From positions 1-64,000 of the forward strand of contig JAPKBR010000015.1 of NCBI GenBank assembly GCA_028823345.1: a stretch of 64,000 nt of DNA, in the 5' to 3' direction. Position 1 is the stretch's first letter; each line of letters starts with the position of its first letter. Source of the stretch: Planctomycetota bacterium. Lineage in GTDB: Bacteria; Planctomycetota; UBA1135; GCA-002686595. The notes under the pieces were generated by a model. That model saw only the letters and a program-made list of their open reading frames with translations. It was not told the origin of the DNA and ran no database searches. Shown piece after piece: positions 1-64,000 of this stretch. The position numbers were made by a program, and so were the translations under genes.

Positions 1-518
1 GCGGTTACCTCCTGGGCCTTGGCGGCTCGTTGGACCCGAACACGACTGTGTTCTGCGATCCGGCCAACGTCAACAGCACTGGTGGATCGGTTTCCTTGGA
101 CACTTCCACGACCGCCCTACCTGCTGGTGGTACATGGTTGAACGCCACGGGTGGCCCCGACGGCGAGTTTGGTTTCTTGGTTATGTCCGGTTCCATGAGC
201 GAGCCCGGCGTGGCGGTTGCTGACGGCGTCCTCTGCTTGACCGGCCAGATTGGCCGTTACAACAGTGGAGCTGGCGTGAACTTCCCAGGCCGAGACTCCA
301 GCGGTGCCTTTGCTCCCAGCGCCACCGGCGGCAGCAGTGTGTTCTTCACGGCTAACGACAACGGCCCCGGCCCGGGTTTCCCGGGTTTCGCGGTCCCCGC
401 TGAGCTTCCGTTCCCTCCCGGTGGCCTTGTGGCACCCGGCGACGTGTACCACTTCCAATTGTGGTACCGCGATGGAGCCAGTTCGAACTTCTCGGACGGC
501 CTGAGCGTCAGCTTCTGA
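1..518 (+). CDS. C-terminal part of a secreted/extracellular protein, 5' end outside the window
   Basis: Open frame enters from the window edge; Gly/Pro/Ser-rich secreted-type sequence ending FQLWYRDGASSNFSDGLSVSF. Confidence 0.6.
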   Translation, partial: GYLLGLGGSLDPNTTVFCDPANVNSTGGSVSLDTSTTALPAGGTWLNATGGPDGEFGFLVMSGSMSEPGVAVADGVLCLTGQIGRYNSGAGVNFPGRDSSGAFAPSATGGSSVFFTANDNGPGPGFPGFAVPAELPFPPGGLVAPGDVYHFQLWYRDGASSNFSDGLSVSF

Positions 519-578
519 TCGGATACATAGCTGCTTGATTCGGGCTCTAGGGCCCGGATTCAGCAGGATTGCAACAGG

Positions 579-613
579 CGCGGGGGCGTCGGCCAAGAGC
601 CGACGCCCCCGCG
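579..613. terminator. GC-rich perfect hairpin downstream of the first CDS
   Basis: CGCGGGGGCGTCGGC-CAAGA-GCCGACGCCCCCGCG inverted repeat; no T-run follows. Confidence 0.6.
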
Positions 614-739
614 GCTTGTGTTGTGGGTTTGGGTGGGCGTGGACCCTGCTTGTCTGAAGGCACGGTGTCCCGGATGCCCCTGCGCTAGGTAGGATCCTTG
701 CCCCAAAGCCGGGATCGGGCCCGGTTGGGAGATTTCAGC

Positions 740-1918
740 ATGAAAATTCACGAATATCAAGCGAAGCAACTGCTCGCCAAGCATGGCCTCAGCGTGCCCT
801 CTGGGCATGTCTGTACTACGGTGGAAGAGGCGGTTCAAGCCTACGAGTCCTTGCCCACAGACCTCTGTGTCGTCAAGGCACAGATCCACGCGGGCGGCCG
901 CGGAAAGGGGGGCGGCGTCAAATTGGTTCGCAGCGCGGATGAAGCGCGCGAGGCGGCGACCAGCATCCTGGGCATGAACCTCAAGACACACCAGACCGGG
1001 CCGGAAGGCCAACTGGTGCGAACCCTATGGGTGGAAGCTGGTTCCGACATCGCCAAGGAGTACTACATCGGTATCGCCATTGACCGTGAGTTGTCCATGC
1101 CTGTGATGATGGCCTCCAGCGAAGGGGGCATGGAAATCGAGCAGGTGGCAGACGAGTCCCCTGATAAAATTCTCAAGGCACCGTTTTCCCCCAGCACCGG
1201 CTTGCAGCGTGAAGATGCTGAGCGGTTGGCTGCGGGCATTGGGCTCCCCAGTGAACTCGTGGGTCAGGCCGCGGACTATCTGGTGGGTTTGGCCGAGGTC
1301 TTTTGCCAACTGGATTGCTCCCTGGCCGAGATCAACCCCTTGGTGAACACCACGGACGGAAAGGTCCTTGCCCTGGACGCCAAGATCAATTTCGACCCCA
1401 ACGCGCTTTTCCGGCACGCAGAGATCGAAGAGTTGCGGGACTTGCACGAGGAAGACCCGGCGGAAATCCAAGCCAGCAAATACGACCTGTCCTACATCAC
1501 CCTGGACGGAAACATTGGTTGCATGGTCAACGGTGCAGGACTTGCCATGTCCACCATGGACGTGATTCAGCTTTACGGCAGCGAACCCGCCAACTTCTTG
1601 GATGTGGGGGGCGGAGCTACCGCCGAGAAGGTCACCGAGGCCTTCAAGATTATTCTCTCCGATGACAAGGTCAAAGGGGTCCTGGTCAACATCTTTGGGG
1701 GCATCATGCGCTGCGACGTGATTGCGAACGGGGTGGTCGAAGCAGTCAAGCAAGTCCAGCTGAGCGTGCCCCTCGTGGTGCGCCTTGAAGGCACCAATGT
1801 CCAAAAAGGGCGCGAGATTCTTGAGGGGTCCGGCCTCCCGATCATCACCGCCACCGATCTCGATGATGCAGCCGAAAAGGTCTGCGCAGCAGTCAAAAAA
1901 GCAGGAGCCAAGTCATGA
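740..1918 (+). CDS. sucC: Succinyl-CoA synthetase (ADP-forming) beta subunit
   Basis: [17 protein letters not shown]..., [25 protein letters not shown]; directly followed by sucD. Confidence 0.97.
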
Positions 1919-2814
1919 GTATTTTCGTCAACCAAGACACCAAGGTCATTTGCCAGGGCTTTACCGGCAAGACCGGGACCTTTCACTCGGAACAAGCCAT
2001 TGAGTACGGCACCCAGATGGTGGGGGGCGTGAACCCCAGGAAAGCGGGCCAAGAGCATCTGGGCTTGCCCGTGTTCGGCAGCGTGGCCGAAGCCCGTAAA
2101 ACCACCGGTGCCAACGCCAGTGTGATCTATGTGCCGCCACCCTTTGCGGCTGGGGCGATCATCGAAGCGATCGAGGCTGAGATGCCCCTGGTCTGTGCGA
2201 TCACCGAAGGCATTCCGGTGCTGGACATGGTGCGCGTGCGGGAAGCTCTTGTGGGCTCCAAGACCCGGCTGATCGGACCCAACTGTCCCGGCGTGATTAC
2301 CCCTGGCGAGTGCAAGATCGGCATCATGCCCGGTTACATTCACCGACCCGGTCGCGTGGGCGTGATCAGTCGCTCGGGCACCTTGACCTACGAGGCCGTG
2401 TGGCAGTTGACCAGCCGTGGCATCGGCCAGTCCACTTGCATTGGCATTGGTGGCGACCCGGTCAACGGCACGGACTTCATTGATTGCCTGAGGGCATTCC
2501 AGGAGGACGCGGCCACGGACGCCATGATCATGATTGGCGAGATCGGTGGCTCGGCGGAAGAAGCCGCCGCGGACTTCATCAAGGCTCACGTGACCAAGCC
2601 GGTGGTGAGCTTCATTGCCGGACGCACGGCTCCTCCCGGCAAACGCATGGGACACGCGGGTGCAATCATCGCTGGCGGCAAGGGTACAGCCCAGGAAAAG
2701 GTCCGGGCCCTTGAGGCAGCGGGTGCGGTGGTCAGTGAAAGCCCTGCGAAATTGGGCGAGCTGATGGAGAAAAGCCTTGCTGACGCAGGCTTGCTTGAAG
2801 GCTGCAAAGCCTGA
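1915..2814 (+). CDS. sucD: Succinyl-CoA synthetase alpha subunit
   Basis: [61 protein letters not shown]; overlaps the sucC stop. Confidence 0.97.
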
Positions 2815-2839
2815 GCCTGAACCTCTTCGAGTCACTGCT

Positions 2840-2874
2840 TTTGCCCTTTTCGCCCTTCCGGTGGAAAGGGCAAA
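2840..2874. terminator. Hairpin between convergent sucD and the sulfatase gene
   Basis: TTTGCCCTTT...AAAGGGCAAA 10-bp stem between two converging stop codons. Confidence 0.6.
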
Positions 2875-2904
2875 GTCATGGGTAGGGGACTCGCGGTCGG
2901 GCCT

Positions 2905-4422
2905 CTATTCCTTGTTCACAATCGGCAGGGTCAGTTCCCCATCCACCGCGGGCTGCCCAAGGGCCTCCGAGATTCCCACCCAAACCCACCGGTAGCTGGG
3001 ATCTTCGTCGCTGCCCTCGTCCCCGTCGCCGCCCCCGTAACCAAGGGCCCCGAGGGCGCCTCCCACGTTCACGTCATCAGGTGCTCCATAGGGTTCGGTC
3101 ACCCAGGGTTTGCCCTGGGCCAGGGCACTGAGGAGTCGGTGGGCGATCTTGGGTCTGGTGGCGAGCAGGTTGATCTCTTCCCCGCGGTCCGCAGCCAGGT
3201 TGAAGAGCTCGGAATCGGTGGGCTGGTGGGGGCGCCAGTAGAGCTTCCAGGGGTATTCCACCCAGACGAATTGGAAGGCCGCGTCGGGGCGGCGGCGCAC
3301 CATGGCGGCATTGCCGTCATAGCCGTTGATTTGGTCCGCATAGGCCGGGCGGGGCGCGGATTCGGTGCCTTCCCAAAGGGGGGCGAGGTCGAGTCCGTCG
3401 ATGCCCTCCGGGGTGGGCAGCCCGAGAATGGTGCTCAGGGTGGGCAAGAGGTCCACCGTGCGCACCAGTTGGGTCACTCGCTTGAGCTTCGGTACACCCG
3501 GTCCCGCGAGGATCAAGGGCACGTGAATCTGCTCTGTGTAAAGCATGCGGTGTGCGGGCCAGCCATGGCGCGCCATGCCGTCATCGAGGCCTTCTCCGTG
3601 GTCGCTGGTCAGGGCCACGAGGAGGCCAGCTTCTCCCGCCATGGGCCGCAATTTTTCCAGCAGTCGCCCGATTTGTTGATCGAGGTATTCGACCTCCCGG
3701 GCGTACAAACGGATCGGGTGATAGGCGCCGGTTACATCCTGGGGAATGCCCGCCATGAATTGTTCGGGCGGGGTGAGGGTTGGGTCATGGGGATCCCAAA
3801 GGTGGACCCAGAGCATGAATGGCCCGTCGCTTTCCTGGGCCCATGCGAGGGCGCGGTTCACGGTTTCATCGCTGCGGCGCTGCAGGTTTTTCACATCCCA
3901 TGTGGTCTTGCCCGTCTCGTCAATGCGTGCTTCCCCTTCGAAGGAATCAAAGTGGCTGAAGCCCTGGTCTAAGCCGAAGCGCCGGGATACGGGAAAGGCC
4001 GAATGCACCGCAGCCGTGTCCCAGCCCGATTCGGCGCAGAGTTCTGCCAGGGTGACCGCGCTGGGCTGCAAGCGGTCTCCGCCGTTCCCCGCCAACACGC
4101 GCAACCCATGACCGGGGCCGTACTGTCCGGTGAAGATTGAAGCATGGGCCACTGGTGTCACAGCCGAGGACGAAAATGTGTTCTCAAACAAGACCCCCGA
4201 TTGGGCTAGGCCGTCCAGGACAGGGGTGCGGCTGCGCTTGGAGCCATAGCAGGAAAGATAGTCCGCGCGGGTGGTGTCGAGGGTGATCACCAGCAGGCTG
4301 GGGCGCGGGGGATCTTGACTGCAACTGCCGAGCCCAAGGGAGCCGAGGCCGGCCATCAGCACGAGCAGGGGCCGGATCTTGGGGGAGCGTGGCAAAGAGG
4401 GGGTTTGGGTTGGGTGCAACAT
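2905..4422 (-). CDS. Sulfatase-superfamily lipoprotein (alkaline phosphatase fold)
   Basis: Lipobox-like GLGSCSQ; PSLLVITLDTTRADYLSCYG, HASIFTGQYG, TSDHGEGL metal-binding motif. Confidence 0.85.
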   Translation of the reverse strand: MLHPTQTPSLPRSPKIRPLLVLMAGLGSLGLGSCSQDPPRPSLLVITLDTTRADYLSCYGSKRSRTPVLDGLAQSGVLFENTFSSSAVTPVAHASIFTGQYGPGHGLRVLAGNGGDRLQPSAVTLAELCAESGWDTAAVHSAFPVSRRFGLDQGFSHFDSFEGEARIDETGKTTWDVKNLQRRSDETVNRALAWAQESDGPFMLWVHLWDPHDPTLTPPEQFMAGIPQDVTGAYHPIRLYAREVEYLDQQIGRLLEKLRPMAGEAGLLVALTSDHGEGLDDGMARHGWPAHRMLYTEQIHVPLILAGPGVPKLKRVTQLVRTVDLLPTLSTILGLPTPEGIDGLDLAPLWEGTESAPRPAYADQINGYDGNAAMVRRRPDAAFQFVWVEYPWKLYWRPHQPTDSELFNLAADRGEEINLLATRPKIAHRLLSALAQGKPWVTEPYGAPDDVNVGGALGALGYGGGDGDEGSDEDPSYRWVWVGISEALGQPAVDGELTLPIVNKE

Positions 4423-4431
4423 GTCTTGTGT

Positions 4432-6015
4432 TCAGGGACGAGGATAACCCTCTAGGATGAGAAATTGCCCCGGGCCGTACTGTTTTGGCTCGAGGCCAAT
4501 CACAGTCACGTGGCTGGGGGCGGGACCTCGCTGGCGTAGGCTGGCGGAATCGATGATCGAAACCCGGGCATAGGTGGGGGACTCCGGTGCGAAGTAATTC
4601 GCCCGGGCGTAGCGATCGTGACCTGGGGAGCGGCGTCCGGGAATCTGGGGAAAGTCCGCCACGTCTCTTCGGGTGAGTCCAAATTGGTCGAAGACTGTGC
4701 GCCTCGAAGCCCAACCAAGGGCGCCAATGGCACCCGCCACCAAGCTTGCATCGGCGGCGGTGTTGCCCGCCACGGCTTCTCCCACGCGCTTCCATTGGCG
4801 GGCCCGGGAGGTCATGTCCTGCCATTGCTGTTGTTCGCTGCGAAAGAGGATCGAGCCGTCGGCAGTCGTGGCATTGAAACGGAAGAAGCAGGTCTCACGC
4901 ACGGATTGGGAAATCAGGTGCAGGTTCCAGGCCGGAGCGAGGTTGCTGGCGGGGAGTAAAACCGCCAGGCCAAGGGCCAGGCGAGCGCGGCTCTTGCTGT
5001 CCTCGGCCAGGGCTTGCAGGCCCTTGGCAAACAGCAGAGCGCCAAAGGGCCAGAGGGGCAAGAGGAACCGGTGAAAACACATGAAGTCGCCGCCCACCAA
5101 GAGGGCATAACCCATGGCGCAGGCAACCACTAAAAACGCCACGAAGGTTGGGCGTTGTAGGGTTCGGCGTCCCATCAGAATGGGCAGCAACAGGGCTCCC
5201 AAAAGTCCAGGGTAGGTCAAGAGGGCGTGCCCCACATAGCGCGCACCCCTTTCGATGACAAAGGGACTCATGCCGATCTTGGCCCGTGCGGTGTTGGGCA
5301 ACCAGTCCCCGTGATAGCCAAGGCGGAAAGCGGTCATCATCAAGAAAGCTAAGAGGGGCAGGCCCGCTGCTAGGCGTGCGGCTCGCGCGAGGCAGGGGTC
5401 CTTGCGCACGTTCCCTAACACCAGGGCGCTGCCCGCCAAAAGGAACACCCACAGGTGCCCGTCGGCTCGCAACAACACCAGGGCGACTCCAGCAAGTCCC
5501 GCACCCAAACCGTCATGGAAATCCACGCGACTGAGCAAGCGACGAAAGATCCACCAAAGGCAAAGCAGGGCGGGCATGCTGCCCATACCTCCCGTGGACC
5601 AAACCGCCAGGGGGACGGCGGCTGCAATGAAGAGCACTCCCCCCAGGCGAGCGGCCACGTGGCTGACCAATTCGTGGGTGATCAAGCGGGTCACGCTGAT
5701 CACGAGGGCTGCGCCACAGAGGGCGCTGATCAAGGGGCCGAAGATTTCGATCGGGGCGCCGAGGGCTTGGATCAGGGCTGTGATCAGGACCCAGCCAAAC
5801 TCGCTGTAGCCCTCCACCGGTGCGCTCTCCCCTGGATTCCAGGCTAGGCCAAAGCCCTCCGCCAGGTTGCGCCCGTAGCGAAACGAAATGTAGGCATCGT
5901 CACAGAGGAACCAAAAGTGGGCCACCAGGGGCAGAAAGATCCCCAGGGCCAAGAGCTGCCAGCCCCAGGGATGGGGAGAGCTTCGGGTGGTGGTTGGTTC
6001 TTGGGGGGGCTGCAT
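4432..6015 (-). CDS. Multi-pass membrane glycosyltransferase-like protein (GT39/ArnT/AftB-like)
   Basis: FLCDDAYISFRYGRNLAEGFGLAWNPGESAPVEGYSEFGWV motif followed by many hydrophobic segments. Confidence 0.7.
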   Translation of the reverse strand: MQPPQEPTTTRSSPHPWGWQLLALGIFLPLVAHFWFLCDDAYISFRYGRNLAEGFGLAWNPGESAPVEGYSEFGWVLITALIQALGAPIEIFGPLISALCGAALVISVTRLITHELVSHVAARLGGVLFIAAAVPLAVWSTGGMGSMPALLCLWWIFRRLLSRVDFHDGLGAGLAGVALVLLRADGHLWVFLLAGSALVLGNVRKDPCLARAARLAAGLPLLAFLMMTAFRLGYHGDWLPNTARAKIGMSPFVIERGARYVGHALLTYPGLLGALLLPILMGRRTLQRPTFVAFLVVACAMGYALLVGGDFMCFHRFLLPLWPFGALLFAKGLQALAEDSKSRARLALGLAVLLPASNLAPAWNLHLISQSVRETCFFRFNATTADGSILFRSEQQQWQDMTSRARQWKRVGEAVAGNTAADASLVAGAIGALGWASRRTVFDQFGLTRRDVADFPQIPGRRSPGHDRYARANYFAPESPTYARVSIIDSASLRQRGPAPSHVTVIGLEPKQYGPGQFLILEGYPRP

Positions 6016-6098
6016 GGGGTGGGGACTCTTCTCTACGGCAGGAATGGGCTTGGGGTTGACCTTCCCTCGTGAGAAACCTCGCTCTGTCTAGGGTTGGG

Positions 6099-6809
6099 TC
6101 AATTGAGGAGGCCTAGAGTCTTGAGTTGCTTCTCTGCCTGAGGTGCCCAGCCGCGGTTGGCGATGGGGCTGGCGGGGGATGGGTGCAGGATGGTGCCGAT
6201 GGGGGGGCCGTCGCTTCCGAGGGCTCGTTTGGCGGCACCCTCCGCCACCCGGCCGATGCCAATCACGGCCCCGGGTTGGAGGGCTTCCACCATGCGCACT
6301 AAGCTCGCGTCGCAGACCGCCTGCAGGGCGGCCCGTTCGTCGGCGGGTAATTTGTCGGGGGTGCGGTTGCGGCCGGACTCTTCCAAAAAGGCCAGGGGAC
6401 ACCAGTTCCAAACAAAGAACCGTTTGGCAAAATCCTCGGGGCTGGCGAAGCGCTCTTGGGCCCAACCCCAAAGTCGGGCGCCGCTGACCTCGCGCCGTTC
6501 GCAGGCAAACCCTTGGATCGGGCGCTTGGGGTGTTGGTCTTGTGGGGGCACGACGGTTGCTTCCACGTCAAGCCAATCCCTGGCGCTGGATACTTCGCCG
6601 AAGGGCACTCCGGTTTGAGCCATACCCCAGGGGCCGGGGTTCATGCCCAGCAAGAGGGCCGGGGGCTTGGTGGACCACATACGCTGGAAGTAGCGCTTGA
6701 GTGGGGCACGGGCATAGATGAGCGGGTTGTAGACCGAGGTTACCGGGGGCGCAAAAGTAAGCGCATCTACCGCGGCGGCCAACTCATCGACCAGAGACAT
6801 GGGATCCAT
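6099..6809 (-). CDS. SMUG1-like uracil-DNA glycosylase family protein
   Basis: LLGMNPGPWGMAQTGVPFGEV, FFVWNWCPLAFLE, HPSPASPIANRGW; start taken at ATG 6809 (an upstream start is possible). Confidence 0.8.
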   Translation of the reverse strand: MDPMSLVDELAAAVDALTFAPPVTSVYNPLIYARAPLKRYFQRMWSTKPPALLLGMNPGPWGMAQTGVPFGEVSSARDWLDVEATVVPPQDQHPKRPIQGFACERREVSGARLWGWAQERFASPEDFAKRFFVWNWCPLAFLEESGRNRTPDKLPADERAALQAVCDASLVRMVEALQPGAVIGIGRVAEGAAKRALGSDGPPIGTILHPSPASPIANRGWAPQAEKQLKTLGLLN

Positions 6810-7322
6810 GGCAGCATGATCCGGGCTGGGGGACCACGATTGCAACCACCCTTGGGGAATCATGAGGGCCCTGGGCCCTGGACCGGAAGGTCCAAGGTCG
6901 TCCCAGCGCCCCTCCGGGGCTCCGGTGTCCAAGGCGGAGGCTTCCCCTCGATGAACGTGGCCTGGGCAGCTTGCAGGCGGGAATCCGTGAGCGCATGAGT
7001 CACCTGGCAGAGAGGGTTCGAGGAGCCCGGCCGCGGAGCTACTGCTGGATTCCGAGCAGGACTTTTCCGGCGGTAGAGCACGCAGCATCAGCGTCCTGAT
7101 CGAAGGCAGCTTGGATACTTCCGTGGTGAGCTCGCTTCTGGAGGACCAGCTTTCCCGATGGGGCTCGGGCTTGCGGGGTGCGGCCCGTTAGGAGGGCCAA
7201 GGCCGCTCGGGGACCTAGGCCAATTGCTCGACCCATTCAGTGCTTTGGGAATCATCGCTGATCCCATGGGCTCCTTGGTTTGGCCCTTGCGCTAGACCTA
7301 CCCAGAAGTCTATTTTGGTAAG

Positions 7323-8120
7323 GTGAACAGCACCCCAGAAACATGGAATAGAGTCCTTACCCAGGACGGATCCCGCACTCTTTTGGATCCCGAAGGCCGT
7401 GCATGCCATGCCTCGGAAGGTGCCTGGGATCAGGCCCTTTTGCGCTATGCGGCCGGGGTGGAAATGGCCAAGCGGGGAGACACGAAGGTGCGCCTCTTGG
7501 ATGTGGGCGTGGGTCTTGGCTTGAACATGGCGGCGGCCTTGGCAGCGGTGGAAGGCGAGGGACGCTCCCTGGAAGTAACGGGCCTAGAGCTACACCTGAA
7601 CCCGTTGCAATTGGCCATTGCTGAACCAGAGCCCCTGGCGAATCCCTGGCACCAGAAAGTCACCGAGGCCCTCGAGCTTTCCCTGGCAGATCCCGAGCTG
7701 GCCGAGGCAGAGGGAGTCCCCCTCGGCGAGCGCAGCCGTCTTTGGTTAAAGGTCGGGGATGCCCGAGAGACTATTTATAGCTTGCCCCCCGAGCGCCGCT
7801 TTGACGCTGTGTTCTTGGATCCCTTTGCTCCCAAGGAGCAGTCGGACCTTTGGGAACCCAATTTCCTGTGCGCGATTGCCGAGCGCATGGATCCTGGCTC
7901 ACGCCTGGCCACCTATTGCGCGGCCAGTGCCATGCGGGCGGATCTCCTGCGCGCGGGCCTTTTGGTCGGTCGTTTGGGGCGCGTGGGTCGGAAAGCCGAG
8001 GGCACCGTGGCGGGTCCGGCCCCGGCGAACTTACCCCCCCTGCCGCCCCGTGCCCTGAGGCGCCTGAAGCAGCGAGCCGCCGATCCTGCGCCGAAGAGTG
8101 CACCTGAGGATTCTAAATAA
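7323..8120 (+). CDS. MnmC-type SAM-dependent methyltransferase-like protein
   Basis: LLDVGVGLGLNMAAALAA SAM motif; FDAVFLDPFAPKEQSDLWEPNFL; TYCAASAMRADLLRAG. Confidence 0.75.
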   Translation: MNSTPETWNRVLTQDGSRTLLDPEGRACHASEGAWDQALLRYAAGVEMAKRGDTKVRLLDVGVGLGLNMAAALAAVEGEGRSLEVTGLELHLNPLQLAIAEPEPLANPWHQKVTEALELSLADPELAEAEGVPLGERSRLWLKVGDARETIYSLPPERRFDAVFLDPFAPKEQSDLWEPNFLCAIAERMDPGSRLATYCAASAMRADLLRAGLLVGRLGRVGRKAEGTVAGPAPANLPPLPPRALRRLKQRAADPAPKSAPEDSK

Positions 8121-8236
8121 GCCTGGGAAGGGTCAGGGACAGGGATTTTGCATTCATCTTGTCTCAATGCCCGGTCGGGTTTCCTATCCTGTAAGACTCC
8201 TAAACGGGCTTTGAGCCCCAATCCACGAGCCCCAGT

Positions 8237-8440
8237 ATGTTGACCCTTCCCTTAGCCGCGCTTGGCCTGCCCGAGTTGTGGCCCATTCTTGCTTTGGTCC
8301 TGCTGTTATTCGGCGGCCGTAAGTTGCCCCAGTTGGCCCGTTCCATGGGCAGCAGCATCACCCAGTTCAAAAAAGGCCTCAAAGAAGAGGTCGTCGACGA
8401 ACCGAAGGAGATCGAAGAGTCCAAGGACGAGGCCGAGTGA
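8237..8440 (+). CDS. tatA: Sec-independent (Tat) translocase TatA/E-type subunit
   Basis: LPELWPILALVLLLFGGRKLPQLARSMGSSITQFKKGLKEE, 67 aa. Confidence 0.9.
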   Translation: MLTLPLAALGLPELWPILALVLLLFGGRKLPQLARSMGSSITQFKKGLKEEVVDEPKEIEESKDEAE

Positions 8441-8538
8441 GCGCGGCTCCTTGAGCGCCGCGTCCATCTGGTCGGGGCAATCCAGAACCAGTGTCCCGAA
8501 GATTGGGGCGCGACCAGGTTTTTGCAAGCACCCGATTT

Positions 8539-9144
8539 ATGACTGTTCCAACCCCCGCGATCAGTGGTGTGCTGCTTTGCGGCGGCGCCAGTCAGCGCAT
8601 GGGCTGTGACAAGGCCCTCTTGCGGTTGGAGGGGAGCACCCTTTTGGAGCGCGGCGTTGCGACCCTCGGCGCTATGGCCGGGGAAGTTCTGATCGCGTCT
8701 GGGGCTCAATCGAGGTACTCCGAGTTTGGCTTGCGGGAGGTGCTCGATGTGGAACCGGATCAGGGACCCAGCGCGGGAATCCTGGCGGGCTTGGCGGCCG
8801 CTGCGGAAGAGCGCGTGTTATTCGTGGCGGTGGACTTGCCTTTCCTCGATGACTGTCCCTTGTCCGAGTTGGTGCAATTGGCCCTGGCCGAAGACGCGGA
8901 TGTGGCGGTTCTTGACGATGGCCGGGAGCGGCCGCCTTTGGTGCTCTGTGTTCATCGTCGGGTGCGCGAAGCGTTCGAGCAGAGTTATGCTGCAGGCACC
9001 CGACGCATCATTGATTTGATTGCTCCCCATTCCGTCGTCCGGCTCAAAGTGGAGCCCAAGCATGCGGTCAATTGGAACCGACCCCAGGACTTAGCATCGG
9101 GTGTGCACCTGGAATCAGGGGCTCACCGGGAGGAATCCGCATGA
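8539..9144 (+). CDS. mobA: Molybdenum cofactor guanylyltransferase-like NTP transferase
   Basis: GVLLCGGASQRMGCDKALLRLEG, DQGPSAGILAGL, VAVDLPFL. Confidence 0.85.
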   Translation: MTVPTPAISGVLLCGGASQRMGCDKALLRLEGSTLLERGVATLGAMAGEVLIASGAQSRYSEFGLREVLDVEPDQGPSAGILAGLAAAAEERVLFVAVDLPFLDDCPLSELVQLALAEDADVAVLDDGRERPPLVLCVHRRVREAFEQSYAAGTRRIIDLIAPHSVVRLKVEPKHAVNWNRPQDLASGVHLESGAHREESA

Positions 9145-10127
9145 GTACGTCCAGTACCCTCCTGGAATTCGTCGCGCCCATTGAACCGGACCTGCTCGCC
9201 ATGGGAGAAACCCTGGCGCAGGAGTTGGTCACGGACGATCCGTCCGTGGCTGAAATGGTCGAGCACTTGAGCCGCTTTCAAGGCAAGCAACTTCGGGCGA
9301 GCTTGCTCTTGCTGGTGGCACGGGCCAGCGGCAATGGGTCTCCTGAGATGCCCGTAGTGGCGGCTGTGGTCGAGCTGATTCACCTGGCGACCCTCGTCCA
9401 TGACGATGTGCTCGACGGCGCGGAGATCCGTCGGCGCTTGCCCAGTCTCAACACCACCTGGGACAATCAAATCGCAGTGCTGCTGGGGGATTGGCTGTAT
9501 TCGCGGGCTTTTGCCCGGTCCACTCGCTTGACCCATCCATTGGCGAGTCAGCTCTTGGCTACAACCACCCAGGCGATCTGCGTGGGCGAGATCCGCCAGG
9601 CCTTGGGTCGTCATCGTTTTGATGCCAGCCCCGCGGAATACGAGCGCATCGCCATGGCCAAGACCGGGGTGCTCTATGGGGCCGCTGCAGAACTTGGCGT
9701 GTGCTACGGGCGATTGGATCAAGAAGTCCTTGGCCGCGAAATGCGTTTGATGGGCCAGGAGTTGGGGCTTGCCTTCCAGATCGCAGATGACTTGCTCGAC
9801 ATCGAGGGCGAAGAAGCGGTGGTGGGTAAAAGCGTTGGCACAGACATCGCCGATGGCAAGGTCACCCTTCCGGTGCTTCACGCCTGGCGCTCTGCAGATC
9901 CTGAGGGTCGTGCAGCGATCGAAGCGGCCTATCTCGATACCGATTGCGCTGACAGGCGCAGTGCTCTGCGCGAGGCTTGTGATTTAGTCAAAGGCTGCGA
10001 GCAAGCCCGCGCGCGGGCGGACGAACTGATTGCTTCCGCCCAACGCCGCCTCTTGCATCTTCCGGCCAACGAAATGCGTCTATCCCTCGAGCGAGTGCTC
10101 GAATTTACCCTGGAACGTCGATCCTAA
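9141..10127 (+). CDS. Polyprenyl (octaprenyl-type) diphosphate synthase
   Basis: LVHDDVLDGAEIRRRLPS (first Asp-rich motif), QIADDLLDIEGE (second Asp-rich motif); ATG overlaps mobA stop. Confidence 0.92.
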   Translation: MSTSSTLLEFVAPIEPDLLAMGETLAQELVTDDPSVAEMVEHLSRFQGKQLRASLLLLVARASGNGSPEMPVVAAVVELIHLATLVHDDVLDGAEIRRRLPSLNTTWDNQIAVLLGDWLYSRAFARSTRLTHPLASQLLATTTQAICVGEIRQALGRHRFDASPAEYERIAMAKTGVLYGAAAELGVCYGRLDQEVLGREMRLMGQELGLAFQIADDLLDIEGEEAVVGKSVGTDIADGKVTLPVLHAWRSADPEGRAAIEAAYLDTDCADRRSALREACDLVKGCEQARARADELIASAQRRLLHLPANEMRLSLERVLEFTLERRS

Positions 10128-10135
10128 ATTTGCCC

Positions 10136-11236
10136 ATGTTGCGTCCTCTCCTTTATTCATCCTTGGCCATGGGCCTCTGTGCTCTGATGGGTTGTGCCCA
10201 CGAAGCAAGCGCGGTCATTGAAACCCGCCGAGTGGCGACCAAGCCTTCCGGTACGGTGATGATCGGGGCATCCTCGGATCAGCGGTTTGGCGCGGCTAAG
10301 CGTGCGGATCAGCGGGCGGAGGAGTCATCCTCTCGCGGACCGGGCCTTGTGTATCAATTGCCCACGGGCTGGAAAGAGCTGCCGGCCCAGTCGCCGCGGC
10401 TCTTTAGCTTGGCAGTGGCCGGACGGGATGACTGCAATGCATCCCTGGTGATGTTGCCCGGATCGGGCGGAGGCCTTGTAGCCAACATCGAACGCTGGCA
10501 GGAACAGATGGCCGGCAGTGATGGTGCCCCGGCCGAGGTGGTCGAGCGTCGCGAAGTGCTGATGCTGCGCGGGCAAGCGAATTTAGTGGTGATCGACGGA
10601 CACTACCGCGGCATGGGGGAAGCGGACCTTGAGGACGCGCGCATGGTGGGCGTGATTCTGCTCACAGCTAAGTTCACCATCTTTGCCAAGATGACTGGGC
10701 CTCGTGCTCTGGTGGAATCGGAGACTGGAGCTTTTGAGGCTTGGTGTGCGTCCTTGGACCTTGCCCAGGAACCCCAGTCTAACCCCGCGGCTTCGCTGCC
10801 GCCGGCGGGCGCGGGTGCGTTCATTTGGGATGCGCCCGATGGCTGGCGTGATTTAGGTGCCCGTAGCATGCGCTTGGCGAGCTTTGAGGTGGCTGAGGGG
10901 TGTGAGTGTTCGATCAGCACAGCTGGTGGTTCCCCCGAGGCGAACGCGGAGCGTTGGCTGGGACAGATGGGAGCCGATGCTCTTGGACCCGATGGGTTCC
11001 TTGCCCTTGAGCGAATGAGTACAGGTCTCGGTGAGGCCATCTTGGTGCAAGCGGATGGAACTTGGACCGGCATGAGCGGGACGACCATTGAGAGCGCGCG
11101 CTTGCTCGGTGCGATCGTGCCCATGCCGCGCACCAACATTTTTATCAAGCTATGGGGGCCCGTTGATGGGGTCGCCGGGGCGACCGAGGCCTTTAAGGGT
11201 CTCACCAAGAGCTTACGTATGAAGGACGGACGATGA
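10136..11236 (+). CDS. Lipoprotein of unknown function with two internal repeats
   Basis: Lipobox LMGCAHE; repeated pattern P(T/D)GW..L...S.RL.S(L/F)... Confidence 0.6.
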   Translation: MLRPLLYSSLAMGLCALMGCAHEASAVIETRRVATKPSGTVMIGASSDQRFGAAKRADQRAEESSSRGPGLVYQLPTGWKELPAQSPRLFSLAVAGRDDCNASLVMLPGSGGGLVANIERWQEQMAGSDGAPAEVVERREVLMLRGQANLVVIDGHYRGMGEADLEDARMVGVILLTAKFTIFAKMTGPRALVESETGAFEAWCASLDLAQEPQSNPAASLPPAGAGAFIWDAPDGWRDLGARSMRLASFEVAEGCECSISTAGGSPEANAERWLGQMGADALGPDGFLALERMSTGLGEAILVQADGTWTGMSGTTIESARLLGAIVPMPRTNIFIKLWGPVDGVAGATEAFKGLTKSLRMKDGR

Positions 11237-12561
11237 TTTCTCTGATTGAACTGCACACCCTTGATCTGACCCTGGCCTTCTGGGGCTGCATTGTTGCCCT
11301 CGTGATTGCGGGGGCCACAGGTCGTGAGCGCCGAGTGTTCCTGATGGGTTGGGCTGGCTCGTTCCACTTAGCTGTGACCTGCCTCTTCGGACTTTTCGTG
11401 ATTTCCTATCTGGGTACCGAAGCCCAGATAGACATGTCGCTTCAGGATTCGATTAAGAAGTACTTTGAGTCCTGGATGTTGGTGGAACGTTTCACCCTCC
11501 CCTGGGACTTTGTGCTCTCGGTTCCCCTACCCGGCGGGCAATTGCTCATGAGCTTGCTGGCGATCAATTTGCTTATGGGTGGATTGCTGCGCGTCAGCAA
11601 GAACTTGATCGCCGCCCGCACCACTCGCCGCAAATTGCACTTGGGTTGCTTGATGGTGACCCATGTGGGCGTTGTGGTTTTGTTGGCCGCGGGTCTAGTC
11701 AAGTTGCACCTGTCAGAGACCGGCCATGTGACGCTCTTTGAAGGGCAGTCCACGTCGGAATTCGTCAGCTTCCACGAATGGGAGATCGTGATCTTCGATG
11801 CGGAAGCCACGAGTGACGTGCAGGAATGGATCATTCCTGCATCCGATTTTGAGGATTTGGAATCCGACTCGCGCAGATTCACAGGAGAGGACTTGCCTTT
11901 TGAGTTGATTCTCGAACACTTTGTGATCAATGGGCGGCTACGCCCTAAATCGGGCAGCGCTGGCCATGTGTCTTCTCCTGGAGGAGACGGCTGGGCCCTG
12001 GTGCCCGAGAAACCGGCGGGCCGAGAAGGGGTCAACGTCGCTGGTATCCTGGCGAAAATTAAGCCCAAGGGTTCGCAGGCTACGATCCCCGGGATTCTTT
12101 GGGCGGGGGAGCGCTTCCCCTTCACCTTTCCTGCCGGGAGCAAGACCTGGGCCATTAGTCTGAGGCACCGCATATTTGAGTTGCCCGGCGAGATCAGGCT
12201 CGTTGACTTCCACCGGGAGTTGCACCCAAATACGGGAATGCCCCGGGTGTTTCGGTCGGACGTGGAATGGACCGAGTTGGATGCCGGGGGTAACCCGAAT
12301 ATGAACAAGATTCGGATCTCCATGAACGAGCCCTTGCGCCGTGATGGGCATGCCCTGTTCCAAGCAAATTGGGGTCCCCAGGACGATCCCAATGCCACGC
12401 GCCTCTACAGTCAGCTGGAGGTCACGCGGAACCCTTCTGACCATTGGCCCACCTTGGCGGTGATCATCATTGGGATTTCCATGTCCCTCGCCATGAGCAT
12501 TCGCCTCATGGGCTATATGAGACAGCAGGCCAGTCGGCGCCTGGGGGAGGGGAAATCATGA
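11233..12561 (+). CDS. ResB-like cytochrome c biogenesis membrane protein
   Basis: Multi-TM protein, RKLHLGCLMVTHVGVVVLLAAGLVK; immediately upstream of a CcsA-like gene. Confidence 0.75.
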   Translation: MISLIELHTLDLTLAFWGCIVALVIAGATGRERRVFLMGWAGSFHLAVTCLFGLFVISYLGTEAQIDMSLQDSIKKYFESWMLVERFTLPWDFVLSVPLPGGQLLMSLLAINLLMGGLLRVSKNLIAARTTRRKLHLGCLMVTHVGVVVLLAAGLVKLHLSETGHVTLFEGQSTSEFVSFHEWEIVIFDAEATSDVQEWIIPASDFEDLESDSRRFTGEDLPFELILEHFVINGRLRPKSGSAGHVSSPGGDGWALVPEKPAGREGVNVAGILAKIKPKGSQATIPGILWAGERFPFTFPAGSKTWAISLRHRIFELPGEIRLVDFHRELHPNTGMPRVFRSDVEWTELDAGGNPNMNKIRISMNEPLRRDGHALFQANWGPQDDPNATRLYSQLEVTRNPSDHWPTLAVIIIGISMSLAMSIRLMGYMRQQASRRLGEGKS

Positions 12562-14552
12562 GGTCCTTGATGCTGATTCTTTCGATGATGTTGCTGGGTA
12601 GCTTGTGCTTACCCAAGTCCTTCGCATTCCAAGGGGAGAATGAAGCCCCGGCGGGCACCCGTTCTTTCGAGTGGACGCCGGAGATGATTGCCACCATGGA
12701 GGCCTTGCCCCTGCAACACGGGGGACGTATCAAACCTTTGCGGTCCTGGGCAGACTTCAAGCTGTTGGGCCTTTCGACCCGGCGCAAGCCTAAGTTTGAG
12801 CAAAACGGCGAGCAGGTCAAGATGGATGCGGTGGCTTGGGTCTTGGACTGCATGTTCTTTCCTGAACTCGCAGCAACCTATCCTGTGCTCTCGGTGGATG
12901 ACTCCAGCATTCTGCAAGCAGTTGGCTTGGATGTTGGTGACCGTGGCCGTCGGGACCGTTTCAGCTTGGAAGATCTGCAGCTTGTGCGTACGGAACTCAT
13001 AGGTAGTGCCCAGCGTATCCAGGGCCTGGATGGGAGTGAGCGCAGCCGGGAGGAAACCCAGACCCTCGACCTTGCGATCCGCATGAGGAGTCTTGAGGAC
13101 ATGATGCGCACCCTGGCTCCGATTCGAATGAGCGTTGCTGTACCCGAAGGGGGTCTCCTTGGGCAATGGGCCACGGACGGCCAAGCGAACCTGGTGACTC
13201 TGTTAACGAATCTGGATCAGGTGCGATCGGCCCTGGAAAAATCGGATCAAGCGGGCCAGCGCATGGCTGCAAGTCTTGCGGCCGCCATGGAAGAGGGGAT
13301 GGCGGCCGGAGCATCCGGGGTGGCCTTCGTGCCCCCGGCTGGAACGCGCACAGACGACGAAGAGTGGCTGGATCTGGGTCAGGCTCTGATGGCGACTGTG
13401 ACCGAAGAACATGAAACAAGCCGTTTGGCTTTGCTGGGCCTCAAGCGGGCCCAGGACGCGGCAAGCGCTGGGGATGTGGAGGAGTTGCAAGCAGCTCTGA
13501 CCCAAGTGGTGCAAGCCACGAGCGATCGTGGTACGGCCCGGGGGGAGCTGAAGGAACTCACCTCGGAAGTCTCCTTTCAAAACGCCCAACTGTTCACACT
13601 CGCCCTGGTCTTGTTCATGTGCGCGTTCCTGTTCGGAGCCCTGGCGCTCTTGCCGGGCACTCGATGGCTCAATTGGTTAGCCTGGGGCACCTCTGGCATT
13701 GGCGCGCTGATCTTGGTGGTGGGCATCATTTGGCGCTGCCTGATTATTGGGCGGCCACCGATTACGAACCTCTATGAAACCGCGCCCTTCATTGGTGCCT
13801 GTGGAGTCATCCTGGCCATGTTCGTGGCTCGGATCCAACGTCAGAAGGCGATCTTGCCCCTGGGGGCTTTGTTCGCAGTGGCGATCCTCTTCCTCTCCCA
13901 ATCCCTAGAGCTACGGGACGCGGTTTCGTCCGGGGATTCCATGCGGAACTTGATGGCCGTGTTGGACACGAACTTTTGGTTGGCGACCCATGTGACCATC
14001 GTCACCTTTGGCTATTGCGCCGCCCTGTTTGCATGGTCCTTGGCTGCTCTGTGGGTGCTGGCCTTACCGTTTGTACAGTCCCACCGGCGTAAGATGGGGG
14101 CAAGCACCGCAGTTTGGCATCGGTCTTTGACCCGTTCAATCTATGGCGTTGTGGCCTTTGGCCTGTTGTTCTCCTTGGTGGGCACAATTCTTGGCGGCAT
14201 CTGGGCGAATTACTCCTGGGGTCGATTCTGGGGTTGGGACCCCAAAGAGAACGGTGCTTTGGTCATTGTGCTTTGGCAGCTCGTGATTCTTCACGCTCGT
14301 ATGGGTGGCCTGATCAAGGACCTTGGGCTGGCGTTGGCCACGGTGGTCCTCGGCAGCGTGGTGGTCTTTTCCTGGTTTGGGGTCAACAACCTAGGGGTTG
14401 GTTTGCACTCCTATGGTTTCACATCCGGAGCTGCCCGGGCCATGTCCTTTTGGCACATGGCCAACATGCTGCTGATTGGCTGGGGCCTTCTCTGGTGGAT
14501 GGTGCCTCTCATGAAGGGCTCTCAATCCAAAAAACTAACGGGGCCTGAGTAA
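12558..14552 (+). CDS. ccsA: CcsA/ResC-like cytochrome c assembly protein
   Basis: GGIWANYSWGRFWGWDPKENGALVIVLWQLVILHARM tryptophan-rich haem-handling motif; N-terminal LPLQHGGRIKPL. Confidence 0.88.
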   Translation: MRSLMLILSMMLLGSLCLPKSFAFQGENEAPAGTRSFEWTPEMIATMEALPLQHGGRIKPLRSWADFKLLGLSTRRKPKFEQNGEQVKMDAVAWVLDCMFFPELAATYPVLSVDDSSILQAVGLDVGDRGRRDRFSLEDLQLVRTELIGSAQRIQGLDGSERSREETQTLDLAIRMRSLEDMMRTLAPIRMSVAVPEGGLLGQWATDGQANLVTLLTNLDQVRSALEKSDQAGQRMAASLAAAMEEGMAAGASGVAFVPPAGTRTDDEEWLDLGQALMATVTEEHETSRLALLGLKRAQDAASAGDVEELQAALTQVVQATSDRGTARGELKELTSEVSFQNAQLFTLALVLFMCAFLFGALALLPGTRWLNWLAWGTSGIGALILVVGIIWRCLIIGRPPITNLYETAPFIGACGVILAMFVARIQRQKAILPLGALFAVAILFLSQSLELRDAVSSGDSMRNLMAVLDTNFWLATHVTIVTFGYCAALFAWSLAALWVLALPFVQSHRRKMGASTAVWHRSLTRSIYGVVAFGLLFSLVGTILGGIWANYSWGRFWGWDPKENGALVIVLWQLVILHARMGGLIKDLGLALATVVLGSVVVFSWFGVNNLGVGLHSYGFTSGAARAMSFWHMANMLLIGWGLLWWMVPLMKGSQSKKLTGPE

Positions 14553-14582
14553 GGCCCATAAATGAGCCCTCTTTTGCGACCC

Positions 14583-15494
14583 ATGTCACAAACACAAATC
14601 CTAGATGGAAAAGCCACTGCCCTTGCGATTCGCTTGGAGGTGGCCGCTGCGACGGCGAAACTAAAAGCCCACGGCGTGCAGCCAGGCTTGGTGGTGATAT
14701 TGGTGGGTGAAGACCCCGCCAGTCAGGTTTATGTGCGTAACAAGGATCGGGCTGCAACCGGTGCTGGCTTTGCGGTGAGCACGATCCGCCTGCCGGATTC
14801 CGTGGCCCAGGCAGACCTGGAAGCAGAGGTCCTGAAACTCAACCAAGATCCCCTGGTGCACGGCATCCTGGTGCAGCTGCCCCTGCCCAAGGGGCTTGAT
14901 GCGGGAGCGGTGGTGGATTGCCTCGATCCGGCCAAGGATGTAGACGGGCTTTCGCCCCGGTCCGTGGCGGCCTGGACACTGGGTCGCCCCGGTCACAAGC
15001 CCTGTACTCCGGCTGGCTGCATTGAGTTGCTCGACCGCCATGGCATGGATATTAGCGGCCAGCATATGGTGATCGTTGGTCGTTCAATGTTGGTTGGAAA
15101 GCCCCTTAGTGCTTTGGCTCTTGCACGCAATGCTACGGTTACGGTTTGTCATTCGAGGACCCAGGACTTGGCGGAACACTGCCGCCGGGCGGACATTGTG
15201 GTCGCTGCTGTTGGGCGCGCCAAATTGATCCAAGGGGACTGGGTGCGGGAAGGCGCCATCGTTCTGGACGTGGGCATCAATCGCGGGGATGACGGCAAAT
15301 TGGTGGGAGACGCAGACCAGGCCCAGATGATGGGGCGCGTGGCAGCCATCACTCCGGTGCCCGGGGGTATCGGTCCCATGACCATTGCTATGTTGATTAA
15401 GAACACATTTCACTCCGCGGCCCACTCGGTGGGAGTGGACCCTGAAGCCCTCCTGACTGAAGCAGCGGCTTGCACCCCGGGCGCGGGGACCTAG
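14583..15494 (+). CDS. folD: Bifunctional methylenetetrahydrofolate dehydrogenase/cyclohydrolase
   Basis: GEDPASQVYVRNKDRAATGAGF, GILVQLPLPKGLD, PAKDVDGLSP, GRSMLVGKPL, PVPGGIGPMT. Confidence 0.97.
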   Translation: MSQTQILDGKATALAIRLEVAAATAKLKAHGVQPGLVVILVGEDPASQVYVRNKDRAATGAGFAVSTIRLPDSVAQADLEAEVLKLNQDPLVHGILVQLPLPKGLDAGAVVDCLDPAKDVDGLSPRSVAAWTLGRPGHKPCTPAGCIELLDRHGMDISGQHMVIVGRSMLVGKPLSALALARNATVTVCHSRTQDLAEHCRRADIVVAAVGRAKLIQGDWVREGAIVLDVGINRGDDGKLVGDADQAQMMGRVAAITPVPGGIGPMTIAMLIKNTFHSAAHSVGVDPEALLTEAAACTPGAGT

Positions 15495-15497
15495 CAC

Positions 15498-16334
15498 ATG
15501 TCGATGGCTGGCCCAGGTGCGCCCGGTGGTGCCCAGATTGGATTCCCTCCCCTGACTCCGGGGGTGCGCCGGCTGTTGATCGTGATGGTTGGAGTTTTCG
15601 TGGTCCACATGATGGCCTCCTTTGTGCCGAGTTTGCGGTCGGGCATTCCCACTTGGCTTGGGTTGGATGCCCACCGTTGGGGTTCCATGGCTCCGTTCTT
15701 CCCGGTCTGGCAGGTGGGGACTTACATGTTCCTGCACTCAGACGGCGGTTTGAGTCACATCCTGTTCAACATGTTGGGGCTGTACTTTTTCGGCACCATG
15801 CTGGAAGGGTCAATTGGAAAGCGTCGGCTGTACACCCAGTTTTTTATGGCCGGAGCCGTGGGGGCCTTGGTGCACCTGATTGTGAGTTTGATTTCCGGGG
15901 GTGGCCGCCCGGTGGTGGGCGCATCCGGGGCAGTTCTCGGTTTGGTTGTCGCCTGTGCGGTGATGTATCCCCGACGGATGGTGCTCGTGCTTTTCATTCC
16001 TGTACAGCTTTGGATTCTGGCCACGATTGTGGTGGCCGGGGACTTGTTCGCAGTGCTGGTGCAGCTGCGCGACGGCGGTACCGATGGGGTGGCCCATTGG
16101 GTGCACCTGGGCGGAGCCGCCTGGGGGGCACTGGCGGCCAGGTTTGGTTGGCTGAGTCTTGACCCCCTGAACCGCCTCCAGGCGCGCTTTGCCGCTCGCA
16201 AGGTCGAAATGCACATGGTGGAGGAGGCGGAGCTCGACCGCTTGCTGCAGAAGATTCAGCGGGAGGGCATCGGGTCCCTGACCCGGGGGGAACGGTCCCT
16301 TTTGAAGCGCGCTTCTGCCCGGCGCAAGAGCTAG
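15498..16334 (+). CDS. Rhomboid family intramembrane serine protease
   Basis: HSDGGLSHILFNMLGLYFFG, VVGASGAVLGL (GxSG Ser), VAHWVHLGGAAWG (His). Confidence 0.9.
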   Translation: MSMAGPGAPGGAQIGFPPLTPGVRRLLIVMVGVFVVHMMASFVPSLRSGIPTWLGLDAHRWGSMAPFFPVWQVGTYMFLHSDGGLSHILFNMLGLYFFGTMLEGSIGKRRLYTQFFMAGAVGALVHLIVSLISGGGRPVVGASGAVLGLVVACAVMYPRRMVLVLFIPVQLWILATIVVAGDLFAVLVQLRDGGTDGVAHWVHLGGAAWGALAARFGWLSLDPLNRLQARFAARKVEMHMVEEAELDRLLQKIQREGIGSLTRGERSLLKRASARRKS

Positions 16335-16481
16335 GGGCGCCCCTGGCCTCCGACCTGAGCCCTCCGGGGACCATCGTGACGGGACAGGGGTTCATAGCTC
16401 CCTGGGCAGGAGCTAGAATGACTGTTGTCCCCGAGTCGCTGGCATACCTGCGACCCAATCCAGGTACCTGGCCCCCTAACC

Positions 16482-18509
16482 ATGATGAACCCGCGCCCTA
16501 TCTGCTTCCTGTTGCTCTCGGTCTTCGTTCCCTTCCTGGGAGCTGGTTTGGTCCATGCCCCGTCCATGGGTGCCACTCAAGAGCAGGATACTTTCAAGAG
16601 TCAGTTCGAGCTGGCGCGCAAGGTGGGGGACAAGACCCGCATGCAGCAATTGGTGAAAAGGGACATGGATGGAGCAGTGGCCTTCATTCTCGAAGTGGCT
16701 GAAGGCATCGCGAACAGTCCTTCGGAGCTTGTTTTTGAGCGGATGGAAGCTCTGCGGGAAACCTGGAAGGCGGAGGTGCGCACGGATTTCTGCGAGAAGA
16801 TGGAGACTTTCTTTTCGCGGATCCCGGTGCCTCTGAAACGCGACCGCCGCCGCTTGCGTTTGAGCTATGACAAGCTCGCCGGGGATTGGCAGACAAACTC
16901 CAAAGGGGATCGAGACCGCAAAGAATTCAATCGCATCGCGGCGGAATTCACGAGCCTTGCAGATGCCTTCAAGACCATAGGGGACGTGTACTACGAGTCC
17001 AACTCTTGGCAATACGTGGCTCTCTCCCATGATGATAGCTACGAGAAGAAAAACCCGAACTACAAGGAAGCGGCCAAGGCCTATGCCCGTTGCGTCGAGA
17101 CCCGCGAAGAGATCGGTCTCAAGGATGTGATCTTCAAGGGCTTTGTGGTGCGCTTGAAGGCCCTGGAGAAGCTCGGGTATGGCAAGCCCCCTGAAGCGGG
17201 CTCTGCGGAGGCCGAGGCGGCTGCGGAATTCGCCCAACCGGTGGTGATCAGTTCGTCCTTTGAGTTGCTCGAGGACATCGAGGCCATCCAGCGCCCCAAT
17301 TACCGGCTTGATGCGCACTTTGCAATGTGGCCCACCCTAGCCCTCAAAGGGGTCGACTCCACCGCGACCTTCGTTCGTATGGAAGGGGGGCCCACCGCCA
17401 TTCGCACCAAGGCCAGCGAAGTCATGTTGGACACCAACGGGGATGGAGAGGGGGACGTGAGGGTTCCCTTGCGCGGCAAGACCCAGGCCATTCAATTGGA
17501 ACTCGGGGATGGCGAAGCGAAGCGCGGCTGGGGTTTCCTAGCGATCGTGGGCCACGAGAAATTGCAGTACCAGGGTTTGGAAATGAACGCTGCCCTGCAA
17601 GACAAGTACGCGGGGATCTACTTGGCTCCCGCAGGTTCTGCGCGTTATGACCTGGCCGGAACGACTCTGCGGATCATTGATGAGAACCTCAACGGGGTCT
17701 ATGGGGATGTGCCCCTGAATTGGGGCAGCATTGGGCTTTCGGCCGATCACTTTGAGCCCGAGGTGGACTCCATTGTGATCGGAGACGCAACGAAGGCCGT
17801 TCCCTATAGCGAGTACATCCAGATTGGGAAAGACTGGTACCAGCTTGAGTCCCTCAATGGTGGTGCTCAGTTGCAAGCCACGAGGGTTAAGTTCCCGACC
17901 GGTGAGTTGAAGCTCGACTGGGGTAAGGGCCCCAAGCCTGACTTCCTTGTGGTCAAGGGCCGTGATCGGTTTGTGAACTGCTACTTTGACCTGACCTCCG
18001 CCAATAAGGTGGAGGTCCCCGTGGGCCGCTACACCATCAGCTATGGGCGGTTGTCCAAGGGCAAGCGCCTGCAGAGCATGAAGGCCCTGATCATCGGGGA
18101 CGAGAGCACCACGGCCTTTGACGTACCCGCTGGAGAAACCGTCGAGGTGGCGGCTGGCGGGCCTTTTGACCTGGACTTCAAGCTGGATTCAGGGGACGAC
18201 AAGTTCACCGTGCCGGGGGCCAGCGTGGTGCTGGTGGGTCAAGCGGGCGAACGTTACGAGCGCCTTTGGAACTGTGTGCTGGACCCTGCGGTATCTTGGC
18301 GCAAGACCGGCGCCAAGCGCGGAACCAAGGGTGAGGGCATGGGCGTTCACATGGATCGCGAGGCCATGGCCAAGTTCGGCTATGGGGCGGTCTGGTTCCC
18401 CAAGGACCTGGAAGTGAGCCTGCGCAAGGGAACGGAGGACTTTGAGGTCCAATTGGTGGTGAAGAAGAACAAGCTATTTGGCAAGATCACCTCTTCCTGG
18501 CGAGACTGA
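16482..18509 (+). CDS. Large secreted protein of unknown function
   Basis: Signal-peptide-like N-terminus; VMLDTNGDGEGDVRVPL calcium-loop-like stretch. Confidence 0.6.
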   Translation: MMNPRPICFLLLSVFVPFLGAGLVHAPSMGATQEQDTFKSQFELARKVGDKTRMQQLVKRDMDGAVAFILEVAEGIANSPSELVFERMEALRETWKAEVRTDFCEKMETFFSRIPVPLKRDRRRLRLSYDKLAGDWQTNSKGDRDRKEFNRIAAEFTSLADAFKTIGDVYYESNSWQYVALSHDDSYEKKNPNYKEAAKAYARCVETREEIGLKDVIFKGFVVRLKALEKLGYGKPPEAGSAEAEAAAEFAQPVVISSSFELLEDIEAIQRPNYRLDAHFAMWPTLALKGVDSTATFVRMEGGPTAIRTKASEVMLDTNGDGEGDVRVPLRGKTQAIQLELGDGEAKRGWGFLAIVGHEKLQYQGLEMNAALQDKYAGIYLAPAGSARYDLAGTTLRIIDENLNGVYGDVPLNWGSIGLSADHFEPEVDSIVIGDATKAVPYSEYIQIGKDWYQLESLNGGAQLQATRVKFPTGELKLDWGKGPKPDFLVVKGRDRFVNCYFDLTSANKVEVPVGRYTISYGRLSKGKRLQSMKALIIGDESTTAFDVPAGETVEVAAGGPFDLDFKLDSGDDKFTVPGASVVLVGQAGERYERLWNCVLDPAVSWRKTGAKRGTKGEGMGVHMDREAMAKFGYGAVWFPKDLEVSLRKGTEDFEVQLVVKKNKLFGKITSSWRD

Positions 18510-18564
18510 TCCAGCCTGGACTATGTTTTTCCCCAGACCTCACTGATCGAACTTCTATACAGCC

Positions 18565-19845
18565 GTGTTAGACCTCAAGTACATCCGTCAAAATTCTGCC
18601 CTAGTGCGGGAAGGTGCGACCAAGAAACACATCGCCTGCGACATCGATCGCATCTTGGAACTCGATGCGGCAAGCCGCGAGATGGGGGTCGAGATCGACC
18701 AACTGCGCCAAGGGCAAAAGCAGGCCGGGGCCAAGATTGCCCAGGCGTCCCCTGAGGAGCGTGCCCAGTTGGTTGCCGATCAACAAGCTACCAAGACCGA
18801 ACTGAAGGCCCAAGAGGAGCGGCAGCAGCAGGTGACGGTTGAGTTGCAGGAACTCCTGTTGCGAGTGCCTATGCCTCCGGCAGAGGACGTGCCTGACGGC
18901 AAGGACGACGCGCAGAACGCTGAACTCCGGAAATGGGGCAAGCCCCGCAGCTTTGATTTTGAGGCTCGTTCCCACCAGGACCTCGGAGAGATGCACGGCT
19001 GGATTGATGTGGAGCGTGGAGCACGCCTAGCGGGCAGCCGCAACTACCTGCTCAAGGGTGATATTGTTCTTTTGGAATCTGCGGTCCTGCGCTTTGCCCT
19101 GGACCAGATGGTGGAACGCGGCTTCACTCCGGTGACCGTGCCCACACTGGTGCGAACCGAAGCCATGCGCGGTACGGGCTATTTCCCCGGCGGAGAAGAC
19201 CAAGCCTATCGCTGTGACGACCGGGACGATCTGTGGCTGGTGGGCACTGCCGAGGTGCCCTTAACCGCCATGCACGCGGGCGAAATATTGGACGTGGCCG
19301 ACCTGCCGATCAAATTCGTGGCCCAGTCCAGCTGCTATCGGCGGGAAGCCGGCACCTACGGCAAGGACACCCGTGGACTCTATCGTGTGCACCAGTTCCA
19401 AAAGGTCGAGCAGGTCATCATTGATGTGGCCGACGAACAAAAGTCCCTCGAGCACCATGCGGCAATCCTGAACAACGCCGAGGCTTTGATGCAAGCCCTC
19501 GACTTGCCCTACCGGGTCGTCAATGTATGCGGCGGCGACCTGGGCCAGGGTCAGGTGCAAAAGTTCGACATCGAAACCTGGATGCCGTCCCGGGAAGGCT
19601 ATGGTGAAACCCACTCCGCGTCACGTTTCCATGACTTCCAGTCCAGGCGCTTGGACCTGCGCTATCGGGGCGAGGACGGCAAGGTGGCTCACTGCCACAC
19701 CTTGAACAATACGGTGGCTGCCTCCACGCGTATGTTGATTGCCCTGCTAGAAAACCACCAGAATGAAGATGGCTCGGTGAATGTGCCGGAACCTCTCAGG
19801 CCCTACATGGGCGGGCGCGACTTGATCGGGAAAGCGGGAAGCTAA
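18565..19845 (+). CDS. serS: Seryl-tRNA synthetase (GTG start)
   Basis: MLDLKYIRQNSALVREGATKKH coiled-coil arm; FVAQSSCYRREAGTYGKDTRGLYRVHQFQKVEQ; THSASRFHDFQSRRLDLRYR. Confidence 0.97.
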   Translation: MLDLKYIRQNSALVREGATKKHIACDIDRILELDAASREMGVEIDQLRQGQKQAGAKIAQASPEERAQLVADQQATKTELKAQEERQQQVTVELQELLLRVPMPPAEDVPDGKDDAQNAELRKWGKPRSFDFEARSHQDLGEMHGWIDVERGARLAGSRNYLLKGDIVLLESAVLRFALDQMVERGFTPVTVPTLVRTEAMRGTGYFPGGEDQAYRCDDRDDLWLVGTAEVPLTAMHAGEILDVADLPIKFVAQSSCYRREAGTYGKDTRGLYRVHQFQKVEQVIIDVADEQKSLEHHAAILNNAEALMQALDLPYRVVNVCGGDLGQGQVQKFDIETWMPSREGYGETHSASRFHDFQSRRLDLRYRGEDGKVAHCHTLNNTVAASTRMLIALLENHQNEDGSVNVPEPLRPYMGGRDLIGKAGS

Positions 19846-20781
19846 TCAGCCGTCCGATTTGTTGCCGCCGCCACTGCCACCACCGCGGCCGCCACCAGTT
19901 GACCCCTTAGTACCACGCACGTCTCCTTCTCCGGGCAGGGGGCCGTCGAGCCCAATACCTCTGCCGCCTCCACCTGCCGGCAAGCCGCCCACCACCGGGT
20001 CTGAGGCCCCTCCTGCGGCTTCTGAGGGCACCGGAATCGCCAAGCGCGGGGTGTCTTCCTGAGCGATGCGCATGTTGTCAGGGAAGCGCACGATCCGTGT
20101 GTAGGTGACTACCCGGTCTCCCGGGCTGGAGCGTACTAGCTGTTCGCGCAAGAGGCGCGGGGCCAATTCAAGGGTGACCGAAACCTTGACCCAGACCGGA
20201 AGGCCCGAGGTCTCTTCCTCACCCTCCTGGTTGCCCCAATCCTCAAAGGGCTCGGCGTCGAGGCCCTCTTCGCCGTAGGCTTCGATTTCCAAGCTCAACA
20301 CCCGGTCATGTAGGAAGGTGTAGCGCCCACCCTCGAAGGGTTCGTTGTCGATGCCCAGGTCTTCTCGGCGGAAGAGCTCAAGGAACTCATCGTACTCGGG
20401 ATTCGGTCGGGCCACATAGCCCACTTCGTTCATGTCCGCTCGTACAGGGCGTTGGTCAAAAACCTCCCACTCCTTTCCGTCGGTGGTGGTTACGAAATCA
20501 ATGCGGTCCGCATCCAAGCCCAATTCGACCCGGTTACGAATGCTGAGCAGCTGATGGTGGGGGCGGTCGAGAATACTCAAGCCTAGCAAGTCGCGCTCGA
20601 TGAGATCGACGATTGCCGGTCCCGCGAGCATGGTCTCTTGCGTGTTGTGGATGTGATCGCGGGTGGTGCGTACGGTGGTTAACATGCGCGTGATGCTGGT
20701 GAGCATCAGCGCCATAATTAGCAGTGCGACCAGGACTTCAATCATGGTGAAGCCCCGGCGGTCTTGGAGGTTGAAACTCAC
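19846..20781 (-). CDS. GspJ-like type II secretion pseudopilin with Gly-rich C-terminal tail
   Basis: RRGFTMIEVLVALLIMALM prepilin motif; position in gsp block. Confidence 0.75.
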   Translation of the reverse strand: MSFNLQDRRGFTMIEVLVALLIMALMLTSITRMLTTVRTTRDHIHNTQETMLAGPAIVDLIERDLLGLSILDRPHHQLLSIRNRVELGLDADRIDFVTTTDGKEWEVFDQRPVRADMNEVGYVARPNPEYDEFLELFRREDLGIDNEPFEGGRYTFLHDRVLSLEIEAYGEEGLDAEPFEDWGNQEGEEETSGLPVWVKVSVTLELAPRLLREQLVRSSPGDRVVTYTRIVRFPDNMRIAQEDTPRLAIPVPSEAAGGASDPVVGGLPAGGGGRGIGLDGPLPGEGDVRGTKGSTGGGRGGGSGGGNKSDG

Positions 20782-21449
20782 TTGCGATCTCCTTGGGGTG
20801 AGGCGGCACCGCCACCGCCACCGCCAGCGCCAGCGCCAGCGCCACCGGCATTGGGGTCTTGTGTGTCACCAGGCAAAGCGGCGTCCTCGATGTTCTCTTC
20901 GTCCTCAGTCAAGTAGACCTGACCCCAGGCATACCAGCGTTCGAACTCCACGAAGTTGTCCATCTGCTCCAGGCCCGGCAGGATTGGGAATGAGACCCGG
21001 ATACGGATCTTTTCGAAGGGCTCTTCGCTCTCCTCGTCCGCCAGGTCCGGGTTATCTTCCAGCTCGCGGTCGCGGTTGAACTTCCAGTTATCGAACCGCT
21101 GAGGATTATAGTCGTAGGCATCATCGCCCATACGGGCGGGCTCTAATGGTTCGTCGCCCAAGGCCAACTCGTAGGAGTACATGGGGCGGTCCTTGCTGGC
21201 AAAGGTTCCGTAGCGCAGGGATTCCAGGTCCTCTGCCCAGAGGCCGGAGGCGATTTCACCGAGCATCTCCAAGCTCAATTCGCGCGCAATCTTCAGGCGC
21301 TGGGTATGGGCGGCGGTTTGGGTGGCACCGTGCAGTGCTTGAACGGAAGCCGCTAAGGTGATGCCCACGATAGCGATCGTGATGGCGGCTTCGACAAGGG
21401 TGAACCCCGCACGGGATAATGGGGGGGTCAGGGGGCGGGAGAGCTTCAA
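20778..21449 (-). CDS. GspI-like pseudopilin with Gly/Ala-rich C-terminal tail
   Basis: RAGFTLVEAAITIAIVGITLA prepilin motif; overlapping starts and stops with neighbours. Confidence 0.7.
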   Translation of the reverse strand: MKLSRPLTPPLSRAGFTLVEAAITIAIVGITLAASVQALHGATQTAAHTQRLKIARELSLEMLGEIASGLWAEDLESLRYGTFASKDRPMYSYELALGDEPLEPARMGDDAYDYNPQRFDNWKFNRDRELEDNPDLADEESEEPFEKIRIRVSFPILPGLEQMDNFVEFERWYAWGQVYLTEDEENIEDAALPGDTQDPNAGGAGAGAGGGGGGAASPQGDRK

Positions 21450-22015
21450 TTGAAATCCAGGTCCGTGGGGTAGTCGCGTTCATAGATCCCTTCGTGGAAG
21501 CGGATCAAGCCCGTGAGGGGCAGAACTTCCAGTGTGAAGGATATCTCGTACAGCGGTTGGGAAATCTGAACGATGTGGTCTGATGCGGAGCCTAGGGGGT
21601 CAAATCGCACACGCACTAACTCTTCGGTGTAGATCGTGCCAGCCAGAGTCACGGAATCAAAAACCACCCCTTGGCGCAGGTGCTCCCAATTGGTGGCTCG
21701 GCGGAATTCCTCGGGGTCCACTCCCTCAATCCAGGGCTGGCCGTCCAGGGAGAGGGGTGTGATCATGCGGTAGCGATGCTCCACCATGTCGTACTCGACG
21801 AAGTACTCCGAGTTGCGGGAGACCGATTCCGAACGGGCCTGGCGCAGAACATCGGCTAAGTCGCGGACCGAGGTGTTGAGGCGTTCGCGGGGCACGAACG
21901 CATCAAAGGAGACCGACACCGTATAGGTGACCATGGCCATAATCACGAGCACGATACCCAGCTCCAAAATGGTGAAGCCGGATCGTGAACTGAGGCTATG
22001 GGGTTTGACTTTCAA
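21446..22015 (-). CDS. GspH-like pseudopilin
   Basis: RSGFTILELGIVLVIMAMV prepilin motif; DLADVLRQARSESVSRNSEYFVEYD. Confidence 0.75.
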   Translation of the reverse strand: MKVKPHSLSSRSGFTILELGIVLVIMAMVTYTVSVSFDAFVPRERLNTSVRDLADVLRQARSESVSRNSEYFVEYDMVEHRYRMITPLSLDGQPWIEGVDPEEFRRATNWEHLRQGVVFDSVTLAGTIYTEELVRVRFDPLGSASDHIVQISQPLYEISFTLEVLPLTGLIRFHEGIYERDYPTDLDFN

Positions 22016-22031
22016 GGGAGGGGGACAATGC

Positions 22032-22472
22032 CTAGATCTGTTGGTCGCGGATCATGGCGTAGGTGAGGTCTCGATCTTCGCCTTCGCCGCCCGGCTGCCC
22101 GTCTCGGCCGAGGGTGCGCAACTCGTACTCGTTGCTACCGCCGGAGGGGGCGAGGTACTCGTACTCGACACCCCAGGGGTCCTTAGGCACAGTCTTCTGG
22201 TTGAGAAACTGGCGCCCGTTGTCGTCGGGCCTGACCAAGTCCTCAATGGAGTCGGGGAAGCGACCGTTGCTGATCATGTACTGATCGAGGGCTTGGGCGA
22301 TGGCGGGCAGGTCCGCCTTGGCCTTGCCAGTTTTGGCGTCGGAGAGGCGGTCTAGGACCTTGGGCACCACTACAGTCGATAGCAGGCCGATGATCAAGAT
22401 AACCACCATCAGTTCGGCGATGGAGAAGCCGGCGTTGCCCTTAGAGGCGCTGCGGATGTTTTGGATTTTCAT
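22032..22472 (-). CDS. gspG: GspG-type major pseudopilin
   Basis: NAGFSIAELMVVILIIGLLSTVVVPKVLDR; DQYMISNGRFP; KDPWGVEYEYLAP. Confidence 0.9.
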   Translation of the reverse strand: MKIQNIRSASKGNAGFSIAELMVVILIIGLLSTVVVPKVLDRLSDAKTGKAKADLPAIAQALDQYMISNGRFPDSIEDLVRPDDNGRQFLNQKTVPKDPWGVEYEYLAPSGGSNEYELRTLGRDGQPGGEGEDRDLTYAMIRDQQI

Positions 22473-22499
22473 GGCTGGTGGGCGGGTGTTTCCCGCGGG

Positions 22500-23759
22500 T
22501 TAGATTTGGCCGATCTCTAGGATCGGCTGGACAATGGCGTAGACGATGAAGCCTACAACGCCGGCGAGAAGTACAATCATGATCGGCTCCAAGAGGGCTG
22601 TGAGCCGTTCCGTAACCACGTCGATTTCCTCGTCAAAGGCAATGGCGATGCGGTCGAGCATCTGTTCGAGGTCGCCGGACTGTTCGCCCACTGCAACCAT
22701 ATAGCCCACCACGGAAGGGAAGGCGCCGGACTGCTTGAGGGGGCCAGAGATGTCGGCTCCCTCTATTACTCGTTGTGAGATGTGGGCCGTGGCGTCGCTG
22801 ATCACCCGGTTGCCCACGACTTTTTGGGTAATTGCCAGGGACTGGATGACGGGCACGCCCGACTGCAAGAGGGTCGAGAGGGTGCGCGTGAAGCGTCCCA
22901 CGGCTGCCTTTCGTAGCAGCTCTCCTAGGACGGGTACGCGCAGTAGGCTGCGGTCGATCCAAAGCTGCCCCGAGTCGCTGGTGCGATAGATTCGTTCTAT
23001 GCCGAAGGAAATCGCTCCGAGGCCACCGATGATTGCCCACCACCAGTTCTGGACCACGTTACTGACCATGATCAGCATTCTTGTGGCGGGTGGTAGGACC
23101 TTGCCCTGCTCAATTAGCATGGCGGTGATTTCGGGCACCACCTTGGCCATCAGGATGGTGACCACCATGATGCCGATCACGATCATCATGGCGGGATAGG
23201 TCAAGGCGCCGACGATTTTGCGGCGCATGGCTCGCTGAGCTTGCATGTAGTCGGCAAGCCTCGAGAGCACGATGTCCAAGTTGCCAGCAGCCTGGCCTGC
23301 GGAAACCATGTTGATGTACATTTCGGTGAACCAGCCCGGGTGCTGGGCCAGGGCGTCGGCCATGCTGGTGCCCTCTTGGATGCTCTCGCGGATTTGGCGC
23401 AGCATGGTTTCCATGCGCTTGTGCTCGGACTGCTCCACGAGGGCGGAGATCGACTCGGTGAGGGGGATGCCGGAGCCCAAGAGAGTTGCCATCTGCCGGG
23501 TCATGCCCAACACCAACTCGGTCTCTCGGGTGCCAGGGCCCTGGGCGGCGGAGCGCGCTTCCATGATGCGCGTGAATATGCCGACCCTCTCCTTGGATCC
23601 TCTCTTGCGGCTTTTGCCCCCGCGGGTTTCGGTCAGTTTCGTGACCAAGAGTTCCTTCTTGCGCAGTTTCTGCCTTGCGTCTCGCTCGGAGTCCGCATCC
23701 ACGATGCCCTTGGAGGTGACTCCTCCATTGGCAAAGGCGATGTATTCGTAAATGGGCAT
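22500..23759 (-). CDS. gspF: GspF-type inner-membrane protein
   Basis: MPIYEYIAFANGGVTSKGIVDADSERDAR; MATLLGSGIPLTESISAL; MVAVGEQSGDLEQML. Confidence 0.93.
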   Translation of the reverse strand: MPIYEYIAFANGGVTSKGIVDADSERDARQKLRKKELLVTKLTETRGGKSRKRGSKERVGIFTRIMEARSAAQGPGTRETELVLGMTRQMATLLGSGIPLTESISALVEQSEHKRMETMLRQIRESIQEGTSMADALAQHPGWFTEMYINMVSAGQAAGNLDIVLSRLADYMQAQRAMRRKIVGALTYPAMMIVIGIMVVTILMAKVVPEITAMLIEQGKVLPPATRMLIMVSNVVQNWWWAIIGGLGAISFGIERIYRTSDSGQLWIDRSLLRVPVLGELLRKAAVGRFTRTLSTLLQSGVPVIQSLAITQKVVGNRVISDATAHISQRVIEGADISGPLKQSGAFPSVVGYMVAVGEQSGDLEQMLDRIAIAFDEEIDVVTERLTALLEPIMIVLLAGVVGFIVYAIVQPILEIGQI

Positions 23760-23786
23760 GGGGGATTTCGAGGGGCGCAGCGGGTT

Positions 23787-25493
23787 TTAGTCCATGTCCA
23801 ATTGGGTCACGCGTAGGACTTCATCGGGAGTGGTCAGGCGCTCCGTGATTTTGATTCGTCCATCTTCGCGTAGGGTAATCAAGCCGCGCTTGACTGCGGC
23901 GCGTTTGATGTCCGTTGCGTTGCCGCCCTCCATGATTTGGGTGCGCAGGTCCTCGGACACGGGCAAGAACTCATAGATAGCAGTCCGGCCCGCATAGCCC
24001 GATTGGAAGCACTCATCGCAGCCTTCGCCGTAGGTCATCTTGTGATCCACAGCATCAGGGGAAAGCCCGACCTCCTTGAGCTTAGCCACCCATTCAGCGC
24101 TGCAGGGTTCGGTCACCGCGCAGTGGGTGCAAACCGTACGCACCAAGCGCTGGGCGATGATCAAGACGATGGAGGAAGCAACCAGGTAGGGTTCGACCCC
24201 CTGGTCGATCATCCGTGTGATGGTGGAGGGGGCATCGTTGGTGTGAACCGTCGAGAACACAAGGTGACCGGTCAAGGCGGCGCGAATCGCGACCTCAGCG
24301 GTTTCCAGGTCACGGATCTCGCCGACCATCATCACGTCAGGATCCTGTCGCAAGAAGGAGCGTAGCCCCGTGGCGAAAGTCAGTCCCTTCTTGGTGTTGA
24401 CTTGCACCTGGGAAACACCCGCCAGGGCATATTCCACCGGATCTTCGATGGTCAACACGTTTTTCTTGGTGGTGTCGATCTCGGACATGGACGCATAGAG
24501 CGTCGTTGTCTTGCCAGAACCTGTGGGCCCAGTGACCAGGATGATTCCGTGGTTGTAGCCGAGGTAATGCTCGAGCATATCGATGTTGTGCTGGGCGAGA
24601 CCGATCTCGTGCAAGCGGTAGAGCTTGGCGGTCTTGTCTAGCAGACGCATCACGATGCGTTCGCCGTCGGTGGTGGGGATGGAGCTCACGCGCACGTCGA
24701 CTTCCCCGTCACCGATCTTGATCGTGGCCCGCCCATCCTGGGGCAGACGTCGTTCGGCAATGTCCATCTTGGCCATGACCTTGACACGACTGATGATCGC
24801 GTCTTGCACCCGACGGGGGATCGAGTCCATGTCGTAGAGGATGCCGTCAATCCGGAAGCGCACCTGCATGCGATCCGCATAGGGTTGATAGTGCACGTCC
24901 GAAGCGCGCAGCTTGAGGGCCTGGAAGAGGATCGTGTTGACCAGCTTGATGACCGGAGCCTTGTTCGAAACGTCGAGGACGTCCTCGGCTTCGTCGATCT
25001 CGGCGGCCATGCTGCCGATGTCTGCGTCATCGGAGACCGCGTCGAGGGCTTCGTCCACCCCGTCAGCTTTGTGGCGGTAGGCCCGCGCGATCAAGGCGGT
25101 GATTTCCAGCCGGGGGGCAATCACTGCATCCACTTCGACGCCCAAGAGGGCAGCGAGGTCGTCCATGGGGTTGGGAGCGAGGGGCTGGCAAGTGGCCACC
25201 TTGATTGTCCCGTTCTCGGATTCCTCCAGCGCGACCAAGTTGTAGTTGCGGGCAAAGTGCACGGGCACGTTGTCCACAAAGCTGGTGGGCACCTTGGTGC
25301 CCTCCAGGCTCTTGCGGAACTCAAACCCGAGCAGCTTGGCATAGATCTGCAGCAGAGTTGCCTCGTCGAGGTACTCGCGCTGCAGGATACTACGGTCGAG
25401 GGAATCCCCGCTGCGTGCCGATAACTGTCGGCACTCTTCGAGGCGATCGCGGGTGAGTCCCGCGTCGATGAGCATGTCAGAAATGCTGGCCAT
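23787..25493 (-). CDS. gspE: GspE-type secretion ATPase
   Basis: VTGPTGSGKTTTLYASM Walker A; VEYALAGVSQVQVN; LRQDPDVMMVGEIRD; CTHC...CDEC zinc motif. Confidence 0.95.
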   Translation of the reverse strand: MASISDMLIDAGLTRDRLEECRQLSARSGDSLDRSILQREYLDEATLLQIYAKLLGFEFRKSLEGTKVPTSFVDNVPVHFARNYNLVALEESENGTIKVATCQPLAPNPMDDLAALLGVEVDAVIAPRLEITALIARAYRHKADGVDEALDAVSDDADIGSMAAEIDEAEDVLDVSNKAPVIKLVNTILFQALKLRASDVHYQPYADRMQVRFRIDGILYDMDSIPRRVQDAIISRVKVMAKMDIAERRLPQDGRATIKIGDGEVDVRVSSIPTTDGERIVMRLLDKTAKLYRLHEIGLAQHNIDMLEHYLGYNHGIILVTGPTGSGKTTTLYASMSEIDTTKKNVLTIEDPVEYALAGVSQVQVNTKKGLTFATGLRSFLRQDPDVMMVGEIRDLETAEVAIRAALTGHLVFSTVHTNDAPSTITRMIDQGVEPYLVASSIVLIIAQRLVRTVCTHCAVTEPCSAEWVAKLKEVGLSPDAVDHKMTYGEGCDECFQSGYAGRTAIYEFLPVSEDLRTQIMEGGNATDIKRAAVKRGLITLREDGRIKITERLTTPDEVLRVTQLDMD

Positions 25494-25507
25494 GATGGGA
25501 GAGACGC

Positions 25508-27754
25508 TTAGGCGTCGGTGCTGTCCTTGGTCTTGGATGACTCAATGGCCTCCAGAACTTGGCCGGGGTTCATGCCGATTTCCTCTGCGTCCACTTCCTG
25601 GCCGGAAGTGGGGCGTTGGTAAAGGGGCAAATCAAAGCCATCCAGGTCCACGCCGCTGTCCTCGGCCTGCTGACCAAATCCAGGTTGGATCATTCGCATG
25701 CGATCAAGGCCAATGGTGTCGGCTGCTTCCATCTTCTTGTTGTAACTGATCTCAGCCAGGTCGGCGAAGTCCGCATCGTGCAAGATGTGGGGCGTCACGA
25801 AGAAGTAGAGAGCCGTGCGGTTCTCCGTGGTGGCGTCCCGACGGAACAGGCGGCCGATAATGGGTAGGTCGCCCAGGAAAGGGATTTGGTCTCGGTTGTC
25901 CGAGCGGTTGTCGATCACGATGCCGCCGATGACCATGGTGTCCCCATCGGGGATGTTGACCGTGGTGTCGATCTTGCGTTCCACCTGGGGCGGAGGGATC
26001 GGACCGGAGAACGACCCTTGGAAGGTCGAGATGGAAAGGAACAGGTCCAGGCGCAGGTAGCGGCTGGCACTGATGGAGGGGGAGATCTCCATGGTGATGC
26101 CCGCATCCTGGTAACCGGCGAAGTTCTCAGAGGTGGAGCCGACTGTGCCAGTTGCGGTGACAGTGGTGGTGGGCTGGCGTTCGAGGGCTTCGACCCGCGC
26201 ACTGCCGTTGTTGTTCACCAGAACACTAGGAACCGAGAGCACATTGGAGTTGTCCTGCTCTTCGATCAAGGCCACCAGGAAGGGCAAGCTGAATTGATCT
26301 CCGTCCAGGATGCCGGCGGTGATGCCGAACCCATTGTTGGGCACGCGGCTGTCAGCGATGCCATCCCCGTCCAGGTCTTCGAAGGCTGAGAGCCCAAAGT
26401 TGGTCACGCCAAAGCCACCGGCTCCGGTACCCCCCGGAAGGTCTGCAAGGCCCAGTTCAACGCCTATGTCCAGGAAGTCCCGGCCAGTCAGCTCAATCAG
26501 GGCTGTTTCGATGAGCACTTGGGGTTGGCGCCGGTCGAGGCGCCGAATCAAGGAGATCAATTCCTCGTACCGGGTCCGGCTGGCGGCGATCAGGAGGGAG
26601 TTGGTCTCCGCATCTGGAACCACCACGAACTCGGTGCTTTGGCCGCCGCTGGCGCCGCCCCGTTGGCCTTGTACGTTTTGGCTCTGGCCCTGCTCCACCC
26701 GACCTGCGTCCTGCAGGAACTCGTTGAGGGTTTCGGCCAGCTCTTCGGCTTTGACATTCTCCAAGGGGTAGATGTGGTAGGCAGCAGCGCGTTCCACAAT
26801 GTCCACGTCGAGCTTGGCTACCAGTTCTTTGATCTGGGGCATTTCCTCGGGCATGGCCATGACCATCAAACGGTTGGTGCGCGGGTCCACGAGGATTTTT
26901 GCTTCGCCACCTGCGCCGGCGACGCGGGTGGTTGCGCCCTGCTGAGCGCGGGGAGCACCGGCGGCGCGCTGGCTTGCTTCCAACAGCTCGTCCACCAGGG
27001 AGGCGATTTCATCCGCCGCTGCGTATTCCAGTTGGATCACCTCAAAGACAGGTTGCTCTTCCTCGACCTTGGCGGCTTCGTCCACGATGCGCAACATGCG
27101 CGCCATGGCTACCACAGTGGAGCCAAAGCCGATGATGACCACCGAGTTACTGTTACCCGCTGGCAACATGGAACCGTTGGCGTCTCCGGCGAAAAGTGTC
27201 CGCAGGGTGTTGGTCAAGTTGCGCACGTCCGTGTTGGGCAAGCTGATCACCGTGGTGATGCGCGTGGCCGGTTGGGCGGCGTAATCGGGCAGATCTTCTT
27301 CTTCTACCAAAATACCGTCAGCCCGGGGCGTGCCCGCGCGTCCACCCGCGCCAGCCAGTGCTTCGATTTGGATCACCGCCAAAGCACCTTCTCCCACCTT
27401 GGTGGTCACAAAGTCATTGATGAAAAGGATGATCTGGAAGAAGGAGTAGAAATCTTCTTTTGGTACGACCTTGGTGCCGAGCAGGGTGATCGGCTTGGCG
27501 CTGAGCAACTGCTTGGTCTGATCGTCGTAGGTGAAGTTGATGTTGGTCACCAACTGGCAGGCACGGACAAACTGTCCGAGGTTCATGCCATCCGTGGGAC
27601 GCTCACCTTCTGGGAAGTTGATGATGAAGTTATCCCCGTCCGCTTGGATCGGAGGCACCGCGTCCTGGATCGCAGGAAGGGGGGCCGGGGCGGAGGGAAG
27701 GGGGCTGACCGCAGGGGTCAAGGCCAGGATGAGGGGTAGGAAGGCGTCGAGCAT
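25508..27754 (-). CDS. gspD: GspD-type secretin
   Basis: N-domain repeats, RRLDRRQPQVLIETALIELT, VPSVLVNNNGSARV, DTMVIGGIV...IPFLGDLPIIGRLFR. Confidence 0.93.
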   Translation of the reverse strand: MLDAFLPLILALTPAVSPLPSAPAPLPAIQDAVPPIQADGDNFIINFPEGERPTDGMNLGQFVRACQLVTNINFTYDDQTKQLLSAKPITLLGTKVVPKEDFYSFFQIILFINDFVTTKVGEGALAVIQIEALAGAGGRAGTPRADGILVEEEDLPDYAAQPATRITTVISLPNTDVRNLTNTLRTLFAGDANGSMLPAGNSNSVVIIGFGSTVVAMARMLRIVDEAAKVEEEQPVFEVIQLEYAAADEIASLVDELLEASQRAAGAPRAQQGATTRVAGAGGEAKILVDPRTNRLMVMAMPEEMPQIKELVAKLDVDIVERAAAYHIYPLENVKAEELAETLNEFLQDAGRVEQGQSQNVQGQRGGASGGQSTEFVVVPDAETNSLLIAASRTRYEELISLIRRLDRRQPQVLIETALIELTGRDFLDIGVELGLADLPGGTGAGGFGVTNFGLSAFEDLDGDGIADSRVPNNGFGITAGILDGDQFSLPFLVALIEEQDNSNVLSVPSVLVNNNGSARVEALERQPTTTVTATGTVGSTSENFAGYQDAGITMEISPSISASRYLRLDLFLSISTFQGSFSGPIPPPQVERKIDTTVNIPDGDTMVIGGIVIDNRSDNRDQIPFLGDLPIIGRLFRRDATTENRTALYFFVTPHILHDADFADLAEISYNKKMEAADTIGLDRMRMIQPGFGQQAEDSGVDLDGFDLPLYQRPTSGQEVDAEEIGMNPGQVLEAIESSKTKDSTDA

Positions 27755-28154
27755 CAGGTCGATTGGCGCTTGGGCTTTGCAGGTGTGAGTCGTGGACTTG
27801 AAGTCTGTCCCGGGGCCATGGGGGCTCCGGGCGGCATTCTGAAGGCCCAGTGGGGGCGAGTCAACGCCCGGGCGGGATCCCTTCCGGGCTCTTGAGACGC
27901 TTCAGGCCTCAAAGTCTTCCCCTCATCCTGAGAACCGGGGTCAAGAGAGGGCTTCCCAGGAGGGCATCTCCGGGGGGAACCGACGGGCCAACCCTTACAA
28001 ATGGGCCCTCGCTCGCCGAATTTCTGCCCATGACCCCGGATCTAGGGCTTGCAGGGGCCCTCCGTGCGGGGCATTCTCTTCGCCCAGAATATGGCGTGAC
28101 CTCGGAATGCGCTTGTCTGGTTTCCTTTCCCGGTTGGCCCCAAGATCCAAATCC

Positions 28155-29456
28155 ATGAGTTCCTCCAAGCGCGGTTTCGTCAGCTACCTCCAAGAATTCT
28201 CGATTCCCTTGATCCTGGGAGTCATTGGCGCCCTCTTCGCCGCCAACCTAGCACCGGATTGGTACCACTACTGGTTTGGCACGGGACATGGGGAGGGCCC
28301 CGCAGTCTGGGAGCTACCCGGTCACATGACGGTCTTCGGCCATCATCTGAATCTGCACTTCTTCATTAACGATGTGTTCATGGTTTTCTTCTTTGGCATC
28401 GCCGCGAAGGAGATCACCGAGGCCTGCCTGCCCGGCGGTTCTCTCAACCCTCCGAGGAAAGCAGTCAATCCCCTGATCGCCACCCTTGGTGGAGTGGTTG
28501 GCCCCGTGGGATTCTTCTTCCTGGCGATGATGGCGATTGGGTCAGAGGGCTTTGGCGCGGAACCCGGCGATTGGGGCGAGTACCTCAGGGGCTGGGGCAT
28601 TCCCACTGCCACGGACATTGCCCTCGCATGGCTGGTGGCCCGCACGGTGTTCGGCAAGGGACACCCGGCGATCAACTTCCTGTTGCTGCTTGCGGTGGCA
28701 GATGACGCGATTGGCCTGGGAATCATCGCGATCTTCTACGGAGACCCGGAGGCCCCCGCGCGCCCCGAATTCCTGGGACTGGTGGTGGCCGGCATGGCCT
28801 TGGCCTTCGCTCTGCGCCGCTCTTCCGTGCGCGCATGGTGGCCCTACATTTTCCTGGCGGGGGGCTTGAGTTGGTGCGGCCTGATGATGGCTCACCTGCA
28901 TGCGGCCCTAGCCCTCGTGCCCATCGTGCCGTTCTTGCCCGCACCCAGGCGAGACACGGGCATGTTCACCTCGGAGGACGAAGTGGATGTGATGGGCGAG
29001 AAAACCGCCGAGGACCTGGGGATGCATCACTCGACCCTGGAAAACTACGAGCACCAGACCAAATTCTTCGTGGACTTTGGCCTGTTCTTCTTTGCCATGG
29101 GCAACGCGGGGGTTGAATTCGGCTCCCTCGGCCTCATGACCTGGGTTATTTTCTCCAGCCTGTTGGTGGGCAAGACCGTGGGCGTTGTGGGCTTCGGCAT
29201 GATTGCTAAGGTTCTTGGCTTCCCGCTTCCCACGGGCATGGCCATGAAGGATCTCTTCCTGGCGGGCATGATCGCCGGCCTGGGATTGACCGTGGCGCTC
29301 TTCGTGGCGGGTGCGGCCTATGGCAAGACTCAAATCGCGGGCATCGACCTTGAGGGTCAGGCCAAAATGGGCGCTCTGTTCTCAGGGGGCATCGCATTCC
29401 TGGCCATTGTGGCGGGCAAACTATTGAAGGCCAAGCGAACGGAAGAGGACTCCTGA
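28155..29456 (+). CDS. nhaA: NhaA-type Na+/H+ antiporter
   Basis: HLNLHFFINDVFMVFFFGIAAKEI; GIPTATDIALAW; LAVADDAIGLGIIAIFY. Confidence 0.93.
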   Translation: MSSSKRGFVSYLQEFSIPLILGVIGALFAANLAPDWYHYWFGTGHGEGPAVWELPGHMTVFGHHLNLHFFINDVFMVFFFGIAAKEITEACLPGGSLNPPRKAVNPLIATLGGVVGPVGFFFLAMMAIGSEGFGAEPGDWGEYLRGWGIPTATDIALAWLVARTVFGKGHPAINFLLLLAVADDAIGLGIIAIFYGDPEAPARPEFLGLVVAGMALAFALRRSSVRAWWPYIFLAGGLSWCGLMMAHLHAALALVPIVPFLPAPRRDTGMFTSEDEVDVMGEKTAEDLGMHHSTLENYEHQTKFFVDFGLFFFAMGNAGVEFGSLGLMTWVIFSSLLVGKTVGVVGFGMIAKVLGFPLPTGMAMKDLFLAGMIAGLGLTVALFVAGAAYGKTQIAGIDLEGQAKMGALFSGGIAFLAIVAGKLLKAKRTEEDS

Positions 29457-29651
29457 GGGCCGAGGGTGCCCTTTTTGCCAGGGAGAGGCCCTCTCCAGGC
29501 AAACGGGGCTCCTGTCCGGTGGGGAGCTAGGTTCCCCTCCGGGGGGTGTTCTCACCTGGCGCGACTGGGTTAGGATATGGGCCCAAAGGGAGCACCAAAG
29601 GGCCCAGAGTTCCACGTGCCTCCCTCCCGCAATCGCGCCAACACACTTCTC

Positions 29652-30125
29652 ATGCATCTCTCTGAAATTTTGACCCCAAAGGACCTGCTGCTGGGTTTTA
29701 ACCCGGGAGACAAGTGGAACGGGATTCGAATCTTGCTCGAGGCGGTTGTGGCCCAGGGGCATCTGCCTAAAGAGGCCGAGGCCGAAGTTTTGCAAGCGGT
29801 GCTCGACCGTGAGCACTCCATGTCCACGGGTATGGAAGATGGCATAGCGATTCCCCATGCCGCAGTGGATGCGGTGAACCACGTGGTCGCCGCCGTGGGA
29901 CTTGTGTCCCCGGATACGGATCTGGACTTCGATGCGGTGGACGGGCTGCCGACCAAAGTCGCCGTTCTATTGATTATCCCGCGGGAAGAGAAGATGCTGC
30001 ACATCCGCACCATGGCCGAGGTTGCCAGAACCTTTGGAGACCAAGAGTTGCTGGCGCGACTGGTGGCCTGCAAGGACCAAGAGGAAGCCTTCACGCTTTT
30101 GACCTCCGCCGCGCACACTTCCTGA
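29652..30125 (+). CDS. PTS EIIA type-2 (PtsN-like) domain protein
   Basis: STGMEDGIAIPHAAVDAVNHVVAAVG active-site His context; MLHIRTMAEVARTF. Confidence 0.8.
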   Translation: MHLSEILTPKDLLLGFNPGDKWNGIRILLEAVVAQGHLPKEAEAEVLQAVLDREHSMSTGMEDGIAIPHAAVDAVNHVVAAVGLVSPDTDLDFDAVDGLPTKVAVLLIIPREEKMLHIRTMAEVARTFGDQELLARLVACKDQEEAFTLLTSAAHTS

Positions 30126-32824
30126 TGGAATCCCACGTGGCCCGGAGGGGCTCTTCTTTGGCCCTGGGAACCTCGGCGTTCCTGGCCGGGGCCTCTGGCA
30201 TGATGACCCAGCGTCTTGGGCTGTCGGCTTTGGACTTGTCCCTGGGCGCAGGGCTCGGAGCTGCCACGGGGCTCGCGCTTTACTTGGCCAGTTGGGCCCT
30301 TGGGGCCTGGCGCGCGGGGCGTCTGGCGGTGCCGGGAAACATGTTGCTCGTGGGTCTTGCAGCCGCAGGTAGTACGGGCCTTTTGGGTTGGAGCGTTGGG
30401 CGCGGAGCTTGGCTGAGCCTTGCGTGCTTGTTCCTCGCGGGCTTTTGTCAGGGCATGTTCCTGCCTCTTTTGGCGCGCCGGCGCGGGCCCCATGGAATCC
30501 CGCAGCTTTGGGCATTGAACTTGCTCGGCGCGGTTCTCGGCTTGGTGCTCTTGGGGGAGTGGGCGGCGGGGAGCTTTGGGGTTTGGGGACTCGGTTCCGC
30601 GGGTCTGTTGGCCGCACTATTGGCGGGAATTGCCTCCCATCGGATTGCACTGCCAGGGGTGGCGGAAGAAACCAGGCCATCCCAAGGGGATGGGGAACTC
30701 GAAACCGAACAGTCTCGCGGCGCTGCTCTTTCGAGTCGGGGGGCCGCTGGCATCGTGGTGCTGGCGACTCTCTTGACCGCCCTCTCGGAAAGCGTTCTGT
30801 TGCGCTTGGGAGCCTTGGACTTGGGTTCCATGCACGCCGCAACGGGACATGCTCTGGGTGGCGCGTTGGGGGCGCTGGCCCTGGGGGCTTGGCTCTTGCC
30901 CCGCTGGTTGCCCAGTGGGAAAAGTGGGCCCCTGGTTTGTTTGCTGCTCGCTGTGCTGGCCCACGGCCTTTGGTTTTGGCCAAGCTTTCATGTTGGGGTC
31001 GAGGAACTTTACCGCTGGAACTCCGATGGGCTTGGGGGACTCTTGGGGGGCGTCATGTTGGCCTCACCCCTGCTGCCCTTGGGGGCGCTGGTGCCAACGG
31101 TTCACCGGGCTCTTGAGGGGGAGAGCGGTCGACGCCTTGGAGATATGTTGTTGCCCGAAGCCCTTGGGGCGTTCTTGGTCTTGCCGTTGCTTTGGCTGGG
31201 GTCTGGATTCTTTGGTGCCCAAGGTTTTCTGGTGCTTTGCGCTGGCCTGTTGGTGATTCTGGCCTGGCGTTTGAATCACCGGGGCGTGGCCTCTTGGGCC
31301 GGGCTTGCGGCCATGGGCTTGGGCTTGCTGCCCGCACCCAGCCTGCAGACTCCGACCCTCAGACGCAGCGAGTTTCAGTTGCTGTCCCACACCAATGGAC
31401 CGCACTTTACCGTGGCCGTGGTAGAGGATCAGTTGCGCGGGGAGCGGACCCTCTTGACCGACGGCTTTCGGGCCACCGCCACGGGGGCTGACTATCACTA
31501 CATGCGGGCCCTTGGGCATCTGCCCGCGATCTTGCACCCCGCTCCTAGGCGGTCGGCGGTCTTAGCCTTTGGTACGGGGACAACAGCCGGTGCCCTCGCC
31601 ATGCACCCCGAGGTAGAGGAGCTGCACATCCTGGAACTCTCCGCCGCGGTGATCGATCAGGCGTCGTTCTTCGCCCAGGTGAATCGCAACGTCTTGCAAG
31701 ATCCGCGGGTACGCCTCAGGTTGGGGGATGGTCGCCGTTCGCTCTCGGAGATGGAGGACGAACTCGACCTCTTGACCATGGAGCCCCTGCTGCCCGATGC
31801 ACCCGGCGCGGTGTATCTTTACACCGAAGAGTTTTATCGAATTGCTCGCGGGGCCTTAGCCCCAGGGGGGATTCTTTGTCAGTGGGTGCCACCCCACGCC
31901 CTGCAGCCCAAAACCTGCCGAGCGGTGATGGGGGCCTTTGCCAGCTCGTTTCCTTGGGCAGGGGTTTTCCAATACGGCAGCCAGTGGATTTTGATCGGTG
32001 CAGAGCAAGCGCCGCCGCTTACCGCCAGCAACTTTCCGACCGAAGGCGCCCTGCACGCAGCCCTCACGCGCCTGGGCTTGCACGATCCCGCTGGGGTTGC
32101 GGCCCACTATTGGGTTTTATGTCCCCAAGCCCTGGCGTCCGAACGCGCCCTAACGGATTGGGACCCATGGATCCTGCACCGTGGACAATTCACCGGTGCA
32201 GAAGTCTTGAGTTGGTTGCCCGAGAACATGGCCTGGCTGCGGTCCCAGCCCCAACAGTTACCCGGGGTTTGGTCCTTGGTTCTGTCGGCCAAGGATCTGC
32301 AGCGACGCGACGCGCTTTCCTCCGCCCGTTTTGGGCGCGAGTTGATGAGCGCACGTCGCGCCCGCATGGGAGGCGCGACCCTTTCGGAGCAGGTGCTAGA
32401 TGAGGGCGCGGGTCAGAGCCTTGAATCAGTCCTAGCCCTGGCTCAAACCTACGGACCAGAGGATCCCGAGGTGCTGGGGTTGGTGAATGAGGTGAACTTC
32501 CAAGGGAGCTTTTCCCTGGGACTTGGATTGTTGGCCAGTGGGAAACCCGACCAGGCCCTTGAAGTGCTCTTGGGGGCGGCCGAGGCCAAGCCCCGACGTT
32601 CTGATGTGCACCTAGGGGTGGCCCTTGCGGCGGAAGGTATGGGATCCCACGGTTTGGCCCTCGCGGCGATCAACAAGGCCTTGGGACAATGTCCGGGCTT
32701 GTTGGAGAGTCGAGCCGGCCAGAAGATCACGGGCCTTGCGCCCGTGGAAACCGCCAGCTTGCTGCGGCGGGTTTTAGAACAGGCTAAACCCAATCCTGAA
32801 GGCGCTGCTTCAGGAACACGCTGA
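30125..32824 (+). CDS. Multi-TM protein with spermidine-synthase-like domain and C-terminal TPR-like tail
   Basis: N-terminal TM helices; LTDGFRATATGADYHYMRALGHLPAILHP, AFGTGTTAGALAMHPEVEELHILELSAAVI, LLTMEPLLPDAPGAVYLYTEEFY. Confidence 0.75.
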   Translation: MESHVARRGSSLALGTSAFLAGASGMMTQRLGLSALDLSLGAGLGAATGLALYLASWALGAWRAGRLAVPGNMLLVGLAAAGSTGLLGWSVGRGAWLSLACLFLAGFCQGMFLPLLARRRGPHGIPQLWALNLLGAVLGLVLLGEWAAGSFGVWGLGSAGLLAALLAGIASHRIALPGVAEETRPSQGDGELETEQSRGAALSSRGAAGIVVLATLLTALSESVLLRLGALDLGSMHAATGHALGGALGALALGAWLLPRWLPSGKSGPLVCLLLAVLAHGLWFWPSFHVGVEELYRWNSDGLGGLLGGVMLASPLLPLGALVPTVHRALEGESGRRLGDMLLPEALGAFLVLPLLWLGSGFFGAQGFLVLCAGLLVILAWRLNHRGVASWAGLAAMGLGLLPAPSLQTPTLRRSEFQLLSHTNGPHFTVAVVEDQLRGERTLLTDGFRATATGADYHYMRALGHLPAILHPAPRRSAVLAFGTGTTAGALAMHPEVEELHILELSAAVIDQASFFAQVNRNVLQDPRVRLRLGDGRRSLSEMEDELDLLTMEPLLPDAPGAVYLYTEEFYRIARGALAPGGILCQWVPPHALQPKTCRAVMGAFASSFPWAGVFQYGSQWILIGAEQAPPLTASNFPTEGALHAALTRLGLHDPAGVAAHYWVLCPQALASERALTDWDPWILHRGQFTGAEVLSWLPENMAWLRSQPQQLPGVWSLVLSAKDLQRRDALSSARFGRELMSARRARMGGATLSEQVLDEGAGQSLESVLALAQTYGPEDPEVLGLVNEVNFQGSFSLGLGLLASGKPDQALEVLLGAAEAKPRRSDVHLGVALAAEGMGSHGLALAAINKALGQCPGLLESRAGQKITGLAPVETASLLRRVLEQAKPNPEGAASGTR

Positions 32825-33875
32825 TTGCGTCTCTTGTTTGGCGGTATTGCTTGAGGGATCCGCCGAAGGGGTCGGGAACATCTTGGCCCTCGGGGGAAAG
32901 CAACTCCACCGTGGGGCCTTGCCCCGCTGGTATTTCAGACAAGAGGACCTGCATGTGGGAGCGGGTCATGCAGTAGATCCGGTCCATGGCCATGACTCGC
33001 TCGATGGTTGCAGCTTGGGAGCGGTGGTCGATCAAGCTGAGCCCCTGTTCGGCAAGGGCCACGCAGGAATGTTCGCTGGGTTCCATGCCGTCCATTGCGC
33101 TCACGCCCATGGACATCACTTTAAAGCCGAAGGACTCGGGACTGGTGCGAAGGGTTTCCCTTAAGAGCGATTGTGTAAGGCCCTCTGCCATGGGGGATCG
33201 GCAGGTGTTCCCGGTGCAAACCATGGCGATCTTGAGGCCCGCGGTTTGTTGGAGGTTGGTGAGAGAAAGCAGTCCTTCGCGCATCAGTTCAAACTGGCCG
33301 GGGCCTACTCGTAAAACGCTGGAATCCTGGCCCTTGCCGATGGGTCCCCCGTCCAAAACTAAATCCGGTGGGGAGGTCAATCCCGCCTGGGCGTCCTCCG
33401 CATTCAAGGCGGCGGGCGAGCCCGAAGGGTTGGCGCTGGTGGCGACGATTGGAAAAGGTGCGCTCTTGAGCAAGGCTAAGGTTCCCCGATGGGCCGGCAC
33501 GCGCACCCCCAACCATTCCCCCTGGAGGATTTGTGACAGGTCCCGTCCAGCGGTTGGATTGGGACATGGGCGCACGAGGGTCAGTGGGCCCGGCCAATAG
33601 CGTTGGGTCAGGCGTCCCATCAAGCTCGGCCATGGGCTGCCCTCTCGGGCATCGGCCGCGCTGGGGGCATGCCAGGTGAAGGGGTGATCGGCTCCGCGGC
33701 CCTTGATGGCCCTCAAGCGTTCGAGGGCGTCCGTATGATCTGCCCGGGCAGCGAGGCCATAGACCGTTTCAGTGGGAAAGACCACGATGCCCCCTTCCTC
33801 AAGGATCTTGAGGGCGGTTTGCAGGGTCTTGGCACCTGGGGAGGTGCTGTCGGGGAGGTCGAGGGTCTGAATCAC
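32784..33875 (-). CDS. Fusion of Sua5/YrdC/YwlC threonylcarbamoyl-AMP synthase and low-molecular-weight phosphatase
   Basis: N-half EGGIVVFPTETVYGLAARADHTDALERLRAIKGR; C-half IAMVCTGNTCRSPMAEGLTQSLL and VPDPFGGSLKQYRQTRD. Confidence 0.88.
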   Translation of the reverse strand: MIQTLDLPDSTSPGAKTLQTALKILEEGGIVVFPTETVYGLAARADHTDALERLRAIKGRGADHPFTWHAPSAADAREGSPWPSLMGRLTQRYWPGPLTLVRPCPNPTAGRDLSQILQGEWLGVRVPAHRGTLALLKSAPFPIVATSANPSGSPAALNAEDAQAGLTSPPDLVLDGGPIGKGQDSSVLRVGPGQFELMREGLLSLTNLQQTAGLKIAMVCTGNTCRSPMAEGLTQSLLRETLRTSPESFGFKVMSMGVSAMDGMEPSEHSCVALAEQGLSLIDHRSQAATIERVMAMDRIYCMTRSHMQVLLSEIPAGQGPTVELLSPEGQDVPDPFGGSLKQYRQTRDAISVFLKQRLQDWV

Positions 33876-33960
33876 GGGTGCGGAGGGGATGGGTGTGGGC
33901 TAGCCTATCGCCTTCACGGGGCCAAACGAAGCCCCTTGGCCCCTCCTAGGCTTACCCCGC

Positions 33961-34740
33961 GTGTCCAGCACTCCCAGCGAATCCTCCCCCCAGAGCACCT
34001 CGAAAGAGGAGCTACTGACCCGTTTGGCCCGGGGACTGGCCCATGAGATCAGGAATCCGCTTTCGACCATGGCGATCAACCTGACCTTGCTGGAGGAGGA
34101 ATTCACCCGCGCGGGGGAGGATGACCCTCGTTCTCGCAGGGCCTCTAAGCGGGTGCGCACCCTGCAACGGGAGGTCAGCCGGCTGGAGGGGATCTTGGGC
34201 GACTTTTTGCACTACGCCCGGGGCGGGATGGTCAATCGCCAGCCCGGAGATTTGGTCGCCTTTGTGCATGAGGTTTTGGAGTTCATGGAGCCCGAGCATC
34301 GCACCCATGAGATTCGCGTGCTATCCGACTTGGAAAGTGGTTTGCCGTTAGTTCTTTTGGATGGGGGCGTACTGCGTCAAGTGCTGATCAATCTGCTGGT
34401 CAACGCCCGTCAAGCCATGCCCGGTGGGGGCGAGCTGATCCTGCAAGTGCGCCGGGTGGGCCCACGCGCCCAGTTGGTGATCACTGATACGGGAGTGGGC
34501 ATGGATCCAGAGGAACTCGAGCATTGCTTTGATCTGTATTGGTCTACCAAGCGCGATGGGACGGGCCTGGGCCTGTCCACCGTGCGCCGCATCATCTTGC
34601 AACACGAGGGCACTATTGGCGTGGTCAGCGAAAAGGGTCGCGGGACGAGTTTCACCATCACCCTCCCTCTGGTGCAAGAGGTGACAGGCTCACGGGAAGT
34701 CGAGGAAAGCGATCGGAACCCCGAAGGGGAGCAGGAGTAA
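33961..34740 (+). CDS. Soluble NtrB-like sensor histidine kinase (GTG start)
   Basis: LARGLAHEIRNPLSTMAINLTLL H-box; NLLVNARQAM N-box; ITDTGVGMDPEE; GTGLGLSTVRRIILQHEG. Confidence 0.92.
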   Translation: MSSTPSESSPQSTSKEELLTRLARGLAHEIRNPLSTMAINLTLLEEEFTRAGEDDPRSRRASKRVRTLQREVSRLEGILGDFLHYARGGMVNRQPGDLVAFVHEVLEFMEPEHRTHEIRVLSDLESGLPLVLLDGGVLRQVLINLLVNARQAMPGGGELILQVRRVGPRAQLVITDTGVGMDPEELEHCFDLYWSTKRDGTGLGLSTVRRIILQHEGTIGVVSEKGRGTSFTITLPLVQEVTGSREVEESDRNPEGEQE

Positions 34741-34744
34741 GACC

Positions 34745-36130
34745 ATGAGTGAAGCGAGCAATCCATCTCTTTTGATCGTCGATGACGATGTGGGCCACGC
34801 AGAATCTCTGCAGGACGCACTCGAAATGGACAACTATGAGTGTCAAGTGGTGCACGGAGGTGCCGAGGCACTCGAGGTCTTGCGCGAGAAGGCTTTCGAT
34901 GTGGTGTTGACAGATTTGGTCATGGCAGATGTCTCGGGCCTTGACCTCTTGCGCGAGTCCCGCAGTTTGCACCCGACTACCCCGGTGCTCATGATCACCG
35001 GTCACGCGACCATCGAAACCGCCGTGGACGCCATGCGCCAGGGGGCTGATGACTACATTGCTAAACCGGTGAATCTGCCGGAACTGCGCGCCAAATTGAG
35101 CCGGGCGGTGGATCGCGCCCGTTTGCTTGCGGACCACGAAGAGCTCAAACTTCAAAACGAAGACCTTCGCCGTCAGTTGGATGAGCGCTTTGGATTGGAG
35201 GGTATCTTGGGGCACTCTCCCCAAATGCAACGGGTGTTCCAGATCATCTCCCAGGTAGCCGCGACCCATGCGACCGTCTTGATTTTGGGGGAGAGCGGCA
35301 CGGGCAAGGAACTCGTGGCCCGCGCGTTGCACCGTTCCAGCCCAAGGGTCAAGCAGAACTTTGTGGCGGTCAATTGCGCCGCCTTGAGCGAGGGACTCAT
35401 CGAGTCCGAGTTGTTCGGGCACAAGCGTGGTGCATTCACCGGCGCCGTCACCGAGAAGCAAGGGCGCATCGCCTATGCGGACGGGGGTACTTTGTTCTTG
35501 GACGAGGTGGGGGACATGCCCCCCGCGACCCAGGCCAAATTGTTGCGCGTGTTGGAAAGCCGCGAAGTGGTTCAGGTGGGCGGGCACGAGGCCAAAAAAG
35601 TGGACATCCGTTTAGTGGCTGCCACCAACCGGGACCTGCGCAGCATGGTTGCCGAGGGCTCCTTCCGGGAGGACCTCCTCTTCCGTCTGCAAGTGGTGAC
35701 CATCGCCCTGCCACCCCTGCGGGACCGGGTGGGGGATTTGCCCCTGTTGCTCGAGTACTTTGTGCGCACCCTAGCGGCGGAGCACGGTCGCCCGGTGACG
35801 GGCATTTCCCCCGAGGCGCGGGCGGTGCTGGCTCGCCACGATTGGCCGGGTAATGTGCGCGAGTTGCGCAATGCGGTGGAGAACATGGTGCTCCTGGCCC
35901 AGGGCGAGGCCCTGCAGGTGGGCGACTTGCCCGAGTCGGTAGTGGCCGCAGGAGGGCAGGTCCGGGGAACTCAGTTGGACTTGGCCGGGCGCTCCCTGGC
36001 CGAGATGGAAGAGGCCTTGATTAAGGCCAACCTCGAACTGATGGAAGACAACCGCGAACGAACCGCCAAGGTGCTGGGCATCGGCGAGCGTACCCTCTAT
36101 CGCAAGATCAAAGAGTACGGCCTGCAGTAG
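34745..36130 (+). CDS. Sigma54-dependent response regulator, NtrC family
   Basis: SLLIVDDDVGHAESL receiver; LILGESGTGKELVARALH; ELFGHKRGAFTGAV (GAFTGA sigma54 loop); C-terminal Fis-type HTH. Confidence 0.96.
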   Translation: MSEASNPSLLIVDDDVGHAESLQDALEMDNYECQVVHGGAEALEVLREKAFDVVLTDLVMADVSGLDLLRESRSLHPTTPVLMITGHATIETAVDAMRQGADDYIAKPVNLPELRAKLSRAVDRARLLADHEELKLQNEDLRRQLDERFGLEGILGHSPQMQRVFQIISQVAATHATVLILGESGTGKELVARALHRSSPRVKQNFVAVNCAALSEGLIESELFGHKRGAFTGAVTEKQGRIAYADGGTLFLDEVGDMPPATQAKLLRVLESREVVQVGGHEAKKVDIRLVAATNRDLRSMVAEGSFREDLLFRLQVVTIALPPLRDRVGDLPLLLEYFVRTLAAEHGRPVTGISPEARAVLARHDWPGNVRELRNAVENMVLLAQGEALQVGDLPESVVAAGGQVRGTQLDLAGRSLAEMEEALIKANLELMEDNRERTAKVLGIGERTLYRKIKEYGLQ

Positions 36131-36139
36131 CTCGCTGGG

Positions 36140-36838
36140 CTAGTGGCCTTCCGTTCGTGGACGAAAGAAGAGGAAGAGCATGACGAGCCCGATGAGCGTA
36201 AGGATTCCGCCGATCAAGGGGAGCAAGAAGGCGGACCCCGCGAGCCCAGGCTCCAAGACAGAGTACTCCCAATCCGACGGATCGTAATAGACGAGCACTG
36301 TCTCTCCCGCTGGGTAGCGCTTCACCACTTCATCATGGCCTTCACGCTGCGAGCTTCTACTGAAGAGGCCAGAGCCCAGTCTGCTCCCCTCAAATGACGC
36401 GCCCTCTACCACGTAGCTGTACTTTAACTCAGGCCAGTAGACTCTCGTCGTGCTTGTCCTCGTTCTACGTCGAGATCCGGTCCCCTGATGGTTTTGTTTC
36501 GTCTCCATACGGCTTTGGACTTCCGATGTGATCATCTCGCCACGCACGCTGGGCCAGTTCGCACTTTCCGCTCCCTTAGCGATGTTGAGGATTCCAAAAA
36601 CGGTGGCTGCACCGCCAATGATCGTGAACATAGGGCCCGCCAGCATGATGAAGGTCCCCCTGCTCCGAGTCCTGGAGTGATGGATGACAGAGCCCGAGTG
36701 CCCTGCTTGCGAAAGGGCCTTCCTCTTCAGCATAAAGAAGATGAAAACGGCTAGAACGCCAAGCGCCATGATTGCGAAGGGCGCCACCAAAAAAAGACTG
36801 ATTGCGAACGGCGCCACCGAATAAAGACTGATCGTCAT
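36140..36838 (-). CDS. DUF3592-like membrane protein
   Basis: GEMITSEVQ..., KYSYVVEGASFEGSRLGSG, VKRYPAGETVLVYYDPSDWEYSVLEPG plus C-terminal TM. Confidence 0.75.
   Translation of the reverse strand: MTISLYSVAPFAISLFLVAPFAIMALGVLAVFIFFMLKRKALSQAGHSGSVIHHSRTRSRGTFIMLAGPMFTIIGGAATVFGILNIAKGAESANWPSVRGEMITSEVQSRMETKQNHQGTGSRRRTRTSTTRVYWPELKYSYVVEGASFEGSRLGSGLFSRSSQREGHDEVVKRYPAGETVLVYYDPSDWEYSVLEPGLAGSAFLLPLIGGILTLIGLVMLFLFFRPRTEGH
36770..36829 (-). repeat. 30-bp in-frame tandem duplication at the 5' end of the DUF3592-like gene
   Basis: gattgcgaagggcgccaccaaaaaaagact / gattgcgaacggcgccaccgaataaagact; protein SVAPFAISLFLVAPFAI. Confidence 0.8.
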
Positions 36839-37062
36839 GCTTTGAGTATGGCATGTGGGCGCTTTGGGTATGGAGTGTGGCTAGCAAGAAGCGCTCTTCA
36901 GAGCGGGCAGGCCCTACCAAAGCCCTTAAACCTGCCACCGTGGCAGGGTGCCCATGTGCGCCCCCGGGTACCTGCCAATCTGGCGCAGCGGACGCTCCTC
37001 GTTTGGTTGCTGAATGGCTCTAAGTCCCTCTATTGAAAGGGTTTAGGCCCTCTTTCTCGCCC

Positions 37063-37078
37063 TGGCACGGGGTTTGAA
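37063..37078 (+). promoter_or_regulatory. Candidate sigma54 -24/-12 promoter upstream of dnaK
   Basis: cTGGCACGgggtTTGAA: exact -24 block, N4 spacer, -12 block TTGAA instead of TTGCA/T. Confidence 0.45.
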
Positions 37079-37089
37079 TAAGGAGGGGC

Positions 37090-37112
37090 GACCCCCGGTC
37101 CGTGCCGGGGTC
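37090..37112 (+). promoter_or_regulatory. Candidate 5'UTR hairpin of dnaK
   Basis: GACCCC(C)GG-TCCGTG-CCGGGGTC, 8 bp with one bulge, ends 10 nt before the ATG. Confidence 0.5.
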
Positions 37113-37122
37113 CAACAACATC

Positions 37123-39027
37123 ATGAGCAACTCCAAGATCATCGGCATTGACCTGGGCACCACCAACTCGGTGGTCTCCGTCCTAGAAGGGGGCGAGCCT
37201 GTCGTCATCACTAACCTCGAAGGAAACCGTACCACGCCCAGCGTGGTGGCATTCACCCAGGACGGCCAGCGCCTCGTGGGCGCCGCCGCCAAGCGCCAAG
37301 CGGTGACCAACCCCACCCGCACCATCGCTTCCATCAAGCGCTTCATGGGCCGTCGGCACCACGAGGTCGCCCAGGAAGAAAAGTCCGTACCCTTCAAGTT
37401 AGTGGGTGGCCCCGAAGACCTGGTCAAGGTCGACATGGGCGACAAGCAGTACACACCCCCCGAGCTCAGCGCCCTGGTGCTTTCTTCCTTGAAGGAAGCC
37501 GCCGAGGCCTACTTGGGCGAGAAAGTCGAGCGCGCGGTGATCACCGTTCCCGCCTACTTCAACGACAGTCAGCGTCAGGCAACCAAAGACGCAGGCACCA
37601 TCGCCGGTTTGGTGGTGGAGCGCATCATCAACGAGCCCACCGCGGCCACCTTGGCCTTTGGTCTCGACAAGAAGAAAGAGGGCAAGGTCGCGGTCTATGA
37701 CCTGGGCGGCGGAACCTTTGACATCTCGGTGCTCGACATCGGTGATGGGGTCTTCGAAGTGTTGGCCACCAACGGTGACACCCACCTGGGCGGCGACGAC
37801 TTTGACGACATCCTGGTGAACTTCGTAGCCGACGGCTTCAAGCAAGAGCACGGAGTCGATCTGCGCGAGGACCCCATGGCTTTGCAGCGCCTCAAGGAGG
37901 CCTGCGAGAAGACCAAGTGCGAGTTGTCCTCGGCCACGGCCAGCGACATCAACTTGCCCTTCATCACGGCGGACGCCAGTGGCCCGAAGCACCTCACCTT
38001 GAACATCACCCGGGCCAAATTTGAGTCCCTGGTGGAGAACCTGGTGGAACGCTCCATGCTGCCGGTCAAGCAAGCCCTGAAGGACGCGGGTCTGAGCCCG
38101 AACGACGTGGACGATGTGCTGCTGGTGGGTGGTTCCACCCGCATGCCCATGGTGCAAAAGGCGGTCACCGATTACTTCGGCAAGGAACCCAACCGAGGGG
38201 TGAACCCCGATGAGGTGGTGGCCCTTGGGGCCGCGATCCAAGGCGGAGTCCTGGCGGGCGAGGTCAAGGGCGTGCAGCTCTTGGACGTGACGCCCCTTTC
38301 CCTGGGCATCGAGACCCTGGGAGGCGTGATGACCGCTCTCGTCGAGCGCAACACCACGATTCCCACCAGCAAGTCCCAGGTCTTTTCCACGGCCCAAGAC
38401 AACCAGCCCTCGGTGGACATCAAGGTCTTCCAAGGGGAGCGTGAATTCGCCAAGGACAACCGTCTGTTGGGGAACTTCGTTCTGTCTGATCTCCCCTCAG
38501 CCCAGCGCGGCACCCCGCAGATCGAGGTCTCCTTTGACCTGGACGCCAACGGCATCTTGCACGTCAAGGCCTTGGACAAGGGTACCGGCAAGGAGCAGTC
38601 CATCGAGATCGAAGCGAACTCCGGCCTGTCCGACGAGGAAGTGGAGCGCATGCACCAAGAGGCTGAAGCCAACAAGGAGGTCGATCAGGCCCGCCGCGAG
38701 TTGGTGGACCAGAAGAACCAAGCCGACCAGATTGTGCACGAAGCCAAGAAGCAAATGACCGAGCACGGTGACAAGCTTTCGGCCGAGGACAAAACTGAGG
38801 TTGAAGAGGCCATTGCGGATCTTGAGAAGCATGCCGCTGGCGAAGACAAAGCTGCCCTGGACGCATGCCTTGAAGCCTTCCATCAGAAGGCCATGAAGCT
38901 CGGCCAGGCTGTGCAGGAGGCCCAACAGGCTGAAGCTCAGGCTGCCGGTGCCGAAGGTGCCCCTAATGCGGAAGAGGGCAGTGGAGACGACGAGCCGGTG
39001 GACGCCGACTTCGAAGTCAAGAACTGA
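37123..39027 (+). CDS. dnaK: Molecular chaperone DnaK (Hsp70)
   Basis: [73 protein letters not shown]. Confidence 0.98.
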
Positions 39028-39081
39028 CGCCTTTTCAATTGGTCAGGATCTTTCCCAGCGAAAGGTTCAGACCCTAATCAA

Positions 39082-39120
39082 GCGCCGGCCGCGTCCCGTA
39101 AACAGGGCAGCGGCCGGCGC
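39082..39120 (+). terminator. Strong hairpin downstream of dnaK
   Basis: GCGCCGGCCGC...GCGGCCGGCGC perfect 11-bp outer stem plus an inner CCC/GGG; no T-run. Confidence 0.65.
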
Positions 39121-39155
39121 GCGGTGAGGGCAGGGGTGCCCGTAGACCTGATCGG

Positions 39156-39365
39156 TTAGCAGATCCAGCGCAACTCTTCAAAGGGCATGCAACTTGGCTG
39201 CCGCGGAATTTCCCGTGAGCTGCGGAAGGGGCCCATGGACGTGGGCCATTCCTGCAGGTGGGTGGGGAAGGGCGGCGCGGGCAGTTGGCCCGTGTGGCTC
39301 AGGGTGAACGCCAGCATGAGGGCGGGTGCCACAAAGGCCGAGAAAATTAAGATGGCTACAGTCAT
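39156..39365 (-). CDS. Candidate small (69 aa) single-TM protein
   Basis: Strong ribosome site GGAGGT-AATTCAC-ATG; MTVAILIFSAFVAPALMLAFTLSHTGQL hydrophobic N-terminus; the track reports it only as the tail of a longer ORF. Confidence 0.55.
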   Translation of the reverse strand: MTVAILIFSAFVAPALMLAFTLSHTGQLPAPPFPTHLQEWPTSMGPFRSSREIPRQPSCMPFEELRWIC

Positions 39366-39576
39366 GTGAATTACCTCCACCAGCACATCCGCTCGGGTCA
39401 GAGGGGTAGGGGGCGGAAAAGTCCGAAATCCCGGCGGGGAGCGTCCCTGGAGCCCTGGAGGCCCTTTGTTTATGCGCCGAGGGACTTCACAGGGCCTTTT
39501 TGAGGTCTCGGGAGGGCGCTCCCTTCGGGACCATGGCGTCGTAGGCGGGAAACCAGTTCTAGACTTCGGAAAGAGC

Positions 39577-40953
39577 CTAAAACGGGCTTTGCCCGACCGC
39601 TTGGGCCGGCTTGGTGGGGTCGAAGGCCATGGCCTCCACTGCACGGGTCGGGCGTGCCTCGGCGGTGATGGTGGCGTCCATCTCCCTGGCAAGGGTTCCG
39701 AGCTCGGCAACCAACTCGGCGTTCTGTCCCGCGACGTTCCACTGCTCGGAGACGTCGTGCTCAAGGTGGAAGAGTTCACCCTTTGCGAGCAGCAGCTTCC
39801 ATGGTCCCCGGCGGATACCCGCTAGGTCACCCTTGGAGGTGTAGTACAGGAAGTGCTCGGTGGGGGAGGTCGCACCGGGGGCTCCGGTGAGCAGGTCGCT
39901 TACATCGTGCCCGTCGAGGATCTCCCCGGGCAGGGGCGCGCCCGCGAAGGCGGCCACGGTCGGGAGTATGTCCATGGTGGTGGCTACATCACGCACAACC
40001 TGGCCCGCGGGAATCGTCCCGGGCCAGGAGACCACACATGGCACACGCTGACCGCCCTCCCAGTTGCTGCCCTTCCCGCCGCGAAGGAGACCGGCCGAGC
40101 CGCCGTCGCGCTTGAACGGCAGCCAAGGGCCGTTGTCGGTGGTGAACAGGAACAGGGTGTCGTTGGTCAGGCCATGGCGCTCTAGCGCAGCAGCCAGCTG
40201 GCCCACGCTCCAGTCGATCTCCTCGATGACGTCACCGTATAGGCCCCGTGGGCTGTTGCCCTCGAACTCGGCCGAGGCATAGAGGGGGATGTGAGGCATC
40301 GAGTGGGGGACGTAGACGAAGAACGGCTCCTCTGCGTGGGCGTCGATGAAGTCCACGGCGGCCTCGGTCGCACGGCGGGTGAGGAGGCGCTGATCAGGCT
40401 CCCACTCAACCACCTCGGACTGCTCCATCCAGGGGAGGCGGTACTTGTACTTGGTGTCCGGCCCGCGGTGGATTTGGGCCATGTCGTTGGAGTAGGGCAC
40501 CCCCGCGAACACGTCGAACCCCTGGTCGGTGGGCAGGAGCCCGGGGCGGTGGCCGAGGTGCCACTTGCCGAAGCAGCCGGTCGCGTAGCCCTCTCCGCGC
40601 AGGAGGTCGGCCAGGGTGACCTCGTCCGTGTGCAGCCCGTAGTCGTAGCCCGGGAAGATCACGTGCTTGTGCATCCCGACGCGCTTGGGGTAGCAGCCCG
40701 TGAGGAGCGCCGCGCGGGATGGAGAGCACACCGGACTCGCCACGTAGAACTGGGTCAGCTTCGTGCCCCCTGCCGCGAGGGCATCCACGTGCGGGGTGTG
40801 GATGGTGGGGTGCCCGTAGCAGGACAGGTCCCCGTAGCCCTGGTCGTCGGTGAACACCAAAACAATGTTCGGCGGTCGCGAGGCATCACGAGCCGTGGGC
40901 ACGGCCTGGCAGCCGAGGATGGCGAGAAGCGTGAGGAGGATGGGGCGGTGCAT
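39577..40953 (-). CDS. Arylsulfatase-type sulfatase (formylglycine-type), lipoprotein signal
   Basis: PNIVLVFTDDQGYGDLSCYG; SPVCSPSRAALLTGCYP (CxPSR); CFGKWHLG; lipobox-like LAILGCQ. Confidence 0.93.
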   Translation of the reverse strand: MHRPILLTLLAILGCQAVPTARDASRPPNIVLVFTDDQGYGDLSCYGHPTIHTPHVDALAAGGTKLTQFYVASPVCSPSRAALLTGCYPKRVGMHKHVIFPGYDYGLHTDEVTLADLLRGEGYATGCFGKWHLGHRPGLLPTDQGFDVFAGVPYSNDMAQIHRGPDTKYKYRLPWMEQSEVVEWEPDQRLLTRRATEAAVDFIDAHAEEPFFVYVPHSMPHIPLYASAEFEGNSPRGLYGDVIEEIDWSVGQLAAALERHGLTNDTLFLFTTDNGPWLPFKRDGGSAGLLRGGKGSNWEGGQRVPCVVSWPGTIPAGQVVRDVATTMDILPTVAAFAGAPLPGEILDGHDVSDLLTGAPGATSPTEHFLYYTSKGDLAGIRRGPWKLLLAKGELFHLEHDVSEQWNVAGQNAELVAELGTLAREMDATITAEARPTRAVEAMAFDPTKPAQAVGQSPF

Positions 40954-41097
40954 GTGGCCCAGGGTAAGGCCCCCGCCCTGGGTCAGGGCTGGAATTCGAT
41001 GATCAGTGGGAGAGCGTCCGTACCGGCGTCCAGGAACGAGCGTGCCCGGTGCTTTCCAGGTGGATGTGGGCGTGGGCGTGCCCCGACGAGCCTGGCC

Positions 41098-42183
41098 CTA
41101 GACCCTTAGGAACCAAGCACGTCGATAGAGCAGCAGGAGCAGCAGCCAAAGCGTGGTCAGCGCCAATACAAGGGAGGTGACTCCCGGCGCCACGCCCAGG
41201 GCCCGAGGGATGGATTCGAAATCGAACATTCCTTTGAGCAGGTAGGCGGTGATTGGATTCGCGCCGATTACAACTAAGGGGAAAATCCAGCTGGGATGCT
41301 TGGGGCCGTCCAGCCAATAGCTCGCAACCCCGAGCAACCAAGCGCTCATCCCGGCACACAACAGGGCAAAGGACGAAGTCCAAAGGTTCTTGTTGATCGG
41401 AAAGACCTGGTGCCAAAGGCAGGCGAGGCCCACCGCTAAAATGCCCCCCAGGATCAACTTCATTGCACGCAGGCGATGGGACCCGGCCTGGTCCAAGAGG
41501 ACTCGACCGGCACACACACCAAGGAGCGCGGTGCCAATCGCGGGCAAGATTCCCAATATGCCTTCCGGGTCCCGGTCGCCACGGTGCAGCCGTCCCGGCA
41601 GCCATTGTTGATCGACCCAATCGGTCAGGCTGTGCCCGGGTGCTAGATCTCCCGCGCCAAAGGTGGGGACCGGCACCCAAGTCAACAAACCCCAGTAGCC
41701 CATGAGAACCGTCACAATCAGGCCCACTTGCATTCGACGGCTCAAGTAGATCACCGCCAGGGCGGCACCCAACCAAGCTAGCCCGATGCGACCGAGAACG
41801 CTGGCGTAGCGCAGGTCCCCACCGTTCCAGCGACCGATGTTGTTGTAGAGAATCCCCAGGCACACCAGGATTAGGGCGCGGCGTACAGCCGTGAGGGCCA
41901 GGGACTTTTTAGGTGCTCCATTCTGTAGGCGCCGTTCCACCGAAAGGGGCAAGCTTACGCCGGAGAGAAACAGGAAGAGGGGGAAGACTAAGTCATAGAG
42001 CCGGAACCCATGCCAGTCCGTGTGCTCCAATTGCTGCGCCCAACCCGTGAGAATCTCCCCTCCAAAAGTCTCATGCAGCTGGCGGATAATTGCGCCGCCG
42101 CCGATGATCACCAGCATGTCGAGGCCCCTGAGGGCATCGATAGACACCAACCGAGGAGCTCTTTTGGGCTCGCCTTCGCTCAT
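41098..42183 (-). CDS. HGSNAT/DUF5009-like membrane acyltransferase
   Basis: RLVSIDALRGLDMLVIIGGGAI; HTDWHGFRLYDLVFPLFLFLSGVSLPLS; GANPITAYLL. Confidence 0.85.
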   Translation of the reverse strand: MSEGEPKRAPRLVSIDALRGLDMLVIIGGGAIIRQLHETFGGEILTGWAQQLEHTDWHGFRLYDLVFPLFLFLSGVSLPLSVERRLQNGAPKKSLALTAVRRALILVCLGILYNNIGRWNGGDLRYASVLGRIGLAWLGAALAVIYLSRRMQVGLIVTVLMGYWGLLTWVPVPTFGAGDLAPGHSLTDWVDQQWLPGRLHRGDRDPEGILGILPAIGTALLGVCAGRVLLDQAGSHRLRAMKLILGGILAVGLACLWHQVFPINKNLWTSSFALLCAGMSAWLLGVASYWLDGPKHPSWIFPLVVIGANPITAYLLKGMFDFESIPRALGVAPGVTSLVLALTTLWLLLLLLYRRAWFLRV

Positions 42184-42185
42184 GG

Positions 42186-43169
42186 TTAGTCCTTCTGCCC
42201 TTTGGTCCAGCGCGCGTTGGTGCCAGCGCTCTCTGTGTAGTCGGGGACTTGAAAGGTTGGCTTGCTCAGCAGGTCTAGCCAAGCCCGTGCTCGCTGGGTG
42301 GCGCCCGGAGGAGAAGCGGCCAGGACCCAGTAGTCTTCAACGTCGTAGGTACCGACCATCATTTGGAGGGTGCCCTGGGATCGGTGTTCGGCCATGGACC
42401 ACAGGATTGGGATCGTGTAATCCAGGCGTCCCCGGTGTCCGAAGCGTGTGCGGCGGCTGAAGCTAAAGGGGCCGGCTGACACTCGGGTTAACTGTTTGTG
42501 CGCCAGGCCCTCAGGGGGTTTTGGCTCTTCTTCCTGGAGCCGGCCGGTGGGCACCAAGAGGACTGGCCTTAGATCTTTTGGCAGGTCGGCAATCGCCTGG
42601 GCCGCCAGCAAGGTCGCCGCTTGGTGGTGGGCGTGGGTCGTGCTGGAGGGGGCGAGGGTCAAGAGCAGGTCATAGCGTCCCCGGTAGAGCTGATCCCTCA
42701 AGAATTCACGGATGAGTTCCAGGTCCCAAGGGCCTTCTCCTTCGATGAGCACTTCCCCAAGGTCGGTGGTGTAGCGGTGGTCTTGCTCACCAAGCATCAG
42801 GAGGTCGTGGACCCCTAGCCAGCCAAGAGCACGGGAGAGTTCCGCTTCCCGAATGCGCGGCAGGTGTTCGCGTCCCACCTCTTCCCGGGTCAGATCCAAA
42901 CCGTGCTCACGCTGGGCCAGGGTTGAGTACTTGAAGCCGCCTTCTCCATTCGTGATGCAGATCACATCCACGAGGCTGCCGTGCTCCACTGCGCTGGCAA
43001 AGAGCGCACCGGCAAAGGCTGATTCGTCATCCGGATGGGCGATCACAGCCAGGATGCGCGGTCCCGCGCCTTCCTGGCTGGCGCCGATGGAGATGCGTTT
43101 AGGGTAGGGCCGAAGTGGGGCGCAGGCGCAGCAGCAAAAGGCCGCAAGCAGGAGGGTGTATAGTTTCAT
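42186..43169 (-). CDS. PIG-L/LmbE-family deacetylase, lipoprotein
   Basis: ILAVIAHPDDESAFAGALFASAVEHG (HPDDE), STTHAHHQAATLLAAQA. Confidence 0.9.
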   Translation of the reverse strand: MKLYTLLLAAFCCCACAPLRPYPKRISIGASQEGAGPRILAVIAHPDDESAFAGALFASAVEHGSLVDVICITNGEGGFKYSTLAQREHGLDLTREEVGREHLPRIREAELSRALGWLGVHDLLMLGEQDHRYTTDLGEVLIEGEGPWDLELIREFLRDQLYRGRYDLLLTLAPSSTTHAHHQAATLLAAQAIADLPKDLRPVLLVPTGRLQEEEPKPPEGLAHKQLTRVSAGPFSFSRRTRFGHRGRLDYTIPILWSMAEHRSQGTLQMMVGTYDVEDYWVLAASPPGATQRARAWLDLLSKPTFQVPDYTESAGTNARWTKGQKD

Positions 43170-43927
43170 GGGGTCCGGGGATATTCCTCTTCTTCTCGCG
43201 CTTGGCGGTCGTACCAGGCCAAGAGGTGTGTTCTGGCAGTAGCGAGGTGCTGCAGCATCCAGACCTTTGCACCATCGGAGTCACCCCGTTCCAGGTGTTG
43301 CACGAGGGTCAAGTGCTCGCGCCATGTGGTGGCGGCGGTGCGCAGGTTGAGGATGCCGTGGCCCGCACGCTGGGGTCCAAAGAGAAGGGCCATCAACTGC
43401 AGTTCTCCCGCGATGCGCATCAACCAAATGTTGTCCGCTGCCTGCAAGATCAAGCCATGGAAGGCTTCTTCCAGCTCAATCCAGTGGTGCCATTGGTCCG
43501 GGGTGGCCGTATGGTCGGGGGAGTCCCGAATTTCCCGTGCTAGGTCGTGGAATCGGTCACACAATCGGTGGGCTTGGCCCAACTCTTCTGAGGTCATGTG
43601 CTCGGCCGCTCGTGCTGCGGCGAAGGGCTCCAGGGTTTCGCGCAAGTCGAACAGTTGTTCGAGTTCTTTTCGGTCGATGCGGCGCACATAGGCCCCAGCG
43701 CCGCGGATGTACTCCACCAACCCCTCGGAAGCCAATTGGTTGATCGCTTCGCGCACCGGGGTGAAGCTGATGCCGATTTCCGCGGCCAGGGTCCGGTTCA
43801 CTAGCCGGTGTCCAGGCAGCAGTTCCCCGCGCCCGAGTTTGGCTCGGATGGCACGGTAGGCCTTTTCGGTCAGGGTTTTGCGGAGAGGATGATCCAAGGT
43901 TCTATTCTGGCATGTCTGGGGGGGCAT
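43166..43927 (-). CDS. GntR/FadR-family (FCD domain) transcriptional regulator
   Basis: AYRAIRAKLGRGELLPGHRLVNRTLAAEIGISFTPVREAINQLASEGLVEYIRGAGAYV; DLRETLEPFAAARAAEH. Confidence 0.9.
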   Translation of the reverse strand: MPPQTCQNRTLDHPLRKTLTEKAYRAIRAKLGRGELLPGHRLVNRTLAAEIGISFTPVREAINQLASEGLVEYIRGAGAYVRRIDRKELEQLFDLRETLEPFAAARAAEHMTSEELGQAHRLCDRFHDLAREIRDSPDHTATPDQWHHWIELEEAFHGLILQAADNIWLMRIAGELQLMALLFGPQRAGHGILNLRTAATTWREHLTLVQHLERGDSDGAKVWMLQHLATARTHLLAWYDRQAREEEEYPRTP

Positions 43928-43933
43928 GCAAAA

Positions 43934-43966
43934 CCCCGCTGCCCCCGGGATCCGGGGGCAGCGGGG
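43934..43966 (-). terminator. Hairpin ending the truncated redoxin copy
   Basis: CCCCGCTGCCCCCGG-GAT-CCGGGGGCAGCGGGG; on the minus strand followed by TTTT. Confidence 0.7.
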
Positions 43967-44013
43967 CTGCGGGCAAGAGGTCCTTAGGACCGGGTTCATG
44001 CCCCGAGCTGGGT

Positions 44014-44565
44014 TCAGCGGTTGCCTGCTTCGAGGGCTTTTTCCGCCAGGGGAACAAGTTCCTTGAGGGCCTCGTCGAGGAGATCCCCGCGCAGGGGGTC
44101 CTTATACCGAATGACCCCTTCATGGTCGATCAGGTAAAGGGTCGGCCAACCACTGACGTTCCACTGGGTGGAAATCGGTCCACGGGTGCTGCCGTCGTTC
44201 CAGAAGGAGCGCCAGGTGATCGATTCTTCAATGATGCGTTCTTTTAGGACCTCGCGGTCCTTGTCAGAGTTGACTCCAATGATGGCAAAGGGACGTGAAG
44301 CATATTCACTCACGAGCGACCGCTCGTGTGGGTACATAGCCCGGCAGGGGCCTCACCAGTCGCCCCAAAAGTCCAGCAAGATCACCTTGCCTCGATAGTC
44401 GGACAGCTTGAAGACGACCCCGTCCACGTCCTCGTTCTCGATTTCGGGTACGGTCATGCTGATTTGCAAGTTCCGCATGACGTAGAGCTCGCCCGTGGCT
44501 TTCTTGCTCAATTCCAAACGGCCGTCATAGTGGGTGACATCGCTGTAGTCAGCGATGACTTTTTC
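44014..44565 (-). pseudogene. 5'-truncated copy of the Sec-containing TlpA-like redoxin, with in-frame UGA at 44353-44355
   Basis: Homology to 52100-52651 stops abruptly at 44565; N-terminal signal and helical domain missing. Confidence 0.75.
44311..44328 (-). promoter_or_regulatory. Candidate bacterial SECIS hairpin, truncated copy
   Basis: Same CACGAGC-GGUC-GCUCGUG as 52397-52414. Confidence 0.65.
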
Positions 44566-44567
44566 AG

Positions 44568-44727
44568 ATGCGATCGGCCAGTGGAAGAAGCTTGGCTGCT
44601 GGGCATGGGCGAGCTGTGGCCCTACGCCCTGACATTCGACCAGCGTTCCAAGCGGGTCCGAATCGCCGTGCCAAAGAAAGAGCGGGTGCAGAAGGGAAAG
44701 GAATCCCGCCTGCACCCGCCCGGCTGA
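44568..44727 (+). pseudogene. Possible C-terminal remnant of a retropepsin-like aspartic protease
   Basis: WLLGMGELWPYALTFDQRSKRVRIAVPKKE resembles the GxLGMdxLxxxxxTFDxxxxRLxI tail; no start and no upstream domain. Confidence 0.3.
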
Positions 44728-44736
44728 GTCCTGGAA

Positions 44737-46767
44737 TCACTCGGGGGCGTCGCTGCGGAAAGGAGAGGCCGGCAAGTCGGCCGCATTCACCAGATTCAAG
44801 TGCTCGAGGTTGTTGCACCAGCCGTAGCGCACCACGCTCGGAACTTTGATCTCCCGCGCGGAGAGCACCACCGTGTCGCCGTTGATGCGAGCCGAAGCCC
44901 ACACGAATTTGCCGCTTTCGTCAGCGATCGCGAAACCTGCGGGGCCTTCGCCGTCCGTGGTTTTCAGGCCTTTGCCGTGGTGATAGTGCACCACCAACTC
45001 GTGCCCACGCTGCTCGAAGCGCGAGTAGATCGGTCCCGAGTACTCGACTTTCGTGTGCCCATAGATCGTGGCAAGGGCCCACAGGGCCATGCGGTGGCCC
45101 ACGGCTTGTTTGTTGCGCGGGTGGATATCCTTGGCGGCACCGATATCCGAAGCGACTACCAAGCCGACGTTCGGCATGCTGCGCGCCGTGTGCGACTGCG
45201 CGTCACGCAAGAACGCCCAACCACCCTGAACCGGTTGCTCCGGGGCTACGGCCATGAAGCTCGCTAGCTGGACCACCCCAAATGGGAAGTCCCCCTGACC
45301 GAAGGCCTCGCGCCAACTGCTGATCATCAGGGGCAAGAGCTCGCGGTACTCCGCGGCCTGCCCGGCATTGGATTCGCCCTGGTACCAGATGGCACCTCGC
45401 AACCCGTAGGGAACGAAGGGATGAATCATGGCGTTGTACATCGCACCTGGTGTGCGAGAGTTGATGTCGGCCTGGCCAGGATTCTTCGCGGGCTTGGGCA
45501 GGCTAGCAGCCTGGGGAGGTCCGCCGACACGCCAGCTCCAAGAGCCGGCGAGGCTCGTCATGTTGCTGGCTTTATCTCCTTTCAAACCGATACGCATCCG
45601 TTCCTTGGGTCCGTTGAATCCTCCCGCGCCACCGGTGTCATAGACGAGCACAGAAATCACGCAGGAACCGGCCTTGACCAATGCGGCGGGAACGGCGTAG
45701 CTGCGCACGCTCTGGTGCTGTCCGAGCAGGGAACCAACCAAGGCGCCATTGAAGTAGGTGACGTCCGAGTCGTCGATCATGCCCAGTTCCAGCTGGAGAT
45801 CCTTGCCGGCCCAGTTCGCGGGGATCTCGACGCGACGCCTGAACCAGACGAGTCCGTCCAGGTCGGCCAGTTTCTTGTCGGCGCCTTCCCAGAGGGCGGG
45901 TAGCTGCATTCGGGACCAAGCCGCGTCATCGAAATCGGGGGCGCTCCAACCACCGTTGGTGCCGGGATCCTTGGCCGTGACCTTCTTCCAATAGGAGGCA
46001 CCTTGAACGGCGACCCGTTCCAGTTCCGCGCGGTGAATCGCCTCGAGCTCTTTCGTATCCGCATTGCGCAAGAGATCGAGCGCCTCCCGTTGGGATTCCA
46101 TGTCTTCGCGATAGAGCGAGTGGGAAGCCAACGCGTCGGGGGAAGTCCAGGGCTCTGCGCGCGTGCCCCCCCAGTTGGTGGAGATCAAGCCGATCGGCAC
46201 GTCCAGCTTGTGCAGCAGATCCCGCGCGAAGAAGTAACCCACGGCCGAGAAGTTGCCCACGCTACTCGGATCACAAACTGCCCAGCTGCCAGGCACGGTG
46301 AACTGAGGATCATGACTCAGGGTGTGACTCGCTTTGAACAACCGAATGCGGGGGAACTTGGCGGCGGCTATCTCCTTTTCGGCGTCATTGGAGCTCGCCA
46401 CGCTCCACTCCATGTTCGATTGACCGGTGCAGAGCCAAACCTCCCCCACGAGCACGTCGTGCAGCACAATTTGATTTGTTGCGCTCACGACCAAGTCATG
46501 GCCTTGGGCGTTCGCGGGCCGCGCCGAGAGCGCCACGGACCAGCGCCCGTCTGCGCCCGCCTTGGCGTGCTGAGTTTCGTCCGCGAATTGAACCGTGACC
46601 TGCTCGCCTGCATCGGCGCGTCCCCAGACCTTGGTGGGTCGATCACGCTGGAGCACCATGTGATCGGAAAAGACGGAGGGGAGCTCAACGTCGGCAAGCG
46701 CCGTCGCGGAGCTTAGTGCAAGGATGAGCGGGAGGAGAGTGATTGCGTACTGGGGATTGCCTTTCAT
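44737..46767 (-). CDS. Sialate O-acetylesterase (SASA/SGNH family)
   Basis: LPSVFSDHMVLQRDRPTKVWGRA; EVWLCTGQSNMEWSV; IWYQGESNAG; FPFGVVQLASF. Confidence 0.92.
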   Translation of the reverse strand: MKGNPQYAITLLPLILALSSATALADVELPSVFSDHMVLQRDRPTKVWGRADAGEQVTVQFADETQHAKAGADGRWSVALSARPANAQGHDLVVSATNQIVLHDVLVGEVWLCTGQSNMEWSVASSNDAEKEIAAAKFPRIRLFKASHTLSHDPQFTVPGSWAVCDPSSVGNFSAVGYFFARDLLHKLDVPIGLISTNWGGTRAEPWTSPDALASHSLYREDMESQREALDLLRNADTKELEAIHRAELERVAVQGASYWKKVTAKDPGTNGGWSAPDFDDAAWSRMQLPALWEGADKKLADLDGLVWFRRRVEIPANWAGKDLQLELGMIDDSDVTYFNGALVGSLLGQHQSVRSYAVPAALVKAGSCVISVLVYDTGGAGGFNGPKERMRIGLKGDKASNMTSLAGSWSWRVGGPPQAASLPKPAKNPGQADINSRTPGAMYNAMIHPFVPYGLRGAIWYQGESNAGQAAEYRELLPLMISSWREAFGQGDFPFGVVQLASFMAVAPEQPVQGGWAFLRDAQSHTARSMPNVGLVVASDIGAAKDIHPRNKQAVGHRMALWALATIYGHTKVEYSGPIYSRFEQRGHELVVHYHHGKGLKTTDGEGPAGFAIADESGKFVWASARINGDTVVLSAREIKVPSVVRYGWCNNLEHLNLVNAADLPASPFRSDAPE

Positions 46768-46937
46768 CGGCGCATTCTACACGCTGCATGGTCCGCAGTG
46801 CGCCTGAAGCGATTGTCAAGATTCCCCGATCGCCCTAGCTAAACGGAATATTAAGAATGAGTTACCCCTACGCACCAGAGCCAGGGACCGAATTAGCCGG
46901 GAGCGCACTGGGGATCGAACGAGTCCGGCCCCGAGGG

Positions 46938-47783
46938 CTATGGCTGCACGCCAGCCGTTGCCTGGCCGCGCAGCACCTCCAGCGCCAGGGCCGGCCGATC
47001 CGTGATGACACCGTCGACCCCCATGTTCGCGAGTTGCACCATCCGCTGCGCATCATTCACAGTCCACACGAAGAGCGAGAGTCCTGACTCGTGGGCCCGG
47101 CGCAGAAATGAAGGTGTGAGTTTATCGTGGGAAACACCCAGGGCACTGACACGCGCTTCCAGGGCCCGACGAAAGAAAGGGCCGGCATCCTCTCCCGCCT
47201 CGGGCGGGGTCACGAGCCAGGTCGTCGGCAAGGCTGGATCCAGGCGAGCGATCTTCTCCACCACCTGATAATGAAAGGAGAAGATCATCACGTCCTCGGA
47301 AGGAAACTGCGCTTGACGCAGGGCGCGAATGACCTGGCTCTCGATCTCGCGATCTTTGCCTTTGATCTCGATCACCGGCCGCAACTTGCCTTTCACGGCC
47401 AACAGGAATTCGACCAGGGTCGGGATCGTCTCCCCCGCATAAGCAGCATTCTTCCAAGAACCGGCGTCGAGCTCTTTTAGATGCGCCAGGCTGAAATTGA
47501 TGATGGGTCCCCGCCCATTCGTCGTTCGCTCGAGATCGGAATCGTGAAAGAGCACCGGCACCCCATCCGCCGTGAGGTAGATGTCACACTCCGCCAGCAG
47601 CGCCCCCTGCTCGATGGCCAGGGCGTAGGCGGCCAGGGTGTTCTCCGGGGCCTCGGCGGAGGCGCCGCGGTGGGCGATGATCAAGGGCGCTGCCGCCGGA
47701 GACGCCGCGGTCAGGGGCAGCACCTGGGGGGCGGCACAGGAGGCGAGGGCGATCAAGAGCAGGCCGGTGTGGGATCTCAACAT
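46938..47783 (-). CDS. Glycerophosphodiester phosphodiesterase, lipoprotein
   Basis: PLIIAHRGASAEAPENTLAAYALAIEQGALLAECDIYLTADGVPVLFHDSDLERTTNG; WTVNDAQRMVQLANMGVDGVITDRP. Confidence 0.93.
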   Translation of the reverse strand: MLRSHTGLLLIALASCAAPQVLPLTAASPAAAPLIIAHRGASAEAPENTLAAYALAIEQGALLAECDIYLTADGVPVLFHDSDLERTTNGRGPIINFSLAHLKELDAGSWKNAAYAGETIPTLVEFLLAVKGKLRPVIEIKGKDREIESQVIRALRQAQFPSEDVMIFSFHYQVVEKIARLDPALPTTWLVTPPEAGEDAGPFFRRALEARVSALGVSHDKLTPSFLRRAHESGLSLFVWTVNDAQRMVQLANMGVDGVITDRPALALEVLRGQATAGVQP

Positions 47784-48031
47784 GGGGCAAGTGTAGGAAT
47801 CCCCGCAGCCAGCGCCAGGGACTTCCCTGTGCAACCCGTGCCGACAGCAGCTGCATTCGCACGGGCGCCGAGTCACGAGGTTTTCTTGGCGGTGTTCGTA
47901 ACGCTTCTCGTCGCGAGCTTGGACGGTGGAATTCGCCGCCGATCGCAAGACCGGACCTGTCGTGCGCAGCATCGCCCCACGATTGTCCTCGCGGTAATCG
48001 GATGGAGACCTCCCGCCTCAAAGACCCCGCA

Positions 48032-51000
48032 CTAGCGCCGTTCTTCTCCTGCTGCAGGCAGTTCTACCTGCTCGGATGTGCGCAGGAACGAGATCAAATC
48101 GAGCACTTCCCTGTCAGCCAATGTATCCAAGAGCCCCGAGGGCATCATCGACAGCGAGTCGACCCGGCGAGACTCGATTTCCGACTTGGGGATCACGACA
48201 TCCTCGGCCTCGCCCGCGATACGCAGGGTCACTTGACTCGGATCTTCGCTGACGAGAATACCGGCGTACATACGACCGTCATCGGTCAAGATCACCAGCA
48301 CCTTGTAGTCATCTTGGATCTCCTCACTGGGATCCAGAACATTGCCCAGAATGTACGTGAGATCCATGCGGTTTGATCCCGTGAGATCGGGGCCCAGTTG
48401 ATGGCCCTCGCCGTACATTGTGTGGCAGGCGGAGCAGGTGCGCTCAAAGACCACTCTGCCGGAATTGGGATTGGCAGCGGCGACCGCCGCGTCCGTGAGC
48501 AGCGCCCGATACTTCTCGATGCCTGCCTGAGTGTCGCTGCTCAATGATTCGACCGAACCCCAAACCTCGACAAAACCCACGCCCACCACATCCCGCAGCT
48601 GACGCACGAGGTAGGCCGGCACATCTCTTTTCTCGACTTCGCCCTCCTCGATCGCTTGGGTCAAGCGATAGCCGTACTTCGAGCGCGAGGCCAGGGTTTG
48701 CACCACGGCAAGGCGCTCATCCGCATTGAAGCCGGAGTAGCGTGCCAGCAGGGCCTCGGCCAGGCTCAGATCCTCGTACGCGGCAACGGCACGGATTGCG
48801 CCCATGCGCATCGCTCCATCGTCGAGCAGCCCGATCAGTTTCGCGGTCAGTTCAGGGTGCTGCACATCCTCCAGGGAGCGCAACGCACTCAAGCGGCTGC
48901 TTGTCTCTGCTTTCTGATCATCGAGTGTCACCAACAGCTGCCGGGCAGCATTACGATCTCCAAATTGCTGGGCGAGCTCGATCGCCAGCCGCTTGGTCGC
49001 GGGATCGTTCATCAGTTCGGCGTGCACGCGTTTCCAATTGGCTGGAGCCTGGGGCTGCTCGCTAGCGCGCAGGCCATCGCGCATTCCTTTCAGCAACAAT
49101 CCGCGCGCGGCTGAAGGCTCTGCCATGCAAGCCACCAAGGCAGTGAGTTCGCCAGCAGCGGTGAGCCTGCGGGCGACCTTGCTTGCGATTTCCGGAATTC
49201 GACTGCCGAGGGCCAGCTGCAACGCTCGGTTGGGATTGCCCGCAAGCATCGGCTCGATTCCGAACCAGATCATCTTGGGAATATTGTGGTCCTTTATATC
49301 CTCGGCGTGGGTCACGAGCCCACTCGCGATGGACCAGCGATCCTCGTGGTCCATGCGTTGCAGTGCTGCGGCGAGGTAGAGCCGGACCACGGGCGAGGGA
49401 TCGCTCTTCGCCATCTCTGCAAAGAGAGGCAATACGGCCGCGGGCGCCCCATCCTCGCACACGAGCTGGATCGACCAAGCGCGCACGTAGGGATCATCGT
49501 CGTCCAAGCTGCTGATCAGGGCAGCCTCGTCCAATCCTCCAGTAATGTGCAGAGCCCACATGGAACGCAGACGCCAACGGGGATCGGCGTCTTTCGAGTG
49601 CAGCCGGCGCAGTTGCCCATGGGTTTCGCTAGCAAGACTGCCATTCGTTGCCCGCTGCTGGAGCAGCACGCGCGCACGCCGTGCGTGCCAAGCACTAGGG
49701 CTCGTCTGCAATTGCACGAGCGCCTCGTCCCCAAGCTTGGCCAGGTCCTGGTAGCGCCCGGGCCAGTCCGCGGCCTGGGACTCCTTGGGTGCGATGCGGT
49801 AGATACGGCCACTCTCCTTGTGCCAAATGTCTTTGCCACAGATGTCCGCATCATGCCAATCGAGCACGAAGACCCCGCCCCCGGGGCCGATCTCCATGCT
49901 GAATCCGATCCATTGGTCGTCGTTCGCCTTCAGGAACTCCGAGCCGTGATGGGCGACAAAACCAGACCCAACGGGCTCCAAGATATCGCTCAGAACTGCG
50001 TGTTCGTGAATGTTGGCCATGAACAGCTGCCCGTGGTACTCCTCAGGAAAAGCGTCCGACAGGTAGATGCTCGCTCCGCCGTGGGCGGATAGGTGTTTGT
50101 GATCGACGATCGTCCGGATGTCGCCGTAAACATAAGGGTTGTAGTGGCTACCACCCTGGCGATGATAGATACCCCCTGGGACGACGTGCCATAGATGGGG
50201 AATGACGCAGGCAGTGATGAAGAGCTGCCCATGTTCGTCGTAGTCGATGCCCCAGGGATTGCTGAAGCCGTGGGCAACCACTTCGAAGCGCTCTTTGGTC
50301 GGGTGATAGCGCCAGACACCCCCGTTGATCGGAGTGCCCGGACCCTCCAATTGGATGTCTTTCGGAAACGGGTCGTCTTTCTTGAACAACTTGCCTGCGC
50401 CTGCCGGCTTGCCGATCAGGGAATGCGTTGCGAAGCCCTCGCAGCCGTAGAGCCAACCGTCTGGCCCCCAGATAAAGCTATTGAGAGTCTCGTGCCGGTC
50501 ACGGATCCCCCAGCCCGTGAGCCTCACTTCAATGGCGTCCATGTCACCACGGTCGTCGCCATCCTGATCGGGAATGAAAAGCAGATTGGGCGGTGCGCCG
50601 AGCCACAGTCCGCCCATGCCAACGGCGATGGCAGCAGGAAAGGGAATGCCCTCGAGGAACACCTTTCGTTTGTCGGCCACACCGTCGTGATCCGTGTCCT
50701 CCAGGATCAGGATGCGACTGTCCCCAAACTTCGAAAAGCCACGGCCGCGAGTTTCGTAGTCCCGGTTTTCCGCGATCCATAGGCGGCCACGGTCATCCCA
50801 GCAGAAGGCCATGGGTTGAGTCATCATGGGCTCCGATGCCCAGACATTGACATCAAATCCACTGGTCAGCGTCATCCTCTCAACAGCTTCCTGGGGCGAG
50901 TGAAAGGTGGGCTGAGGGCCGTCGCGCTGGGCGAGCCGCCACTTGCCCGAGCCGAACTCACGGCCGGTGTAGTCCTCCCAAGAAGAGTTGAGCATGGGAG

Positions 51001-51877
51001 TGTCGAGCTCCCCGGTGTAGACGACGATCCTGTGGCGAATGATCTCGGCTTGGCCTTTCTCGATCGTCCAGTCGCCCAGACGGGCGCGAACCGGGCCAAC
51101 GCCCAAGTTGCCATCGACACGCCAGGGCTGGGGATAACCCTTGTTCTTGTGGTGATCCAGGATGGCGATGTGGCCAGCATCTTCCCGTCCTTCGATCTCC
51201 ATGCCCACGTCCACCCACGGCGCGCGTTGCCCCTCCGCCTCGCGATTTGTCTGGCCGGCGCCATTGGTTGCGGCGCCCTTGATTTTGGGCTTCCACGGCA
51301 TGCGCAGAAAGAGGCCACCGTAGTTGTACTCGCCAACCGTAACGTCGACATTCGCCAGGCCTTTCCAAACCAGGTCGAGGATGTAGCGACCCTTGTCCTC
51401 GCTCATTGTCCATTGCTGAGTCTCGGTCAATATGGCCTGACCCTCTTTCCCAAGCAAGTCGTACTCAATCTCCCAGGAGACCTCGGGGCCCTGTGACTGC
51501 ACGACCTTCGCGGACTTCCGCTGCCAGTAGCCATCTCCAGGATGATGGAAGTAGTCCCGCCCATTGAGCCGCGTGATGCCCCAGTAGAGTCCAGTCTGAT
51601 GCTTGTGGTGACCGGGGCTCAGCTCCGTCAAGACACCCTTGCCATCGGGCGCGTGGATGGGGTGCAAGAAAGGCCGAAAGTCGGGCTGTGCCTCCTGGGT
51701 CAAAACGCTCTCGCCAGATACCGCGCGCAGGATGTGGAGGGCACCCGTCTCTGCATTCTGCTCAATGCGGAAGCCCTCAGAGCCCTGCGCATTGCAGGGA
51801 AGCGCCAGAAGCAGAAACAACGGGCTGGTGCGCAATACGATCGAAAAAGAGAACATTCGTTTTGGGGCCTGGGTCAT
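48032..51877 (-). CDS. DUF6807 (PmoA-like) plus PVC-type dehydrogenase domain plus HEAT-like plus cytochrome c (CxxCH) fusion
   Basis: SPGHHKHQTGLYWG, RDYETRGRGFSKFGDSRILILEDTDHDGVAD, C-terminal CSACHTMYGEGHQLGPDLTGSNR. Confidence 0.88.
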   Translation of the reverse strand: MTQAPKRMFSFSIVLRTSPLFLLLALPCNAQGSEGFRIEQNAETGALHILRAVSGESVLTQEAQPDFRPFLHPIHAPDGKGVLTELSPGHHKHQTGLYWGITRLNGRDYFHHPGDGYWQRKSAKVVQSQGPEVSWEIEYDLLGKEGQAILTETQQWTMSEDKGRYILDLVWKGLANVDVTVGEYNYGGLFLRMPWKPKIKGAATNGAGQTNREAEGQRAPWVDVGMEIEGREDAGHIAILDHHKNKGYPQPWRVDGNLGVGPVRARLGDWTIEKGQAEIIRHRIVVYTGELDTPMLNSSWEDYTGREFGSGKWRLAQRDGPQPTFHSPQEAVERMTLTSGFDVNVWASEPMMTQPMAFCWDDRGRLWIAENRDYETRGRGFSKFGDSRILILEDTDHDGVADKRKVFLEGIPFPAAIAVGMGGLWLGAPPNLLFIPDQDGDDRGDMDAIEVRLTGWGIRDRHETLNSFIWGPDGWLYGCEGFATHSLIGKPAGAGKLFKKDDPFPKDIQLEGPGTPINGGVWRYHPTKERFEVVAHGFSNPWGIDYDEHGQLFITACVIPHLWHVVPGGIYHRQGGSHYNPYVYGDIRTIVDHKHLSAHGGASIYLSDAFPEEYHGQLFMANIHEHAVLSDILEPVGSGFVAHHGSEFLKANDDQWIGFSMEIGPGGGVFVLDWHDADICGKDIWHKESGRIYRIAPKESQAADWPGRYQDLAKLGDEALVQLQTSPSAWHARRARVLLQQRATNGSLASETHGQLRRLHSKDADPRWRLRSMWALHITGGLDEAALISSLDDDDPYVRAWSIQLVCEDGAPAAVLPLFAEMAKSDPSPVVRLYLAAALQRMDHEDRWSIASGLVTHAEDIKDHNIPKMIWFGIEPMLAGNPNRALQLALGSRIPEIASKVARRLTAAGELTALVACMAEPSAARGLLLKGMRDGLRASEQPQAPANWKRVHAELMNDPATKRLAIELAQQFGDRNAARQLLVTLDDQKAETSSRLSALRSLEDVQHPELTAKLIGLLDDGAMRMGAIRAVAAYEDLSLAEALLARYSGFNADERLAVVQTLASRSKYGYRLTQAIEEGEVEKRDVPAYLVRQLRDVVGVGFVEVWGSVESLSSDTQAGIEKYRALLTDAAVAAANPNSGRVVFERTCSACHTMYGEGHQLGPDLTGSNRMDLTYILGNVLDPSEEIQDDYKVLVILTDDGRMYAGILVSEDPSQVTLRIAGEAEDVVIPKSEIESRRVDSLSMMPSGLLDTLADREVLDLISFLRTSEQVELPAAGEERR

Positions 51878-52019
51878 TGATTGGAATGCAGCTGCCAGAG
51901 GCTAGGCCATGGGGGCGAATCCCGCCAACGCAGCTCAGCGCGGACGCCTTTGAACTGGCAAGGAGATGGTTGAGAGCACCGCCGCGTGGTCGCTCGGCCA
52001 ACCATCTTCATGCTCATCA

Positions 52020-52052
52020 CCCCGCTGCCCCCGGGATCCGGGGGCAGCGGGG
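52020..52052 (-). terminator. Hairpin downstream of the full-length Sec redoxin gene
   Basis: CCCCGCTGCCCCCGG-GAT-CCGGGGGCAGCGGGG, same as 43934-43966. Confidence 0.65.
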
Positions 52053-52099
52053 TTGCGGGCAAATGGTCTTTAGGACCGGGTTGATGCCCCGAGCAGGGT

Positions 52100-53212
52100 T
52101 CAGCGGCTGCCTGTTTTGAGGGCTTTTTCCGCTAGGGGAACAAGTTCCTTGAGGGCCTCGTCGAGGAGATCCCCGCGCAGGGGGTCCTTATACCGAATGA
52201 CCCCTTCATGGTCGATCAGGTAAAGGGTCGGCCAACCACTGACGTTCCACTGGGTGGAAATCGGTCCACGGGTGCTGCCGTCGTTCCAGAAGGAGCGCCA
52301 GGTGATCGATTCTTCAATGATGCGTTCTTTTAGGACCTCGCGGTCCTTGTCAGAGTTGACTCCAATGATGGCAAAGGGACGTGAAGCATATTCACTCACG
52401 AGCGACCGCTCGTGTGGGTACATAGCCCGGCAGGGGCCTCACCAGTCGCCCCAAAAGTCCAGCAAGATCACCTTGCCTCGATAGTCGGACAGCTTGAAAG
52501 CGACTCCGTCCACGTCCTCGGCTTCGATCTCAGGTACGGTCATACCGATTTGCAGATTCCGCATGACGTAGAGCTCGCCCGTGGCTTTCTTGCCCAATTC
52601 CAAGCGGCCGTCATAGTGCGTGACATCGCTGTAGTCAGCGATGACCTTTTCCAGCAGCTTCACTCCGCGTTCGCGGGTCAGGGGGTCCTTACCGAGAATG
52701 ATTCCAGCGGACAGGGTCGCGCAGCCCTGCACATCGTGGTGGGGGCTTTTTTCGGCGATGGTCAAGAGACCCGGGACCATTTCCGCGGATCCCCTGCTGA
52801 GGTTCATGGCAACATCCTTGAGCTGCTCGCTTTCGATGTGGTGCTCGGCCAAGAGCGAAAGGGCCTGGGCCGAGGGACTCATGCCTTCCGAGGTGTAGGC
52901 TCGCATGATCCAAGTGAGTGCCTTGAAGGCGCCATCCCCGGCGGGTTCTGTTTCGACGAGGCCGAAGAGGTTCTTCACTGCGTCGTCGGCCGTGGGCCGA
53001 TTTTCGAGGGCGGCTTCACGCCCGGCGTCGTCTTCGGCCGCTCGGTAGGTTGCGACCCAGGTTTCAAAGAGGGTGTCGAAGTTGCTGATTTCCGCCTCCA
53101 CCGCTTCGGTGATGTCGAGACGCATGTTCGCGGACGAGACCAGCAACGGTGGGGGAAGGTGCCCAGGGCTGAAGGTGCCCGTGAAGAAAAGGAGGGGCAG
53201 GGTAAGAATCAT
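52100..53212 (-). CDS. Probable selenoprotein: TlpA/redoxin-like protein with U-G-P-C active site, UGA at 52439-52441 read as Sec
   Basis: ...FKLSDYRGKVILLDFWGDW-[TGA]-GPCRAMYPHERSLVSEYASRPFAIIGVNSDKDRE...; the two track ORFs (52439-53212 and 52100-52423) are in the same frame; SECIS-like hairpin follows. Confidence 0.85.
52397..52414 (-). promoter_or_regulatory. Candidate bacterial SECIS element
   Basis: CACGAGC-GGUC-GCUCGUG: 7-bp stem, GGUC loop starting 31 nt after the UGA. Confidence 0.75.
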
Positions 53213-53404
53213 AGATGTCGTCTCCGTGGGTTTTCCGCCCCGAAGGGACGGTTGGGTGGTTCAGCCTAAGGGCGCGGAGCCCTCGGCGGGAAGTGGTTTG
53301 GCAAATGCCCAGGGGCTGCCGGGGTTGGAGTGGCCCGGGAGTGTCCCTGGCCTCGGGTTGCTTCCCTCTGCACGAGAGAAGTCAGCCCCGTGAAGCGTCG
53401 CTCG

Positions 53405-54319
53405 TCAGCGTCCACCTAAAAAGTCATCCGCCGCCCGGTAGGCGTCGATCACAGCACGCTCGCCGTCTTTGCCCCCGCGGCTGTTGCCATGTTCCATGCC
53501 GAGCACGCCCTTGAAGCCGCGGCCATGAATGTGCTTGAACACGTTGAGGTAATTGATCTCGCCGGTGCCCGGTTCCTTGCGCCCCGGGTTGTCCCCGGTC
53601 TGGAAGTAGCCGATCTCGTCCCAGCAACTCTCGATGTTGGGGATCAGGTTGCCCTCGGAGATGGCCTGGTGGTAGATGTCGAAGAGCACCTTGACCGAGG
53701 GCGAGTTCACCGCCTTGCACAGCATGTAGGCGTGGTCCGAGCGCTCGAGGAACATGCCCGGGTGATCGCGGAAGTTGAGCGGCTCGAGCACCATCACCAT
53801 CCCATGGGGCTCGAGCACCTCGGCGCCCCTGCGCAGCATCTCGATCGCGTTCGCGTCCTGAAAGCCCTGACGCTGGTTGGTCGCCTGGTTGCCCAGGACC
53901 ACGGTCATCCAGGTCGCGCCGCAGCGCTTAGCGGTCTCGACGGCGCCCTTCAGCTCGTCGACGAAGGACTGCACCATCTCCTTCTTGCCTGAGCTGAAGG
54001 ACACGTTCCAGGCGGTATTCCAGTTGCAGACGAACACGCCCATCTGCAATCCGAGCCGCTGCATCGCGGCGCCGAGCAGCTTCTGCTGCTCGGGGGACTT
54101 GCGCCCCATGCCGTTGTCCTCCCAGGCCGTGAAGCCCTCGGCTCGCGCGAACTCGAGCTGCGCCACCGGGTCACCGCCGGCGTGGTGCTTGAACATGCCG
54201 AAGTGGGGGGCATAGGGCAGATTGAAGGGCTCGCCTCGGGAGCTGCGGGTCATGGAGGTTGCTGGGGATGTGAGGAGGGGGCTCGCCAAGCTGGCGGCCA
54301 AGAGTTGGCGTCTTTGCAT
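53405..54319 (-). CDS. Hydroxypyruvate-isomerase-like TIM barrel protein with Tat-like signal
   Basis: MQRRQLLAASLASPLLT; PHFGMFKHHAGGDPVAQLEFARAEGFTAWEDNGM; VLFDIYHQAISEGNLIPNI; NVFKHIHGRGFKGVLGMEHG. Confidence 0.85.
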   Translation of the reverse strand: MQRRQLLAASLASPLLTSPATSMTRSSRGEPFNLPYAPHFGMFKHHAGGDPVAQLEFARAEGFTAWEDNGMGRKSPEQQKLLGAAMQRLGLQMGVFVCNWNTAWNVSFSSGKKEMVQSFVDELKGAVETAKRCGATWMTVVLGNQATNQRQGFQDANAIEMLRRGAEVLEPHGMVMVLEPLNFRDHPGMFLERSDHAYMLCKAVNSPSVKVLFDIYHQAISEGNLIPNIESCWDEIGYFQTGDNPGRKEPGTGEINYLNVFKHIHGRGFKGVLGMEHGNSRGGKDGERAVIDAYRAADDFLGGR

Positions 54320-54432
54320 GGGGCCTAGCCTAGCTCCAACCGCACGCTTTGAGTGCTCGGATTCGCTCATCGAAAGAATCGCCCGTCCTGCTCGGCAACT
54401 TCCACCCCGTGAGCGGGTACCCTGCTGCTCCT

Positions 54433-55614
54433 ATGATCGAGGTTTCAGAACTCACCAGGCGCTACGGGCGCCATACTGCCGTGGACCAGGTTTCGTTCCA
54501 CCTAGACGCGGGCGAGGTCGTGGGCCTGCTGGGCCCCAACGGCGCCGGCAAGACCACCATTATGCGGATCCTGGCTGGATTTTTGCCTGCCACTTCCGCC
54601 GCGCGCCTGGAAGTCTGTGGGCACGACGTGCTGAGAGACTCCTTGAAGGTGCGCGAGTCCATTGGCTATCTGCCGGAATCGGTCCCCCTTTATCGGGACA
54701 TGCGCGTGCAGGAGATGCTCGACTTTCACGGTCGCTTGCATCGCATGGGCCGCAGTGATCGCCAGCGGCGCAGTGCCGAGGTACTGGACCGCGTAGGAGT
54801 GTCCGATCGCTCTCGTCAATTAGTGGGGACTCTTTCCAGAGGGCTCCGCCAGCGGGTGGGCCTAGCGGTTGCGCTCTTGCCCGAGCCTCCCGTGCTGATT
54901 TTGGATGAACCCACCAGCGGTCTCGACCCATTGCAACGCCGAGAGGTGCGGAGCCTCGTGCGCGAGTTGTCCGATGAACATACGGTTTTGGTTTCCTCCC
55001 ATATTCTGGCCGAGATCGAGTCCATGTGCTCACGTGTTTTGGTCATGGCCGAGGGGCACCTGATTGCGGACGGTACCCGCGAACAACTCGAACAACAGCT
55101 CGGTGGCAGCGCGGGTGTGAGGCTTGAGGCCTATGTGGGACTAGACCCCGAAGCAGCCGTGGAATTGCTCAAGAGTTTGCCGGGAGTGACCGCTGTTGCC
55201 CTGGGCGAGCGTCTCGGGATTCATCATGGTTTCGTGATTGAAGGGGAAGGGGACTTGCGTGAAGACGTGGGGGCCCTGGCGGCACAGGAAGGATGGGCCC
55301 TGCGAGAACTGTCCTCGCAAAAACGCAGCCTAGAGGATGTGTTCGCCCAGTTGGTGTCTGGCAACGTGGCTGATATTTCTGCGTCCAAAGAAAATGCGCC
55401 CGCCGCAACGATGGAACCCACTGATAACGACGGGCTCTTGCAGTTGCAGCCTGATTCTGGATTCAATGCAAGCGCCAAAGCGCCCCCCGCGAAGAAAATG
55501 ATCTACAGCCTGAACCCTTTTGACCAGGGCACCAGCCGCGAGCTCGGAGCTCCCATGGAAATCGAAGACCCCACGGGGAACGCGGAAAGTGACGAGCCCG
55601 GAGATCCCTCATGA
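54433..55614 (+). CDS. ABC transporter ATP-binding protein (GldA-like)
   Basis: GLLGPNGAGKTTIMRILAGF; LSRGLRQRVGLAVALLPEPPVLILDEPTSGLDP. Confidence 0.95.
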   Translation: MIEVSELTRRYGRHTAVDQVSFHLDAGEVVGLLGPNGAGKTTIMRILAGFLPATSAARLEVCGHDVLRDSLKVRESIGYLPESVPLYRDMRVQEMLDFHGRLHRMGRSDRQRRSAEVLDRVGVSDRSRQLVGTLSRGLRQRVGLAVALLPEPPVLILDEPTSGLDPLQRREVRSLVRELSDEHTVLVSSHILAEIESMCSRVLVMAEGHLIADGTREQLEQQLGGSAGVRLEAYVGLDPEAAVELLKSLPGVTAVALGERLGIHHGFVIEGEGDLREDVGALAAQEGWALRELSSQKRSLEDVFAQLVSGNVADISASKENAPAATMEPTDNDGLLQLQPDSGFNASAKAPPAKKMIYSLNPFDQGTSRELGAPMEIEDPTGNAESDEPGDPS

Positions 55615-56399
55615 GGGGCACCTTGGTGATCTACCGGCGCGAACTCGCTGGTCTTTTCTTGACGCCACTGGGGTGGCTATTGCTGGCGTTGGCGCTCTTT
55701 GCCAACGGACTTTTCCTCTACCTCGTGCTGCCCTACACCGGGGGCGATGTGGGATCGTCCCTGCGAGGGGCTTTGGGCGGAGGCACCTTGTTCTGGGCAC
55801 TGATGGTGTTTCTACCCCCGTTGCTCGCCATGCGCATGATGGCCGAAGAGTCGCGATCGGGCACCCTTGAATATCTTTTGACTGCACCGGTCAGCGATAG
55901 TGCAGTGGTGGTCGGCAAGTTCCTTGCAGCCACCACGTTCCTCGCATTGATTTGGTCGGTGGTGCCGCTCTACGGTTTGCTTTTTCAACTCCAGGGAAGC
56001 CCACCGGATTGGGGCGCAGTTTTCGCCACCTGGCTGGGGGCCGTGCTCACATCGGGGCTCTTTGTATCCCTGGGATTGCTAGCGGCGACCTCCACCAACA
56101 CACCCCTCTTGGCGGCGTTTCTGGCCTTTGCCGCCTGTCTCGGTTGGATTCTGGTGCCAAGCTTCGGCGGACAACTGTTGAATTCCCTCGATGCCTTCGT
56201 GGGCACGGGTGACTTGGGAGGCCTGCTGGTGCAGACCTTGCGTTCCAGCCTGCAAGCCATGGATGTGCTGAGGCACTTTCACTTTTCCTGGCGCATGGGT
56301 GTGATCGACACGGCCGAGGTGGTTTTCTTCTGCTCCTGGCCTTGCCTCTTTTTATTCGCCACCGTGCGGATGCTTGAGGGCCGGAGGTGGCGAGTATGA
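55611..56399 (+). CDS. ABC transporter permease (GldF-like)
   Basis: IYRRELAGLFLTPLGWLLLALALF; MMAEESRSGTLEYLLTAPVSDSAVVVGKF; follows the ATPase gene with overlap. Confidence 0.88.
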   Translation: MRGTLVIYRRELAGLFLTPLGWLLLALALFANGLFLYLVLPYTGGDVGSSLRGALGGGTLFWALMVFLPPLLAMRMMAEESRSGTLEYLLTAPVSDSAVVVGKFLAATTFLALIWSVVPLYGLLFQLQGSPPDWGAVFATWLGAVLTSGLFVSLGLLAATSTNTPLLAAFLAFAACLGWILVPSFGGQLLNSLDAFVGTGDLGGLLVQTLRSSLQAMDVLRHFHFSWRMGVIDTAEVVFFCSWPCLFLFATVRMLEGRRWRV

Positions 56400-58093
56400 G
56401 TCGTTCCAAAAGTGTCGGTAAGATTTCCCGAGCTGGGATTTGGTTCCAGGTGGTTTTGGCGGGAGCCCTCGCCCTTTCCGCCGTATTGGCCATCAACTGG
56501 CTGGCCGCTCGACCGGGGGTTCGTCAGCGCTTTGACCTGACTGCTACTGGCAGCGCTTCGGTGGATGCGTCCACCCGGGGCGTGTTGGTGGCTTTGCCAG
56601 GTGAGGTACACATCGACGTGTTCTTCCGACCCGAGCCGGCGCCCTTTGAGCGCGTGGCCCAAGATGTGCAGACACGGACCTCGGAGTTGCTTGAGGTGAT
56701 GAAACTAGAGGCGGGGGATCAGCTCAAGATCACGCGTCACAACATGTTGGACGCGGTGGGTATTGAAAGGCGCAAGCTTGAGTTACGCATTCGCGGACTC
56801 GAAAACTGCCTGATTGTTTCCCATCTGGCCCCAGCGGAAGCGGATCGGGACCCCAACCTTCCGGAGGGCGTACCCATACGCGAAGTGGTGCCTCTCTTTG
56901 GGCGCCATGCCCTTGCGGCCTTGGATCCGGGCAACCCGGATAAAAATGCATATCGCGCCCCGGCGATCATGAGTTTTGACGGGGAAAAGGCGATCCTTGC
57001 GGCGATGCTCAAGGTTACCCAGGGGCGTGCGCCCCTCATCTGCTTTAGCCGTGGCCATGGGGAGGGGGACGCCTTTGAGTTGAACGGGGATCCCGCAGGT
57101 TTTGGCCGCCTCGAGTCGATTTTGACCGCTGACGGTTTCCGGACCGAGCGTTGGTCGGGCACGGAGAATGGCGACTTGCCAGAAGACTGCAGTGTCCTCG
57201 CGATACTGGAGCCCCGAACCCCTTTTAGCGACCTCGAAACTCGCTCCATCGAGAAATTCATGGCAGGCGGAGGGCGTTTGGTGCTGGCTGCGCCCACGGA
57301 CCCAGGCCTCCTCGTGGCTTCGGGACTGGACCTGTTCTACGAGTCCTTTGGTGTAGAAATCACCCCGGGTATCGTGTGCGAACCCAAGCGGGATGCGGCG
57401 ACCACCGCGCCTGTGGTGGGTGGCCCTCAGGTGGCATATGTTCAGGCTTTACCCGATGACATGGGCGCTCACCCAATCACCGGACCCTACAAGGACGCTG
57501 CCCAGCCCTTGCGGGTGCCAGCAGCTCACGGATTGCGCGTGGCGCGTCAGCCCCGCTTGGGCCTTGCCCAGGCGGTGGTCCGTTCTCCACGTCGTGCCCC
57601 GGGATCCTGGGTGGATGAGCCACCGTTCAACTGGATCCCTGATGATCACGAGAACCAGAAAGCGCAGGATCTGGTGATTGCTTGGAGTCGCGGTTTTGCA
57701 GCGGAGGCTGGCGCCGAAGTGACTGAGGCCACACGGGCTGATGGTGTCGTACGCGAAAACCGGATTGTGTTCTTGGGGAGTGGTGCCATGTTGCAGGACA
57801 GCATTTTGGGCGACCCTCGCATGGGACCATTCAACGAGCCCTTTGCCCGCAACCTGTTCAACTGGGCGACGGACCGTGAGTATCGTGTGTCGATCTCTTC
57901 CAAGGACCCCGCCATACAGCGCGCTCCGGCGGAAACGGTAACCCGGGTGGTTCAGGTGGCCCTTTGGTACCTGCCCCTGAGTTGCGTCTTGATGGGCGTG
58001 CTGGTGAGCTTTTTGCGCCGCCGTGGCGGGCCTGAGCGGGCACCGTCGGGTCAGTTGGGCAGCGGACAGGACAGTCAGGGATCCGAGGCATGA
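56396..58093 (+). CDS. GldG-like ABC-associated auxiliary membrane protein
   Basis: TM helix, RFDLTATGSASVDASTRGVLVALPGEVHIDVFF; C-terminal TM; ATGA overlap. Confidence 0.82.
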   Translation: MSRSKSVGKISRAGIWFQVVLAGALALSAVLAINWLAARPGVRQRFDLTATGSASVDASTRGVLVALPGEVHIDVFFRPEPAPFERVAQDVQTRTSELLEVMKLEAGDQLKITRHNMLDAVGIERRKLELRIRGLENCLIVSHLAPAEADRDPNLPEGVPIREVVPLFGRHALAALDPGNPDKNAYRAPAIMSFDGEKAILAAMLKVTQGRAPLICFSRGHGEGDAFELNGDPAGFGRLESILTADGFRTERWSGTENGDLPEDCSVLAILEPRTPFSDLETRSIEKFMAGGGRLVLAAPTDPGLLVASGLDLFYESFGVEITPGIVCEPKRDAATTAPVVGGPQVAYVQALPDDMGAHPITGPYKDAAQPLRVPAAHGLRVARQPRLGLAQAVVRSPRRAPGSWVDEPPFNWIPDDHENQKAQDLVIAWSRGFAAEAGAEVTEATRADGVVRENRIVFLGSGAMLQDSILGDPRMGPFNEPFARNLFNWATDREYRVSISSKDPAIQRAPAETVTRVVQVALWYLPLSCVLMGVLVSFLRRRGGPERAPSGQLGSGQDSQGSEA

Positions 58094-59883
58094 GTCGCGG
58101 ATCACTCCTTTTCTTGGCTCTCCTGGTGGGGACGCTTTCTTTCTTCATCTTGCAACAGAAAGAGGTCGAAGACGAGACTCGTTTCCACACAGAAGAGCGT
58201 CTGCTGGGGGACTTGGATCCCGGCCGGATCGTCAAGGTCTTTGTGGACCACACGGACCGTGAGGAGTACTTGGGTTTTGAGCTGGGCCCCCAGGGTTGGA
58301 TGCTCTCCGATCCCTTGCCGTATCCGGTGGACAGGGCCCTCCTTGGGGCGCTGCTGAAAAGCCTCGTGCAAAACGCGCGCTTTGTGGCTACGGCCGAGGA
58401 AGCCGACTTGGACGGGAGCTTCGAGCCTCCCCGCGCGACCCTGCGTATTACCACCCGGGATGAGGCTGGCGAGGAGCGTGAACTCGAGCTGGTGCTGGGC
58501 GCCCTCGATGTGGACGGCATGAGCCAGTACGTGCGTACCCGGGGCGGGACCTATCGGATTCTGCGGACCCTAGACACGATGCTGCAGCGTAGCGTGAGGG
58601 ATTTCCGTTCCAAGCAACTCTTGGGCCTCAATCCTGAGACCATCGTTCGGGTGGGACGCACGTGGAAGGGTCTAGATAAGATGAACCCGGATTTTTCCTT
58701 CATCGCAGAGCGCAAGGGAGGCGGTTGGCAGCTCATTTCTCCCGAGCGGGTTCGGATGGATCCCTTCGGGATGCTGCTTTGGCTCAAGGGCCTCAGTGGG
58801 GTAGATATCCAGGGCTTTGCCTATGATCCGCCCACGGACAAGGATGTGGCGGACTTCGAAGCTCCCCTAGAACGCTGGGATTTGGATCACCCGGAAATGA
58901 TTTTTGAGTGGGAAAGCAGTGCAGGGGCGAAAGAAACCTTGCTGATGTCCGGAGGCTACGAGTCGGGCTACTGGTCAGTGACACGCCCTGCTGGGCAGAG
59001 GGTTGTGGGCGTGGGGGGCAAATCCGCCGACGCCTTGATTCAGCACTGGACGGACTTCACCGACCGCACCCTGATTCACGCCTTCCGCGCGGATGTGGAT
59101 GCGATCCGTTTGTTGCAGGGTCCCAACACCGTGCGCTTGCATCGGATCAAGGGAGAGACCTTTGGCTTGGAGTTGATTAACTCCGAAGGCCAGACCGAAA
59201 ATCTGGGCCTGGCGAATCCTGTGTTGGTGGACCGAGTCTTCGGCTCTCTGGAAAATGGAATCATCGATGGCTGGGAGCGTGAGCTTGTGGCCGCAGATGA
59301 GTTTCCACCGGCAGCCGAGCGCTGGGGTTATGCCCTTGAGCTGGGAGGGATCCATGGGGATGACGTGCAGGTCGCCTGGGTCGGACGTGAATTGTTTGTG
59401 GATGGTGCGGACTTGATGCGCACCTATTTCCGCCCCGGAGAAACCCTGGTGGGGCGTGTGGAAGCATCCCTGCTTGAAGTGCTTTCCATGCCCGCTGCGG
59501 ATTTCCGCAGCTTGGATCTTTGGTCCCTCGATGAAGTGCGTCTGGTGCAGCTCGATGTGCGCTGGGGAGACTTGACCCGAACCTACGAGCGAAAGATCCA
59601 GGGGACGTGGAGGCGCAAGGGCCAAGAGCGCTCCGCCACGGAGTTGCTCGATGTGCTGGACATGCTGTTTTTCCTCTCCGCGGAAAGCTATCTGGATGGA
59701 ACGGCGGGACCCTTGGATCAAAACGTGGAAGTGGTCCTCACGGGGCAGCGGGGCCAGACCCACAGCTTTGTGCTCGGGCTCGATTCTGCAGGTCAGCCGG
59801 TGCTGGAGACTGGGGAGGGCATCCGTGCGATCCCCGCCAAGGACAGCCTCCACAGGGCTCTCATAGCCCTTTTTAGGGACTAG
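58090..59883 (+). CDS. DUF4340-like protein
   Basis: N-terminal TM; LLGDLDPGRIVKVFVDHTDREEYLGFELGPQGWMLSDPLPYPVD; DFRSKQLLGLNPETIVRV. Confidence 0.8.
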   Translation: MSRGSLLFLALLVGTLSFFILQQKEVEDETRFHTEERLLGDLDPGRIVKVFVDHTDREEYLGFELGPQGWMLSDPLPYPVDRALLGALLKSLVQNARFVATAEEADLDGSFEPPRATLRITTRDEAGEERELELVLGALDVDGMSQYVRTRGGTYRILRTLDTMLQRSVRDFRSKQLLGLNPETIVRVGRTWKGLDKMNPDFSFIAERKGGGWQLISPERVRMDPFGMLLWLKGLSGVDIQGFAYDPPTDKDVADFEAPLERWDLDHPEMIFEWESSAGAKETLLMSGGYESGYWSVTRPAGQRVVGVGGKSADALIQHWTDFTDRTLIHAFRADVDAIRLLQGPNTVRLHRIKGETFGLELINSEGQTENLGLANPVLVDRVFGSLENGIIDGWERELVAADEFPPAAERWGYALELGGIHGDDVQVAWVGRELFVDGADLMRTYFRPGETLVGRVEASLLEVLSMPAADFRSLDLWSLDEVRLVQLDVRWGDLTRTYERKIQGTWRRKGQERSATELLDVLDMLFFLSAESYLDGTAGPLDQNVEVVLTGQRGQTHSFVLGLDSAGQPVLETGEGIRAIPAKDSLHRALIALFRD

Positions 59884-60002
59884 GGCACCTATTGGACGGT
59901 GCGCGGCTCGAGGGCTTGCAATCCAGCCGTCATTGGCGATAGGCTGGGGGACCCTAACAGGAGCCGAACGGCCTTTGCCGTGGTTTTCGCAGGTGGGGAG
60001 CC

Positions 60003-62603
60003 ATGAGGGCTCCTCCGGGCAAAGCAGGGAGCACCCACATGATTGCAGGAAATGGGCCCGAGGCGTCCTTGAAAGCCGCCCTCGGCAAAACCAAAAGAGG
60101 GACGAAGCCGGTGGAGCGCATCGTCGCCGAACTGAAGCGGGAAGCCCGTTGGCGCGAGCGCATCGTTCATTGGCACGAGACTCCCGAACGCCACGGCCGC
60201 CAAAAGAACTTTCCAGCCAGGATGGCGCCTGAGTTGATTGAGGTGCTCCGTCAGCGGGGGGTGGAATCCCTGCGCGCCCACCAGGCCACAGCCATCGAGG
60301 CGGCCCTCGAAGGACAAGATGTGTTGGTGGCCACGCCCACTGCCAGCGGCAAGACGGTTTGTTACACCGTGCCAGTCTTGCAGCGCTTGCTCGAAACCAA
60401 TGGTCAAGCGCGGGCGCTCTTTCTATATCCCACCAAGGCTCTGGCCCAGGATCAAACCGTCGGCTTGACCGCCATGATCGAAGGGTTGGGCCGCCAACAG
60501 GGGGATCAGGCTTTTCACGCCTTCACTTACGACGGGGACACGCCCCCGAGCGTTCGGCGCACCTTGCGCGACCGGGGCCACATGGTCTTGACCAACCCCT
60601 GGATGTTGCACCAAGGGATCCTGCCGAATCACTCCAAGTGGGCGGAGTTGTTCAAGGGGCTTGAGTACATCATCGTAGACGAGGTGCATTCCCTTTCCGG
60701 GGTCTTTGGGTCCAGCGTGGCCAACGTGCTGCGGCGACTCGTGCGCATCGCTGCGCACTATGGGGCCCATCCGCGATTCCTGGCCAGTTCTGCCACCGTG
60801 CGCGAGCCCGCGGCCCATGCGGAGCGGCTCTTTGGGCGAAAGGTAACGGTTGTGGATGAGGACGCGTCTCCTGCGGGCAAGCGTTACTTTGCGGTCTACA
60901 ACCCGCCGCTCCTGAATCCCGTGGCGGGGCTACGGGCCAGTGCTCTCGAAGAGGCACGTAAGGTGGCGAAGGTGGTTTGTGGTTCCGACCACCAGACAAT
61001 TTTCTTTTGCGGCCGAAGAACTGCCGTGGAGGTTCTGACCCGTTACCTGAAGGAAGGGGCCAAGGACATGGGGCTCAAGCCCAGCGAAATCCGGGGCTAT
61101 CGAGGTGGCTACTTACCCAATATGCGCCGGGAGATCGAAGCGGGGCTCAAGGACGGTTCGGTCAAGGTCGTGATCTCTACCAATGCACTTGAGTTGGGCA
61201 TTGATATCGGCGCTTTGGACGTGGCGGTGCTCGTGGGTTATCCCGGCAGCCAAGCGTCGTTCTGGCAACGAGCGGGGCGCGTGGGACGCCGGGGTGGCCC
61301 GAGCCTCGTTCTGCAATTGGCTCGCTCTGAGCCGACCGATCAGTATCTAGCAGCCCATCCGGAGTACCTTTTCGCCGCCCCCCGGGAGCGTCTTGGCTTG
61401 GACCCGGACAATTTGGTTTTGCTCTCTGAACAGTTGAAGTGCGCGGCTTTTGAGCTGCCGTTCCAACGGGCCGAAGACGGCACCTTGGCGGGAGACCCGG
61501 CTTTTGGTCAGGTGCCCGACGCGGCTGAGGTGTTGTCCTATTTGGCGGAGGAGTCGGGGTTCCTGATGGAGCGCGAGCGCACCTTCTTTTGGATGGCGGA
61601 CGCCTATCCGGCCCAGGATGTTTCCCTGGCGGGTGGGGACCTGGACAATGTGTTGATTCTCGAACAGGGTAGCGAGCGTGCCCTGGGTGAGACGGATCGG
61701 GAGTCGTCCCTGGTGACTTGTCATGAGGGAGCGATCTACCAGGTGCAGGGTGTGACGTGGCGCATCGAAGCGTTCGATCACAAGAACCGTCGGGCCTATG
61801 CAAAACAGGTGGAATCGGATTACTACACCGAGGCCCAGACCGACACGGATGTGCGCGTCCTTCGACTTGAAGAGTGCTCGCGCCGGGACCGGGCTGATTA
61901 TCCGGTGGCCCAGCCCATGCCCCTACCGGAAGGCGCGGATGCCTTCGACCAAGTGGGTGAGGACACGAGCGTTTGGCGCGGAGAAGTGCATGTGACAACG
62001 GTAGCGACGCTGTACAAGAAGATCCGTTTCTACACCAAGGAGAACGTAGGGGCCGGTGAGATTCACCTGCCGCCTGAGGAATTGGACACGGAGGCTTTTA
62101 TGCTGACCCTCTCCTCCGAAACCGCCGCCGAGCTAGGAGCCAGCAGCGCCGATGGGGGCACCGCCTGGCATGCCCTGGGGGAATTGATGCGCAGCACAGC
62201 ACCCTTGTTCGTTCGTTGCCAGCCCAGTGATCTAGGCCTCAGCACCCAGGTGCGCTCGACCCACTTTGGGCGGCCGACCTTGGTGCTGTATGACCGGGTA
62301 CAAGGGGGCGTGGGGTTGAGCGACTTACTCTTGGCTGCTCAGCGTGAGTTGCTCGCGGCTTGTTTGGATGTGGTGCGGCGTTGCGCCTGCGAACGGGGCT
62401 GCCCTGCTTGCGTGGGCCCCGTGGAAGAGGTGGGAGCAGAAGGCAAGGCGGGTGTCTTGCGTCTGCTGGAGCACTTGTCCCAGGGGCCGGCCCTTGAGCC
62501 TTGCGAGCCCGCGGAACTCAACGCTCCAGAGGATGAGGTCATCAGTGCCAAGGACCTGGGCCCCGAAGGGCACGTGACCCGCGGGGCTCTGCTGCCTGAG
62601 TGA
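60003..62603 (+). CDS. DEAD-box helicase with C-terminal DUF1998-type 4-Cys module (YprA/MrfA-like)
   Basis: ATPTASGKTVCYTVPVLQRLL; YIIVDEVHSL; FLASSATV; QRAGRVGRRGGPSL; CACERGCPACVGP. Confidence 0.93.
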   Translation: MRAPPGKAGSTHMIAGNGPEASLKAALGKTKRGTKPVERIVAELKREARWRERIVHWHETPERHGRQKNFPARMAPELIEVLRQRGVESLRAHQATAIEAALEGQDVLVATPTASGKTVCYTVPVLQRLLETNGQARALFLYPTKALAQDQTVGLTAMIEGLGRQQGDQAFHAFTYDGDTPPSVRRTLRDRGHMVLTNPWMLHQGILPNHSKWAELFKGLEYIIVDEVHSLSGVFGSSVANVLRRLVRIAAHYGAHPRFLASSATVREPAAHAERLFGRKVTVVDEDASPAGKRYFAVYNPPLLNPVAGLRASALEEARKVAKVVCGSDHQTIFFCGRRTAVEVLTRYLKEGAKDMGLKPSEIRGYRGGYLPNMRREIEAGLKDGSVKVVISTNALELGIDIGALDVAVLVGYPGSQASFWQRAGRVGRRGGPSLVLQLARSEPTDQYLAAHPEYLFAAPRERLGLDPDNLVLLSEQLKCAAFELPFQRAEDGTLAGDPAFGQVPDAAEVLSYLAEESGFLMERERTFFWMADAYPAQDVSLAGGDLDNVLILEQGSERALGETDRESSLVTCHEGAIYQVQGVTWRIEAFDHKNRRAYAKQVESDYYTEAQTDTDVRVLRLEECSRRDRADYPVAQPMPLPEGADAFDQVGEDTSVWRGEVHVTTVATLYKKIRFYTKENVGAGEIHLPPEELDTEAFMLTLSSETAAELGASSADGGTAWHALGELMRSTAPLFVRCQPSDLGLSTQVRSTHFGRPTLVLYDRVQGGVGLSDLLLAAQRELLAACLDVVRRCACERGCPACVGPVEEVGAEGKAGVLRLLEHLSQGPALEPCEPAELNAPEDEVISAKDLGPEGHVTRGALLPE

Positions 62604-62610
62604 GTGAAGA

Positions 62611-64000
62611 ATGGCTGGGCGTCAAAAGAATTTGGCCGGGCGTTTGAAACGCTTGCGGCGTGAGGAGACTGGGGCGGAACCGGCTGGGGCACGAGTCATA
62701 GGGCCTGGGTCGATTGAGCCCGCCAGGGTCGAGCCCTCATCCACAAACACCCAGAGCAGCGCGCGGAAATCCGCCCTCGGACGCCTGCGGGAACGCTTGC
62801 AGGGTCGTGGCCAGGCATATGGGGAGTCGAGTTCCGGACCGGGCACTCAGCCCGCTTGCCCCACTCAACTCGGTCCACCGAAGGACCTGGTCTCATGGGA
62901 AACAACCCATGGAACCTGTCAAGGGCGCGAGGCACTCTTAAGCGGAACTGACATGCACGGGGATTGGCACCTGGAAGAGGCTCATCTAGCTGATCCCAAG
63001 GCCCTGGCAATCATGGCCCAGGATCCCCGCTTGCTGGCAGCTTCCTCGGGGGACGCGCTCTTTCTGGACACGGAAACAACGGGCCTGGCCGGTGGTACCG
63101 GGACATGGGTTTTTATGGTTGGGCTGGGACGCTTCCGGCCCGACGGGACCTTCGAGTTGTGGCAAGGGTTTTTGCCGGGTCCGGAGGCCGAGAAACCGTT
63201 CTTGCACGAGGTAGCCCGACGCATTGGCGCGGCTGGGACACTGGTGAGCTTTTTCGGCAAGTCCTATGACCAGCACCGCTTGCTCGACCGTTTCCGCTTG
63301 CACGGGTTGCCGTCACCCTTTGAGAACCGTCGGCACTTGGATCTCTACCATCCCCTCAAGCGCCTTTGTGGTGGGCAAGGACCGGGTCCCTATGGGGACC
63401 ACAAGTTGCAAACCCTTGAGCGACGCTTGTGTGGGCACCAGCGCGTGGATGACCTACCTGGATCGGCGGCTCCCGAGGCCTGGTTCGATTTTTTGCGAGG
63501 AGATCCCCACCGTTTGGAGGGAGTCTTCCATCACAACTTTCTCGATGTTCTGTCCCTCGTAACCTTGTACGGCTATCTGGGACGGGCACTCACCGGCCGC
63601 CGGGGCGATGGGCAGCTCTTGCTCGGATCTGAGTTGCTTCGCAACCTTGCCCTGGTGAAGAGCGCGTGCAAGGCCCGGGATTTTTCTGGCGCGTTGCAGT
63701 TGCTGGGTACCACGGATTTCCCCGAAGGCCCCTTGGAGCAAGTTCTGCTCTTGGACCGCTTGCGGGGTGAGTGTTTATTACGCACGGGAGCCACCGCGGA
63801 AGGGGAAGAGCTTTTGGGGTTGGTGCATCTGCGGGCGCAGGGCGCAGTCGAACCCTGTGAGGGCGTGAAGCGCGCGGCTCTTGAGTCTGCCCAAATGCTG
63901 GCTCGCTCGGCAGCGAAGCGGCAGGATCTTGTGCGCGCCGCCGAAGCGCACCAATGGGCTGGAACTTGGCTGGCGTGCTGGCCCGGGCTTGCGAGTCACG
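62611..64000 (+). CDS. YprB/MrfB-like ribonuclease H-fold exonuclease, 3' end outside the window
   Basis: My translation from ATG 62611: ALFLDTETTGLAGGTGTWVFMVGLGRF...LVSFFGKSYDQHRL...HHNFLDVLSLVTLYGYL; absent from the ORF track because it has no stop in the window. Confidence 0.85.
   Translation, partial: MAGRQKNLAGRLKRLRREETGAEPAGARVIGPGSIEPARVEPSSTNTQSSARKSALGRLRERLQGRGQAYGESSSGPGTQPACPTQLGPPKDLVSWETTHGTCQGREALLSGTDMHGDWHLEEAHLADPKALAIMAQDPRLLAASSGDALFLDTETTGLAGGTGTWVFMVGLGRFRPDGTFELWQGFLPGPEAEKPFLHEVARRIGAAGTLVSFFGKSYDQHRLLDRFRLHGLPSPFENRRHLDLYHPLKRLCGGQGPGPYGDHKLQTLERRLCGHQRVDDLPGSAAPEAWFDFLRGDPHRLEGVFHHNFLDVLSLVTLYGYLGRALTGRRGDGQLLLGSELLRNLALVKSACKARDFSGALQLLGTTDFPEGPLEQVLLLDRLRGECLLRTGATAEGEELLGLVHLRAQGAVEPCEGVKRAALESAQMLARSAAKRQDLVRAAEAHQWAGTWLACWPGLASH

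Follow-up and report, generated by a model that had tools for sequence, protein, structure and literature searches.

On the minus strand of the analyzed 64,000-nt stretch of DNA (the window), the open reading frames 52439–53212 and 52100–52423 lie one after the other, which raises the question of whether they are separate fragments or the two parts of a single gene in which a UGA codon is translated. A preliminary description of the locus had proposed a TlpA-like redoxin with selenocysteine (Sec) in place of its first catalytic cysteine. The sequence and the ORF list showed that the two ORFs share one frame, and that the only interruption is a single TGA (52439–52441) followed by GGC CCC TGC CGG GCT ATG, that is, by five sense codons before the next methionine, exactly as had been described. 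When this TGA is read as Sec, the gene (52100–53212, minus strand) contains 370 codons and a TGA stop, with the ATG at 53212 and a Shine–Dalgarno-like GGAGA upstream. Its translation gives the predicted 370-residue protein, with the sole internal U at position 258 and the gene's own terminal TGA as a normal stop. Residue 258 opens the U-G-P-C redox motif, and within W-U-G-P-C it corresponds to the first cysteine of the TlpA/ResA-type WCxxC site, where TlpA, ResA, and DsbE have the first cysteine of CxxC. Because Pfam matches to AhpC-TSA, Redoxin, and Thioredoxin_8 (residues 222–342) extend across the UGA, both ORF pieces belong to one domain. Hence, these comparisons suggest that the two apparent fragments form one intact gene for a redox protein, in which the UGA almost certainly encodes an active-site Sec.

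The translation of TGA at residue 258 could also be expected if this codon had been reassigned to Trp, Gly, or Cys throughout the genome. However, 16 of the 35 long ORFs in the window, as well as the selenoprotein gene itself, end in TGA, the tRNA-Sec and the SelA, SelB, and SelD proteins are encoded in the genome (see below), and a codon-usage scan found no other convincing read-through TGA in the window, which makes a reassignment extremely improbable. The scan was an insensitive one, because it left the known site outside its best 15.

Conservation of the UGA codon among relatives

The TGA occupies this same codon position in all 30 aligned homologues (best loci), in which the identity of the redoxin domain ranged from 52% to 96%, and such retention indicates that the codon is not there by chance. 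The motif around the TGA in these 30 loci was DFWGxWU(G/P)PCxxMYxHERSLV. The in-frame TGA was present in each of the roughly 150 top matches listed for 199 relatives. A degenerate DNA pattern of the active site containing TGA was counted at 134 sites in 97 of 395 relative genomes, while the same pattern with TGY (TGT or TGC) had no match in the 395 genomes; the reversed pattern, which served as the control, also gave 0 matches. Cysteine at the Sec position, which the preliminary description had suggested looking for, was present in more distant homologues, as WCGPC in a Gemmatimonadetes assembly (L053) and in Pedobacter. The Gemmatimonadetes protein contains FSGQWCGPC and the same downstream signature, and its gene is devoid of the hairpin sequence described below. 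As is expected of bacterial selenoproteins, the UGA thus occupies a redox-active position that is conserved in homologues, and cysteine is found at this position in other proteins, both in these two and in the PDB alignments. Together with the alignments to ResA, TlpA, and DsbE, the 30 homologues support the earlier placement of the TGA at the catalytic first cysteine.

The genome containing the window is a draft (3.5 Mb, 102 contigs, 88% complete) and WCGPC would result from a single base change, so that a sequencing or assembly error for TGC or TGT in the gene of an ordinary cysteine redoxin had to be considered. The preliminary description had itself pointed to TGC or TGT at this site as an observation that would speak against Sec. 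The same TGA recurs, however, in dozens of independent assemblies, which refutes the error at the level of the family, the cysteine pattern was absent from all 395 genomes, and an error would leave no reason for a hairpin conserved at synonymous sites to exist; the probability of this explanation is negligible. The locus could alternatively be a pseudogene, split into two fragments by a genuine nonsense mutation, since the genome otherwise uses TGA as an ordinary stop and carries a truncated second copy of the gene close by. Such decay is contradicted by the comparative data, because the conservation of the protein continues without change on the far side of the TGA, at pairwise identities as low as 52% and across many genera, always with TGA, and we regard it as having hardly any likelihood.

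The second copy (43933–44565, minus strand) repeats the 3′ half of the gene, with 607 of 633 nt identical (96%). It retains the UGA, the SECIS hairpin, and the downstream palindrome, and about 185 residues are missing at its N-terminal end. Full identity extends over about 309 bp, the ends being more divergent, a pattern that resembles gene conversion, and the copy is best read as a 5′-truncated, conversion-prone duplicate. It borders the apparent tail of another gene fragment (44569–44728). The near-perfect G+C-rich palindrome CCCCGCTGCCCCCGGGATCCGGGGGCAGCGGGG, found downstream of both gene copies (52019–52053 and 43933–43967), is terminator-like and has no T run.

The downstream hairpin and the selenocysteine machinery

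The mRNA of a bacterial selenoprotein gene is expected to contain a SECIS hairpin (bSECIS), for which the model limits are a loop of 3–9 nt, a stem of 4–16 bp, a G in the first two loop positions, a spacing of 16–37 nt, and a folding energy of −7.5 kcal/mol or lower (PMC13188914). The hairpin CACGAGC-GGTC-GCTCGTG (52397–52414, minus strand), which begins 24 nt past the TGA, falls within these limits; it has a 7-bp stem, a 4-nt loop starting with GG and located 31 nt past the UGA, and a folding energy of −10.5 kcal/mol. The hairpin criterion alone is weak, because 8.5% of random TGAs in the window pass the −7.5 kcal/mol limit. Folding energy was likewise not decisive, with 8% of synonymous shuffles folding equally well (p about 0.08), and the case therefore rests on conservation.

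Codons +9 to +13 (CAC GAG CGG TCG CTC) were identical in 30 of 30 homologues, while the flanking synonymous sites varied; the same-codon fraction was 1.00 at these codons versus an average of 0.54 elsewhere. In the same homologue genes CGG accounts for 10% of Arg codons and TCG for 17% of Ser codons. The invariance of the five codons, including the rare CGG and TCG, is strong evidence for selection acting on the RNA. The fixation of the sequence is explained by a simple count: of the 3456 ways of spelling HERSLV with synonymous codons, only 32 preserve the inner stem (Watson–Crick) together with the loop G. Since it is invariant across the family, the redoxin-gene hairpin offers no covariation of its own. 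The exact hairpin 17-mer was found in 88 of 161 relatives, as compared to two matches of the reversed control. When the 17-mer occurred outside the strict pattern, 17 of 20 occurrences had a TGA exactly 27 nt upstream and belonged to the same protein family, and the other three were chance-like.

The arrangement is similar to that in E. coli fdhF, where the SECIS is also an in-frame hairpin past the UGA with a GGTC apical loop, although the loop is located 18 nt past the UGA in fdhF and 31 nt here, and the stems differ. No bulged U as in fdhF was identified in the hairpin, and no match to the Rfam SECIS families was obtained for the window at gathering scores or for the UGA region at a relaxed E-value. 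Judged by its conservation, the GGUC-loop hairpin is the predicted SECIS element of the gene.

All four genes on which the preliminary description had made its proposal depend, selA, selB, selC, and selD, were found in the genome. The tRNA-Sec (selC) scored 73.7 bits, above the Rfam cut-off, and has the anticodon TCA, selB scored 342 bits, and selA, selD, and the tRNA-Sec gene are located within about 5 kb of one another on contig C59. The selD gene itself has an in-frame UGA, in the context ...ACAGUAAKM..., and this UGA together with the sel genes leads to the expectation that the genome decodes UGA as Sec. Past the selD UGA comes CTCGCGCA-GGTCT-TGCGCGAG, a GGUC-loop hairpin with the loop at 32 nt and a stem unlike that of the redoxin gene. 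The selD stem covaries among relatives, with 92.9% of cells paired and five cells changed on both sides, and its covariation score of 0.220 compares with 0.092 for shuffled alignments, 0 of 500 shuffles scoring as high. The redoxin gene and selD thus share the loop and the spacing but differ in the stem, which is what a single SelB that reads the two would lead one to expect. More widely, selD of the clade (L018, L089–L116) is a selenoprotein gene in which a GGU-loop hairpin, located about 32 nt past the UGA, covaries. SelA was detected in 149 of 161 relatives, and it was absent from only three hairpin-bearing genomes, which are 56%–78% complete; with SelA nearly universal in the clade, its co-occurrence with the hairpin carries no information.

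UGA redoxin paralogues number up to several per genome, and tandem pairs were observed at L052 and in four genomes (G028:C53, G053:C250, G048:C257, and G093:C200), which points to expansion of the family. The genome containing the window encodes four more redoxins with TGA at the first cysteine (L061, L062, L065, and L066, on contigs C58, C101, C8, and C90), in WUGPC or RUGPC motifs. No SECIS qualified in these four genes when they were scanned simply for perfect stems; they may use bulged stems or another SECIS class.

Protein architecture, relatives, and proposed function

The protein consists of a hydrophobic, signal-like N-terminus (residues 1–31; 53120–53212), an all-helical N-terminal region (residues about 34–219; 52556–53113), and a redoxin, TlpA/ResA-like domain (residues about 222–343; 52184–52549), all encoded on the minus strand. 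The roughly 200-residue helical region of the preliminary description was borne out by a structure model, in which the helices at 34–219, upstream of the redox domain, were predicted with good confidence. The redoxin part of this model was poor, a fold search with the model gave no match at E ≤ 0.001, and the N-terminal region matched no Pfam family. The proposed signal-like N-terminus held only in part, since in the window copy it is hydrophobic and has no charged n-region, and the signal is weak. Clear signal peptides or a lipobox were seen in homologues (L026, L034, L042, and L047), which makes export likely even though the leader of the window copy is atypical, and the protein is probably periplasmic.

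The matches to PF00578 and PF08534 (AhpC-TSA and Redoxin; 61.2 and 53.8 bits) were above the cut-offs and, together with the UGPC motif, agree with the definition of peroxiredoxin-like/redoxin UxxC selenoproteins. No NCBIfam model reached its cut-off on the protein; the scores were 66.5 against a cut-off of 170 bits for ResA (NF002854), 58.7 against 230 for TlpA (NF047696), 48.6 against 123.15 for DsbE (TIGR00385), and 34.2 against 300 for the ResA-like NF041054 (WAxxUGC_long). The last of these shares the ResA-like domain and the active-site Sec, but it has a UGC motif where UGPC is found here. Solved structures of the TlpA, ResA, and DsbE types (2lrn, 1jfu) and ResA chains were aligned across the WxxC site. 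The protein resembles these thiol-disulfide oxidoreductases in its thioredoxin fold, in the aligned WxxC site, and probably in being exported, and differs from them by having Sec instead of cysteine and by scores short of the cut-offs; it would work like ResA, TlpA, and DsbE without being filed as a member of these families. Taken together, the alignments indicate that the locus very probably encodes one apparently exported thioredoxin-fold oxidoreductase of the TlpA/ResA/DsbE type, with Sec as the nucleophilic active-site residue.

The function most in keeping with these relatives would be reductive thiol-disulfide exchange in the periplasm, which we favor with some reserve. A less likely role, that of a peroxidase or of an oxidant sensor in place of a TlpA/ResA-like disulfide reductase, could be inferred from the best Pfam match, AhpC-TSA, and from the existence of UxxC peroxiredoxin-like selenoproteins as a named group (PMC2398784). 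On the other hand, W-U-G-P-C is the thioredoxin/TlpA layout and not the T-x-x-U of Sec peroxiredoxins, and comparisons with NCBIfam and the PDB lead to ResA, TlpA, and DsbE. A role as an isomerase is also conceivable. The gene neighborhood gave no pointer to the substrate; the closest relative retains an adjoining isomerase gene, and near the L052 pair there is a homologue of it. The selenoprotein gene also adjoins the gene (48032–51877, minus strand) of a 1281-residue DUF6807, DUF7133, and HEAT protein with a C-terminal CSACH heme-c-like motif.

In the proposed mechanism of reductive exchange, binding of SelB with its Sec-tRNA(Sec) to the GGUC-loop hairpin, 31 nt downstream of UGA 258, would lead to the insertion of Sec at this codon, whereas translation would still terminate at TGA in other positions, the end of the gene itself among them. 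The protein would then be secreted, with its helical N-terminal region serving to anchor or retain it. The selenolate of Sec258 would attack disulfides (or oxidized cysteines) of periplasmic substrates, and the resulting mixed selenenylsulfide would be resolved by Cys261. Re-reduction by a DsbD/CcdA-type membrane reductase is possible, and a DsbD_TM gene for a DsbD-type protein is present in the genome (contig C1).

A predicted selenoprotein family in uncultured Planctomycetota

Catalogues of thioredoxin-fold selenoproteins with UxxC go back to the Sargasso Sea and GOS surveys (PMC1088965, PMC2398784), a 2026 review includes these proteins in its list (PMC13188914), and selenoproteins in Planctomycetes were reported earlier (PMC4807772). 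The replacement of the first cysteine by Sec, on which the preliminary description had relied, is known from UxxC thioredoxin-like and peroxiredoxin-like proteins (PMC2398784, PMC13188914). With the known peroxiredoxin-like/redoxin members the family described here shares the AhpC-TSA and Redoxin domains, UxxC with Sec for the first cysteine, and an in-frame bSECIS (PMC2398784, PMC13188914). It differs from them in the helical region of about 190 residues that comes first, in the motif DFWGxWUGPCRAMYPHERSL, and in the sequence-fixed SECIS, although this separation is based on published descriptions, so that the family may be among them unnamed. Literature text searches, with supplementary sequence sets outside their scope, retrieved no description of such a Planctomycetota redoxin family. 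The kind of selenoprotein is therefore already known, while the family itself is large and mostly unannotated in uncultured Planctomycetota. It is also possible, though we advance this tentatively, that these redoxins form an obligately Sec-using family centered on Planctomycetota, present as several paralogues per genome and having no cysteine form of its signature motif, in which one stretch of mRNA is constrained twice, by the protein motif HERSL and by a GGUC-loop SECIS that SelB reads, and whose helical N-terminus would define a new family of periplasmic selenoenzymes with a substrate of its own.

The near-invariant 17-nt SECIS provides a simple search handle for these genes, with few false matches, and it is a natural case of a coding RNA element almost fixed by overlapping protein and RNA demands. 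Genes of this type are cut in two by standard annotation, so that in a major uncultured group an entire family of Sec enzymes, with up to several copies per genome, has been missed.
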